64,000 nucleotides of DNA from Venturia oleaginea. Taxonomy: Eukaryota; Ascomycota; Dothideomycetes; Venturiales; Venturiaceae. Below are positions 1 to 64,000 of the stretch, in pieces; position 1 is the first letter of the stretch, and every line of letters begins with the position of its first letter. Both the position numbers and the translations under genes were made by a program. The stretch covers positions 124,001 through 188,000 of the forward strand of contig JABMLP010000027.1 of NCBI GenBank assembly GCA_013176395.1, written 5' to 3'. The notes below the pieces were generated by a model. That model was not told the origin of the DNA. It did not search any database and was given only the letters and a program-made list of their open reading frames with translations.

Positions 1-6
1 ACATAC

Positions 7-101
7 TCATCTGAAAGAGGAGTAATCTTCTTCTCTTCTACCTCGTCGTCGGCAAACTTCTTCTGGTATTTCTCCCAGTTGGAGCCCGTGGCTGAAGGCA
101 T
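7..101 (-). CDS. Probable 26S proteasome ATPase subunit Rpt1, first exon only
   Basis: The start codon lies at 101-99 on the minus strand. The exon encodes 31 codons plus two bases, beginning MPSATGSNWEKYQKKFADDE and continuing into an EEKKITPLSDE stretch. It ends at a perfect donor (GTATGT on the minus strand, positions 6-1), so the gene runs off the left edge. The short charged leader followed by KKITPL resembles the N-terminus of fungal Rpt1, the AAA ATPase of the 19S regulatory particle that unfolds proteasome substrates. The AAA domain is outside the window, so this rests on about 30 residues recalled from family knowledge. It is divergent from the SmG gene, with about 320 bp between the two starts. 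Confidence 0.5.
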
Positions 102-420
102 CGTGGTCTACGCGGCGTTGACAAACAGTGGGATCGGGGTGTAAGATGGCGGGCGTGATATGGGAGAGATCAGATACCGGCTTCAATTAGGGCGACTTGA
201 TGGTGTTTGTACGTGAATGAGCTTTGTTCGTATTGTTGTTGCACTGTTGATGTTGAATGGAACATTGCCGTCCGCATTGAGATGCTCAATGCTCAATGCT
301 CAGTCCGCCAAGGCCATTTGATCGCCGCAACCAAAATCTACTTCGCGACGACGATAGCATTCGACAACCACCAACCTGTCCGCTATACAAACCAACAGCT
401 GCCACCCTCGCTGATTCGCC
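102..420. other. Divergent intergenic region (proteasome gene / SmG)
   Basis: About 320 bp between two divergent starts. Open frames here are shadows. No specific operator or repeat was recognised. It presumably carries both promoters. Confidence 0.4.
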
Positions 421-797
421 ATGCCTCAAGCTCAGCCAGAACTCAAGAAGGTATGTCGCTTTTTCCATCCCCCGCCAAAACCAGACTCACACAGCGCAGT
501 ACCTCGACAAGAGACTGTTCGTCCAGCTCAACGGCAGCCGCAAAGTCATTGGAGTCCTCCGTGGATACGACGTACGTTCTCCACATCTTCCTAAGCCCAA
601 GCTCCGAAGCTAATAATGCTCTTTAGGTCTTTTTGAACATCGTTCTCGACGACGCGGTCGAGGAAAAGTCGAATGGAGAGAAGGTCAGAATAGGCATGGT
701 CGTCATCCGCGGCAACTCAGTCGTCATGCTCGAAGCTCTGGAGAGAATTGGCGCGCCGGACGCACGAAGGGAAAGAGGCAACGAAATCTTGCAATAA
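421..797 (+). CDS. SMX2: Small nuclear ribonucleoprotein G (SmG)
   Basis: Three exons: 421-450, 500-571 and 627-797, joined by introns GTATGT...GCAG and GTACGT...TTTAG (the second with a TAATAA-like branch region). Exon lengths 30, 72 and 171 nt keep phase 0 and give 90 residues. The protein starts [20 protein letters not shown], then has the Sm1 turn ([23 protein letters not shown]) and the Sm2 motif ([14 protein letters not shown]). This matches SmG in length and motif spacing. SmG is one of seven Sm proteins that form the ring on U1, U2, U4 and U5 snRNAs for nuclear pre-mRNA splicing. It is intact, and its start sits directly before the conserved helix. Confidence 0.95.
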
Positions 798-1591
798 GGC
801 GTCGAAATACAAGTTCAACAAATGGGGCAGGACGCTCTTGGTGTCAACCGAGCAAGTCGGAAATTTCAGATACCAAAAATAATGGCCGGCGAATTGGAAT
901 ATTACGATCGGCTGGCTGGAAATCTTCACAAATCAGATGTTTCGAGGCGTATTTGGAGTCGTAGGGATGACGGATTATAGGTAGCTATACCCAGCCTCCA
1001 GCTTTGCTATCAAAGAAGCTTACAATCAAGAGACTGCTTCAAAGAGAAAATGGTGCCACCAGTTGAATCACAAATAAGGCGACTTTTCGTAGGAGCCATC
1101 CGAACCTTGCGATTCTCAATGGCCTAAATCACTGCCAACGCATAAAGAGATGCTCTGATTCACGGACAAGGACCAGAAAAGAACATCAAAGATAGGCGGT
1201 GACAGCGTTGCAAACCATTGTCAATCCCGAAGTTTGAGGGCCCGGTATACATGACTTCTTCTGGACTGCTGAGTTAGAGAGCTGCTCTCGCTGCGAATAT
1301 AAAATGATATCAGTAGTAAATATATTGAATGATAGTTGGGGGAAGGCATCGCGTACGAAACTCCCAGACTTCGACATGGCGTGGCATTCTCTGGGATCAT
1401 CGGAGAACGAAAGCGCGTACACAAGACTCCTAAATTTTGTGAGTATCAAATGGCTTTAGCGTTACCACCGCTCCTGTTGCGTTCTATCCGCCAATTTCGT
1501 CAAAGTTGGCACTGGGAGTCTTGTTCGATAGTGTTCTCTTGACGAATTCGGATTCTCAAGATTGAGACTGAATGAGCAAATTAAATTAAGT
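798..1591. other. Intergenic, nothing recognised
   Basis: Short open frames on both strands have no family resemblance, no convincing splice signals and random composition. No repeat or RNA gene was recognised. Confidence 0.4.
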
Positions 1592-2231
1592 TTAGGAGTC
1601 GTGTAACGCGTAGTGCTCTACAGGTTCATGAAATCTGAATTTTGGCATGGCTTCTTTGGTTTTAATGTCTTGGTGTGCCATATTCCAAAGTCGCTTGTGT
1701 GAGGTTGTTGGTTGGAAGGCGACGAGTTTCGCGGACGCAAGAGAGTGTTGAGGGTTGACACAAACCAGCATCAAGAAGTGTGGCCCATTACAAAGGATCA
1801 CCGATCAACAGAAGAAGCACTGGGCGGATGCAGGCAGGTACAATGGAATCACTTCATCCAGTCCATTCGACAACACGTATTCATCAGAAATAACACTAGA
1901 CAAAGTCCCCCGAATCCACAACCAACCTCTCCTCACAGACCTAAACCCCCACATCCCCAACCCCCTCAAACTTTTAAAGCTCCTCCCTCGCCTCCCACTC
2001 CACCCACAGCACATCATCCAGAACCCGCTCATCTACAACCCACAAAACCTCAGACCAATCCGTAATGATTTGCAAATTCTTCACTATTCCATCTATGAAA
2101 TCGTACGAGTCGAGAAGAATCTGTTCGCGAAGTTCGGGTAGAAGGCTGGAGAAGGCCAAGGGTTGCTTGCAGTGTGTTTGAGTCTGAACTGAGAGGTCAG
2201 GCATTGTGGCACTACCTCCACTCACTCCCAC
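1592..2231 (-). pseudogene. Decayed hypothetical gene (minus)
   Basis: Three minus-strand pieces read like protein but do not form one frame. Piece one (2231-1974) contains SLLPELREQILLDSYDF, reminiscent of the helix at the start of fungal F-box-like or 2EXR domains. Piece two (2032-1805) and piece three (1801-1592, with TTSHKRLWNMAHQDIKTKE) share a frame and are separated by one TGA. Going from piece one to piece two needs a frame change. No GT-AG pair repairs this convincingly. I read it as a relic with one frameshift and one nonsense codon. A chance run of open frames is the alternative. Confidence 0.3.
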
Positions 2232-2294
2232 AATTAACTTCTTGAATCATCCTAGTTATGGAATACCAGTGATTTATCAGCAATTAGATTACCC

Positions 2295-3633
2295 CTACAG
2301 CCTGGCCCTCTTCCTATCTACTCTATGGCCACTCACCGTCCCTTCAACATCGCCAATCCCAAAATACAAATACCATTCCAAATCGCCGTCCTCAACTTCA
2401 TGCCACGCCCTCACCTCTTTTACAACCTGAACACCAAACTCCCCCTTATGCTGAAGCAATAGAAAGCTCACAGCAGCACCATGTTTTGTCCCCAGGATTG
2501 CCATACCAGTTTCACTGCCAGGGTCAAATCTCGCACCAGGTACTGGCTTGACGATCGGTGAATTCGTGGCGATATTCCACAAGCCTGGCGTCCTTTGGAA
2601 GACGGTTTCGAGGATGATGAAAGGGATGATGACATAGCGAGGACACGGAACTTTGGATCCACCAGAAAGTTTGACGCTCGGCCAGCCCATTCCGTAGCAC
2701 CCACAAGATAGTAATTCAAAAACACGAGGTGAGAAGTTTTCTGCAAGTCTGGTGCGTTGATGTTTCCTTTCGGCAAGAAGCCGAGTCTCTGTAGGGCATC
2801 GATTTCGGGGATGGGGGCGTACATTTCTAGTAGAGTAATGGTAGCATCCGATTTGTCGCCATAGAGGCCGTTGAATAATGATTTATAGCGTGCCCCGCCT
2901 CGGGAAGGCGGTGGGATCTTGATGGCCTATTCTTCTCAGCTGAAACTCTTGTCAAAAAAGCTGTAGACGAGGGCAACGATGTGAAGTACAGGACCCGTCC
3001 TCCCATCTTCAGCATACCATTCCCTCTCTTGACTGACCAACTGCTGCGTTCAGGATCTCAAATCCGTAGATACATGTAGAAAATCCAGCATCTTTTCAAT
3101 TCTATAGTCGGAAAGAATTTCAGTCGCGTCCTTCAGATCGAGCGTCTTGATATCCCAACCCCATTTCAGAGGTGCCATGAAAGGATCTATAAAGTACTCT
3201 CCACGTGGAATGTCTTCCATTTCCGAGAGCGTTGTACCATTTTCGCTGCCTCCTCTCTGGTGGCGTCCATCAAGCAACGGAGACCCCAGCCTTTAGTGAT
3301 AGATGTTTGATACGCATCTTCCTTTGCATGGCGGCGGAGGAGGTGATCACGGTCATTCCGATCAGGATTCAAGGCAGGAGGAAGATAATGCACACTGCCG
3401 AATGAGACAACGTATTCGGAAAGAGTGATATTGCCCGGTGGCGCGTCTGCGTTGTAGCGCGTATGATGAATGGATAGCAAAAGACTAGGAAATGTAGCTG
3501 AGGGGAAATGAAGAAGGAGGGCGATAAGAACGACTGAGAAACAAAGCCCAAGGGCGCGGGGAAATGGCTTTTGGTAATGCTTAGCAGTCTTGTGGCTGCG
3601 GACTTCTCTCAAGGGGAGAATGATCGTGATCAT
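2295..3633 (-). pseudogene. Decayed membrane-anchored hypothetical gene (minus)
   Basis: Coding-like segments in successive frames: 3633-3187 begins with an N-terminal hydrophobic helix (ALGLCFSVVLIALLLHF) followed by a lumenal or extracellular segment; 3277-3050 continues with YFIDPFMAPLKWGWDIKTL; about 2912-2640 carries SLFNGLYGDKSDATITLLEM and PEIDALQRLGFLPKG; 2690-2295 ends with YVIIPFIILETVFQRTPGLW and WHEVEDGDLEWYLYFGIGD. One boundary (about 3015 to 2915) could be a GTATGC...ATAG intron, but the frame changes near 3230, 3065 and 2660 have no usable splice sites. The family is not one I can name. Best reading: a once-functional type II membrane protein gene inactivated by several indels. 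Confidence 0.4.
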
Positions 3634-4076
3634 TCACATACTGGTAGTCGCCTCTTCTATCAGCTAATCCGACAAAGAATCATCCAGGGCATGAAAATGA
3701 TGGAGCCCCATTGCTTTGTCCGTTACCATACTATATGGTTTATCACAGGTTCATAGGGTTGAACAAAAGTGTAACAACGTGGTTTCGCAACGTAAGGGTA
3801 GTTTCGATAGTCGGATTACACCTCTTGAGTGCCCCCAGAGGAGATATTTCATGTATTGCGGGGTTCGAGGCATAGATATCGGTAGTCCAAATAAATGCCT
3901 TTGAATGACTAAAACAAGACAGTTAGTGCACTCCATCATGAAAGTGCAGACGCAAACGATGGTTGTTGTTACAAGTTTCAAATGCTCCTGGGTATCTTTA
4001 CGCACTGCCAAGATCGATCGCTATATATGCACCTTGCATGCGATCGACTTTGCCATGCCTACGCTTGCCAAAATAT
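3634..4076. other. Intergenic between relic and dynamitin 3' end
   Basis: No coding signal, repeat or RNA gene recognised. It includes the 3' flank of the dynamitin gene. Confidence 0.4.
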
Positions 4077-5553
4077 TCAATCAAACTTTGCCATTCTTGC
4101 CTCGAGCTCCTTGATCCATCCACTGACATTCTTTACATTTTCATTAAGCCCAGACTCTCCAGTCTTGAGATTCTTTTCAACATTATCGAGAGCTTCGCGC
4201 CATTGCTGAATTTCTGCCTTTTGCTCAGACTGCCTCTTTTCCATATCATCAAGCGTCGTGCTTGCCGATGCCGCACTGGTGTGGAGGAAATGCAAAGTTC
4301 TGAGCCGATCTAGGACAACTGGCAGCGTGGGTGCTAGAGCATCAATCGTGGAAAGGGTACCATGTAGAGCATTGATCTTAGATGCTCGCTCTGGGTCTTC
4401 TGAATAAGACGATGATGGCCTTGCTGTTGGTGATAGACCAGCAGAAGATGGTGGAGAGGTCTGCTCATCTTCCTTTAGCTTTCGCAACCGCTCTGCATCA
4501 TCAAATAGTCGTCGCGCTTTGCTTTGGGCGGCCTCGATGGTGGTGGCAGAATTGCAGACGATCTGAAACTGGCGGTCAAGCGTGTCGAGGGCTGGAATAA
4601 TCGGTCTGGTTGAGCCAATGCTAGACTCTGGCAGATTGGCACCACTCAGTCCCAGCGAACGTTCGAGGTAATCTAGCCTGGCGTCTAGTTCAGCTGACCT
4701 TGAGAAGGCTTGGATGAGTTGTGTTTGATGTTCCAACGAAGTTATTGGTAATTGATTTCCTGTTGGAGGTGGGTGTTGGGTTTGAGGCATCAATGAGGCC
4801 TTGTCGAACCTGGCAATGGTTTTTGCCAAATCGTCCTCTGCTCCTTTGCTTGTCCCGTGCCGTGTGGTATAAACAGCGTCAAGAGCACTGCTCAATTTGC
4901 GCACGTTTTCGATAACATCGGACTCATCCACTTCTACGTTGTCGGTCGAGAATTCTTCGGTCTGGTTTTTTTTCTGAAATTCGCTCTCTTCCAATTCCGA
5001 TTTGACTTCTTCAAGCTCACGCTTTAGACGAGCGAGCTTCCGATCAATACTCTCGTCTTCCTCGTCGCTAAAGTCACCATATTGATCGTCCTCGCCTTCG
5101 TATGACTTTCTCCGCCGTCGCTGAGTTGATGTTTTGTAATATCGCTTCGCGCCATTGAGACTTTCCGAAAAATCTACGTTTCGCGCATCAACTCTCGCAG
5201 ACCCAAAGCGTGTTCGTGCTTCTGTCGGTCTTAATTGTTGCCGTACAATACCAGAAGTCTCTTCGGAGTCTCCATTGGGTATCGAATCATCGTAGGCAGA
5301 GTTGGAAGAGGGTGATGGAACTGAGTTTGCCTGTAATATATTCAATATCATGTTCCGCATGTACCACCCCAACCCGTGGGTCCATTATGCCAACTAACTT
5401 GAAGTGTAGAAACGTCGTCTGCTAGATCGGGAGTCTCGTAGATATCTGGGGCTAAATCCTGAGCCATGTCAGCATTGGTTATGATGATACAAGCATGGTA
5501 TGGGCAGACATTACCAGGTCGGGAAGTCCGGCATACTTCCGCGCAGCTGCCAT
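4077..5553 (-). CDS. Dynactin subunit 2 (dynamitin, p50)
   Basis: Minus-strand exons 5553-5515 (MAAARKYAGLPDL), 5458-5399 (DLAPDIYETPDLADDVSTLQ) and 5330-4077, with introns GTAATG...CTCAG and GTTAGT...TACAG. All junctions are in phase and give 450 residues. The N-terminal KYAGLPDLD-APDIYETPD segment is the dynamitin signature that binds the Arp1 filament. The rest is rich in coiled coil (IDRKLARLKRELEEVKSELE; AEIQQWREALDNVEKNLKTG) and ends with WIKELEARMAKFD. Dynamitin forms the shoulder of dynactin, the cofactor of cytoplasmic dynein in nuclear migration and vesicle transport along microtubules. It is intact and divergent from the LSD1-like gene. Confidence 0.92.
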
Positions 5554-6109
5554 TTTGTCGCGTTATCAGGAGCTGGAGAGTTGGGAAATAGAGAAACTAT
5601 GCGGACTTCATGGGAAATAGAGTTTCTCGGGTTTTTGAGGGCATTTGCAGTGCTGTGTTGTTCTTGGATCGAGGACTGAAGTAGCGAGGGATGCCAAGCC
5701 AAGACGGATCATCATGGAGTCTGAATAACTTGAAGTGGGCTCGTGATTATGGCCAGGAAGGTCTTGGGATGGATATATGTCGGGGACAGGAGAGAAGCGG
5801 TTGGCAAACCAATCATGGAGATTATCTACTCAATCATGGGGGATTCGGCGGGCGGTGGTTGCAGATACTCCCGTCTGAAAGTGAGGCCGCTAATGCCACG
5901 GCACGCCGAGTTCTACGAAGCCATCATTTCCTCGACCACCAGACGCCGCAAACCAAGAACAAATACCCTCGTCCCCTTCCTCTCTCAAACCTCTTGATTG
6001 GTCCTCCCTCCCCGCTCCATCATGGCTGGGATTAGGGTTTAGCCTCTTCATACTCCAAATTTGCCTCCTTTGTCACGTTCTGCCTACGCTCGGCCACTGC
6101 TCTACTCCC
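5554..6109. other. Divergent intergenic region (dynamitin / LSD1-like)
   Basis: About 555 bp between divergent starts. Overlapping plus-strand open frames (5691-6035) have no recognisable domain and are probably untranslated. Pyrimidine-rich tracts near 5960-6010 and 6040-6070 would fit a promoter or leader of the plus-strand gene. Confidence 0.4.
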
Positions 6110-9100
6110 ATGGACATGGACTTTCGCCTGGACGACGATGGCCACCTGGATCCAACATTCCTATACTCGGGGCAAGATGATCTGCTCGGTCCTTCCCTTT
6201 TGACTCCTGATTCCGAGCCAACAAAATTCCATCTTTCAACCCAAAAGGTCGACGCTTTTGACTACAACATCGGCATATATGATCCATATGAAGATTCACG
6301 GCCGTCATCAGTTCAGTTCGGTGATGGTCTAGATCCATCAGAGCATGGAGGCAGTCATGTGAGCACAAACGGAAATGCCATTGCGTCGGCATCAATATCA
6401 AATCATGGACCAGAAGGCACCGATGAGGGACATGATGCAAGGACAAATGGCCATTTTCATCCAGCATCATCCTTCAAGGCTTCAAAAGATCCCAAAGGAT
6501 TGAACCAGATACATCGACAAGCATTCAAAGGTTCCACATCGTCTGCGCCCACTTCCTCAACGAATACACCTAATAAGCATGCCAGTGGTCAAAGAGCCAA
6601 ACGGTTAGTCATGCTTCTTTATGCAGTAAAAGACACGCACTGATGAACCACTTGACAGAAAATCCAATGGTCTTGATGATTCTGATGAGCCCAAGACCCA
6701 CCGTCGCATGTCGTCTGACACACCTAAAAAGGCCAGTGATGATTTCCGTGCGAGGACATCAATACCCATGCATCTCTCTTGGATGGAGTTTGCCCGTCAA
6801 GGAATAGTGGCAGCATATTCATCACGGTTGAATCCATATGCTTTGCATCCAGGCGAGTATAAGCTGCTTAGGGAGCACATTACTCGATCGCAGGTGACCA
6901 TTTATCTCAACATCCGAAACGCTATACTTCGGCTTTGGCACAGAAATCCCCTCGTAGGCATAACCAGGCAGGAGGCAGCAGGTTGCGTCAAAGATTCTCG
7001 CTATTTTGCGCTTTCTCAAGTCACATATGAATGGCTGATGCGAAATGGCTATATCAACTTCGGCTGTGTCGAGCTCACAAATACAGCGCGTCCAATTCCA
7101 CGATCACTAGCCAAGGGTGGCCGCCGGAAAACAATTGTGGTTGTCGGAGCTGGAATGTCTGGGTTGGGATGTGCAAGACAACTCGAAGGCCTCATTGCAC
7201 AGCTGGGCGAACAATTCACCGATAGAGGGGAACGAACACCCAAAATTATCATACTTGAAGGTCGAAATCGAGTTGGAGGACGAGTGTACTCCCATCCTCT
7301 GAAGAAGCAGGCAAGTGGGATCCTTCCTCCAGGACTTCGAAGTACCGCAGAAATGGGCGCACAAATTGTGACAGGCTTCGAGCATGGCAATCCCATGAAT
7401 GCGATAATACGTGGACAACTGGGTTTGCGGTACTATGCATTGAAGGACAACTCCGTGCTTTATGATTATGATGGCCGGACAGTCGACAAGCGGAGAGACG
7501 TGATGGTGGAGCGGCTTTGGAATGACGTTCTGGAGCGAGCTGCTGTTTACCGGAACAAACTGCCAACAGTGCGAACTGTGGAGGGAGAAAGGGAGTTGAT
7601 CAGACGAGGAGAGGATCCCAAAGACGCAATCAGCAACACGGCCGAACTCATTTCTTCGTTGGAGGATGCTGGTGTTGAAGTCACTGTGAGAGATGGTAAT
7701 CCAATATCGAAAAATACGTCAGCCCCCGAAAACCCTGCCGTTGGCCTCGATAAGGTCGGAGGGCGACAGTACCAGCTTGCTGGCTCAGCCGCGAACAAAC
7801 CAGCGGCAGAAGCAGCGAAGATCATTGGTTGGAATGTTCCACAGGATATACCTCTCTCGGAAAGTCTGGATCTGTTATCTATAACACAAGCGTCACAACA
7901 TCCTACACTAGGCGAGACCATGGACGAAGGCATCAGGCAGTATCAAGAAATGCTTGGTCTGACATCTCAAGATCTGAGGTTAATGAACTGGCATCATGCT
8001 AATCTTGAGTATGCGAATGCTGCAAATGTCAATCAATTGAGTCTCGGTGGATGGGATCAAGACATCGGGAACGAGTTTGAGGGAGAGCATTGTGAGGTCG
8101 TTGGCGGATACACCCAAGTACCTCGTGGATTGTGGCAATTTCCTCAACAACTTGATATCCGATTCAATCATGTCATCAGATCCATCAAATATGGTGGGTC
8201 GACATCAGATTCGCCAGCGCTCGTTGAGTGCAACAACGGCGAGAAGTTTGAAGCTGACGAAGTCGTCCTTACGTCCTCTCTTGGTGTCCTCAAAGAAGGC
8301 TCCATCAAATTCGTGCCGCCGCTGCCCGAGTGGAAGACATCATGCATCGAGCGCATGGGCTTCGGTCTGCTGAACAAGGTGCGATAGTCTTTGTTCATAT
8401 ATTTCATCATCGCTAATGAAATGTTCCAGGTTGTCCTCGTGTACGACAAGGCGTTCTGGGAAGAGGATCGAGATATGTTCGGCCTCCTCAATGACGCTGA
8501 ACACGATAAACAAAACCAGAAGTCCTATGCCGACTGTCGCGGCCGCTTCTACCTCTTCTGGAATTGCATACAAACAAGCGGCCGGCCGATGCTTATTGCA
8601 CTCATGGCTGGAACAGCGGCATACTCAGTGGAAGGCACCGACAATGAAAGTCTTATTGCCGAGGTAACCGGACGTCTGGCAAAGGTCTTCTCGCCAACTG
8701 AGATCCCAAGGCCGTCTGAGGTTATCGTGACGAGGTGGAAACAAGATCCCTTTGCTCGTGGAAGTTATTCATATGTTGGTCCACAAACTCAAACAGGCGA
8801 CTACGATGTGATGGCTCAACCTGTTGGTCCCATACATTTTGCTGGAGAGGCAACCTGCGGCACACACCCAGCAACTGTGCATGGCGCATACTTATCCGGT
8901 CTTCGTGCTGCCTCCGAAGTTATGGATTCACTTCTTGGACCTATCCACGTCCCTACTCCAATTGTAGCGACAAGCAGTCATAAGTTGAAGGTAGAGCAGA
9001 TTGCTCGCTCGGGCTCTTCACCTCTCACAGATATCGATGTCTTCGAAACCAATAACGCCATTCCTGGCAATCTCCCGCCTGGCACCATGGTCGCCGGCAC

Positions 9101-9764
9101 CTCTTTTGCTGGCAATGCCGCCGCCGGCAGTACTGTCGCCGGCCCTACCGTCGCCGGCCCTACCGTCGCCGGCCCTACCGTCGCCGGCCCTAATGTCGCT
9201 GGCATCAAGCGCAAACGTGGTTATGTAGACGTTTGGGAGCCCGTTTTACCGCCTCCAGACCCCAACGCTGAATCAAGGTTACAGGGCGAGGTTGAAGACT
9301 ACGAAGCACGGATTATCGGTGCCATCCTCTCCAGTCTTAGCGACAGACCGATCAAACCTGGAAAGCCAATCGTCAACCCATATCTCCTCTATCAAAACGA
9401 CGAATGGTACAATGTTAAAGCCAGATGCGACGCAGAAAAAGTGGCCTTGACGGGCGATCCCAGCGCAAAGACGTCACGGAATGATATTCGTATAGCACTC
9501 GGAGCCGATTGGCGAAACTTGCGGGAGGATCTCAAAAAACCTTATGTTGATAAGAGTCAGGAGGCAAGAGAAAGTTCTTTGGCGGCACTGGCGAGCTACA
9601 AGGACGCTGTCGAGACGTGGGACAGGGAAGCGACGAGAGTGCGGAGAGATTTTATTGCAGCAAATCCTCCATCCGAGGGCGTGATGAAAAGGCTCCAAGG
9701 CAGGACTGCCATAGAGTTTGGACAGGACAGGAAAGGGAGGAAGACGAGTGGGTATGAGGAGTGA
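6110..9764 (+). CDS. LSD1-type histone lysine demethylase with SWIRM, amine-oxidase and HMG domains
   Basis: Exons 6110-6603, 6659-8378 and 8430-9764. Introns are GTTAGT...GACAG and GTGCGA...TCCAG (branch CTAAT). All phases fit and give 1182 residues. Order: low-complexity N-terminus; SWIRM domain about 197-302; FAD Rossmann motif VVVGAGMSG near 324; amine-oxidase core with the conserved catalytic lysine in LGVLK (K710) and the FAD-binding end ARGSYSYV and AGEATCGTHPATVHGA; disordered linker with a VAGPT repeat; HMG-box-like region about 1045-1125. This is the fungal LSD1/KDM1 layout, a nuclear FAD enzyme oxidising methylated histone H3 lysine. The large Tower insertion of animal LSD1 is not obvious here. 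Intact. Confidence 0.9.
9120..9200 (+). repeat. In-frame 15-bp minisatellite encoding VAGPT
   Basis: Within the LSD1-like gene, about four near-perfect copies of a 15-bp unit (gtcgccggccctacc) are preceded by diverged copies (GTMVAGTSFAGNAAAGSTVAG). Because the unit is five codons, copy changes would keep frame. It lies in the linker between oxidase core and HMG region. Confidence 0.9.
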
Positions 9765-10111
9765 GTGAATTGTTTTCTATGGATTGTTTTGTTCTTGTAT
9801 TGATTCACTTTGCGGTTTGTTGTATCCTGCACCTTTATTCTGCCTCAGTTGCATTTTCTCGGGATGGTTGCATTATTACCACGGATGCCGGACTTCGGTG
9901 TGCCGTGTGGTTCTTTCCTTCCATGGGCAAAGGAAGGGAATTTGCTTTCTGTAGATACACAGACGCGAGCAAGCTGGAATAATATCAAGCCTACATATAC
10001 CTTCACAAACCCATTCAATAACGCCACCTTCCCCCATCTTACACCTTTATTTTGTCTTATCTACGGACATGGGATACCTTCTTGGTTTTTGATAGAGCAG
10101 CTTTCAACGTT
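9765..10111. other. Intergenic, nothing recognised
   Basis: Convergent 3' flanks of the LSD1-like gene and the small secreted gene. No feature seen. Confidence 0.4.
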
Positions 10112-10710
10112 CTAAATATCCTACACGTTAGCCTCAGATACAGAAGCTGTCCTCTCCTCTCTTCGATAAGGTAGAGAATACTTACGCATTGATAAACCGT
10201 GACATTGTGGTTACTACAAAAATCTTTACTAAATTTGTCTTGGTGGCAAACCTTCTCATGTTGATTGTCACAGCCCTTGTAACGGTCAGAAAGAGAGGTA
10301 CAAGCTGTATTGCGACTGAGCTTCGCCAATTTCAGGTCCCAAATGTCCCCAGATTCATGCCGTTCAACAGTCGGCAGCGACGACGAGTAGCTCTAGGGCG
10401 GGAGGGCTTTAATCCGGCCAGTCTGTAACTTACCCTGTAACCGTTGTCCCCACCGCCCCAGCAGCAATCTTACGATTGTGTGCACTGTATATTTGTGTTA
10501 GCGCAGCGGCATGAGTTCGGGATGTGGTGAGTAGAGGTAAGGGGTAATGTATATAATTTAAAAGGGGCAGGAGTGCAGAGTAAACACGTTGGGGTTTGTA
10601 TGAAGGATGGGATGCTTTACAGCGAAAGCGATTGGAGCAAAAGCCAGGGCGACGAGGCCGGCGAGGCCGGCAAGGGCGAGGCCGAGAGAGATGACGGATA
10701 GGGATTGCAT
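10112..10710 (-). CDS. Small secreted cysteine-rich protein, candidate effector
   Basis: Proposed minus-strand exons 10710-10621, 10468-10434, 10315-10186 and 10120-10112, giving 87 residues. Exon 1 encodes a complete signal peptide (MQSLSVISLGLALAGLAGLV, then ALAFAPIAFA). Exon 3 carries the mature Cys-rich core: TACTSLSDRYKGCD, EKVCHQDK, DFCSNHN, VYQC (five Cys). The last exon adds only Asp-Ile and a stop after an intron with a textbook branch (GCTAACG) and GTAAGT/TAG ends. Introns 2 and 3 are well supported. The acceptor of exon 2 (TAAG) is the weakest choice, because the better-looking ATACAG upstream is out of phase. Family unknown; the odd Cys count suggests dimerisation or a wrong boundary. 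Confidence 0.5.
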
Positions 10711-11052
10711 AGTTGATGATGTATTGGAATGGTCGAGTTGGGTGAGTGCAGGTTGACTTGTTGATTCAACGAGGGTAGCAACTGTGACATTGCGCTACTA
10801 TATTGTAGTGGGGTTTAATCGTTAGTTAGCACCCTTATCGTGGATACCGGAGTTCTGCCATCCGCGCTGCATTGATAAATATCTCAGCGTCGATCGATCC
10901 ATCCATCGGTCGATGTAATTCTTTTCTCTTTGTTTCTAGAAGTAGTAGCAGCTCCGGCCCGTATGACTAGCCTCCGGAACGACCCCAGCCCTATCCGTTG
11001 CTATTAATACATATCAATCACCTTTCGCGTACAACTAGTGCAGTATCTAAAG
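10711..11052. other. Upstream region of the small secreted gene
   Basis: Presumed promoter of the minus-strand gene. No coding signal was recognised. Confidence 0.35.
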
Positions 11053-11054
11053 TA

Positions 11055-11179
11055 GGGATTTAAATGTCTATCGGGCCTACAATGCTCCAACTGCCGCAGA
11101 GATTCGAAGGGGTATTTTTGCTGTAAAGCGGAGGCGAGGCAGGGTGGACAAGGATGTGACCACTTGACATTCAAATCCC
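11055..11179. mobile_element. Miniature inverted-repeat element (MITE), TA-flanked
   Basis: Terminal inverted repeats gggatttaaatgtc (11055-11068) and gacattcaaatccc (11166-11179) match at 13 of 14 positions and are bounded by TA on both sides (11053-11054, 11180-11181). Body 125 bp, no coding capacity. TA flanks fit a Tc1/mariner-mobilised MITE. Confidence 0.6.
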
Positions 11180-11903
11180 TACTGTGGTAGCCGGCCGATA
11201 TATTGTTTGTACGCCGCCACCAGCCAGTGGGCTTACAATTTTAGCGCATATCATGCTGCCAATGAGCCCTCTCGCCTGTATACTTAATAATATGTTGTTA
11301 CTGTATTTTATACTCTACCTACGTGTTCCTAAAGGCATACCTGGCTTGTGTATACCACCAAAATGCCCCCTGTACGCCAAAAACAACCAGATCTCTCACA
11401 CGATGAGCGTTTACAAGTCAGAACCCTCCGAGATATTGGCTGGACTTACGAGCACATCGCCAACCACCTCAAAGTCACGCAGAGGCAGGTCCAGAATACG
11501 TGCCAAGCCGAACAAACTACGCCAAATGTATGCAGGCCTCGGACATCACCCCGATTCGGGTAGTTTACCACCTTGGCAGGAATCTTCAGTATACTCAAAC
11601 CGTGTGAACCATTGTACGTACTTGCTATGCATTCAATACAATCCTCACTGATATCCATTACTTTCCACTGACTCTGCATTCATTTGTAGACCAAAGACAC
11701 GGAAAGGCCGAGATCCTTCTCTCTCAGAGGAGCAGATTGAGGAGCTTATCACCTTTATCGGCTACTCACGAACAAATCGGTTGATGTCCTACCTCCACCT
11801 CGCTACTGGTCCCTTTGCATCTTGGGAAGTAGGAGAGTATGCTATACGAAATGCCCTCCGAAAGCATGGCTTTAAACAATACGTTGTTCGAGCAAAACCT
11901 CCT

Positions 11904-12029
11904 GATAAAATGAGTGAAGATGATCAAGCTTGATTTATTCTACGTGGCAGAAGTGAGGAATATATATGCTGCGTCACGTGCTGTCATATGCAGTCACGTG
12001 CACAATGTGGTGATCGCCCTTATTCTAAC
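11904..12029. mobile_element. 126-bp insertion with 7-bp target duplication inside the transposase
   Basis: The sequence acctcct occurs at 11897-11903 and again at 12030-12036, and the transposase reading frame makes sense only when the intervening 126 bp is skipped. No terminal inverted repeat or coding frame was found. It contains two copies of the E-box-like tcacgtg. Type unknown. Confidence 0.5.
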
Positions 12030-12050
12030 ACCTCCTCTCTCAGAACGAAA

Positions 12051-13661
12051 CGGGAAAAAACAGCACACACAGCGAGAACTCAATTTTTGGAATTTACAGA
12101 AGTATCATCTAAAGATCATCAGAACACCTCTGCCTGTGGCCGCTCCGGCCTCTAGAGGCCATCGCGCGTCCCTCAGCGTCGATGAGATACCTCTAGAGTC
12201 GCCGTCGCGGCCACGGCAGAGCAAGCAGACGAATACATGAGCAAGCTACACGAACGATGCGTCCACCAAAGACAACAGCAACCATCTAGTCACTATCTCC
12301 CGGCTAGTCCATCACCCCAGTTGACACTGCAACGCTCCGAGTCGACGAGTCACTGCTAGAACGGCAATACCTTCAACACAACTCAAACACCAGACGCCCG
12401 GTGTGCAACAATCGGCACCACACACCACTGCAACGACTAGACAACCTCTCCCAACGTCTTGGCAAACCGTCCTGCTACAAGCTGTTGCCCAGAGCCTTGA
12501 GCCTCTCCCCAAACTGTTGCCTCCCAGTTATGGCATTGGCAAGAGTAGGTGCGCGACACAGTAAGTAGTAAGGACGCATAGAAGGAGCCTATTGGCGGCA
12601 AATCCCCTCCCTGTAAGCTAGCAGACGTAGCCTTGAGCCTCTCCCCAGACTGTTGCGTCCCAGTTATGGCAGTGGCAAGAGTAGGTGCGCGATATAGCAA
12701 GCAGGGAGAGCGACTAGCAGCAGATAGGCTCCGACTATAAGACGACAGGTCTACAACACAATCGGTGCGACACGATACGGCAGCTGCTAGAGAACCTCAT
12801 CTACTATCGTCTCCGCAAACCGTCCTGCTGCAAGCTGATGTCCAGAGCCTTGAGCCTCTCCCCAAACTGTTGCCTCCCAGTTATGGCATTGGCAAGAGTA
12901 GGTGGGCAACACAGTAAGCAGTAAGGACGTATAGAAGGAGCTTATTGGCGGCAAATCCCCTCCCTACAAGTCAGCAGACGTAGCCTTGAGCCTCTCCCCA
13001 GACTGTTGCGTCCCAGTTATGGCATTGGCAAGAGTAGGAGCGCGATATAGCAAGCAGGGAGAGCGACTAGCAGCAGGTAGGCTCCGACTATAAGACGGCA
13101 GGTCTATAGCACGATCGGCGCCATACAATACGGCAGCTACCAGACAGCCTCGTCTACGGGCATACCCGGAGTATCACACCCAAGCAGCGAAATCACGACT
13201 ACGATGGTTACTATTGTCTCCAGCATCACACAACCAAATACACTGCCGCATGGGAATCTGGTGCAAGGCAACTTTCACAAGCAGAAACATACTTAGGGAA
13301 CCCATTGGCCTTGAGGGATAAGGCGAAACAGATAGACAAAGCTGAGCACTAGAGGGAGACTGTAGGTAGAAGGATAGCGAAACACGAGGCATTGCCTCTT
13401 GAGTCTACATAGCACAGATATACTAGCAGAGTGACCAGTATCTACAAGAGCCAGCGGGCATTTGGAGATACTGGTTAAGGGAAAAGAGGGAGGACCGAGG
13501 GGACAGCTGGTCTTTTTTCAGTGAACGGGGCGAAGTGGGGCGCGGTGGATTATATAATCTATCACGTGTCGGCTGTCTGATGAAGTCCTCCTAACCGGAC
13601 ATAGCTGCGTGATTAAGTGGCTGCAACCGAGTAGGATAAAATCAATCAATCAATCAATCAA
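12051..13661 (+). mobile_element. LINE-derived non-coding retroposon with ATCA tail, nested in the Tc1 element
   Basis: Flanked by a 13-bp direct repeat, tctcagaacgaaa (12038-12050 and 13662-13674), and ending in a short tandem (atca)n tail just before the second copy. That tail plus a long target duplication is the signature of target-primed reverse transcription by fungal LINEs (Tad-like clade). The 1.6 kb body has no reverse transcriptase. It contains an internal 353-bp tandem duplication. I interpret it as a deletion derivative or SINE-like passenger moved by a LINE. Confidence 0.65.
12440..13160 (+). repeat. About 353-bp tandem repeat with internal sub-repeat
   Basis: The segment beginning gcaaaccgtcctgct is found at 12462 and again at 12815, and about 350 bp following each copy are highly similar. 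Each copy contains a second-level repeat: gccttgagcctctcccca followed by a shared 45-bp stretch occurs twice per unit about 140 bp apart (four times in all). A diverged partial copy precedes the array. Confidence 0.8.
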
Positions 13662-14414
13662 TCTCAGAACGAAATAGAGCAATACGCCTTGAATGGGCTC
13701 TCGCACACGTCAATTGGACTCAAGAGCAATGGAATACTATCTTATGGACTGATGAGGCTTGGGTGACAGGAGGGAGGCATCGCAAGCAATGGGTTACTCG
13801 GCAATCTGGTGAAGAGCTAGATAGTACTTGTGTAGTTGATAAGATCCGGAAGCGGCGTGGTTGGATGTTCTGGGGCTGTTTTAGCGGTACCTAAAAGGGG
13901 CCTTGTCTCTTCTGGGAGAAAGATTGGGGTTCAATTAACCAGCGTTCATACTGTGAGCGTACGGTACCTGTTATTGATGGATGGCTACGGATAAATCCAG
14001 GTCTCCAGCTTATGCAGGATGGTGCTCCTGGGCATGCTGCTGGCGAGACTTTTCAGGAACTTAGAGAGCGAGGGATTACACCAATCTTCTGGCCTGCATA
14101 CTCTCCAGATTTGAACCCAATTGAGGCAGTATGGAATCTAGTGAAGGACTATATTGAAAATAAGTGGGGTGATAAACAGCTTTCTTATAATCAGCTTCGG
14201 ATAGCAGTGAAGGAGGCATGGGAGGCAACAACAGAACTGCAACTCCAAGATTTTGTAGCTAGTATGAGTACACGATGTCAAGATGTAATCAATGCCCAGG
14301 GTGGGCATACGAAGTGGTAGCTTAAGTAATACATGATTACATGTTATATACAAGACCCTTGGCCGATGGCTTAAGCCACCATACTAACAATATATCGGCC
14401 GGCTACCACAGTAG

Positions 14415-15572
14415 ATACCATACCTAGTAGATCAAAATTGCGGACGTGGCTCCGTCACTCCGTCGGGGAAACGGGAACAATTTCCATGTTGATGCATAAT
14501 AAACGACAATATCACGGAACAGGAAGTTTATGGGGGCGTAATCGACGGATGGACTTTGAGAGCCAAAATTGAATAGCCAAGTATGAAGATTTTGGAGATT
14601 AATCAACTCGCTCGACGTTATCGACTATATCATATTCTGGTGATGAAGTCGCTTTCACCTGGATTTAATTACGAGCAGAGGAAGGCGATTTTTTGAGTGA
14701 ACGAGTGACTGACTGAAAGAGCAGCGCCCGTAACTCTGATCTACGACAAGGTAATACATTGACGGCTAAGGACTCGAATACGACTGCTCCAGAGTCTTTT
14801 AAGACATACCAAGCCTTTTGAAAGGAGTTCTTATTACTAGCGGAGTAGGAATTAACCAACCTACGTGTTTCAGCTAGGCTTTGCTGTGGGGTAGGGCTCT
14901 CAGAATCATTCACTCAGTCTCTCAAGAAATCCCCTTCCTCTGCATGTTGATGCACAAACCACAATATGAACTTAGATTGTCCTCGTTAACCACGAAAGCA
15001 TAATCCTCGTGGTTTAACATCGACAGCACAATATTGTGAAGCAGGCATGCGAAACGAGATGCGGCTGGTAGAATATCAGCTTTTGCTTCAGCGTGCACGA
15101 GAAGAGCGCGATTCAGTTGTATTTGGTTTATACACGTACTATGGGTTATTGCCAAGGCGTAATCTGTAGGAATGCCTAACCCCATTACGAGATTTTGAGT
15201 CACGTATATGAAAAAAGCATACGGTAAATTCCTGCAATGTATATTGCCTGATCGCCGATTCCAACTGAGCCGCCCGTGTGAATATTAAATTATAGATCGT
15301 CTGCATTGTCCAGAAGGTCACAATGTATCCACCCTTGGAGAAAAGCTTTCGAGAATGAGATGCCGTGCGGGCAGTGGTTTATCCGTGTACCGCAAATATA
15401 ATCTGTCTATATTCAGCCGCCCGGTACGACGGCCTTGGGATGTAGGTGTGATGGCTGGTATATATATCGAAGAGTACCTTCGTGATAAATATCTTCACTG
15501 CCAGTTCCACGATCATTATCATTACTAATTCAACGAGCATCGTCACTACCAGTTATCATCCCTATAGCTACA
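14415..15572. other. Intergenic between Tc1 element and secreted-protein pair
   Basis: About 1.15 kb without convincing genes. The last about 170 bp (from about 15395) is the start of the duplicated promoter block that recurs about 820 bp downstream. Confidence 0.4.
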
Positions 15573-15986
15573 ATGCAGTTGTCCACCCTCCTTTTCGCTA
15601 TCACCACCGTGTAAGTCTGGTCTCAATGGATCCACCTTGGGCCCGATCTGATAACTCGCAGCACCGGAATCGTCTCCGCCCAGAATCGTCTCCGCCCAGG
15701 GATTTGGCCCGTACCAAGTCGGTTGCTGCAACATAAAGGCCGATAGATCTTGGAAGGATTTTGCAACAGGACAATGCTGTAGGTTTGAAAAGTGGAAATC
15801 AACCACGGCCCTCAACGGGAAACCAGTCGTAAGTTGCTATTTTCATAACTTTTTACTACAGCTGACGGTTCTTAGTGCGAGTTTACTAGAAACAATGGTC
15901 TTTACAAGGAATATGACGAGTGCTGCAAAGCCGAGGGAAGAGCCATTAAACCTCCAGTCTATGATTGGACTGCTTATTTCCCTTAA
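15573..15986 (+). pseudogene. Secreted cysteine-rich protein, paralog A, broken by a 16-bp tandem duplication
   Basis: Same gene plan as paralog B downstream: exon 1 15573-15610 (signal peptide MQLSTLLFAITT), intron GTAAGT...CGCAG, exon 2 15662-15828, intron GTAAGT...TTCTTAG, exon 3 15876-15986. In exon 2 the 16-mer aatcgtctccgcccag is present twice in direct tandem (15668-15683, 15684-15699). Because 16 is not a multiple of three, the downstream frame is shifted and the spliced message reaches a stop near 15740. Beyond it the conserved coding pattern is otherwise intact: paired cysteines VGCCN, QCCRF, a single Cys at the exon 3 start and DECCKAE. The lesion therefore looks recent. Function unknown; a secreted small protein or effector is inferred. 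Confidence 0.7.
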
Positions 15987-16402
15987 GAGAGGAGATGAAG
16001 GAGATGGCTTGAGAATGAGAGAGACTGGGAATGGTTAAAGACAGGAAGGATTCGATAAACACAACGAACCAACACCCGATCAAATCATGTTCAGTTCCAG
16101 ACTTCGATCATACCTTTCAATGCTCTTCTGCTCACTCACTGTTTGCCTCTTCTCCACAGGTGGAATGTCGTGCGGACTGTGATTCGTACACGGTACAGCC
16201 TGTTCTTATAACGTAATTGTAATACAATCTGTCTTTATTCAGCCGCCTCGTTCCCGGGTGAGATATATATTAAGCACGTACTATATATAAATAAGAGAGC
16301 GGCATTTGGAGGCGGGGTTGGATGGTTGGTATGTATCTATAGAGTACCCATCAAGAGGTCAGCAAACCAACTCCCTTACTGTTCATCACCTCTACAGCTA
16401 CA

Positions 16403-16841
16403 ATGCAGCTCTCTACCTTGTTCCTCCTCGCTGTAACTACAGTGTGAGTACACTAATCCGTAAGATAGTACCTTGGACCCGATCTGACAGATAACTCGTA
16501 GCACCGGCATCGCATCCGCCTCGGAACATGAGGCGCGGGCCGATATCCAATATGCGGGTTGCTGCAGTCCAAAGAACAACAATGCTTGGAAGCCGGAGTC
16601 AACAGCCCAATGCTGCAGGTTTCACAAGGGAATATCAAAAACGACGTCGAACCTCTATGTCACGGCAAGTCAGTTATTTCCAAAATGATCGAATACGGCT
16701 GACGGTTCTTAGTGCGGAATACCGATAACCAAATCTGCTTGGGAATCATGGGGTAATTGTTGCGCTGCCGCGGGAATAAGTTCTGCCCCGAAAGGGCAAG
16801 TAGGCCCGCGTGATTGGGTTGCGTGTTTCCCTCCTAAATAA
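16403..16841 (+). CDS. Secreted cysteine-rich protein, paralog B, candidate effector
   Basis: Exons 16403-16443, 16502-16664 and 16713-16841 give 110 residues. Intron 1 is GTGAGT...CGTAG; intron 2 begins with GC (GCAAGT) and ends TTCTTAG, a GC-AG intron. The protein has a signal peptide (MQLSTLFLLAVTTVTGIASA), then eight cysteines with CC doublets: AGCCSPK, AQCCRFH, Cys at the exon 3 start, GNCCAAA, VACF. Intron positions and phases (2 and 0) and the last 14 bases of intron 2 match paralog A, so the two arose by tandem duplication. Small size, signal peptide and Cys doublets fit a secreted apoplastic protein. I know no named family with certainty. Confidence 0.7.
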
Positions 16842-17486
16842 GTATTGGGAGACGGTACGAGCTTGCTGAGGTAATTGAGAGATGCCTTCTCTTTGATTTG
16901 TACTAGGCGAGGCTGTCTTTCCATTGAGGAAGGTGATGATATCCAGCTCCTTGGTAGCGACATAGGGATCGACTTGTACAGATTGAATGCGCGACCGTAC
17001 TCGTACTCGTACGCTATACAAGGGACGTTTTCCGTAGGAATTCTGGACCGACGTCTCCACTCTGCTATGAGGGTCTAATAAGATTCATTACTCTCCTATC
17101 CCGCATAGCATACATAGTACTACGTGGTAATAGTTGTATTTAATTACTTCATCGTCGTCCATGTCGACTACAGCAGGACCCCACGCTTTTCGAATGCCGA
17201 TACCCCTATGAACTATATTATGTAGCTTGCGCCGCTTGCCAGGAGCTGCCATGAGAGATGCCGAATCCCAATTATATTATCTCCATTGGTTACTTCACTT
17301 CGAGAAGGGATTGGGAGATGAATTCGACTCAACAACCATCTGAAAGGATTGGGACATGTGTAGCGGCCGTTGATCCTTCCGACGAGGATAACCCCATCTC
17401 GTCGCATTCCACTCTTCTCTACACGTCTTCCTGTTACATCCTGCTTCTGTGCAATCCTGTACTACGCCATGCCTTGAGCCATCGCC
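16842..17486. other. Intergenic upstream of the LaeA-like gene
   Basis: No gene recognised. The final about 150 bp, pyrimidine rich, is probably the leader of the methyltransferase gene. Confidence 0.4.
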
Positions 17487-18979
17487 ATGTCCAACATGAC
17501 CCATTCTACCACCGTCTCTGCGAGTGCTGCGCGACCTGTTCCCCGTCGCAAACCAGTCCATCCTTCCTTTGGCGAGGACATGGGATATCACTCTGCGCCT
17601 TCTTCCCTCTTTTCTTTCAATGCCGGATCATCGACAACGGTCAATACAACTGCTAACGGCTATGCACCAAGCTCGACCGTCACCCAAGCTCAACAGCTTA
17701 GCATCGCAAATCTGCAAAGCATCACGGGGGAAGACGCGGGCGGAGAACCTGAAGCACTGGACTTTGATTCCGCTTATGACAGCGAGAGCCTGATCGGAGG
17801 TGATACAACGACCCTGGCTTCATACATCACTGATTATCGCTTCGAACATGGGAGGAGATATCATGCATATCGCGATGGAGCATACTGGGTACGTCTCATT
17901 GCATCTTTGAATCCATTCACTTGCACACCTTTGAAGTTCAAGGCGGCCTCAATTTCAACGGCTCAGATGCATGGTTCTTATCCCCATCTGGAAGACCTCA
18001 CAGCAAGACCTGCAACCTCATCTTCGAAAAGACTAACACAACGCCAGGGTCCTAATGACGATCACGCAAACGAACAGCAGGACTTGGCCCACCATATGTA
18101 CCGTCTTACCTTGAACCGCAAACTCCACCTGGCGCCTATTCAGGCCCCACATAACATTCTCGATCTCGGGACCGGAACCGGCATATGGGCTATTGACATG
18201 GCAGACTCATATCCCGAAGCACATATCATAGGAACAGACCTCTCGCCCATACAACCGGACTTCGTCCCGCCGAATTGCGAATTTGAAATCGACGATGTGA
18301 CGTCGGAATGGACATTTCCGGAAAACCACTTCGATTTTATACATCTGCGAGAAATGTTTGGCAGCATTGCCGACTGGGACGAACTCTTCGCACAAGCCTT
18401 CCGCCACACCAAACCCGGAGGATGGGTTGAAATCGTCGAACATTCGGTTGAACCGAGTTGCGATGATGGGACAATGCCAGCAGGTCACTTCTATGAGGAA
18501 TGGGGAAGAACGGTCATCGCATGTGGAGAGAGGATGGGAAAGAGCTTTCGAATATGGGAGCAGGCGAAGGGTTACATGGAAAGAGCAGGTTTTGTCGATG
18601 TTCACGAGTCTCGATATAGATGGCCCATGAACGGGTGGGGTTCTGATCCGAGGCAAAAAGAGATTGGGAGATGGAACCAATTGAGATTACACGATGGGAT
18701 AGAGGGATTCATGTTGAGATTATTGACCACGGTGCTCGGGGTAGGATACTTGTGCACCGCGAAGAATCAATGCATCGATATGCTTACTTGGTTTCAGTGG
18801 AATTACGAACGATCGCAAGTCTTTTTGGCTATGATGAGAAACGCAGTAAAAGACCACAGAGTCCACGCTTATCTCGATGGGTATGTTATCACCAGCTGCA
18901 AGGGAAAGTGGTTGAGTTTGCTGACTGAAAATGTAGAAGCGTGGTATATGGTCGAAAGCCTTTCACTTGTGCTCATTAA
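17487..18979 (+). CDS. LaeA-like S-adenosylmethionine-dependent methyltransferase
   Basis: Exons 17487-17888, 18048-18740, 18798-18880 and 18937-18979 give 406 residues. Introns: GTACGT...GCCAG (159 nt), GTAGGA...TTCAG, GTATGT...TGTAG. The SAM-binding motif I is ILDLGTGTGIWAIDMAD, followed by the acidic loop IIGTDLSPIQP, then DDVTSEWTF and a motif FDFIHLREMFG. The C-terminus DGSVVYGRKP is typical of the LaeA/methyltransferase family only when the last two introns are removed, which supports the splicing. LaeA-like proteins are soluble, mostly nuclear or cytosolic methyltransferases. Some regulate secondary metabolism and development, but most of the many paralogs have no known substrate. Intron 1 is a multiple of three without a stop and could be retained. 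Confidence 0.85.
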
Positions 18980-20095
18980 GCACCGATTTGGTTGAAATCG
19001 AAAGCCGCCAAAAACAGCGGAGAAGCCATTCCACCAGACAAACCGCAACGGCTACACAACGCGCCTTAACACGCGATGTTCACAGTTTGCAATACAGAAA
19101 GCCGATACTTGAATGATTACGCATCGAGTCGAGCCTGACAAAGACTGCTCATCCCTTGAGGAGAAGGGTGGCGCTATATCACAAAGGAGAGCATGCACTA
19201 TGTATGCGGAACAGCGATAACAGAGGATGAAAAGCAGAGAAGGATCCTGTGGCAAAGTATTTCGATATTTCGAAAGTTGCCGCTTCGCCATCCAGAGCAC
19301 TTTGCTTCATAGAATTCATCCCAATCCCCTGGGATGAAGAAAACATAAAACATTAAGGCCGCCTTGGGAAACAAAATCCTCAACCCCGTAAAACTTGTGA
19401 TAAATATATCTACCCACTTAAGGCTTGGACTTGTTACAGCATACATGCCGAATTTGAGACAGGGTCTATACTCATTGGTGTGGATATGAGGTGTGAGTTT
19501 TATGGTGAGGTGGGGTGTGGTGTAAAAATGGGATGAAGACGGTGAGGGAGGGTGCGAAAGATGTTGGTGCGTTGGTGGTTTTTTGGGGGCCAGTGAGGTG
19601 AGGAGGTACTGTGTTTTGTTGAATTAGTTATTGACGATAATCACTTGATCTATCAAAGTAATATGTAGTGATAATAAATGAAGATCCAAAAGCAATGGTA
19701 TCTATCTCATCCTTTACAGTGCTAATGCAGCCCTTGAAATGGCGGAGTACATGGCCTCGCGCTGGCCGACTCAATACCCCTGTATGCACGCGCGAATGTA
19801 GTATCATGAATCGTGACAAAGGAAAAGAAAGAAAATGCCCGCTGCCCAAAAATCGAACCCAAACCAAAAATTCGCGACGACCCAATCAGACATCCCAAAC
19901 GCCATCCAATCCGACAGAGGAAATGATAATCAAGACTTCAATATGCAAAGGCGTTGCGGCGTTGTGTCCAATCTTTTCCGCGTTTCCATTACATCGCAAT
20001 CCATCAATCGTAAAAGCATTGACATAGGAGAAAGGGGTCGGCAAGAGCACATGGTAGGCTTAGATGCCGCCAATCCAGTTCAATGGTTTACGAGC
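18980..20095. other. Convergent intergenic region
   Basis: About 1.1 kb between the methyltransferase and the minus-strand zinc-finger gene. Short frames show no domain. No repeat or RNA gene recognised. Confidence 0.4.
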
Positions 20096-20982
20096 CTACC
20101 GCGGGGAGAGTTCGTTCAACGCATTGCGCGTGCAGGTGGCCTCGTGCCGTTTAAGGTTATCCTTACGACTGTTGCCAACCCCGCAGAGGTAGCATTTGAA
20201 TGGCTTTGGTTCGACATCTTGAGGGTGTTTCGCACGAGCATGGCGAGGCAGGTCGGCTTTCTTCTGGGTGCTATAATCGCAACTAAGTTCTTGACAGCAG
20301 TGGTATTCGACGTTCGGGGTGTGTTTGCGAGAGAAATGGCGGCTAGGAATAAGGTTAGCTCGGTATTTGAACGATCGATGAAAAGCGTTGAAATACCTGA
20401 CGCTCTTCTCGTCCTTTAACAAGACGCCACATTTGGGGCAGGGCACTTTGTCTCCCACAATGGGAAGGGAGAGCTTCGTCGGGTCAATAGTACCGTCATG
20501 CAGAAGATCCTCCTCAGGTTCGAAGACCGCCTCACATGGAGTAGCGACGTTGTCACTCTCCTGGATAAAGGAATGATTGAAAGCTGTCAACCTCTCTGCA
20601 ATTCGAGCCTCTTGCTCATTATTCTGGCCATACGCGTATGAGCCGTCCGCGAAGGTACTGACAAGATCCGAGTCCACGACTCGACCGCCATCGTAATAGC
20701 GGGATTGCTGCTGCTCTTGTCCATTGTAGTATGGGAATGGCCCCGCACCTTGCGGGAAGGCTACAGTGTAGCCATCTTCCATCTGTTGAAGTGAAAGATA
20801 CTGAGAGGGCGGGAATGTCGGTGATGCGGGTGCAATGTAGGCACCTGCATAATTGCTTTCGGGAGCAGCATTGTTGTAGGTCTAATGTGCTCAGCAAAAT
20901 GTCAAGCTCGTCAGTGAAGTTAACTTACGCTATTACACTGGCAGATGGTGCAGCCACAATACTCGCAAGTGTAATTAGTCAT
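20096..20982 (-). CDS. C2H2-type zinc-finger protein
   Basis: Minus-strand exons 20982-20929 (18 codons, MTNYTCEYCGCTICQCNS) and 20881-20096, joined by GTAAGT...CATTAG in phase 0, giving 279 residues. After a Gln/Tyr-rich middle the C-terminal third has zinc-finger material: VPCPKCGVLLKD, a CC-x4-C / H-x3-H-like unit (YHCCQELSCDYSTQKKADL, then PRHARAKH) and a classical finger FKCYLCGVGNSRKDNLKRHE. The N-terminal Cys cluster (CEYCGCTICQC) could also bind metal. A nuclear DNA-binding role is inferred; target unknown. The frame upstream of the chosen ATG stays open for about 510 bp (to 21495) with a hydrophobic stretch, so a longer N-terminus cannot be excluded. Confidence 0.7.
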
Positions 20983-22361
20983 GCTATTGGAGCCAGCTGC
21001 AAAGTAGGTTGTCGTTGCGGTAGGACATTGCGTGAGAAAGTGTTGTAGGATAAGTATAAGGGAGAGCGTTAGCCATGATAGGTGTGTTTTGGGAGGAGAG
21101 TATAGTGGAAGTAGTGAATCAGATGAAGTGTATGCCTCCAGCAATGCTGGTAAAGTAGTCTGCTTCTCAATGGGTCTGGGGGGAGAGGCAAGTCGTCTTC
21201 TGAAGTAAGTAATTGCAGATACAAGACTGCCGTATGGAGATTCAAGGAGACGAGGTATTACGCCCAAGATCAAGGTGCGCAGAGAAGCAAGCTCTTGGGT
21301 TCGACCAGTGACGAAGGCAGAGGACTTATGGACGGCCTCAGCGACCGCAGACCGAATCGACAAGTCACCGCCCCCTAACTGGGTATAGCTGCCCATATTG
21401 AGGCTCAGCGCATTTTGCGAAGAATTGATAGTATGAGGTTTGTTCAGGGCGATGCCTGATGTTACGACTGCCCTCGTGGAAACTGCAATGCGCACGATGC
21501 GGTCAAAAATCTTCAGGGCGGGCAGCTCGCCCTTTAAAGACCCTTCAACCCTTTGGTGGCGTTGTTGATTGCCTCAAGCCAGAAAGCGAGCGGCACTTGT
21601 GGGACTGATGCAGGAACCTGGCGTGTGAGGATAAGCAAAGCATGAGACAACCTCAAATGCTGATACGAGTGTCCCAAGGGGAGGAGCAGATTCAGAGATA
21701 GAAGTCGATCAGAAAGAGCATGGAGACCAGACCTTTATGGAAGATTAGATGTCCTCGGCCGAGGTCATGATTCGGATAAGGTGATATGAGGGGTAGCAGT
21801 CAAGCTACACGCGTAGGACTATGAATATGTCCTGACACCTCAATGATGCAACAGCCAGGTCAAACCTGTGCCATGGTTACTCCCGGGCCCATTGTTTGCT
21901 CCCAAGGAGTTGTGTTCATGGGCATGGGTCTTGAGACTAGTTGACGGCCCGATTGGCCTGTATGTGCGGACTGATACCCGACATCTTTAGCAAGGCTGCA
22001 CATCTGCCTGATGGGACTCGATAGATTACTTTCCAGTCCGCAATGATCATCACATGGAGAGCCACAACATGCGTCTATACCAACAGCCCGGATGTTGCTG
22101 GTACCCGTGAACAATCAACCAAGGAGGTGGCGTGGTGATGGAAGAAGGACTGGAGGGCTGATGGGGAGTTAAGTGAGATGAATTGAGTTGACGAACTTGA
22201 CAACGCTGATGACAGTTCGACAGATATGCTGACAACATCGAGTGCCGTTCAAGGCATTACCGTGCATCCCGAGCACACCGCTTCATCGACCATCTAGTCA
22301 TCGTTTGAAGTTTGAACGGCCACCCAGAACCTATCGGAATCCATCAGCAAAACTCCCTACA
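20983..22361. other. Region upstream of zinc-finger gene, mostly untranslated
   Basis: The minus frame is open from 21495 to 20983 and could be leader or an N-terminal extension. The rest (21500-22360) has no recognised gene, repeat or RNA. Confidence 0.35.
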
Positions 22362-22790
22362 ATGTCACAGCCAGGAAGCACATCAGGTACGTGTATATCT
22401 GTCTACTTTAATATCCTTTACCCCGCCATCTCTTTGTCTTTTTTGGTGTTTGTTCATCCTTCAACGCGTCCAGGCAGCAATTGCTACCTAGAGAAGCAAA
22501 CAGAATATAATTGAATTCAGTGATGGCAGTCTTGTGGCTAGTGCATAGGAAGCAGTAATGCTGGAGCATTTTCACGAACCGGAAAGAGCCAATTTCTTAA
22601 GACCATGATATGCATAACCTGCATCGAACAAACAGCTTTCCAGGCATTCAACTCGACAAAGGACGATAACCAGTCTTTCTCTATCGTGTCCTTTCATTCC
22701 TTCGAATTTTGGAATCGTTTCAAATCAAACAATCCAGAATCTCTAGCTCAAAGTCACTTTACCATTATTCGACTTTCACAATTTGCATAA
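22362..22790 (+). CDS. Possible small hypothetical protein, two exons
   Basis: Exon 1 22362-22386 (MSQPGSTS) ends at a good donor, GTACGT. An acceptor GCATAG places exon 2 at 22549, continuing GSSNAGAFSRTGKSQFLKT and running open to 22790, 88 residues in all. The splice joins in phase, but the 162-nt intron has alternative acceptors and the C-terminal part shows no domain. Family not recognised; low confidence. Confidence 0.3.
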
Positions 22791-23031
22791 CAAGATCGGA
22801 AACGAATCATTCTCCATCACATTCAAGTTCAAACCAATCCCGCTCTTCATGACTCCATAGTTTTCATTAATTTCGTAAACGAAAAATCAATCAATGCAGT
22901 CCCGAAAACCACTCCGAGCTAACCCCACAAAACCCACGCACCTACAAAAATTCAACCTTGAGTCACAGCCGCACAACAAACAACTAGCACCGGTTTTATA
23001 AACTACTGAAAGTCAATTCTCTGCATATAAC

Positions 23032-23158
23032 GCCCTGCTGGCGCAATGGTAGCGCGCGAGACATCTAATCTCGAGGCTGCGGGGTATGTTATTCCGCTGG
23101 TCTGTGAATCCTACCGTTTCTAATGCTACAATAACTAGTTCGAGTCCCGCGTAGGGTT
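23032..23158 (+). tRNA. tRNA-Arg (anticodon TCT) with a 55-nt segment splitting the T arm
   Basis: Cloverleaf by hand: acceptor 5' strand GCCCTGC (23032-23038), D stem GCGC/GCGC (23041-23044, 23052-23055), anticodon stem CGAGA/TCTCG (23057-23061, 23069-23073) with loop CATCTAA, T stem 5' strand GCGGG (23079-23083), then 55 nt, then T loop TTCGAGT, T stem CCCGC (23146-23150) and acceptor GTAGGGT (23151-23157). All stems pair (two G-T wobbles in the acceptor). The inserted segment 23084-23138 starts GTATGT and ends AACTAG. Fungal nuclear tRNA introns normally lie only next to the anticodon (37/38), so this position is abnormal. Base 33 is A instead of the near-universal T. A T run follows at 23182. 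Functional status unknown. Confidence 0.75.
23084..23138 (+). other. Intron-like 55-nt insertion within the tRNA gene
   Basis: Begins GTATGT (the commonest fungal spliceosomal donor), contains TTTCTAATGC as a possible branch region 18-24 nt from the end, and ends TAG. Removing it restores an exact 5-bp T stem and 7-nt T loop. No flanking target duplication is seen. Confidence 0.6.
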
Positions 23159-23181
23159 CTACTCCAAGACGCGTTCATCCC

Positions 23182-23186
23182 TTTTT
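23182..23186 (+). terminator. Putative RNA polymerase III terminator
   Basis: Run of five T, 24 bp after the tRNA end. Confidence 0.5.
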
Positions 23187-23480
23187 GCCATTCTTTTCGA
23201 TGTTAGAGATGTGCTGGACGATGGTAGGAAGGAAGCTATATTGATTTTTGTTGCGCAGAGCTGCGAGATTGAACCCAGACATTCGTTTTACCGCAATGGC
23301 TCTTCTCTGTTACTAGTTTGAAGCGCTCTTGCAGGCAAGGCTTTCGAACAGTCAAGCAATATGCCAACAAACGTGAGCCCGCCTTGCAGAGATGTGCTCA
23401 CTTTTGGCATGTCGCCCAATCACTGATTATAGTCTTCAATATCCCTACACTCCGTCATTGCAATCAGTAACTTCAAGCCT

Positions 23481-24311
23481 TTACTCAAAACCTTGGCATT
23501 GGAAGTTTCGAGTTCCGATTTCACGTTTTTGGTCGATGTTCTGAACCATGCTTTCGAGCAGATTTTGACGGCTAAAGGAGTAGCCATGGTCTAATAAAGA
23601 GAGATGTACTTTGGATCTTGCCACCTGGTAGTTGTGTCTCGGCAGACATGTGTAAAAGCGGGTTCGCCATATTCCCTTCTGAATTAAAAGACTATCCAGA
23701 ATCAGACCTCGCTGCACTTGAATCCGCACTCCCATATTGTATGTGAACTGGAAGTCACCGAACCGAGCGTCCTCTCGGGGAAATCGATTTTTGCCGCGGC
23801 CTTGCCAGGAACAGGAACTCTGACAATAAATCCATCCATGTTTCCAAGCGGCTGCGGACTGCCAAGCCCATGACTGGCCAATTCTGATTTGGTTTGATTT
23901 TGAGGGCCGGTAATATCGGCCTCTGCATTGCTTCTGAGATCTGGTTTGCATTGAGCAAGATATCCGCTCCCAGACAAGCGCATCATTGAGATAAACAAGC
24001 ATCCGCAACCTGTGATCCTCGTCCAGAGACCAGAGGGGTTGAGGGTACGCTGTCATTCTGTCAAATCTGGCCGCAATATAAGGGAAAGACGAGAAGTCGG
24101 GGGCATTCAGACTTGAACTCGAAGGCAGATTGAGCAAAGTCGGATTCGAGTCTCTGTACGTTCGCGATTTAGCAGCTATTGAACAGAGTTGAGCAAATTT
24201 CAGCAGTGAATTCATCCGTTGTGATGGTATATAATGATGGTAGTGATGGACTTCGGATACACAGTACATGCAGGGAATTCTATGCGTGGCTGAGAGTCTT
24301 GACTTGCGCAC
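23481..24311 (-). pseudogene. Hypothetical gene with frame breaks (minus)
   Basis: Coding-like text changes frame. The first part (to about 23985) reads WSLDEDHRLRMLVYLNDALV. A second frame (about 23960-23770) reads MDGFIVRVPVPGKAAAKIDF. The first frame then resumes with FGDFQFTYNMGVRIQVQRGL to the end at 23481. No GT-AG pair at the switches fits. The family is not recognised. A degraded gene is the simplest reading; a normal gene with unusual introns is the alternative. Confidence 0.35.
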
Positions 24312-24545
24312 TCAGGACATCGCAGCGCCGTGGGTGTGATTATAACTGCAGCGTGGCACTTGGGACCAGGCTGGCAGTCGCCTGTTCAAAGCCCCTCCAT
24401 GGTGCACCAGTGGCCTTCCAGCTACCTATCACGATGCATTGCCCTGCTTCTTTCTCGCGAACACCTTGAAGATAAGTAGCCCACCCGCTACCTTAAGAAT
24501 CACACCTACATTTAAAGCCATGTACACAGGTACTTTAATTGCTAC

Positions 24546-25376
24546 ATGTACCAGCGGTGGGCCGATGCAACCGAGCTCCCCACCTACCACGCAACACCAC
24601 CTTTCACATCTCAGAGCTTTCCAGAAGCCAATGAGCATCTCATAGACAGTCTATACATCGAACTCGAAGGCGGCTACAATACGACCATAAGCCATACAGA
24701 ACTGGTTTCTGCCGAAAGAGGGGCCAGAATTGGGAGAATATGCACCTCTCAACAATTCCCGTATCATGGCTTCTGTCGGCCGCGGCTCAACCGATTACGG
24801 AGAGGACTTCGGGATGCTATAGGTGGCGTCTTCTTAGCAAGTACCTACGTCTTTGTCGACTACGAGAACAACAAATTTGGACTAGCACCTGCAATCCTTG
24901 GGACAGCTAAAGCCAGCATTAAAACGCAAAGTTCCAAAGACACCAGTATTCCCCCACGACCACATAACACAGAGACAAACTCCACATTAACCAGCGGCTC
25001 AAATACCACGACCAAGACTACCTCCTCAGCCCTCTCTGCATCCGATAAAATCTCTATTGGCGTTGGGATTCCAGCCGGCATAGCCGTTCTCGCAACACTC
25101 CTATTCATGATATTTCTGTATCAAAGAAAGCGCAAGGCACAGGAAGACAACAGGCTTCAAGAACAGGCAGAATTAGCGCTGAATAGATCAAAACATGAAG
25201 TGGAGAAGCAGAGGAATGAGTCTTTCCAAAAGGTGACGAGGGTCTTATCGGATCACTTCAATGTTTCGCTAGGTGCTGTGGGGAGTGTGAGGAGTACTGC
25301 TGATCAGCATTGGGGTGTAGCACCATTGGTGACGGAGCCTGATTCGGAGGGAGTTCGAGGGATGATAGAGGTTTGA
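24546..25376 (+). pseudogene. 5'-truncated aspartic-protease-like gene with C-terminal membrane anchor
   Basis: The 276-residue frame carries only the end of a pepsin-like domain: LYIELEGGYNTTISHTELVS followed by GGVFLASTYVFVDYENNKFG, which corresponds to the final strands of fungal A1 proteases. It is followed by a Ser/Thr-rich linker, one transmembrane helix (ISIGVGIPAGIAVLATLLFM) and a basic, coiled cytosolic tail. Both catalytic DTG motifs and the signal peptide are missing, and there is no room upstream for about 300 residues. Intact relatives are GPI- or TM-anchored secreted proteases. A remnant is inferred; a short membrane protein that reuses this end is possible. Confidence 0.5.
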
Positions 25377-25995
25377 GCACCTACGCAAGGAGAACTGCAT
25401 ATATTGTAGAGACTATGTACATCCATCTACTATTCCCTCTATCGAAGCAGTATCATGCGCGCAATTGTCTACTCAGTTCCGGAAACAGTTCAGGTGCTAC
25501 ACGATCCTTTCCTTTCCTTTCCTATCCTATCCAATGGGCGAAGAACCTCACTACCAGGATCTTCAAGCTATTTTCTTTGATATCTCTCAAAGGATATCAG
25601 CCTTTTCATCTCGAGATCGAGACCGAGATTGAGACCGAGCAATGTCTAACAATTTCCGTGTTGGATATTGCTCAAACTTCTTCCATATAAAAATTGGAGC
25701 TGATCCCCCTAATTGAAGGACGTGATTTCGGCCGTAAGAACGATCACTGTGGGCAAAGGATCCGGACCGAGCTTTCATGTCTCTCAACGTGAACCGCTTC
25801 AATGAATCAGGTCCAACGAGACTGATTGTTAGGAGTCGAATCACGGCCGACAATGGCCAAAATGAATAGACCCAGGAATTCAAACCCACTCTCTTCGATG
25901 GAAGTAATTTGAAGCACCCTCGATTATCTCTACTACAGTTACATCTATTCTACCATTCCAATAGCGTGGTATTACCGTCATGGAACATCCCAAGA
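25377..25995. other. Convergent intergenic region
   Basis: No gene recognised. A short gagatcgagaccgagattga repeat-like stretch occurs near 25610. Both flanking genes end here. Confidence 0.4.
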
Positions 25996-27258
25996 CTACA
26001 AGTTTGCTCGAGGAACAGCTTTCCCAAGCAAGGCCCCATTCGCACCAGGCCATACCTCCCGTCTCTGCAAATTCTTGAATGCGGGCCCATTAGGACCAGA
26101 ATCGTACTTCCAAGTCAAGCCCAGCAGATTGTCCTGTCTAGGATCATCCTGTTTGTACCTGAAGTCGCCCCATCTGCCCTGAAAGTAGAACCAACCAACC
26201 GGACTCGTATTCGCATCGTAAGGATTGAGATATCCCAAACTTGCTACATCCCTTGTTGCGGGAAAGCTGGAGCCAGCGGGTGGTGGAGATGGTGGAGACC
26301 AACTGTACCAATATGCGGATTGAATAGGGTCCCAGAGGGCGCCGGTATCGGTGTAGTCGTTCACGAAGCCGGGCCAAGGGAGGTGGATATCTGAGAGGTC
26401 GTGATTGTGCATACCTGTTGTGGCGTAGACCGCGTGGGAGCCGTTGCCAGAGAAGGCTATTGGGCGAAGACCCGATGCGTCTTTTTGGAGGGCTGAATAT
26501 TTGAATGACTGGCCGGAAGCATGTTGAGAGTACCAAACTGCTGTTGGCTGACCATTTTGGAAGCGAACCATGTTGTGTTCCCTGGCTCATTGTTAGTGCC
26601 AGTGTGAGTGGTGAGGTGGACAAAATTCGCTTACCAGTCACCGACGTGATTTCCAAGATTCTTTCCTAGGACTACACCACCGAAATTAAAGGCGTAGAAG
26701 TGCATGTAAAAGGCATCGACGGTTCCGTTGCCCTTGTCGACAACAATCACAGCGCAGGTCTTTGCGCCTTCTGTCTTCCCATCGGCGTTGGGCTTCACGC
26801 CTTTAATCCATTGTGGATTCTGGGATACGTCGTCATTCGAAGTCAGGTAGATGTTGATCCCCTTGATTCCAAAATTGTTTAACGCGTCCAAGTTGTCTAG
26901 AGTAAGTCGTGCCGGAACGCCAGCGATATCCGCGAATTCTAGCTTTGGTTTTGAGTTGGTGACTTGCGCCCCTATATCCGATGGCATATAAGGTTCCTGA
27001 GAGTGTAGATATACAAGCGGTGCTGTAGTTATGGTCGTCAGTAGTGTTCAGCTCCTGACTGTAAAGCAGATCTCTGCGCTTACCATATTTGATGACATAG
27101 TCTGGCACGTTTGACGGGGCATTTGAGGCTCCGGAGACTGATGGAGGCTTTTGGCCTTTCGCTGGTCCTAAGCACGACATGATAGTTGCCACAAAGGTTA
27201 TTGTGAGAAAGAAAGATAACGAGGTCTTCGAAAGACGGCTATACTTTTGGAGGCGCAT
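25996..27258 (-). CDS. Vps62-like secreted or vacuolar protein (DUF946 family)
   Basis: Minus-strand exons 27258-27084, 27022-26635 and 26581-25996 give 382 residues. Introns GTAAGC...CTACAG and GTAAGC...AGCCAG keep phase. The N-terminus has a signal/anchor helix (LSFFLTITFVATIMSCLGPA). The family motifs follow: YAPLVYLHSQEPYMPSDI, a VGDWEHNMVRF motif reconstructed exactly across intron 2, then AVWYSQHASGQ and GSHAVYATTGMHNHDL. Yeast Vps62 affects sorting of proteins to the vacuole, but the biochemical role of the family is unknown. Intact. Several relatives are secreted in filamentous fungi. Confidence 0.88.
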
Positions 27259-28022
27259 CGCGCCTTCTAATAATATGATATGGCTAAGGTGTCTTTATGG
27301 AAAGGACTGCGAGGCTGTGAAATAGCGACAAAAGTGAGTTGGAAAAGAGCGTGGTTGAAATAAGACATGAGAATGACAGTGTGTAGACAGACGGGAAGCT
27401 CTCCCAACCATGGACGAACAGGAAGGCAACTCGTAAGAAATGGGTAGACCACACGTTGTGGAATTGAAGGTTGTCTTCAATCATGCGTCGTCGTCCCTGG
27501 AGTTGATTCGCTGTTAGAAATTGATTGGAGTGAAATGGTGGCGGACCGCGGACGTGTTGTTGGCTCCCTTCGCACGAACAGGAGTTTGAGACGGCGGCAT
27601 GGCTTGGATTCGTCCAGATGCGAGCATGAGGCACACTGTTCGGCTGATGACCTTGAGACTTGATGTTGTCTGTAGGATGTAGAGGAAGTGCCTCTGGAGG
27701 TAGAAAGGGGGAGGGGGAATGTTGAAAGTCGAGGTTGCACAACATATCGAAGCTTGACTTTAGGCAAACCAGGCTCGACTGAGATGTAAAGCTTGAGGTG
27801 TCCATAAAGGATGAATCGAATGAATCGGACGAGGCAAAGTCAACTATTGAATGGACATCTCCCCAGTCACGTGCAACAACGGTCCACACTAAATTGACAG
27901 CGAGCAGCAACAAGCAAACATGCGATCAAGCAAACAAGCAAACAAGCAAACAACCACCCAACCAAACAACCTCATGCGCAAACCTCCGCCGTCCGCTCTC
28001 ACGACCCTCTACCTCGCATCAT
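27259..28022. other. Divergent intergenic region (Vps62-like / F-box)
   Basis: Overlapping open frames on both strands lack domains. Tandem AAGCAAACA-like units (27915-27950) precede the F-box gene start. Confidence 0.4.
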
Positions 28023-31000
28023 ATGCTGAACCCGGCCCATCTTGGAATGTTCGTGAAGCAGAAGAAGGAATCCATGAACAAGGACGAAGCCTTGGAAGCT
28101 GTAAGAACGGACACGGGCTTGTGGCAGCTTCCGATTGAATTACAACAGCAGACACTGGGGCTGCTTGCTCTCCGGGACATAAAGGCATTTTGCCTGGTCA
28201 ACTGGAGAGCCTGGCATGCCGCGATTGGCTTCGTCTGGCGTGATGTGACGCTTATGGATTGCTCGACCCGATATCATGTCCCAGACGAAGTGAAGCCATG
28301 GAGGGATGGTGCTCACCACGACCCGTTGGAGGGGCATGATGAGCACAACGACACACCCATCGTCAGGCAGCTACTTGTTTTAGCGAGGTGAGTTATGACG
28401 CGGGACATTTCTGGCTCAACTGGCATGAGGGAGCAAACTCTATGCACTCTATCATGTGGTCAATGATTGTAAAGGCTCCCTCGAGATGTGAAGTATGTGC
28501 CGTTGTTCTCGTATTATACCACAAGATGATCTCCCAAATGTAGAAATCTTCTCTATAGCTATATCTCCAAACATCTTCACTGGCCAATTACCACTGTCTG
28601 TGGCACTGCATCTCCGTTACAAGCGCAGAGACTAACGCCGTGGCCACAGGAACAAGACGATTGCCTCAAAAGTTCTGACACTTACGCACAAGTGCCACCT
28701 CCCTCCTCCCTCTATATTCCAAGAGCTGCCAAATGTCTCCTTCTACGGTCAAACACTTTCAAGTGATTGGCGAACACTAGAACTGGCCAGATGGGCTGTG
28801 GAGAATATGGAAAACGTGCGAACCCTACGCATTATCAATGGACATTATAATTTGACAACGGTTCTCTTGTCAGAATTCTTCTGCCCTCAGCGTCAGCCTT
28901 CTGTCCGTCGACTATGGCTTGAAAGCTGCTCGTACGCAGGTTTTCCTGCAAATGCCCTTGGTGAGCTTGAGAGTATACGATTGCGTAGACTCCATATGAT
29001 TGATCCTGATGCGATATACACTCTCTCTCGTGCTGGAGTAACCCGAGCGCTACTCAACGGAGTGGGAGGCTTCTTGGAAACTACTGTAGATCTCGCAGAA
29101 GAAGACGACCAGATTCGTATTCCTTTCGATGTGTCCGTGCCACGTCTGAAAGTTGTCAATCACAGCGCGCTTCGGTTTCTAAACGACAAAGTCTACGAAA
29201 ATGTCCCAGAAGCTGATGTTTACTGCCGGCAGCAGGTCTCGGAGGACTCGGCTCATTCATGGAGTACGAGAGATAGCATTATGCTGAAACCCATCGAATT
29301 GCCTACGACCCTCTTGCGACTCTCTACGCTGCCTCACTTTTGATTGGGTATCATCTACCGCGTCTCATCGAAATGACTTCGAGTGTCAAGTCGACCTTTT
29401 TGATGGCCTTTCTCGTCTTACTTTCCCCCAGTTGAGAGCTTTCCAACTTCGCAATGCTGCTACTGAACAAACCCGACTGATACCGGAGATTTTCCTCCTT
29501 GAGCCGCCTGTCACAAATGAATCTCTTGGACTGGCCCGCACACACCGAAGTGTGAGTTCGATCAACCTGCTTGGCTTCATGGAAAGACATTCAAAATTGC
29601 AGTCGCTCGCTTGGCCCATTGACCGCTTTTTCTCTGTTGATCGAGCAAAGTCCGATGCTGACCGCGAGCGGATGAGCACCGTGATCCAGAATCTTGGCCG
29701 GACGCTCGTCTCGTTGAGAGTAGATTCTTACTACATGAAGAGTGGCGAGCCCCAATCGGACATGGCTTTAGGTGGATCAAAGACCAGAGTCCTTCGAGCG
29801 CAGCGGCGACTCTTCATCAGCGATTTCGCTGCCCACATGACTAGGCTGAAACACCTGAAGATTGAAGGCGGCATACCGAGGGACGAGAAGCGAGAGCTAT
29901 TGCGAGCAGTCCATTCGTCTCCTTTAGAAAAGCTTGTCATGATCGGGACGACCTTTCCGGTTGGAAATACGTGGGGAGCTGACGGTCGTGACCTGCAAGA
30001 TATCGACGAGGGGAACATACAGTTTACAGGAATTCTGGAAGCAGAAGATGTAGATGCTGTCAACGAGGCCGTGCAGTTGAGCATGCCGGAAGTTCCAGCC
30101 AATTTCAAGTTTATTCCTGAGTACGGCTGGTCGAGCAGCGCACCTTTGATGCGCTCGATTGCCATGTACCATGCATCCACTATCACGGAGCTAAAGTTTT
30201 GTGGCTACACAGGCAGTCCTGTTTGTCATAGACCCCTACCCATCACGTCAGGACTTTTCTATCATTTGCGGCACTTTCACAACCTCCGCACAATCATCAT
30301 GAGCTTCTGGCTCATGACCTTCTTTGAGGGGGACTGGCGAGAAACCGAAGTCATCAATTTCTGGTTAGATCAACGGAACAGCTCTTCTACAGCTTTAGCC
30401 TTGATGGAAGTTTCTGATGCACAGGCCACAGCTTTTTCACCAAGTTGGTATGACGTTTTTGTGAATCAAGACCAACAAACTGGGTTGGAGGGTGGGGCGG
30501 TCGCTGTTCTTGCTGGCGGAAATCACAATTTTGAATCCGAGGGAGAGGCGACAGTGACAGGTTCAGGCGTGATCAATCCTTTGCATCCTTCGACCCAAGA
30601 CGATCCTGATGATCAAGAGATGACTGATGTGGATGATGGTAATGCGGGCCCTTCCCAAACCATCAATCTGGTCGAGGAACAATCATCGGGAAATGAAGTT
30701 GGGCCGACAAATCAAGGCAACCGCCCAGAAAAGGAGGCTTCTGTTCCCTCAACGACTGAATTGTCTCAAGCCACGGAGCAAAGCGCTTGGCAAGATCTCT
30801 TGGCAGAGCAAAACTCGATCGTCGAACAAGACCCGACATTTGATCATGCATCCGTTTCCATCACTTCAGACTCTGCAGTTGAAGTAGAAACCGTTGCTGA
30901 GCAAAACCAAGTTATCGAGCCAGTGCTCGCCCCGCTGCCAAATTCAGAGACCGCTGCAAACCCATCCCCAATGCCTGGTCCATATCCCGGCCAAAATCCT

Positions 31001-31286
31001 TGGGAATACGCGCTCCAAACTACTTACACACCAAGAGCTCTGGCAGGTGGAGTTTATGACATTTTGGCGCCCCATTTGTCGTCTCAGGCTCGAATGAGAA
31101 AACACGTTGATGGACAGCGAGGAGTGAATATTCGGGCTAGCTTCATGTTAGGAGCGGAGACAGGGCGATATCTTTGATCTGGATATGTATGTTGATGAGG
31201 ATGGAATTGTGGAGGAGACGCTGAAGGGGCCGAGGGAAGAAAGAGAGAGATTCTGGGGGAAATTGGAGAGGAGGCTGTGGTTTTAA
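28023..31286 (+). pseudogene. Large F-box-type gene with several frame lesions
   Basis: Exon 1 28023-28387 includes an F-box-like segment (LWQLPIELQQQTLGLLALRD, then IKAFCLVNWRAW). Intron GTGAGT...CCACAG has branch GACTAACGC. Exon 2 from 28650 reads LRR-like text (VRTLRIINGHYN, RRLWLESCSYAG) to about 29290. Then the coding pattern moves to a second frame (LYAASLLIGYHLPRLIEM, about 29310-29370), to a third (FDGLSRLTFPQLRAFQLRNA onward, to about 31160) and finally to another that ends DEDGIVEETLKG and RRLWF at 31286. No splice sites fit these changes. F-box proteins recruit substrates to SCF ubiquitin ligases. This copy seems inactivated, unless sequence errors explain the shifts. Confidence 0.6.
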
Positions 31287-31714
31287 TGGAGCTTCATGGG
31301 CGATCTCGGTTTATATTTTGGCTTTAGCGAGACAAATACTGATGTACGGGTTGGTTCGATGAATACCTAGTCATCGAGAGCAGACATCTAGTAACCAAGA
31401 ATTTCATTTGGTTTACACTCTCCCAATTTTAGATTGAGCATGATAAAATCCTGGCAATCGAATCGTCATGAACCCGCACCGAATTGCCAAGGATCTATTG
31501 ATATTGAATCGAGTTTAAGATGATAATTTCAACTCAGTTATACCTCGAGCGTAATGGTATTTGGGAAGCCACTGTGAACTGCCTGATTCAAGTTCATGTG
31601 GAATATAAGTATGGGTATACCACGTGACTTGCACTTCACGGCAATCTTTCTTTGTGAAGTCGGCACTGCAAAACGATATCAACACACAGCTTTTGATTTA
31701 CACGAGGATCAGGC
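31287..31714. other. Intergenic between F-box genes
   Basis: No feature recognised apart from the presumed promoter of the following gene. Confidence 0.4.
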
Positions 31715-33010
31715 ATGATCATCGACACGTTGGTAACCAGGACTAGATCACTGTCCCTCTCGCCTCGACCTCCGTCCCCGGCAGAAAGTTTCACATCATC
31801 ATCGAGCACGGCATCATCGAGAGAAAAAGAGCCGACCTTTCTACCGGACGAGGTCGTCCTTCTAATTATAGCCCATCTTCCCGATTCGGAGGACAAACAG
31901 GAATGGGAGCTTTCCCAGGCCACACTACATGCGGCATGTTTGGTTTCATGGCAATGGTACAACATCGCAATTGCGCGGCTTTATAATCGACCTTTCCTTT
32001 ACGGCAACAACTTTGCAAAATTTGTCAAGACGATATGTCCGTCTCTCAATGCCCATGTACGCAAATCGGATTTGGCGGGCCTGGTTCACGAGTTGAATAT
32101 GAGTGCGCTTGTTCACCAAGGATCAAAATCAACTACGGCACGACTTCTGGGACGAACGAAGGTGCAACTACATACTTATGTTGCCCCACAAGCGAACTTT
32201 GGAATCAACTGCCTGGCTGCGTTATCGAAATGTACAGCTCTGAGGGATTTGGATCTCAGTCTCGTTTCTGAAGCTATGACGTACAAAGAGCTTTCCAATA
32301 CTCTGCGGAATCTGAAGGGTTTACATGCCCTCGCCTGGCCCAGATCTGCTGGCAAACACTCGAATCCGAATACTATTGTTCGAATGGAATGGCCTCTGAA
32401 GTTAGCGAATCTGAGGTTGTCTGGCGATCTGTACGCGTTGATGTGGAACGATGTAAATCCGCAGGATGGAAGACCGACCAATTTACCACCAGGTCTCATA
32501 AATTTGACAATCCAGCATTGTGCTCTCGATCTCCACAGTGTAAAACTGTTGCTTAGGCTCGCGGGACCACAACTCAAGCACCTCAGTATCACGGATATGA
32601 CGAGGTTTCCTTCACGGCAGCCAAGTGCACTCGATGAGATCCTGGATTTCTGCCCGAATCTCGAGTCTCTGGCTATCTCTCACACCTACATCTCTGACGG
32701 ATTCGCGCTGGACGAGTCACCTGCAATTCTACCTTACACATTGACACATCCTCTGAATTGCTTGAAGATATTGGATGTAGGGACGGATGGATTTGACGAC
32801 CGGATTGGCGCTTCTGATTTGGAGATTTGGTTTACAGACGGGGCTTTTCCATTCATGGAAAAGATTGAGGTCCGGTTCTGCCCGGGGTACTATCCTGGTG
32901 ATAAAGAGATGAAGCACTGGACTATGGCGGAGACGCTGTTAAAAACGAATGCGGAGAACATGGGGAGGAGTAGTGCAGGGATTAGTGTGGAACTGTATAA
33001 GGCTTTCTGA
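31715..33010 (+). CDS. F-box / leucine-rich-repeat-like protein
   Basis: Single-exon frame of 431 residues. A Ser-rich leader is followed by an F-box-like helix set (FLPDEVVLLIIAHLPDSEDK, LHAACLVSWQWYNIA). The rest has LRR-like spacing of leucines: CTALRDLDLSLV, LHALAWPRSAG, LKLANLRLSGDL, PQLKHLSITDMTRF, CPNLESLAISHTYI, LNCLKILDVGTDGF. Such proteins act as substrate receptors of SCF ubiquitin ligases, but this family is greatly expanded in fungi and individual targets are unknown. The frame is uninterrupted, unlike the neighbouring F-box gene. No intron is needed. Confidence 0.7.
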   Translation: MIIDTLVTRTRSLSLSPRPPSPAESFTSSSSTASSREKEPTFLPDEVVLLIIAHLPDSEDKQEWELSQATLHAACLVSWQWYNIAIARLYNRPFLYGNNFAKFVKTICPSLNAHVRKSDLAGLVHELNMSALVHQGSKSTTARLLGRTKVQLHTYVAPQANFGINCLAALSKCTALRDLDLSLVSEAMTYKELSNTLRNLKGLHALAWPRSAGKHSNPNTIVRMEWPLKLANLRLSGDLYALMWNDVNPQDGRPTNLPPGLINLTIQHCALDLHSVKLLLRLAGPQLKHLSITDMTRFPSRQPSALDEILDFCPNLESLAISHTYISDGFALDESPAILPYTLTHPLNCLKILDVGTDGFDDRIGASDLEIWFTDGAFPFMEKIEVRFCPGYYPGDKEMKHWTMAETLLKTNAENMGRSSAGISVELYKAF

Positions 33011-33518
33011 GTGTGGTGAGATATTGGACAACTTGATGACAACTTGATGAGAAACGAATTTGGGTGAAATTGTGAGAGGGATGTTACTCTTGCACGGCCT
33101 AGGGAGAATCTGGGCCTAGATGTCGGACGAGTCGATATCCTCAAACTCACGAGTCCTGTGAAATAGAAAGCAGCATACTCGCCCCAATTTATCTCAGCCT
33201 TGTTGTACGACAAGCACACTCTAGGAGTAGACACCAGAAAATACAAGCTTAGGTCATCAATCACTCACCGATTGCTCATTAGCTATAATTCATCTAACGG
33301 AGTACGGAGTAATGATCTCAGAACAACTTCCAGGTCCCTGGTAATCATCCCTGCACAGTTCCCCGGCCGTCCCTGACTTGACGACGTCAATTCAGGAGAC
33401 AAGCCAGAACAACCCTAAAAGTCCACGCACCCATCCCCACAACAACAACACAACACTCTCACGACTCTCTACGCGCACTGCTAGAGACGATGAGCACTTC
33501 AAGCACACCAACTAAATC
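33011..33518. other. Intergenic, leader of the Cdc1-like gene
   Basis: CA-rich stretch at 33425-33460 (cacaacaacaacacaacac-like) just before the next start, typical of a fungal leader. No gene recognised. Confidence 0.4.
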
Positions 33519-35642
33519 ATGAGCTATGCCTACGACGACTTGCGATCGAGTCGGGACAACTTCCGCGAACCACAGGGATTAACTGGTCAAGCTACGTTGG
33601 CTTTTACATGGGCACTTGCGAGTGTGAGGGGATTATGGACGAGGCAAAGACATACTGTTGGAGGAGCGGGAGGAAGAGAGAATATGCCTAGAAAGAGTTT
33701 CGTGAGGAGAGTATGCAGTTTGGGAAACATACTTATTTTGCTTTGGCTGTATGTGCTTTATTGGGGGGAGAGGACCGTGTTCGATCGTGCGATTGAGGAG
33801 TGTGATTGGAGGCATTGGGAGAATTGGGTATGTTCTACATGTTCTGAGTTGGGGAATCGTTGGGTATTGTTTGGTTGGTTTACTGACGGATCGTGGCAGG
33901 CCCCAGGAGCACAACCTCATCATGTCGCTTTCGTCGCGGACCCTCAACTCGTTGATCCTCATACCTATCCCGGACGACCTTGGCCGCTTTCTACACTCAC
34001 AATATGGTACACGGATGTCTATCTGGAAAGAGTTTATAGGTTGATGCAGGAGAGATTGTACCCCGATACTACCATTTTCCTTGGGGATCTATTCGATGGA
34101 GGAAGAGAGTGGAGTGTCCGCGGCGGAGAAACCTGGGACAATCCCGACAAAGATTTCAAGAGATATGGAGAGGCCTACTGGGTGAAAGAGTACAAACGCT
34201 TTAGCAAGATCTTTTTCAAGACATTCACGAAAACGGGCGTGGGGCCGAGGACAGGCCAAACGATAAGGAGGAAGATTATTTCGACATTGCCTGGGAATCA
34301 CGATTTGGGATTTGGAGAGGGGGTGCATAGGCCGGTGAGGAATAGGTTTCATGCTTATTTTGGGGAGGGAAATCGGGTTGATGTGGTGGGGAATCATACT
34401 TTTGTTTCGATTGATGCAGTTTCGATTAGTGCAAAGGATCCGGATCACGGGAGGATGAATGAGGATATCTGGGGGCCGACGATGGAGTTTTTGGACACTG
34501 TGCAAGAGACGAGGAAAAAGGCGATTACCAAGGAGCTCAAATACCAGTTTGGAAGTGAGACTGCGGATACGAGACCTCGATACGGGCATGGCGTTGTTGA
34601 GACGGATCAGCTGAAGGCTGCTACGCTACCATCTGCGAAGTTGTTGGAGGATGTGACGCTGCCGACTATTCTCCTGTCCCATGTACCTCTATACAGAGAC
34701 GCGGAGACACCATGTGGCCCTCTACGAGAACATTGGCCTCCTTCGAAGAACGTGGATGGCACACTAATGGAAAAGGACGACCGAAACGCCCTTTCTATAT
34801 CTCGAGGATATCAGTACCAGAACGTCATATCCGCGGATCTGACAAAAGACATCACCACCAAAATAGGCGACATTCAATACGCCTTTTCTGGCGACGATCA
34901 CGATTACTGCGAGGTCGTTCACAGGAGATATCCTTCAGGCGGCGGCGGAATCAGAGAAATAACGGTGAAATCGATATCATGGGCAATGGGCGTGCGAAAA
35001 CCGGGATTTTCGGTCCTGAGTCTCTACAATCCTATCGACGCCAATGGCAAACCTATACACACCTCTGGCGAACAGACGCTACAGCATCATCTCTGCCTTA
35101 TGCCCGATCAACTTGGCATTTTCATCAAGTACATCCTCCTCCTCGTTTTTACCCTTTCTTGTCTACTGCTTAGGGCAGGACACATGGCAAAAAATCCTCA
35201 GAAATCACAGTTTGCGGGTCCGGATAGTCCGCTGTTACCTACCAACAACGGCGCGGACAAGGGGAAATGTTCGAGTTCAGGGACGTCCAGTGACGACGGT
35301 CTCACCCAACACTCCTACCCTGAAAGCAACGGAGGAAAATTAGCTTCCAGACCTTCAGCCAAAAAGGAAAGAAGTGTTTCTCCATTGGGTGGATATGGAT
35401 TACCTCCTCCCGCGCATTCTAAACAGACACAGAGTGCAATTCCGTACGCTGTACCACTTGTTTCGTATGCGGGATATTATCCTGATCGGGTTGACAGGGA
35501 TTTGGAGAAGGATGATGTTTTTGTTGATAAGAGGAAGAGGTTGAAGGGATTGAAACTTTTTTATGCCGAATTTCAGTGGAGTGTTATCAAGGTTGCTTAT
35601 GTGGTGCTTGCTTGGTATGTGTATTTGCTGTATAGAGGATAG
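33519..35642 (+). CDS. Cdc1/Ted1-type membrane metallophosphoesterase (GPI-anchor remodelling)
   Basis: Exons 33519-33827 and 33900-35642, intron GTATGT...GGCAG (72 nt, stop-free multiple of three), 683 residues. An N-terminal transmembrane helix (GNILILLWLYVLYW) precedes a metallophosphoesterase domain with ADPQ (D117), GDLFDG (165-170), GNHD (235-238), SHVPLYR (H364) and GDDHDYC (434-440). The last motif replaces the usual GHxH and is typical of the Cdc1/Ted1/PGAP5 family. Two more hydrophobic helices (FIKYILLLVFTLSCLLL; VAYVVLAWYVYLLY) lie near the C-terminus. Family members act in the ER on ethanolamine phosphate of GPI anchors, aiding ER exit of GPI proteins, and need Mn. Intact. Confidence 0.9.
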   Translation: MSYAYDDLRSSRDNFREPQGLTGQATLAFTWALASVRGLWTRQRHTVGGAGGRENMPRKSFVRRVCSLGNILILLWLYVLYWGERTVFDRAIEECDWRHWENWVCSTCSELGNRWVLFGWFTDGSWQAPGAQPHHVAFVADPQLVDPHTYPGRPWPLSTLTIWYTDVYLERVYRLMQERLYPDTTIFLGDLFDGGREWSVRGGETWDNPDKDFKRYGEAYWVKEYKRFSKIFFKTFTKTGVGPRTGQTIRRKIISTLPGNHDLGFGEGVHRPVRNRFHAYFGEGNRVDVVGNHTFVSIDAVSISAKDPDHGRMNEDIWGPTMEFLDTVQETRKKAITKELKYQFGSETADTRPRYGHGVVETDQLKAATLPSAKLLEDVTLPTILLSHVPLYRDAETPCGPLREHWPPSKNVDGTLMEKDDRNALSISRGYQYQNVISADLTKDITTKIGDIQYAFSGDDHDYCEVVHRRYPSGGGGIREITVKSISWAMGVRKPGFSVLSLYNPIDANGKPIHTSGEQTLQHHLCLMPDQLGIFIKYILLLVFTLSCLLLRAGHMAKNPQKSQFAGPDSPLLPTNNGADKGKCSSSGTSSDDGLTQHSYPESNGGKLASRPSAKKERSVSPLGGYGLPPPAHSKQTQSAIPYAVPLVSYAGYYPDRVDRDLEKDDVFVDKRKRLKGLKLFYAEFQWSVIKVAYVVLAWYVYLLYRG

Positions 35643-36562
35643 AGCGATACTGTAGGATTTGAAGTAACAATGAAGATGTGTAATCTCATGCTTGGCTGGA
35701 CCCGTGATGTTTGTTTAAAGGTCAAGAGTAATTTCCGGATGGGAGGTGCTGTTCCGGGCTGGGAAGTGCCAGTAAAATATGCTTGCTTTGTAGGATGTTG
35801 CTGATGAGAGGCATGAACGGGCGCCTGAGAGAGAAGGTAGATTAATGTAACCGCTGTAAGAGGTTATATAAGGGGTTGTTTCGCAGATGTGTGTTTATAG
35901 TGAGGTTAGCAATGACCGTGGTTGAGAAGAGAGACTCGAGTTGTCCTGGATATTTGAGTACACTAATTTCTCCGTTCAGATGGACAAAGAGTCGAAAATG
36001 TTGGAGGGCACATGAGAGATGAGGCAAAGAGAGTTGATGATGAATTTACGGCTCTGGCGTTTGACCAATGAGATTGCTCAGTTTAGCTCCAGGCTGGATT
36101 TGGATAGGTAGAAGAACCACCGTATCTTAACCTCCAGACTTGTCAAATAATTTGCAGGCTCCGAGAAGCACAAATCTCAACCTTTTTACACATAGGAGTG
36201 TACAGTCAGATGGTGGTAAAAGTGCCTGATCAGATGGCTATAAGCGTCTGTAAAAATCATATTCGGCACCAATAGTTTCCTGAGAACCCTCTCCCATATT
36301 TACTAGTAAGCATAGTTACGATGCCTAACTGGGTATTCAAACCTTTTTGGAGTCGGGTGAATGGTATTCTCTGTGTCGGGACTTTCAACGTGCACTGCAG
36401 CCTCATTAAGTAGGGGCCACCTTCACGCTTTCGACAACTGAGCTTTCCAGGTCTCCAGACTTATCCACCTGCATTCACAACACCCACCATGAAGCTTCGG
36501 ATCACCCTACAACACCATCCAACAAGATAAGGACAACCTAAAACTCCACTTCAACCGCCAAT
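35643..36562. other. Intergenic, nothing recognised
   Basis: About 920 bp without convincing coding sequence, repeats or RNA genes. Confidence 0.4.
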
Positions 36563-37300
36563 ATGTCTGAAAAGCAACTCCACCACGCGCTTCTCAAGCC
36601 AGCAGTGCTCCAAATGCTTCGCGCCGCCGGTTTCTCAGGCACAAGGCCTGCGGTTGCGGATACCCTCACCGAGATCACTTCGCGGTACATCATGCTGCTT
36701 GCTAGCCAGGCCATGGCATTCGCCCACCTGAACCATGGCGACACCATACCGGACATCACAGATACGAGGATGGCACTCATCAATTGCGCGCTCCTCCAAC
36801 CCACCCAGACCGCAAGCGAGGAAATGTGGAGAGAGTTATTGAGGCAGCCCATCGACGAGATCCCGGAAGGAAGTGTGCTTAGGAAGAAGGAGTCGGAAAA
36901 ACGAGACGAAGAGGATACCCACGAGATCAAAGCTTTCGTTAATTGGTTCGATGGGCCCGTCTACAAAGAACAGATGAGAATCGCAGGATTGGCGAAAGAA
37001 ATTGGCCCAGCCGATCAGCTTGTAGAGGGTATTGAACTGGTCAAACAAATCGACTACTTCACGGCGTTGAAACAAAAACACAGCAAGACAGGCGAGGTGT
37101 CCCGATTCCAAGGCACTGTGCTGGGCAAGGAGGCAGAAGCTCGACAAATCAAAATTGAAGGACCAGCTGGAGTTCCAGAGTCGATTGAGCAATGGAATGA
37201 GACTGTCAAGCAGCGATCACAGAAGCTGGACGCTATAAAAGCAGGGAATGCATATGCTGCACCATCTATTGAGACACCAGACGCGACCATGACTGGATGA
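36563..37300 (+). CDS. Bromodomain-associated (histone-fold) protein, TAF3-like
   Basis: Single exon, 245 residues, start MSEKQLHHALLKPAVLQMLR. The first about 80 residues form a histone fold of the bromodomain-associated type: LHHALLKPAVLQMLRAAGF, then ADTLTEITSRYIMLLASQAM and HLNHGDTIPDITDTRMALIN, with three predicted helices in the usual spacing. This fold occurs in TAF3 and TAF8 of TFIID. The C-terminal half is charged and has no PHD finger. A nuclear transcription role is likely, but TAF identity cannot be decided without comparison. Intact, with a compact leader. Confidence 0.75.
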   Translation: MSEKQLHHALLKPAVLQMLRAAGFSGTRPAVADTLTEITSRYIMLLASQAMAFAHLNHGDTIPDITDTRMALINCALLQPTQTASEEMWRELLRQPIDEIPEGSVLRKKESEKRDEEDTHEIKAFVNWFDGPVYKEQMRIAGLAKEIGPADQLVEGIELVKQIDYFTALKQKHSKTGEVSRFQGTVLGKEAEARQIKIEGPAGVPESIEQWNETVKQRSQKLDAIKAGNAYAAPSIETPDATMTG

Positions 37301-37917
37301 AGACTCCATGTCTTCGTTTCACTTTCAGAACCTCTGTTCCTACCACCCTTGTACATATATACTTATTCCCGGCTGTCCTCTTCCGACTCCTAGCTATATG
37401 GCGATATCGAACATTGGATCTCCAGCTTTCAGCGACCATGACTGGAAAAGCGTTATCAAAGGCCCCGATGAAAATAACGATCAGTTCATAGTCCCGACAA
37501 TTATTATCCGATAGAGCATCCCAGTGATGGTGATCTGTCGCAAAATTTACTGCTCCAGGCTGGCCACAGTAGCTGATCTGTTTCGGTTGTACCGCTGATT
37601 ATGCTGATGGAAGTCATTTTATCCATTTTGGGTAGTGGTATATTCAAATTCGCTTCTCGAGGTATTGAAAGCATTGTGTCCTTTCAGTTCCGACCCCCCT
37701 TTGCTTTTGTAGGTCTTACACACAAGCCACGCGCGCCAACGTTCCAGGAGTTGATTGCGAAAATCGGAGAGGCCCAATGTACGTCATACCTACCTACTCA
37801 TGCCGTTGGATGCTATGAGCCGCCAATCTTTCAAGTCGAACCACGAAAAGTTTACAAACCCCAAACAAATCAAACCAAGCCATATACCAAGTCACCCTTA
37901 ATCAACTCACCACCACA
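37301..37917. other. Intergenic, CA-rich leader before the next gene
   Basis: Open frames here overlap the next gene out of frame. The sequence from 37850 is CA rich as in fungal 5' leaders. Confidence 0.4.
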
Positions 37918-38400
37918 ATGTCTGCCCAACCACCAAATGAGCAAGCCTACAACACCCCAGGCAACCAGGTCAGCAAACAGCCAGCCGAGAAAGCCCAATC
38001 CTCAACAAACAAAGCTTCCGCCAACGCTAGCGACGTCGACCAAAAGATACCACAAAAGCAATCACAGGGCATCGAAGACGCTACTCCCTCGTCACTCGGT
38101 CGCGGTATTCACGGCGCACCATCTGGTGAAGAAGCAAAAGGACTCTCGGAAGAAGATGTAGGCAGGAACCAAGAGTTGGAGGCAGAGCAGATGGCCGCGC
38201 CGGGCGAGGGAAAAATTGCGAGTGCCGTGGACAGGAAGCCAGGTGCCTCTGGCGCGGAGCCAGGTATGGAGAGGGATTTGAATAGAAAGAAGGCTGAGCA
38301 GGCTCCGCTCAGGGAGGGCGTCAAGGAGGAGAGGGAGAATAATATTGATGTTGGAGGTATACTTGGGCAGAGGAGCGCGCCAGCTGATCCTACGACCTGA
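37918..38400 (+). CDS. Small hydrophilic disordered protein
   Basis: Single exon of 160 residues. Composition is Gln/Ala/Glu/Gly/Lys rich with almost no hydrophobic residues: MSAQPPNEQAYNTPGNQVSK at the start, DATPSSLGRGIHGAPSGEEA in the middle, and NNIDVGGILGQRSAPADPTT at the end. There is no signal peptide, helix pair or metal motif. It resembles conserved fungal hydrophilin or LEA-like proteins, which are often stress induced, but that function is only inferred. The conserved-looking end (VGGILGQR) suggests a real protein. Confidence 0.65.
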   Translation: MSAQPPNEQAYNTPGNQVSKQPAEKAQSSTNKASANASDVDQKIPQKQSQGIEDATPSSLGRGIHGAPSGEEAKGLSEEDVGRNQELEAEQMAAPGEGKIASAVDRKPGASGAEPGMERDLNRKKAEQAPLREGVKEERENNIDVGGILGQRSAPADPTT

Positions 38401-38730
38401 ACTACAGACCCCTTGAGTTTGAAGTCATGTTGCGAGGTATAGGGATTATCTATTACATTTAATGTATGCACTCTACAGACAGTATGGAGACGAGCGGTCC
38501 ATTAATTCCATTCCTTATCGCAATCGTTTCAAATTTCGGCGTCTTCTCTCAACCGGAATCGGTTCTTAGTGACACTGAGCTGGTGACCCGCTGTGTAAGC
38601 GATGAGATGGAGCAAAATAGCAGGACGTAGTTCTCACGCGATAGTAGCTTAACGGTATCCGTAAGGCTTGATTTATGGTTCATGTTTCATCAATCATCTC
38701 ATTCGTATCTCGTCCCTTTGTCCAGCTGCC
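38401..38730. other. Convergent intergenic region
   Basis: 3' flanks of both neighbours. Nothing else seen. Confidence 0.4.
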
Positions 38731-39882
38731 TCAACTCGCACCTACGAGCTTCTTCCTGGGCTTCTTATCCCTGCTATATACCACGGCTTTATGGCTTCTC
38801 TCCTCCAATCCGGCACCTTTACTCCTGTGTCCCTCGTCCCAGCATTCTTGACAGTATAGGTCGCCTTCGCAGCCTAGACATCTTATAACGGCGTCTTCGT
38901 TGCAGATGGCGCACCAGGATTCTATGTCTTCTTCTGTGTATTGTGGTGGTTTATCTTGGGGCTTGGGTTTCAAGGAGGGAAAGGTTGGTCTTGCTGTTGG
39001 TGGTTTTGGGAGGGAGAGGGTTGAGGGTGGTCTTAGAGCTCTTAGGCGGGCTGTTAGAGGGTCGATTTCTTCTTCCTCATCGGCGATTGTGGAGAGAGGT
39101 GTTGGAGCGGTGGATGGAGGTGAGGGGATGAGGTCGAAGGGTGTTGTTTCTCTTTCGTCTCTTGGTCGAGCTGGTGTTTCTCGTTTCTTTTGGTCGTCGT
39201 CTTCTTCGTTGTCATATGGAGGTTTGGTGGATGGTTTGGATTGAGCTTCTACATCGTCTTCACTATCCGGTATACCCTGCTGCCTCCGTATCTCAATATC
39301 AGCCATAATCTGTTGAATGTATTCATCCGCCGCCTCTTCGTCTTCGTGATCTCCACTCCCACTATCCTCCTCTTTTCCATCCTTCCCTTCTTCGGCTTGT
39401 TCGCCTTCACCCTTGACCTTCCCATTCTCCAAAGCATCCCTAGCCTCTTCCAATAACTTTGTTATCCCCTTCTCCTCATCGTCTACCCCATCTTCTTCGC
39501 CTTCTGTTTTCCACGTCTCCTCTTTCAGGTTCAGTTCCGCAAGCAGCTCATCCAAATCAACATCATCCTCTTCATTCTTTATGGTCTCACTCTTCAATCC
39601 CGCAACCTGTATTTCCACGTCATCCCCGCCTCTTCCAATCCCAACACTCCCAAGTCCACTCCTCGCTACCCCATCCTCTCCCGTACTCGGTTTTGAAGGC
39701 GATTTACTCCCCGAAGCTAGCCTCCGGAACCTCGCCTCAACATCTACGTCTCTCGACCGTGGAGATATGCTAGGATGTAAATCCAGCTTTGGCTTTGGCT
39801 CTGGGGGCGTGGAGGGGTCTGAAGAGGACTTTAAGGCGTTGAGGCGGGAGAGAAGGGCGTTTAGGTCTTCTTCTCCGGACAT
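38731..39882 (-). CDS. ANCHR/ZFYVE19-like zinc-finger protein
   Basis: Single-exon minus frame, 383 residues. The N-terminus [20 protein letters not shown] looks like a MIT-interacting helix. The long middle is acidic and disordered. The C-terminal domain has a cross-brace of Cys/His ([20 protein letters not shown], then [11 protein letters not shown]) like the B-box/FYVE-type end of ANCHR (ZFYVE19), and finishes with [13 protein letters not shown]. The human protein binds VPS4 and ESCRT-III and delays abscission in the NoCut checkpoint. In fungi the role is not established. Intact; no intron needed. Confidence 0.72.
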
Positions 39883-40449
39883 GGTGGAGGTGAAGCTGTT
39901 GCACTCGGAAATTTCTATGATTACAACATCTATGAGTTAGTTGACATGAATACGGCGATTTACGAGAGTAACAACTAACAAGAGCTCAGACCCCGAGGCC
40001 GCCTCTAGCCGGATTAAATGTTGCGGTCACTTGGGAACCTAGAGTATGATCTGAATCTTGAATATGCCCCACATGTCGGTGTCAGCCTTGTCTATAGTAG
40101 GGAGTCTGTCTAATCAACATCTAAACGAAAGCCAGAGCAATATCAGTTTCGAGCAGAGGCTCGATTCGGCAGCATAGGACAAACCACCGTCACGAACGAT
40201 TGATCTGGCATAGACGGACGGGGATTTAACTCCCTGCAAGTGTCTTCAGCCGTCAAATGGTGGCTGCATCTATCGTTGGAACCTGATTACGGGCCACCCC
40301 AGCTGCTCTCACTTGATTCCTCGCCCTGTCTCCTGGTGTCGGTCTTCCATACCACACCTTCACCTTCTGGGACATGCTGAGCAATCGCCGACCCTAACAA
40401 ACCTCATCACGAAGCCTTCAGACCGATTCTGCCTCTCGCACAGCTTTCA
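39883..40449. other. Intergenic between the zinc-finger gene and the Fot1/pogo element
   Basis: No gene recognised. Confidence 0.35.
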
Positions 40450-40451
40450 TA

Positions 40452-41481
40452 ACGTGTTCCAGCACCGAGCTGGTCAACCCACCGAGCTGGTCAAAAAGGC
40501 TTGGCACGACCAACTCATGTTACGACTCTTCAATTTAATCGCTATTAACAATAGATTCTAAGTCCGTCGTGCTGCTATCTGATTCAGATGATATCTCGAT
40601 ATCTTTTTTACAAGTTCGCGCATTATGCCCAGTTGCGCCGCAGTTCCTACAGCGCCGTTGAGTTGGTCGGGCTATTTCTTGACCACCACTACCACGAGCC
40701 TTCTTTGATCCCTGAGGCGCGACAGACGCCTCGGCAGCTACCTGCGCTGCTACAGTCCCATACTCTATAGTACCACCTTGCTGGATCCGCTTTCTTTTAC
40801 GCCATTTTCGCTTCGTCATTACTGCCAATTGCTCTTCAAACTCGTGGTTTCGTGCAACAAGTAGGGCGTTCTGGTGCAGCATCAATTCAGCACCTTTAAC
40901 AAGCTGTGAAAAGCCTGCCTGCGCAGTAACTGGTGACCTAGTAAAAGACTCGCTTACGAGCTTGAACCACGCGCCAATAATCTCTGGATCTTCCTGTAGT
41001 ATCCTCTGCCTATCCTTAGCTCGATTGAAGGCCATCTTGAGCTCATCTGAGCGCGTTATAAACCTCTCAGCCCAGTTTTTCCCTACTGGCTCTCCACCGC
41101 GTACACCGAGTAGTTTATCCGCCATATCTGCCACCTCACACAGCCGGGGCGCGAATCCTCGCGAATCGAGGTCGAGGATTTATTGGACAATTGTCTGCTC
41201 TTCAGTCGTAGTGAGCTTGTGTTGGGCGTTGCGAGTATCTAGGCGATACGTGATTCCGTTGTATCGGCTAGTCAATGTTGAAGGAGGTACATCAAACGCT
41301 TCAGCAGCGCGCCGGAGGCTTCGGAATTGGTGGGTGTTATAGGCAGAAAGGGCAAGCTGAATTCTGCCTTCTCTGTTAGATAATTGCGCATTTTGTTGTT
41401 GAGACATATCGTGTTAATGAGGGAGTTCTTGGCAGAAACTGACCAGCTCGGTGGGTTGACCAGCTCGGTGGTGGAACACGT
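40452..41481 (-). mobile_element. Internally deleted Fot1/pogo-type DNA transposon
   Basis: Terminal inverted repeats of 42 bp (40452-40493 and 41440-41481) match at 41 positions, begin acgtgttcca and contain the direct repeat accgagctggtca twice each. TA dinucleotides flank both ends (40450-40451, 41482-41483). Length 1030 bp, against roughly 1.8-2 kb for complete relatives. It carries a defective minus-strand transposase lacking its catalytic core. Confidence 0.85.
40535..41407 (-). pseudogene. Fot1/pogo transposase remnant: HTH, CENP-B-like region and CCHC knuckle
   Basis: Minus frame from 41407: MSQQQNAQLSNREGRIQLAL, then a Psq-type helix-turn-helix (FRSLRRAAEAFDVPPSTLTS). One in-frame TAA lies near 41182. 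The same frame continues as LDLDSRGFAPRLCEVADMAD and GKNWAERFITRSDEL, the CENP-B-type DNA-binding second half. After ILQEDPEIIGAWF the expected DDE domain is missing, and the frame joins the C-terminal tail with a CCHC knuckle (CRNCGATGHNARTC). The deletion is in frame, so apart from the stop the DNA-binding and tail parts remain contiguous. It cannot transpose on its own. Confidence 0.8.
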
Positions 41482-41483
41482 TA

Positions 41484-42503
41484 CATGATATACAAACTCG
41501 TAATATGCACCAGATAGTGTCGGTGGATCAGTCGCACGAGGAGAACTCTTTTCCCAGCGAGCTCATCTTCCCGTCAGAACAACCTGCATGGCTGCCGGTT
41601 GCTGGCTCCTTGCCAATGTTACAGTCTGGAGACGACACATCTACAATTTTCAGCTCACCTACCGATTCTCCTGTGTCGTCGGCGTATGCACATTCGCCTG
41701 TACCACCTACATGACAGATACATAATGATACAGAGGCTGGGTCAGGTTATATATGTCCTGTGGTGGGTTGCGGGAAGGCTGGGAATTCCATTGCTCGGGT
41801 AGAAGGTTGGGGCTCTTCCGTTCACCGTCTCGAAAGCGTCCTGCCGACGAAGATATAAGCCACCAGTCAAGCCCCAAAATTCGACAACCAAGCAAGCCGA
41901 GCTCTCATTGTCGGCTATTCGAGATTTGGAGGTGAATGGCCGAATCCTCACAGCTGAGATGGGTTTTCTTGACATTGTTCTGGTCAGGGCATGTTGATAA
42001 GTGAAGTCGTGTTCTTGCCTTTGTATATGAAGTGATGACATCGTCCCCCATGGTCAGCTGATAATGATATGCGAGGCAGGCCCCACTTGAATTACGAGAC
42101 AAGATATGCAGCAATATGCAAACTGATTCACCAACTGCAATATAAGTTTGCAAAATATAGAGACCTTGTATCGACTGTTTCCAAAGAATGGATTCACCCG
42201 GTTTTCGTGAGCATCGATGACTAAAGATTCGAGCTCTTCAGACTCTATAGGGATGTAGAATGTACAACTATTATCCTGGATACCACATTAAGGAACATCA
42301 AAATTGAGGATTATTTTACGTGAGGGTACTCAGAATCCATAGCCAGTCTACAGTCTACGAAGTAATCCCGAAGCAACGTCAATTTCCAGGTCAACTTCCA
42401 ACCTGGTGAGGCGCAGTACAATCAGCCTCGCGGGGTCTTCGTGACGTGAAGTCTCACGTGAGTTCTAAACCGGATATGGAATGTCTCACAGTCTCCGATT
42501 TGC
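41484..42503. other. Intergenic, one low-complexity open frame
   Basis: About 1 kb with no recognised gene. A 69-residue plus frame (41505-41714) rich in Ser/Pro could be an exon fragment but has no supporting signals. Confidence 0.35.
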
Positions 42504-42950
42504 ATGCCATCAAGCCCATCTGATGAGCTTGCTCAACGACATTCAACCGCAAGCCAGCGGCAGTCAAAAACGATTGTGACCTTCTTCAACAGGATGCTTC
42601 AAAGATTGACACTCAGTCCCGGCATTTCGGACGACCCACTTCGAGGAAACCTCGCTCCTTTCGACATTGACTCCGGCCAGAACTACGAAACAATTTCGTA
42701 CGGCCAACGGTGCCTGCAAGCAGCGCAAATTTGGCAGAACGAAGAAAGGATATTACCTGTTGGGACCGGAGGTTACGGAGGCGGGAGATATTGTTTGCGT
42801 CCTTTTCGGAGGGAAAATGCCGTTCTAAGACCTTTGGGGTCGAGATATTTGTTGATTGGTGAATGTTACGTGCATGGACTCATGGATGGAGAGGCTATTG
42901 AGATGATGGAACAAGGACAGCTCTGTGAGGAAATATTTGAAGTTGTTTGA
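42504..42950 (+). CDS. Short HET-domain-derived protein, likely remnant
   Basis: A 148-residue frame. The C-terminal half (LRPFRRENAVLRPLGSRYLL, then IGECYVHGLMDGEAIEM) matches the closing motif of fungal heterokaryon-incompatibility (HET) proteins. The middle (DSGQNYETISYGQRCL) recalls the start of the HET domain, where a YExLSYxWG motif is expected but incomplete. Full HET proteins usually exceed 500 residues, so most of the HET domain and the central region are absent. HET proteins trigger cell death on non-self fusion. This short version may be a deletion product or may use unseen introns. Confidence 0.5.
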   Translation: MPSSPSDELAQRHSTASQRQSKTIVTFFNRMLQRLTLSPGISDDPLRGNLAPFDIDSGQNYETISYGQRCLQAAQIWQNEERILPVGTGGYGGGRYCLRPFRRENAVLRPLGSRYLLIGECYVHGLMDGEAIEMMEQGQLCEEIFEVV

Positions 42951-43264
42951 TATGCTCGTTGACGCAGCAACAAACTTAGTTGTTTGAGTTTTGCGCGAAG
43001 GCAAGATGTCAAGCCGTTATCGATATTGATATGTTTTCGAGATTGAGAGATTGAGAACTTGACAGATTCCGTCCCACGACTGTTGGAATCTCGTTTTTAG
43101 ATGATCACTGCATGTATGATAGAGGCACTACGATACGTTTTCACTGATGGAAAGGATTACATATAGCAACGTAGTGATCTGCTTCCTCACAAGACAGAGT
43201 TGCAGCACATCTTTCAGTTGACCGGACTATACACGGCGCAACGTCCGAAAACCAGATGGTGCCC
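42951..43264. other. Intergenic, nothing recognised
   Basis: Convergent flanks of the HET-derived frame and the NUDIX gene. Confidence 0.4.
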
Positions 43265-43909
43265 TTACACTTGCCTCCTCACGTCGAAACCCTCCAGCAC
43301 AGCATTCAGTTGATCGGGGTTAGTGAATATCAATATCAACTCGCCAACCTTCCCCACTCTAACCTCCTCTTCAGTAGCCCACACCAATGCTTGATGCTCG
43401 TTCGGATCAATCTTCACATTCACCCCACCATCCGCATTTCTTTCAATATCCACCAGGAAATGGAATTTCACCACCCTCTTTCCACTCGTCGTTGAGAACA
43501 CTTGGCCCTCGCCAACTCTGGGTCCTATGTGACTGACGAGTAGACCGGTCTCTTCCCAGACTTCTCGTGCTACGCTGTAGAGGATGCTCTGGTCCTCTTT
43601 GTCGCAACCTCCGCCTGGGACCTCCCATTTGTTGGGCATGCTGTCGTGACTTGCGCGTTGAATGAGTAGAATACGGGGTGGAGTTGCATCGTCGAAGAGG
43701 AGAGCGCCCGTCGCGACGTAGCCGTATTCGCCTTTTCCTTTCTGGTTGGAGACGTAGGTGTCACATGGAATGGCAAATGGTGAAGTAGATGGATGAGTCG
43801 TAAATTCCAGGATCGGGCATTTGGTGTCCGGTTTCGTCATTTTCGATGTTCGTGGGTTTCTTTTGTCTCTGTTGCTTTCGGGAAGTAGATCTGCTTTTTC
43901 TTCAACCAT
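43265..43909 (-). CDS. NUDIX hydrolase
   Basis: Single-exon minus frame, 214 residues. A core GYVATGALLFDD and ILLIQRASHDSMPNKWEVPG leads into a NUDIX box: GGGCDKEDQSILYSVAREVW followed by EETGLLV. This is the G-x5-E-x7-REUxEExGU pattern that holds Mg for cleavage of nucleoside-diphosphate-linked substrates. A conserved C-terminal beta domain follows (VFSTTSGKRVVKFHFLVDIE). The substrate cannot be predicted. The ATG (43909) lies in a CCATGG site that is also an ATG on the plus strand. A young copia element sits only about 105 bp upstream and may affect its promoter. Confidence 0.85.
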   Translation of the reverse strand: MVEEKADLLPESNRDKRNPRTSKMTKPDTKCPILEFTTHPSTSPFAIPCDTYVSNQKGKGEYGYVATGALLFDDATPPRILLIQRASHDSMPNKWEVPGGGCDKEDQSILYSVAREVWEETGLLVSHIGPRVGEGQVFSTTSGKRVVKFHFLVDIERNADGGVNVKIDPNEHQALVWATEEEVRVGKVGELILIFTNPDQLNAVLEGFDVRRQV

Positions 43910-44008
43910 GGACGCTCGACCAGGCTACCGCGAGGCCGAATTCTCACAACGTTCAAAGGAAGTCCAGGGACTCCATGGAATACTTTTCAACCAAGAGAAT
44001 GCTCGCGT

Positions 44009-44013
44009 CTATC
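44009..44013. repeat. Target-site duplication of the copia element (left)
   Basis: Five bases, ctatc, repeated exactly at 50221-50225. Confidence 0.9.
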
Positions 44014-44204
44014 TGTCGTATCCTTGGCACCGACAGGGGCGGTGCAATTTCTGCATCTCAAGGATACTTCAATGTTCGAAGAAGAACAAGAACGATCAAG
44101 AATACAAGAGACTTATCCATATATGTTTATTTCATTATCATTTCATTATCGTTACATTATCATTTCATTACTATTTCATACACGTGTACAAAGCCGATCC
44201 AACA
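44014..44204 (+). repeat. 5' LTR of the copia element
   Basis: Starts tgtcgtatccttggcacc, ends gatccaaca, with repeated ttcattatcatttcatta blocks. It contains the promoter in this family. Confidence 0.95.
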
Positions 44205-44381
44205 CTGATCAGTGGTTGCAAGGCGACCACAGATTAGCAAGAATCCAATTTTCCGACAATTGTATGAAACTCCCGCACTGCAGGAGACTATTGTACAACC
44301 CACGAATCACGTATCGCACAACGGATACAATTCACTTAGATCTATTTGATCTAGAACAAATACGACATTGGAACCCGTACG

Positions 44382-47300
44382 ATGTCTCAACTACCAATCG
44401 GAGCATTCCAAGCGAGCAGTCCTACACCGGCAGGCCCGGCAGCCCCAAGGAAGTTCCAACCGAAAGGGAAAGAAATTGAGCTATTACAAGAGGAGAAGCC
44501 AGAAGAAGAACCAATACCTCTATTTACGGAGATCGCACAAGATACTGGAATCCCAATCAATATCCTAAAGAAGCACCTCAATCTACACAATTGGTGGGCA
44601 GATATCAACCCAGAAACGGAACCAGAGGAGGCAAACTTGACAACTTACCTTGTACGAAACTATATCGACGTAAAGCGGGCAGGAATTACGAAGAGGAATC
44701 TACTCGGAGAGCTGCGCGATGTTTGCTACGGATGGACAAATTATCAGTTTGGACAGATTAACAAACGTTTCATACGAATGTTGATTCAACTCTGTCAAGA
44801 CAGGCAAATTACAATCCGAGATGAGCCCGGCTGTACGGCTGCAAACCAGATGATGTATGTACTTGGGGACTCCATTCCACCAACACCCCGTATTGAGGAG
44901 AGTTTGGTGGAACAGCAGAACCCAACTACAGACGAATCTGTTAGGCTACGGCTACCGACAATAGAACATCCAGTTCGCGCAAAGCAGGAGTTGGTAGGAG
45001 AAACCCTATCAGGACTCTCCGTTCGACAGAAAGGAACTCTCTCTCCAGTGGTGGAAATGCCGAGATTTCAACCCCAGATTGAAGAGAGAACTCAATCCCA
45101 GAGACCTGAGAACGCAGTACGGCAACCTCAACACCAAACCCAACGTCCTCAATCCTCTTGGCCTACTGGCATACAACAGAAGAATTGGGAAAGAGGCCGT
45201 ACGAAGGAACTACCTCAATTTCAACTACCGAAGCAACAGCAGCAGCAGCCTCCCCAAGGTTGGTTTGTACAACCACAAGGAGGAGGAACCAGTGGAGGAG
45301 AAGGAAATGGCGGAGGGGGACTACCAGGCCTACCATTAGGTTCTGGTAGCTTTGCACAAGGTCCCCCAGACCCATTAGGAGGAGGATACAATTCTCAAGG
45401 CGGAGGATATTCAGGTGGAGGGGATGGAGGCTCGTACGGAGGACCAGGAGCACTACCAACAGGATTACCAGCAGGACCGCCAAGACCACCAGGACCGGAT
45501 CCGTACGAACTTCCCCCTACAAGATGGATCCCAAATGCCTTTATCGACCCTCGTGCGATCGCTGCTTTCTCAAAAATATGGAAAAAGGAGAGTTGCTACA
45601 CCGGTGAGCCGTACGACATTCTACAGGAGAAGGTGAAGCTGTTTATCACTCTCTGCAGGCGACTCCAGATCTATGAGAACCAGTACCATGCTGTCTTCCC
45701 CGACATTCTTACCGGACGTGCAGAGACATTTTACCTTGACCATATTGGACCAGATATGAGATGGGACCAGATCTATCGTGCGATGTATAACAAATTCAAT
45801 ACCAGCCAAAATCACGCAATCTACTACGCAGATTGGACAACAACCTCGTTCGCACGAACAAGATCTGAGAACCCTGATAAGCCACTTCCCGAAGTGCTCC
45901 AGATTATGCTAGATAAGCTCCAACTTGTCCAACGCGCAATGGGAGAACCGTACAAAGGCGAGATACACCTCAGTACAGCTGTTACCAAGGCATGCAAAGG
46001 CGTACGAGAGCTGGAATCCGCATTCCTACGCCCAAGCACATCGTGCGAGAACTTGTTTGCAGAGCTCCGGTCCGCCCTTCAACTCTATATAGATCGGAAA
46101 TCTACAAAGCAATTCTTTACAAGAGAAGGGCAACCCCAGCTACCACGGCCCTCGCACGAAGCAGATCAATTCTTCAATGACAGGAGATTCCGAGATAACA
46201 GTAAGCGAGGAACACCTACTCCGTCGTACAACAGAGGCCAGCAACAATGGCAGCCAAGAATAGATCCCCCGCATGAGGCGAATTCGGGACAGCAATCTTA
46301 TCAACAACCATGGCAGAGATCCAAGAAACCATGGCAACCTAAGCCATTTGCTCGCACGGGAGGGAAAGGTTGCTGGATCTGCAACAAACCAGAATGCCGT
46401 TCCTGGAAACATACACCTGAGGAGCAAGCTCGCACGAAGAAGCAGTTCTTTACGGCAGTAGATGAAGCTGACATGGAACTCCCAAATGACGAGGAAATCC
46501 GACAATTCATAGCCTCGTACGAAGGTACCTATGAACAGTTCCTAGCTTCCCAGGACGAGGAAGAAGACAAGGGACAACAAGTGGTTTCCTACCCAACCAC
46601 CGCTGCATTCTATCACCGTACAACAGGAGAGGATATCTACGGTCAGGGAGAACCGTCAGTACGTGCGGAACAGTTTATCCTTGAAAGCAAATATGCCAAA
46701 GCATACCAAGGTGAACTTTGGGACACAGGCGCCGCACGAGTCTCTACAGTTGGGAAATGTCAGGTTGAAGCATACCTCCGAGAGTTCCCTCGTACGAAGA
46801 TTGATTGGACACCTGGTAGTGCCCATATCTCGTTTGGAAGTGGACCACCTACTGCGGCAATTGGTACGATAGAAATGGAGAACCCTCTTGGCAAGATCAC
46901 CTACCACATCTTGGAGACAGACACTCCATTCCTCTTCTGCTTGGACGAAGGAGACAGGCTGAAAGCCTACTTCAACAATGTTAACAACACTATAGTACGA
47001 AAAGATGGATCTACAATCCCAGTCGTGCGAAAATGGGGACATCCTTTCTTCAATCTCAGCCAAAGAGAAGCCACATCATTCCTAACTGAGACTGAACTTA
47101 GGAGAGTCCACAAGAGATTTGGCCACCCTCGTACAGAACGTCTACACACTCTTCTCAAGCAAGCTGGCTATACGAATGTTGAAGAGTCCGTGCTAGAACA
47201 GATCCGGAAGGTGTGCCATCAATGTCAATCGCACGACCAGGCCCCAAGAAGATTCAAGTTCTCCATCCAGGATAACTGCGAGTTCAACTACGAAATTATT

Positions 47301-49855
47301 ATCGATGTAATGTACCTCGATGGTAAGCCAGTTCTCCATGTGATTGATGCAGCTACGTCTTTCCAGGCAGCTACCTTCCTGAAATCGATGTCTGCACGAG
47401 ACACCTGGGATGCTCTCTGCAAATGCTGGATCTATGTCTACCAAGGACCCCCAGACAACATTATACACGATCCAGGAACCAACTTTGCGTCCGAAGAATT
47501 CAGGAACTTCGCACGAATTGTTGGAACCTCGTGCGAAGAAATGCCTGTTGAAGCCCATCATGCTATAGGGAGATTGAGAGACAACATGGACCGCTAAGGA
47601 GGGCGTACAACATCCTTTTAGAGGAGATTGGCCATCGTACGGACAAAGAAATAATCCTCCAGATGGCAATCAAAGCTCTCAATGATACAGCAGGACCGAA
47701 TGGCATTGTTCCAACACTTCTTGTATTTGGAGCATACCCCAGAATCAACCAGGACTCACCACCATCTCAAGACATTGTCGCACGAGCTGAAGCAGTTCAA
47801 AAGGCTATGAAGGAGATCAGAAGTATTCGCGCAAAGGTTGAAGTTAACCGCGCAATCAATGCACGCAATGGACCAATGCTTCACCATATCCTCACCCTTC
47901 CATTGAGAAGTAAGGTAATGGTTTGGAGAGAGAAGAAAGGCTGGCGAGGCCCATACAAGATCGACGCCTTTGAAGGTAACAACGTGATACTTGCCCTTCC
48001 AAATGGACCAACGCAATTTCGTGCGACCCAAGTCAAGCCTTACTTTGAGGACATACTGGAAACACCTCCAGAGCCATCGTACGATAGCCCTAACGAGCTA
48101 GACTCACCACCAGGAAGCCCTCAACACCAAGAAGAAGCCCGTACAAATTCAATCCAAACCCAGAGCAGGAGCGGGAGATCAAACCAAGGCCAACTCCCTG
48201 GGTACCTGGAGGAAAGCATTGTCTACCTTTCTAAGAAGGAACAGGATGACCTTGCGCTTGCCGTACAACTAAGGCAAGACGGGATTATTACAACACCAGG
48301 TCCCCCATTCCAGGAATCAGATCTCAGCGAAGTTGATAACCTTATCAACCAAGATGTCTTTGAAATCATCTTGTACGATGAAAAGAAGCATGGGAAAGGA
48401 GAGATCTTTGGTACAAGGTTTGTCCATGAGGTAAAAGGAAAAGGGATCGCACCGTATGAGAAGTCAAGACTTGTCGTACAAGGATTTGGAGACAAAGGAA
48501 AGGAAGAAATTCTTACCCAATCGCCAACAATCCAAAGGATGAGCCAGAGATTCCTTCTTGCAATTGGACCTAACTTGATTTCCTACTTCAACGCCCAAGG
48601 AGAACTGCGAGATATTACCCAAGCTTACACCCAATCAAAGGACGAACTGGAGCGAAAGATCTTCGCACGACTCCCAAAGTAAATGAAACTGTTCTTTCCA
48701 AAAGGGACCCTCCTTCTCATCAAGAGACCCTTGTACGGATTGGCTGAATCAGGACTCTACTGGTTCAAAACCTACCACTCCCATCATGTTAAGAACCTGC
48801 AAATGAAAATCTCATCGTACGATCCATGCCTCCTTCACACAAACTCAGGACCTCAAGACTTTGGAATTACAGGACTTCAAACGGACGATACTTTCAGCTT
48901 TGCTACCCCAGAGTTCTCCCGGCGGGAAGAGGAAGAACTAAGCAGAGCAACTTTTCGTGCGAAAGGAAAGACAATTCTTGCAGAGGATCAACCTATTGAA
49001 TTCAATGGAGGGAGAATCCGCATAGAAGGACCTGATATTCTCTTTGAACAGAAAAACCAATCCGACCGACTTGAGTTAATTAACCCTCGCGCGAAGGATG
49101 CACAGCAGAGGTACGTCGAGCAACGTGCGAGAGGCGCATATATTGCTTCAACATGCCAACCCGAAGCATCGTACGACCTCTCTGTTGAAGCACAAATCAA
49201 GGAACCAACAGAGAAGGATATTGAGAAACTGAACACACGAATCCAGTGGCAGATGGACAACAAAAGACGAGGACTCAGATTCATCCCACTAGACTTCGCA
49301 CGATCAAAGCTGTACGCATTCACAGATGGATCATTTGCAAACAACCAAGATCTTAGCTCCCAGCTAGGTTTCCTTATTGTTCTCGCTGAAGAGGTCTATT
49401 GTACAGAAACTGAATTTGAGATCCAAGGCAACATTATCCACTGGAGCTCAACTAAATGCAAGAGAGTCACTCGAAGCGTGCTGGGAAGCGAATTGTACGG
49501 AATGACAACAGGATTTGACAACGCTATCGCTATTAGTACGACCCTCCAACAGGTTACAGCATCCCTCGGGCTCGCACGAATTCCCCTTGTCCTCTGCTCA
49601 GACTCTAAGTCGTTGTACGACTGCCTTGTAAAGCTCGGAACAACAACTGAGAAACGCCTCATGATTGATATTATGTCAATTCGAGAGTCGTACGAGAACA
49701 GGGAGATTTCCCAAATCCGCCGAATCAATGGGAAGGACAACCCAAGTGATGCCTTTACAAAAGGAAGCCCTAACGCTGCACTAGAGAAACTGATCTCTAC
49801 CAACAAGCTTACAGTGCAAATGGAAGCTTTTGTTGATAGATATGAGGATCTGTAG
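44382..49855 (+). pseudogene. copia gag-pol polyprotein, frameshifted and with a nonsense codon
   Basis: Frame one, 44382-47597: gag with Gln- and Gly-rich linker, a Cys/His knuckle (CWICNKPECRSWKH), protease triad region LWDTGAARVSTVG, integrase zinc site (HKRFGHPRTERLH, CHQCQSH) and integrase Asp residues (IIDVMYLDG, IIHDPGTNF). Near 47575, just where the integrase Glu is expected, a one-base loss shifts the frame. The second frame (open from before 47663 to 48682) holds the integrase C-terminus and early RT (LVVQGFGDKGKEEILTQSPT), ends in an in-frame TAA, and continues in the same frame 48683-49855 with the RT active site LQTDDTFSF and RNase H (AFTDGSFANN, SELYGM, CSDSKSLYDCL). The RT box has TDD where many relatives have VDD. 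Confidence 0.9.
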
Positions 49856-50029
49856 TACGCTAGTTGAACGAAGGAGAGTAGTTGTTGGTTTGAGTGATTT
49901 TATTGTTGGTTATTTAGGAAAGAATGAGTTGGAGAGTAGGAGGAAGGTCTGCATTATCGGGGCCACCTCTAGAGTCACATGGAGCGCAACACCATCACGA
50001 CTTGCATCACGACAAGAAAAGACTCCCAG

Positions 50030-50220
50030 TGTCGTATCCTTGGCACCGACAGGGGCGGTGCAATTTCTGCATCTCAAGGATACTTCAATGTTCGAAGAAG
50101 AACAAGAACAATCAAGAATACAAGAGACTTATCCATATATGTTTATTTCATTATCATTTCATTATCGTTACATTATCATTTCATTACTATTTCATACACG
50201 TGTACAAAGCCGATCCAACA
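50030..50220 (+). repeat. 3' LTR of the copia element
   Basis: 190 of 191 bases identical to the 5' LTR. Followed by the target duplication at 50221-50225. Confidence 0.95.
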
Positions 50221-50235
50221 CTATCCAAACTTGGT

Positions 50236-50351
50236 GAAGAGAACTCGGCTAAGACCTAACGTTCCGCAATACCGTTTGCGTTTGCAGTTACATCCATCCA
50301 AAAACACTAGAATATTGCGAAACGTTAGATCTTAGACCAGCTCTTCTCTTC
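50236..50351. repeat. Imperfect inverted repeat beside the copia element
   Basis: Left arm 50236-50270 (gaagagaactcggctaagac...) is complementary to right arm 50314-50351 with few mismatches and small gaps, around a 43-bp loop. It could form a long hairpin or be a MITE-like remnant; no target duplication was identified. Confidence 0.55.
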
Positions 50352-51179
50352 AAAAATTGAGTTTGTTTGCATCACTGTCGTCGTTTGCCGTCTCAACGAG
50401 TTTGCACATGCGCCTCACCCGTCCTTGCCCTATCCCGGTGGAAATCGTAGCTCGTTACTACTGTGTCGTCTACAGCGCCTTGTCTCTCTTATTGTTCATA
50501 CATGCATGCTCATGCAACCTCCTGTAGGTTTCTTCTCACGAGAAGGAAGCCTGCGAACGAAATCCAGATCATGGACGCAACCTAAACGACCGGCACGAGT
50601 GATCGTTCATTGGCGGCCCCTTCGTTCCACTGCCACCTGAGAATCACAAATGTGGCTGAACTGTTTAACGATTGGCGGCCCCTTCACCTTAGATTCTATC
50701 TGGTCTAGCCAGATGCAGCGGGATCTAGGATTTCCAATGACCGGTGAATGGAATGTGTCCGAGTGTGCCTAAGGACCTCATGGCTATTCGCATACTATGC
50801 CCAGCCTTCGGCCAACATTTCAATTAAAAGATTTGTTTATTTTGACTGTAATTAACTCTCTAAACCCCCGCCGCAAATGCCTGTGGACGAAAAACCAGTT
50901 GACTTCAAGCGAGTACACCACACGACACGCTGATTCAGGACGAAGCCCCAAAAAGAGAAGGAAAAAATCGAAGAAAGAGAATTAAATCAAAGCAGCGACC
51001 CCTCTGAAATGCCCTGAAGAAACACCGAGCTTCGAAAATGAACTCTTGCGAACATGCCTCCTTTTCTATGTCCGGGTATCCCAGGTATGTGCAAGCGAAG
51101 CTAACGTCTATAACAATGACAAAGTACCCTCATATCTAGCTAGGTCCCCTTAGCTGATGCCTCATCCGACAAATACAAC
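50352..51179. other. Intergenic, nothing recognised
   Basis: A short direct repeat (attggcggccccttc at 50610 and 50673) is present. No gene recognised. Confidence 0.4.
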
Positions 51180-52189
51180 TCACTTGCCACTTGGCCAACG
51201 ATCAAAATCACCAAGGCTGAGAACGAAAACGAGGAGAAGAGACACGATGATGGAGATACAAGCACCAAATAACATCCAAGAACGCTTAGAACTTACACTA
51301 GGGGCGACTAGCTGTGTGCCGGAGTGCGAAGTTGCGGGTCTTGTCTGGAACGATTGTTCAGCGACCGTGAAAACTGATGGTGGAGAAATCGGCAGAGCTG
51401 AGAAAACTGGCGATGAGGGTGAGGGTGCCACTTCAAAACCTGGTAGTTGAGGGACTATGTGATGCGTACGGTGGTGTGCGGTATACGGCCTCCAACATTT
51501 GTGGCAGATGTTCTCCGCAACACATTTCACGAGAAAGTTTCCAAAGCGTGGCTGGTGGGCGTCCGGCTGAGCCATGTCGGTCATTGCAGCTTGGACACGG
51601 TTCACTTGGCTTGAGGGTGGTCTGGGCCTCTCTAGTGTCGGACTGCCACTGGTCTCAGCCATGGTCTCACGACCAGCTTGGCTCGGATTCCATGGCACCT
51701 GACACGAGGCTCTAGTGTGTTGTGAACCAGATCGACGAGGTACCTCCAGCACCTGCACCTCACGATGAGGTTGCAGCGTTTTGGTTACTGTTAGATGCAA
51801 GCCGATGCTCGATATTCGCAAGTTTGCTGACCAGCTGTGCTTTCACTTACAGAATTCTTTGCCTTCCCTAAGTAAAAAGAGTCGTTGATCACGTCTTTCT
51901 TGAGCTTCTTGGGTTCTGATCCTCGAGGCTCTCTTAGCAACTCGTCGAACATCTCATCAAACGCTTTCACCGGTACGGCTACAACCTCCGCTGTCTTTCT
52001 TTCGTCCTCTTTGAGATGTCGAGGAAGGTGATGTCTAATGACACCATAGTGCATCTCTCTAGGTCTTGGAACCTTTTTTAGAAGGATCTTCTCTGCCTTC
52101 TCGATTTCCGACTTTGAAACGTCGACTAGGACTTCATTAGCACGTCTTCGTGTCGAAGTTAGATTCGAGTGTTCAGCGAGGTTTCTCAT
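51180..52189 (-). CDS. Hypothetical protein with C-terminal transmembrane helix (one or two genes)
   Basis: Exon A 52189-51848 reads IEKAEKILLKKVPRPREMHY and KDVINDSFYLGKAKN, ending at a good donor GTAAGT. A branch-like TCTAAC lies downstream, and an acceptor GTGCAG near 51772 would join in phase 0 to exon B, which runs to 51180 through LKAxx-free, Pro/Ser-rich sequence, a Cys pair (NICHKCWRPYTAHHRTHH) and a terminal transmembrane helix (MLFGACISIIVSLLLVFVLS). Alternatively exon B is a separate 160-residue gene starting at 51662 (MAETSGSPTLERPRPP). Neither part belongs to a family I recognise. Confidence 0.35.
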
Positions 52190-52611
52190 TCTCAGCGAAA
52201 AAATATGATATTATCTGTGCACAGGAACAAAGAGTCGTCCTCCCACTCATGACGTAGGGCGAGGCCGGTCGACAGGTCTTCGCAACCACATCAGAGTTGA
52301 TGGGGCGGTCGTATATGCCATGCTTGCGTAGACCTTCATTCGTCGCACCGATCATCGGCACATCCTTCCAAGCGCTCGTACAATCGGAGAAGGCAGGATC
52401 AGGGCTAATAGCATACCCTTGTGGTCGGGCACGGACTGAGTGGAGATGTCCATAGGCAATCTGATTGATCTGTTGCGCTCTACACAGATTGATTCAAACA
52501 GATAGTCGCAGAGAGCACGGTTTGTATGAAAGCGTTCGTCGGGGCAATGTCGCTGCTTTTGTTTGTAGTTTTGGAAGCAGAGCCGGACAACGAAGGTGGA
52601 CAACTATGTAT
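52190..52611. other. Region of fragmentary minus-strand coding-like sequence
   Basis: Short minus frames (52361-52173, 52603-52352) have protein-like stretches such as GATNEGLRKHGIYDRP but no continuous frame or splice sites. Possibly part of a decayed gene with the SET-like fragment. Confidence 0.3.
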
Positions 52612-52709
52612 AGACTGTGTGCTATTTGCAGACTGTGTGATATTTGCAGACTGTGTTCTATTTGCAGACTGTGTGCTATTTGCAGACTGTGTGCTATTTG
52701 CAGACTGTA
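52612..52709. repeat. 18-bp tandem repeat, about 5.4 copies
   Basis: Unit agactgtgtgctatttgc repeated with single-base variants (gctattt, gatattt, tctattt). Open in several frames on both strands. Confidence 0.95.
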
Positions 52710-52715
52710 TGCATG

Positions 52716-53009
52716 TTAGCACATCAAGAGAGGGGACAAGTCAGGATAGTTCTCGAGTCTTACAATCTTGTGTTGGGGTGGTTTTGGTGTCGCTCCCGGC
52801 GGTGGATCTGTAACGAACGGAAGCGTATCAAATCGCCCTTCTTTTGCGTGCGGTGAAAGAGTTATGCAAAGCCTTTGTGTTCGATCAGTCTTAGGAAGTG
52901 AAGTATTGGAGGTGGTTACGACAAGACCAAAGATGGGCTTTTCTTTCAGGAGGCGGGTTCCACGAGGAATGTCTTTGAGAGCAAAACAGGCGTTACGAGG
53001 ATAGGTCAT
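52716..53009 (-). pseudogene. SET-domain-like N-terminal fragment
   Basis: Minus frame of 97 residues beginning MTYPRNACFALKDIPRGTRL followed by LKEKPIF. The A-x-KDIPRGT-x-LLxEKPIF pattern is the first strand pair of fungal SET-domain proteins (lysine methyltransferase fold). The rest of a SET domain (NHSC and the C-terminal Tyr) is not found downstream, where the 18-bp tandem repeat begins instead. A truncated gene is inferred; an exon of a poorly conserved gene is possible. Confidence 0.45.
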
Positions 53010-54321
53010 AGCTTGGAGAGGCTGGGTACATTTGGGGCTGCGCAGACCTACGTATATAAAGAAGACAGCGGATATTTACAGGGAGCTAACCAAGCAACGA
53101 TAATAATAACCTGGACGAAAAATTTCGTATGCGAAGTGCTTCTATTTGAAAATAAGAAGCTGTGATCTCGTCGTCTCTGTTGGCTTTTTTTCACTATTAT
53201 GAAGACTTCGTGCAAACTTCAGCCTTCTCTTGCGTAATCAATAAAGTACGTGATCCGTGTGCTGCTGAGTCCAGGAGGCACTAGATTCCCTGGAGCTGAC
53301 TACTGGGCATTCTCTTGTTTCAGAATTTGGCGAACTCAAAAGCTGGAAAAGAATATGAACTCCGATATCCAGGCTTAAATTTGACGATTCTCAGAGTTCA
53401 GGTACAATTCGTCTGTGCTTCCTAGCAGTGTTATACTTGCCGCTGATATCATTCGTACTTCGTTGACAAGGGAGCGCTTCGCTTGAATCAGTTGTCACTG
53501 AAGCGTGGGGTATTTCCTGCCAATAGTCCCTTGTATTTCAGGGGCGGTCTCTTTCACAACGTGAAATACAGGATGATAACCGACCAGCGCAAGAAAGAAT
53601 CAGCACATTCGAAGGATCTGAAAATTGTCGCGTTGAAGGCGGAAAGCTGCCTAGGCAGTCTGCATTTTCTGTCCGTCTGCATTCAGAGGGCCGGCACCAT
53701 TTGAGCGAAGAATCAACGAAGAACGATAGTTCCGTGAAATCTTATGTTCCTGGCTCGAGGCACTCATTCCACGTCTTGATAGTTTGACAAGGCTATGGGT
53801 GAATGAAATCGTGTCAAACATTGACCCGCAGCTACCAGTCAAGCTCCACACTAGGAGTAGAATGCCTTTTTCCAGTCTCTTGGTGGATAGTTCTCGAATC
53901 GTCTATTTTGGGAATGGTACCAAGCAATCATGTTGAGCGGTGTCCAGATCACTGCAAGCTTGATGAAGCAAACGCCAGGAGGTGCCGGGGAAGTTTGCTA
54001 TTCACTGTTGGCAGAAGGCATGGAGTCTAGCAATAATATTGCCTCGCGATTGGCCAAACTGGGGACCGTGAGATAGCTTGTGATTGGATAGATGAACGTG
54101 TAAGAGTGGTGCTATCTCGATGATATAGAATCAGTATCAATGTCTTTTCTGAAAAGATTCTTGGGCTGGACTGTAGTGCCGCGGGTGATGTAGTACTTGT
54201 AAATTGATGGTATAGGGAGCCGCTTTCGTAGGAGAGTCCAACTTTCAAGCCTCCAACGCCAAACGGAAGTTATGATTCCCATACAACAACTACCAAAACA
54301 CCACAACCCCAATCCACAATC
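53010..54321. other. Intergenic, nothing recognised
   Basis: About 1.3 kb without coding signals. The last about 80 bp is the presumed Tvp23 leader. Confidence 0.4.
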
Positions 54322-55026
54322 ATGGAATCGGCTCAGCAAGAGCCACAGCAGGGCGATTTGAGCTGGCGCTTGAGCAGCCACCCCATTACCCTCCTCACCT
54401 TTCTGGGCTTTCGGACATGTGAGCTAGCCTTGATGCCACGCTTCAGGCAGCACAACTAACAATTGTATAGCAAGCTTACTCGTCTACATACTCGGCATGT
54501 GGTTCACTAAGAACTTTATCCTCGTCTTTATCCTAACCGTCGTCCTTCTCGCCTTCGACTTTTACTACCTCAAGAATATTGCTGGCCGGCGCCTGGTAGG
54601 ACTAAGATGGTGGAACGAAGTCAACCCCCAGACAGGAGACACACATTGGGTCTTTGAATCGGCAGATCCGGAGACGCGACCAATTAGTGCAACAGATAGA
54701 AGATTCTTCTGGTTGGCAGTGTATGCTCAGCCTGCTCTGTGGGTCCTTCTCGGTGTGGTTGCCATCATCAAGATAATTGGATTTATCGACTTCACACCTC
54801 TTTGGCTTACGCTTGTCGGTGAGTACCACAACTGGGAATTCAAAGGCAATCCACAGACCTAACTCTAGCAGTCATCGCTCTCCTTTTGACAGGCACCAAT
54901 ACCCTAGCCTTCTCCCGATGCGACAAGTTCGGTCAGGCAACTGGCATGGCCTCAAGTGCCATGTACTCTGGTGGGCTGGCGAGAAATGTGGCTACTGGAA
55001 TGATCAGCCGGTTCTTTGGCCGGTAA
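54322..55026 (+). CDS. TVP23: Golgi membrane protein Tvp23
   Basis: Exons 54322-54418, 54471-54818 and 54869-55026. Introns are GTGAGC...TATAG (branch AACTAAC) and GTGAGT...TCTAG (branch CTAAC-like). Phases fit; 200 residues, the usual length. The protein has the family start [20 protein letters not shown], four hydrophobic helices ([66 protein letters not shown]), the motif [16 protein letters not shown] and the end FSRCDKFG. Tvp23 is a tetraspanning protein of late Golgi membranes involved in vesicle trafficking with Yip-family partners. Intact. Confidence 0.93.
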
Positions 55027-55976
55027 CAGCGAGGTGTACGAGAAAGAGCATGGCATTTTGGGTTTCAAGAGTAGCACGATACCAATATCAGCGAATCAGT
55101 TTACACATATGCTACATCAAATAACGCTACGGTTCCCTCATTGATCGCCTTGAGTAATGTTTCCCTAAGGCATCCTAGATCCGAAACCTGATCATCTGTA
55201 CATGCGGCTGATCAGTAGCCTGACCGGTCAACGAGCGTCTCTGCAGCCTCTTTTCGCCTACACCTTTCCCCTCCCTGCTAACGCCGTCATTGTACCTCAG
55301 GAAAATGGTGTCTTTAGCACCTAGGGAGCGCATTCACCCTGCGGCAAAGGCGATGAAGACCGAGGTTGGGCAACATGCGCTTTTGGCGAAATCATACTCA
55401 GCCTCGTTCATATGCTCTCGCGGCTCCGATCTCGGTGGCCGGCCCCTTTGCGAACCTTAACCTTACCTCTTTGTTCTCACTTCGAATGATTCCATGGACA
55501 ATGGGTCTTGTTCTGCTGTACTAATATCAAGCTAGTGATGAACGGCTTAAAGAATGAGGGTTTCCATATTACCCAGCCACCATGGAAGAGAATATACGTT
55601 CTTACGAATATCAGGATTATAGATCCGCTACGCCTTTGCAACACCACATTCGTGCCTATCACGACATTTTTTCCCGCCCTTCGGAGGTCAGATGAGGGAT
55701 TAGTGACAACCTGGAATGAGGAAATGACGTCGATTCCACCAGCTTCTTTCCTATGTGCTACGTATCTTAGCCGATTCCATTCTGGCAAGCACAATCTCGG
55801 TTCATGAAGAGCTTTGCTCTAGCTCGCCTTGACTACCTCGGAAGAATCCGGGACCATGAAGGTGACCAACTTCAGGGCCCGAAACCCTGGAGAGAGGTCC
55901 ATCACGAAAGCTTGCGTAGCGTGGTGAAGGAGCCACGAAGTCCACTCATCACGCTGACGTTCAGAGTGCGTATCTT
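55027..55976. other. Intergenic, nothing recognised
   Basis: About 950 bp. Open frames on both strands are without domain or splice support. Confidence 0.4.
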
Positions 55977-56565
55977 ATGTCCGAGTCCGCTGCTTCATGC
56001 CACTCTCAGTATCCGAATCACAAACGCCAACCTAACACCAATCAACTGCCACCAATCAACTACGAGCACGACTATCACGAACTCCTTAGCTCAAGCACCG
56101 ACAGGACTTATCAGCTCATCTACACATCGCTCTCTGCCTCCACTACCTTCCTTCAAACGACAAGCCGGTCAGATCATCCACAAAATCTCACAGATCTTTT
56201 CACCACGACGTATGAGCGTCTCAAGCACAGTCCAAACACACCGCAAGCGTTCATCCACCAACTCCTTCTTGCGCATGTTCCAGTCGGCTCCGATTTAAGC
56301 GAGAAACTCGGCGAATGCAGCCGCTGTGATATCTCCGATGCCTTCTCCCTTTGGTCAGGAAAATCAGTTGAAAGCGGAAGCACCCAGGGACATATGGATC
56401 TGCCACGAGTGCAGGGCCTCGAACAGAAAAGGGGCCAGTTCTCCCGATCGCTGCCCTGTCTGCGTTCATCAGCATTATAGATGCAATCTGTGCGACGAGG
56501 CCACGACCAATTTGGAGCAAGCTGTCATTGAACGCACTGAAGCATCTCCCTTCAGCTCTGACTAG
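55977..56565 (+). pseudogene. Hypothetical zinc-ribbon protein with apparent frame change
   Basis: Frame one (55977-56330) encodes MSESAASCHSQYPNHKRQPN and a helical region (HDYHELLSSSTDRTYQLIYT; NTPQAFIHQLLLAHVPVG). From about 56326 the coding-like pattern is in the next frame, with a Cys4 ribbon pair: WICHECRASNRKG, DRCPVC, HYRCNLCDEA, ending at 56565. The two fit one protein only with a one-base shift near 56330 or an unseen intron. Small Cys4 ribbons of this kind occur in many fungal proteins of unknown role. Confidence 0.35.
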
Positions 56566-57489
56566 GAGCCGGCCCTCGACGATCGCTTCACATTCAACGG
56601 CTACTACTCCCTTCTACGTCACTCCTCTGTCCACAACCCAGGCCCATATTTCATGGCTCCGAATAAGTCTATTCACCCTACACTCAGGCCCGCCAAGTCT
56701 TGCCCTCCTATCACACTTCTTCTCCGCGGCATCCTGCTCATTATTCCTAGACGGAAATCCCACGGCATTAGCCAATTACTTCACGATACCCCCAGACCGG
56801 CCCAGTCTTTCGATTCATCTTTTCCATTCTCACGGCACCCTTTCACGACATACACTTTCCAGATTTTCTTCTTACGACACCCGTTCGCATGACTTTTCAC
56901 GACACCAATTCACCATTTCCCTCCACAATAGTCGTTCTGAGACCCATTTCCGACCTTCTCCTGTGTTCGATACCCATCTACGAACTCCTTTCTCCACGCC
57001 CCGTCACATGCCCTCCGTTCATACTCTTCCTTCGCTTACGACATCCCTTATCACACGGCATCTCTTCTTTGCGCAATCATTCCCATCCTGCTATTTTCGC
57101 TTCTCAAAGCCCCCAAACCCGGACTCGTTCGTCTCGTGCAAGTTCATCGCACCAGGAGTTGTTTTCTGAAAGAATGTCACGAGAAGGGCGGCGGATGATC
57201 CTTGCAGCTGGCTCAATCTTTTGTTTGGGATGTTGCAACCGTTCAATTGGGTTTGACTAGGAGCCTTGTCCACGAATCTCGGGTCGATCGGTCGATCCTA
57301 CTGGCGACTCTTGGTCCTGATGCTGGGCACTCACGATTTCTTTTGTTCATGATTGTGTTAGCGCAGTAAATTACAAATTGCATAGCAGTTCTATTGATAT
57401 CCTGTTTTCGTAACGTCAATGTAGTGAAAATTGAAATCCAAGCATCCTTATATTCAAGCGATCAAAAATGCCACTGTTACTCCGTGACA
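56566..57489. other. Pyrimidine-rich intergenic region
   Basis: Strong C/T bias on the plus strand (56600-57150) creates long open frames with Ser/Pro/His-rich, domain-free translations. No gene recognised. Confidence 0.4.
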
Positions 57490-58586
57490 CTATACTGTCC
57501 CCACCTTCTTCTCGTCTTCACGCCGTCTGAGAAAGCCCATGACCCGCTCAAAAGTCCAGACCGTGATTGCCGATGTTGGCGCCGCTTTGACCAGCGCCAC
57601 GGTAAGACCTCTATACATCCCTCTCATCCCCTCTCTTTGTAGTATCATCTTGATTGTACCGGCCACGCCTGTGGTATACTCTGGGATATTTCTGTGCACA
57701 TATTTCTCCCTACTTGGTCCCTGGACTTGTAACCTCTTCCTCACGGTATCCAATGGATACACCGCCGTCTTCGAAATGACACTAGCGAGTATTCCGGCAA
57801 TACCGTCTGCACTGCCTAGGTATTCGAGGGGAAGAGGTTGGGCGTGGAGGATGGGTTTGAAGGTTTCGTAGAAGGTGAAGAAGAGACCCATGTACGGTAC
57901 TATCTGTGCATTTGCTGCCCTCAACCCACGGAAGAATCCTGCCATTCCTTCATTACGGAGGATTTGTCTGATCCCGTCCAACAAACTACCGTAAACCTTT
58001 GTGGTGCCCTGTGCCGCGAACCGTGTACGGAGGAGATCGAGTGGGTACGTTGCCGTCGTTGAGACTGTGCCCGCAAATGCGCCTGAGATGAAACTGGTTG
58101 TATTTGCACCCAGGTCTAGTTGTAAAGACGGCGAGGACAGGAGTTGAGATGTCGTTCTGTACGTTAGGAATTGGAAGGCGCTGTAGGAGACGTAGAGACC
58201 TGCAGCTGGTATGTTTCCTTTCCAGAGGGCGAAGATGCCCTCTTCTTTGAGAATTTGCTTTAGGGTTCCGGATATGCCTTTGTAGATTGGGCTTCCAGGA
58301 GGAGGACGGTTGAGGGGGTCGCTGAGGGAGTGGATTTGTAGTTGTAGGCGGATCTTTATTACGTCGAGGGGGGCTACGCAGAATCTGGTGGTTGTTTGTT
58401 AGATCTATGTAGTGATTATCCCAGAACTGAGTGTGAGTATACCTTGAGACGAGACCTGCTACGGCTCCAGCAGCGACAACTTGAAGTTGGGTGCCCTGAT
58501 CCCTTGTCAGCTCCTAAGGTGTCTACCAGAGTAACGATTGAGCTTAAACAAACCTCATCTTTCAACGACTTAACCCGCCCAGGCAT
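57490..58586 (-). CDS. TPC1: Mitochondrial thiamine pyrophosphate carrier
   Basis: Minus-strand exons 58586-58554 ([11 protein letters not shown]), 58495-58443 and 58384-57490; introns GTTTGT...ATCAG and GTATAC...ACCAG, phases consistent; 326 residues. Three mitochondrial-carrier repeats are visible: [20 protein letters not shown] with [26 protein letters not shown] with [28 protein letters not shown] with [11 protein letters not shown]. The [20 protein letters not shown] start and [16 protein letters not shown] are characteristic of fungal Tpc1. The carrier sits in the inner membrane and imports thiamine pyrophosphate into the matrix. Intact and divergent from the dioxygenase gene, with 250 bp between starts. 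Confidence 0.92.
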
Positions 58587-58836
58587 CCAAATGGCAAGAC
58601 ACTCTTGAGCGACCGACCATGGGACGCCTAAATAACTCGTACGATATGACGCGTCGAACCGAACAATGCACCGTTTCGGGATATGGGTACTCGGCAGTTG
58701 GAGGTCGAAGTTGCTTCTTTAACTCGGCTATTTTCAGCTTAAAAGGATGCAAGCTCGGATCTTCCATTTATTTGCGTGACCACCCCTCAGACTACTGCTA
58801 CGGCGCCATGATGTTTCCTGGTCTTGTAAATGCACA

Positions 58837-60265
58837 ATGGCTGCGAGGAGAACTTTGTTGCGAGCCTCTTTGGGTGGTGCGAGACGAGTTTATGGAACAA
58901 GGTTGAAGTTTGAACGAGCTTGGGTTAGGACCTTTCAGGTTTCGAGCTTGAAAAGACAGTTGGAAAATCAGCCTTCTGGTAACGGGGTTGGAAATGGGCT
59001 TGCTCCTCATCCTTGTCGGGTCACCGGGGAAGAAGGATGTGTTCCAGGATATCTCATCGAGCTCTGTGAAGCCCGCCTTTGGGAAACAGATCACCATCGA
59101 ATTGGACGGTAAGCCGACGACCTTCGACAGCATATTCCTCAGGGATTCTTGCAAGTGCCCTCGATGTGTCAATCCGTCATCAACTCAGAAGAACTTCGAG
59201 ACGGCCGCTATTCCGGCTTCGATCGAAGGATCATGTCAGGTCACCACGGAATTGGAGGATCATGACTGCGTGCTCGTCGACTGGAAAAACGATATTCCAG
59301 ACTGGCCGGAAGGTCATCAAACAGCTCTTTCTTTGGACTTCCTACGGGAATCACTTGAAAGGGACGGACAGGTCAAGCCAGCTACGCATGAGCTCTCAAC
59401 CCGCGTTCATTGGGAGACCGAAACCATGTCCAAGGATATTGAGTTCATTGACTACAACACCTACATGTCTGACGAGAAGACACTATACAAAGTCTTGCAG
59501 CTTCTCTATACTCATGGTCTCGTCTTCCTCAAGAACGTTCCCGACACGATCTCCACAGACAGCGCATTGTCAGTTGCTGCCATTGCCGAGCGAATCGGAC
59601 CTATTCGTCACACCTTCTACGGACGGACTTGGGACGTCAGGTCTATACCAAACGCAAAGAACGTAGCGTACACGCACGTCTTCCTTGGTCTACACATGGA
59701 TCTCTGTTATATGGATCTGACACCCCACCTCCAGTTCCTTCACAGCATGCGTGCTCGCGCCCCCGGCGGCGAATCGATGTTCTCAGACTCCTTCTACGCG
59801 GCTGAAGTCATACGTCGTGAGAGTTCAGATCTCTTCGAAGCACTGAGGACATTTGGGGTTACGTACAACTATTTCAACGATGGTATGGCATATCGACAGA
59901 CACGACCCACCATTGAGCTCGTGGATCCGAATGATCCTACTTCGGCGATCAAACTCATCAACTGGTCGCCGCCATTTCAGGGTCCATTCGCACAAGATAT
60001 TGGCAGCCAAGATGGCGGCAAGGCTTTGCGAACATATCACGCTGCGGCACAGCGATTTGCTGAACTGGTCAATGACCCGGACAACATGTACGAGTACCGC
60101 ATGAATGAGGGTGAGTGCGTTGTGTTTGACAACAGACGGGTCTTGCATGCCAGAAGATCTTTCGAAGCGGACAAAGGTGAGAGGTGGCTGAAGGGTGTGT
60201 ACTTGGATCGGGATGTTTATGCCAGCAAGTTGGCGGTCTTGGAGGGCAAGTTCAAGAGGAGATAG
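58837..60265 (+). CDS. Gamma-butyrobetaine/trimethyllysine-type 2-oxoglutarate dioxygenase
   Basis: A mitochondrial-type presequence starts at 58837 (MAARRTLLRASLGGARRVYG, many Arg). The main frame from about 59048 (DISSSSVKPAFG) runs to 60265. The two frames differ, so an intron of about 60 nt is needed between about 58986 and 59047, ending TTCCAG; its donor is unclear (GTTGGA in phase, GTAACG out of phase). Domains: N-terminal zinc site with DSCKCPRCVNP, then the TauD-like dioxygenase with HMDLCYMD (Fe ligands H and D) and VLHARRSF (distal His, Arg). These enzymes hydroxylate gamma-butyrobetaine or trimethyllysine in carnitine synthesis, using Fe(II), oxygen and 2-oxoglutarate. Which substrate cannot be decided here. 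Confidence 0.85.
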
Positions 60266-60491
60266 AAGGCATTATCTGGATAAATATGAAGACACTGAGA
60301 TGGGAAATGAATGATATGTTTGCTGAAGTGCTAAATTTGCAGCTCGCGTGACTGCCGCGTCGCGCTGTTGGTCAGATGATTACCGCTGGTTGAATTCTTC
60401 ACTTTCATGTCACTTTACAACGGGACTTGATCGCCGTCGCAGCGATGAACCGAAGCGTTGCGATTGAGCGACGATAATTGAACGACACATA

Positions 60492-61721
60492 TTGTCAGTA
60501 ATGCTCAGCGTTGGACGAAGTACCTGGCTAACACGAAAGGACAGGATCGCCGGCACTCACCTTCACGCGATGGTCTTCGAAGCAACAGAACACAACACTG
60601 GCGATATGGAGGATTTGAAGAGGCTTGCCCGTGCCGCCAACAGTCGCAGCAATGGATCTCGATTGGCTCGAAGAACGGTGCCCAACCCACTCAATCCTTC
60701 GGCTCCATCATTCTCTCCTCCAATACAGCAAATTTCTTTTACAGCCAAAGCCCTCGGGCTCACACTAGAAGAAGAGGATCGATTGCGTGATGAGGAAAGG
60801 TGCTATAAGTGCAAGCAGCCAGGTCATATCGCTCGCGAGTGTGAGGGTTCTGCAGACAGCATCCCGGCATCGTGGGAGATGGAGATCGAAGTGCCAAATA
60901 TTGCGAGGCACTTCTACCTAAAGTAAGAAAATATTTTTCCTGTGTGTGCCTACTCATCTGTTGCTGAGACTGACACGTGTAGCGAGTTGAGCGCCGCTGT
61001 TTTTGTTACCTTGAAGGTTGGAAAGGACGCAGCTCCATTTGTTGTCCTGAAATCGATCTTGTGTATGCGCTCAGACTACTTCCGCGCTATGTTTGAAGGA
61101 GGTTTCCAAGAAAAGCGCGCTCGTGTTACGAGTCTTCCCGATATCGAACCAGATTACTTTGCTCTTGTCCTTCAATGGTTCTACACTGGCAACATAGTTT
61201 TCTCCGACGGAACAACATACATCGGCACCGACCAAGACGAAGCAGTTATCAATGAAGCCGTCCAGATGTTTCTCTTCGCCAATCAATACGACACGCGAGC
61301 ATTGCGAGCTGAGGTTTTCGAAAAGTTTGCAAAGTGGGCCCTATCGGACAGTTACGTATCTGACGGAGCCATGATGACTGCTGCAGTGCCGCTTGCTAAA
61401 GCACTCTCGGAGCTCCCAGCGACTTCTGGTTTGTACAGATTCTGTTCAGACCTCCTCGTCCACAGCTGGATGCCGGACAATATAGAAGAGACCACTGAAG
61501 TAGCTCAACATCTACCTGCAGAAATAATAGGAAGGCTGTTTTTGGCAGAGCGGAACCTGAGGGGGAAAGTGATGACGACGAAGGCACCTTATGAAAAGGG
61601 TGTGTGCCAGTACCACGAGCACAGGGATGATGAGGAACGTGAGGACTGTCAATCAGAATCCTATTTCAGGTTGGCAAGAATGAAGTCAGACGCGGCAGTG
61701 CAGGCAAGGATGTGTAGCTGA
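60492..61721 (+). CDS. CCHC zinc-knuckle and BTB/POZ fusion protein
   Basis: Exons 60492-60922 and 60983-61721, intron GTAAGA...GTGTAG (60 nt), joined in phase; 389 residues if the first ATG is used (M27 and M39 are alternatives). A perfect zinc knuckle C-x2-C-x4-H-x4-C (CYKCKQPGHIAREC, C104-C117) is followed after the intron by a BTB domain: VFVTLKVGKDAAPFVVLKSI, LCMRSDYFRAMFEGGF, VLQWFYTGNIVF, MFLFANQYDTRALR. The C-terminus has a distinctive CQYHEHRDDEEREDC motif. BTB domains mediate dimerisation or Cul3 binding; knuckles bind nucleic acid. The next gene is a paralog without the knuckle. Function unknown. Confidence 0.75.
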
Positions 61722-62322
61722 CTTGGGTGCTCACACAAGCTCGTTTCCCCTCTGTTCGGGCGGGAACGCAGAACTGTGGGTTGAAGCTGGTCTGTAATCT
61801 TCTTGTACAGGATGAAATTCTATCACAGATAACTCAAACGTTCTCGGACTTAATATATTCAATCGTCGAATAATTCAAGGACTGAAGCAGATTTCCATAC
61901 AAGACTGGATTCCAAGGCAAGGTGAGGTTGTAATACCTTTCTTTTTTTCAAGATTGCAGTGTTGCTTTGCAGGACTGGTGAGTTCATCGAAGTATCATTA
62001 ATGATTGAGGACTCTGAGTAGGCTAGCTCACGTGTAATATAGAAAGGGACGAGACCATTCTCGAAGTCTGGTGTTCGCGTAATGTCGTGTTGCCGGCGAC
62101 GCATTAATTCTTCATCTGGTCACATAACACACGGCTCTTCAATACTTCACATCCACATCACAACGCGACTTCAGTACCGTCGCATTCCTGAATCGAGGCA
62201 CTGCGGCAACTGTCCTTGAGATTAGACACTAAGAGGCAAATGGACTGTCAGTGATCTTTGATACTGGTTTAAGTCCCTGGCTAACAAACCGGATAGTGCA
62301 CTGAGTCAACACGATCCTCGCG
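61722..62322. other. Intergenic between BTB paralogs
   Basis: No intact gene. A minus frame at 62104-61859 has no recognised domain. Confidence 0.4.
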
Positions 62323-63304
62323 ATGGCTTGTAAAACGAACGAGCTCCAATCTTTCATCTCCCTCAATCCATCCGCTCCATCCTTTCCTCCTCCCTCAACA
62401 GCACCACTACAGCAACCTTCAGCACCACCCAAAATGTTCTCGACCATCGTTATGCCCATGGCCGATGTCGCCAGTCCATTCGTCCTTTCGTAAGTCTCAA
62501 ACAAGTCCACAGTCACGCCCTTTTTCTAAAATCATTGTCAGGAAGCTCAAAGCTGAAGCTTTTGTCACCCTCACCGTCGGACAAATACAGACGCCTTTCG
62601 TTGTGCTAAAATCTGTGCTATGCCTCCGTTCGGAATATTTCCGGGCAGTATTTGAGGGTGACTTCGAGGAGACAATGAGCCGTACAACCAATCTGCCCGA
62701 TGTCGAGCCCCACATCTTTGGCCTAGTCTTGCAATGGTTCTATTCTGGCCGTGTACTCTTCTCCGACGACAGAGATGCGTTACCACAAACTCTGGCCCCT
62801 GTGAATACCTTCGAAGAGGCTATCCAGATGTATGTATTTGCAGATCAATACGACACTCGAACTCTGCGTCTCGCCATCTTTGATATAATCACGGCACCTA
62901 TGATTGGGGAGATAGGTTTAAGTTCACTTGCCCAGGTCTCGGCTGCGAACGCGCTAGCTCAGCTACCAGAAGAATCGGGCTTGAGCAGACTCATCTTCGA
63001 TCGCTTTCTCTCCTCTTGGAAGCCTGCCGCACAAGAACACACCACCAAGATCATCTCAACCATGCCAGTCAGCTTGGTGGGAAAGTTGGTGTATGCGGAT
63101 AGAGGAAAAGACGGGGTTCGGCCTCGCAATCAAGAACTGGGTCCATGGAAATTGGATATGTGCCAGTACCACGAGCATCTCAACGATCACGAGCGCGAGG
63201 AATGTGCAAATCTGACGGACTCCAAGTTGAGGAAAGTGAGGGATCTAATGATACATTCGAAGAGGCTAGGCAAGAGAAAGGCTATAATGTTCGATGCGAA
63301 GTAA
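62323..63304 (+). CDS. BTB/POZ domain protein, paralog of the preceding gene
   Basis: Exons 62323-62489 and 62542-63304, intron GTAAGT...TGTCAG (52 nt), joined in phase; 309 residues. A Pro/Ser-rich leader is followed by a BTB domain: AFVTLTVGQIQTPFVVLKSV, LCLRSEYFRAVFEGDF, LVLQWFYSGRVLF, MYVFADQYDTRTLR. The C-terminal motif CQYHEHLNDHEREEC is shared with the upstream paralog. The intron position just before the BTB start is also shared, supporting tandem duplication. The zinc knuckle present upstream is absent. A role as an adaptor for ubiquitination or complex assembly is possible but inferred. Confidence 0.8.
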
Positions 63305-64000
63305 AGGACAGGAGACGATGCGGGAGCGGTGACTCGTGAGAGGGTACAGGACGAAGCGTTGCGTTTTCGTAGAGCCATGAAGATTCCCAAGCTTGGGAAA
63401 GGACTCGAGCTTTCACGTCGACGATGGTTGAGGGGGGGCCACGAGCTGAAGAAGGAGCCGTTGTGGCCATCTGCGAAAGGGATGTGGCCGCGATTGTTTG
63501 ACTTGATTATCCCAGTGTCCAAGAAAAATGACAAAGATGGTAAAGACGACGAAGATGGTAGCGACGACGTGGATGGTAGTGAAGATGATTTGGAAACGCG
63601 TTGGCCTCGATTCAATTTATCCTGTTGGGTATGAGCAAGAGTAAATGCTGATGTCGAACGCCTCTGTTTGCTGTAGCTGTGAATCACTCCGTAATCATAG
63701 TCGCTGCCCGGATTTCCAAAGAATTTTCAAATCAAACTCTGTTTTCATGGATTTGTATAGACAGCTTGACACTTGCAATAAGAGCGGTAACCCAAGATTC
63801 AGTTGCTCGCTTAGATCTAGTATTCCCTGCTAAGATTGTGTGAATGGTTGAGTGAAAGGAAGTTCCTGTCGAAGGTCATCGCCTACATACACTTTTCCTG
63901 GGTCTGCTTGATGAGGCATTGATACGGAGAGACACGAGATGGCTATGACAACCTGAGCAAGGAAGAGACCGCTCTAGGAATCATCGGATTGAACTTACCT
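63305..64000. other. 3' flank and intergenic to the window end
   Basis: A plus frame (to 63634) with an Asp-rich repeat (gatggtaaagacgacgaa-like units, 63535-63592) has no ATG near its start and no domain; probably not a gene. Nothing else recognised. Confidence 0.35.

Follow-up and report, generated by a model that had tools for sequence, protein, structure and literature searches.

Canonical eukaryotic tRNA introns lie between positions 37 and 38 and are handled by the tRNA splicing endonuclease and a ligase. A tRNA-Arg(TCT) gene within the 64,000-nt window of Venturia oleaginea DNA analysed here is interrupted at a different place, in the T arm, by a short insert with the ends of an mRNA intron. 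Two readings of this locus had been offered by the initial annotation: an mRNA-type intron that has entered a tRNA gene, or a tRNA pseudogene that was interrupted very recently. To judge by its sequence and that of the related genes described below, the gene very probably is one of many nuclear tRNA genes across the genome with short U2-type spliceosomal introns outside 37/38, whose Pol III pre-tRNAs would be processed both by the spliceosome and by the tRNA endonuclease.

Structure of the interrupted tRNA-Arg(TCT) gene

The interrupted gene occupies positions 23032-23158 of the window on the + strand, as called by ARAGORN on the spliced sequence; all features of the locus given here lie on this strand. 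Exon 1 (23032..23083) covers tRNA positions 1-53 and comprises the 5′ strand of the acceptor stem, the D arm with the A box, the anticodon arm and the 5′ strand of the T stem. It was assigned with ARAGORN on the spliced form and matched itself at 100% and a second tRNA-Arg(TCT) gene, on contig C6, at 98%. The anticodon TCT is at 23064..23066. Base 33 (23063..23063) is A, as had been noted for this gene, where T is usual and where the C6 copy has T. The spliceosomal-type intron of 55 nt (23084..23138) separates positions 53 and 54 and can be placed in two equivalent ways, one base apart. It begins with the 5′ splice site GTATGT (23084..23089), contains a branch-site-like CTAAT (23120..23124) whose A lies 15 nt upstream of the intron end, and closes with AACTAG, the AG of which forms the 3′ splice site (23137..23138). 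Exon 2 (23139..23158) supplies the T loop, the 3′ strands of the T and acceptor stems and the discriminator base.

A TATAAA sequence was read 30-35 bases upstream of the tRNA (22997..23002) and is a possible Pol III TATA element, and a run of five T residues downstream (23182..23186) is a probable Pol III terminator. When the insert was taken out, ARAGORN called tRNA-Arg(TCT) and 12/12 acceptor and T-stem pairs formed, which bears out the earlier description of a tRNA-Arg(TCT) gene split at 53/54 by 55 nt. With the insert left in, ARAGORN returned nothing when introns were disallowed; allowing them gave only a spurious Pyl(cta) call that assumed a false 37/38 intron. No tRNA was called by ARAGORN without introns over the whole window. 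The B box had been described as kept. This holds only in part: the junction reads AGTTCGAGTCC, which differs from the consensus GGTTCRANYCC at its first base.

The window intron and its flanks matched only themselves in the genome in a DNA search that skipped very common words. Origin of this intron as an introner-like element was rejected, as the same search gave no near-identical copies.

Interrupted tRNA genes across the genome

One protein encoded in the window (33519-35639) has its best named matches in Venturia inaequalis (84% identity) and V. nashicola (83%), in keeping with a place of the organism in the Venturiales. The genome (46.08 Mb, 61 contigs) was searched for tRNA genes with A-box patterns and the Rfam tRNA model. 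The best 63 of 1697 candidates from the Rfam search were scored; many genes were missed by this search, which was used as a start only, and the covariance model served only for checking loci. The first A-box search gave 24 matches, comprising 18 clear tRNA genes (9 interrupted), one ambiguous match on contig C22 and 5 non-tRNA sequences. The second gave 48 matches, 47 of which were read (C38:2085 was left out), with 16 tRNA genes, 10 of them interrupted. A further 43 matches contained 32 tRNA genes (Thr, Ala, Phe, Lys, Gln, Asp, Val and Pro), none of which was interrupted as judged by eye or with ARAGORN. Adding Gly(CCC) and the 9 uninterrupted genes known through the Rfam search alone brings the nuclear tRNA genes read to 76, and 20 of these carry 23 spliceosomal-type inserts; this set, sorted by eye, is incomplete.

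Several other loci were recorded during these searches. The initiator-Met-like tRNA gene at C15:296570, in which the T arm and 3′ part are duplicated in tandem, was counted as uninterrupted. The tRNA-like gene at C22:334855 has a good A box and B box with an ambiguous acceptor stem and anticodon. On contig C58 (18.9 kb), two AT-rich tRNA genes of mitochondrial appearance (10061-10132 and 16942-17013) are identical and face opposite ways, probably as parts of an inverted repeat. Two weak tRNA-like sequences, identical to each other and similar in their flanks, were seen at C19:646319-646392 and C60:820814-820887, one of them near the end of contig C19. A stretch common to contigs C26, C31 and C45 round a chance A-box match is a dispersed repeat.

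The interrupted genes are Arg(TCT) (two), Trp(CCA) (three), Arg(TCG) (two), Arg(CCG), His, Ser(AGA) (three), Ser(GCT) (four) and one gene each of Ser(TGA), Leu(TAG), Leu(CAG) and Gly(CCC). The 23 inserts are located in the D loop (1), the 5′ strand of the anticodon stem (2), the variable loop (3), at 51/52 (1), 52/53 (9) and 53/54 (2), and in the T loop (5). All three Trp(CCA) genes are interrupted in the variable loop, both Arg(TCG) genes and Arg(CCG) at 59/60, and His at 52/53. In two Ser(GCT) genes the anticodon stem and the T stem each contain an insert. Some interrupted genes also contain an ordinary 37/38 intron, and Leu(CAG) is interrupted three times, by inserts in the D loop and the T stem and by a 37/38 intron. 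The Arg(TCT) gene on C6, found with the spliced tRNA as query, has T33 and a 51-nt insert (GTATGT...CTGAC...ATAG) at 53/54.

In 9/22 tRNA inserts (eight at 52/53, one at 51/52) the final G of the intron restores GGTTCRANYC in the DNA; the window insert is not among them, and inserts in the T loop break the B box. Because the promoter survives such an insertion, 52/53 may have become the commonest site.

Splice signals of the inserts and of control introns

Splice signals were scored in 24 inserts, 22 from tRNA genes and two from U6 genes. GT..AG ends were present in 23/24, the window intron among them; random stretches of the window given the same freedom of placement had such ends in 1.2% of cases. 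The branch-site motif CTRAY was found in 20/24 inserts, its A lying 9-18 nt from the 3′ end; shuffled inserts gave a mean of 3.2, and 0/1000 shuffles reached 20. The motif is absent from Trp-1, the Leu-CAG D-loop insert, Ser-GCT-3a and Ser-GCT-4b. Insert lengths were 49-58 nt, with one of 89 nt. The T-loop insert of Arg(CCG) (C12:1294742+) starts with ATAAGT in place of GTAAGT and has CTGAC and CAG; it is either an AT..AG intron or carries a 5′ splice-site mutation. The insert of Ser-GCT-5, noticed later and outside the 24, also has GT..CTAAC..AG. Candidate GT..AG introns of coding sequence that join the reading frame and show similar signals measured 47-74 nt, and none of them was confirmed by homology; the motif was present at only 10/43 candidate sites, two of the ten being one place.

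Canonical 37/38 introns of the same genome provided an internal control. These were the 32 introns that ARAGORN puts in the anticodon loop, with the isotype misnamed for some; 0/32 had GT..AG at any of nine placements, and their lengths were 6-46 nt. This control bears on the reading of the inserts as non-canonical tRNA introns of the bulge-helix-bulge (BHB) type, cut by the tRNA splicing endonuclease as in Cyanidioschyzon merolae and archaea, with the GT..AG ends incidental. A precedent for the 53/54 site exists, since excerpts of a study of C. merolae place its tRNA introns at 12/13, 37/38 and 53/54 (PMC9602550). If the ends were incidental, the recurrence of GT..AG and CTRAY in the inserts would be hard to reconcile with the lack of GT..AG in the true 37/38 introns. 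A central BHB helix with 4/4 pairs was found in 3/22 inserts against a shuffled mean of 2.7, using a test of a single central helix over five registers that is simpler than a full BHB search. The window intron, sited at 53/54 and not at 37/38, reached at most 2/4 pairs. As the central helix was, in this simple test, no commoner than in shuffled introns, the BHB type was rejected, and we regard endonuclease cutting of the inserts as highly improbable.

Isoacceptors, spliced products and paralogues

Both copies of Arg(TCT) that were found are interrupted (2/2), as are all copies of Trp(CCA) (3/3). Intact copies of either were not found in searches of this genome with spliced tRNAs, A-box patterns and DNA queries, with the best candidates scored. 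These searches were not exhaustive and the DNA search missed the known Leu(CAG) gene, so that an intact Trp or Arg(TCT) copy may have been overlooked. A cell without tRNA-Trp cannot read UGG; if no copy was missed, the Trp introns must therefore be removed.

The spliced forms were evaluated as tRNAs. With only the spliceosomal-type inserts taken out, 37/38 introns left in and introns allowed, ARAGORN called 20/20 sequences as tRNA and 18/20 with the assigned isotype, the exceptions being Trp-3, called Gly(tcc), and His-GTG-1, called Thr(tgt). With introns disallowed, 0/20 of the unspliced genes were called. Tallied over the 20 genes after excision, 234/240 acceptor and T-stem pairs were formed. 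The six failures were one each in His-GTG-1, Ser-AGA-4 and Trp-CCA-1 (acceptor) and three in Ser-GCT-5; His-GTG-1, Ser-AGA-4 and Ser-GCT-5 look decayed. A run of five T residues lay within 60 nt downstream in 12/15 interrupted genes with 60 nt of flank, compared with 3.8% of random stretches. Those without one were the C6 copy of Arg(TCT) (Arg-TCT-2), Ser-AGA-4 and Ser-GCT-5.

Mature bases were identical between interrupted paralogues at 71/72 positions for Arg-TCT, 72/72 for Arg-TCG and 81/81 for Ser-GCT-3 versus Ser-GCT-4. The introns of paralogues, compared with their ends left off in 8 pairs, resembled each other no more than shuffled introns did (a fraction of 0.20-0.81 of the shuffles reached the observed similarity). 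Four Ser-GCT intron pairs gave fractions of 0.07, 0.49, 0.62 and 0.08, and the two low values may reflect a trace of shared ancestry. Near-identical exons round diverged introns indicate that the spliced product has been under selection.

These results bear on the pseudogene reading, here extended from the window gene to the whole set: tRNA copies would have been hit by small insertions, and overlooked intact copies would do the work. Such a view accords with the A33 of the window copy, with the stem mismatches of the three decayed-looking genes and with the intact relatives present for Arg(TCG), Ser(AGA), Ser(GCT), Ser(TGA), Leu(TAG) and His. It also accords with the available text of a review, in which D- or T-arm insertions in eukaryotic tRNA genes are mostly read as pseudogenes (PMC4090602); no word built on "spliceosom" appears in that text. 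It sits poorly with the lack of any Arg(TCT) or Trp copy found intact, the conservation of exons between paralogues with diverged introns and the stem pairs kept. Splice signals, too, are not to be expected of random insertions and argue against it. For the class as a whole the pseudogene reading is thus very unlikely, and the mRNA-type intron that had been proposed for the window gene is strongly supported as a class.

The window copy itself requires a separate judgement. The intact Arg(TCT) gene on which its dismissal as a pseudogene would have depended was not found, and the sole other copy found, that on C6, has a different insert at the same place. Because of A33, through which the window copy may be impaired, weak or dead, the pseudogene reading may still apply to this copy. 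A version compatible with the preferred explanation is that the class is real and the window copy is a dying member, its decoding ruined by A33, with the T33 copy on C6 supplying tRNA-Arg(TCT). We put this slightly below an even chance: the window copy keeps its TATA element, its T-run terminator and all its acceptor and T-stem pairs, and it is the C6 copy that has no T-run within reach.

Other Pol III genes

Seven matches to U6 were obtained. One partial match aside, four are full-length without an insert, three of them judged by span and the fourth by reading, and two contain introns. The U6 introns, of 52 and 58 nt, are at different sites and have GTAAGT...CTAAC...CAG or ACAG (C12:1178070-1178275; C36:59820-60030). 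The ACAGAG box is changed in the copy at C12:1178070-1178275, which may be a pseudogene. No insert was seen in 33 matches to 5S rRNA, 31 of them 120 bases long and the others 121 and 106, judged by span only in a search where interrupted copies could rank too low for scoring.

Proposed processing

The preferred explanation, spliceosomal introns in functional tRNA genes, would entail the following order of steps. Pol III would transcribe the interrupted tRNA genes, and the spliceosome would take out the GT-(CTAAY)-AG intron in the nucleus. With the intron removed, the T arm or other disrupted arm could fold, after which end processing and export would take place. The 37/38 intron, where present, would be cut last, by the tRNA splicing endonuclease and ligase; in budding yeast this cutting happens in the cytoplasm.

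The sequences suggest that the spliceosome is needed for making tRNAs in this fungus. A stronger form of this claim, which we consider likely, is that the spliceosome is an obligatory tRNA processor in this lineage, in that no nuclear tRNA-Trp or tRNA-Arg(UCU) would be made without it and some genes would have three introns served by two unrelated splicing systems (for Leu-CAG, the spliceosome at the D loop and T stem and the endonuclease at 37/38). Were the introns spliced as their signals say, translation in this fungus would depend on the spliceosome through tRNAs, and the spliceosome would act on Pol III transcripts whose exons measure ~20-50 nt. The varied intron sites would provide a test bed for intron entry into structured RNAs. 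A tRNA finder overlooks such genes, as the ARAGORN runs without introns on the unspliced genes and on the window indicate.

Comparison with known systems

No report of spliceosomal introns in tRNA genes was recognised among the titles and abstract openings searched, which included few subscription papers and no bioRxiv preprints. Introner-like elements account for a spread of spliceosomal introns in Dothideomycetes. The present introns differ from these in that the window intron has no other genome match and paralogous introns, compared pairwise, share little beyond signals.

Spliceosomal introns are known from other stable RNAs. In Schizosaccharomyces pombe the Pol III RNA U6 carries an mRNA-type intron (PMC10484740), and so do two U6 copies of the present genome. 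U6 differs in being part of the spliceosome, with an intron thought to derive from reverse splicing near the catalytic site, whereas tRNAs are not spliceosome parts. Lichen rDNA, in the portion of the report available, has spliceosomal introns of ~57 bp that are also removed in yeast (PMC8527467) and offers a further case of mRNA-type introns in a stable RNA of another polymerase; that case concerns rRNA and Pol I, and the present one tRNA and Pol III.

Among tRNA introns, those of C. merolae are alike in occupying the D, anticodon and T arms, 53/54 included, and the D and T introns are removed first there, according to the same excerpts (PMC9602550). They differ in being bulge-helix-bulge introns; the inserts of this genome show no enrichment of the central helix and have spliceosomal ends. 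The canonical 37/38 introns of this genome likewise lie within nuclear tRNA genes, some of which carry both kinds. They measure 6-46 nt and are without GT..AG ends, whereas the inserts sit elsewhere in the tRNA and bear splice and branch signals.
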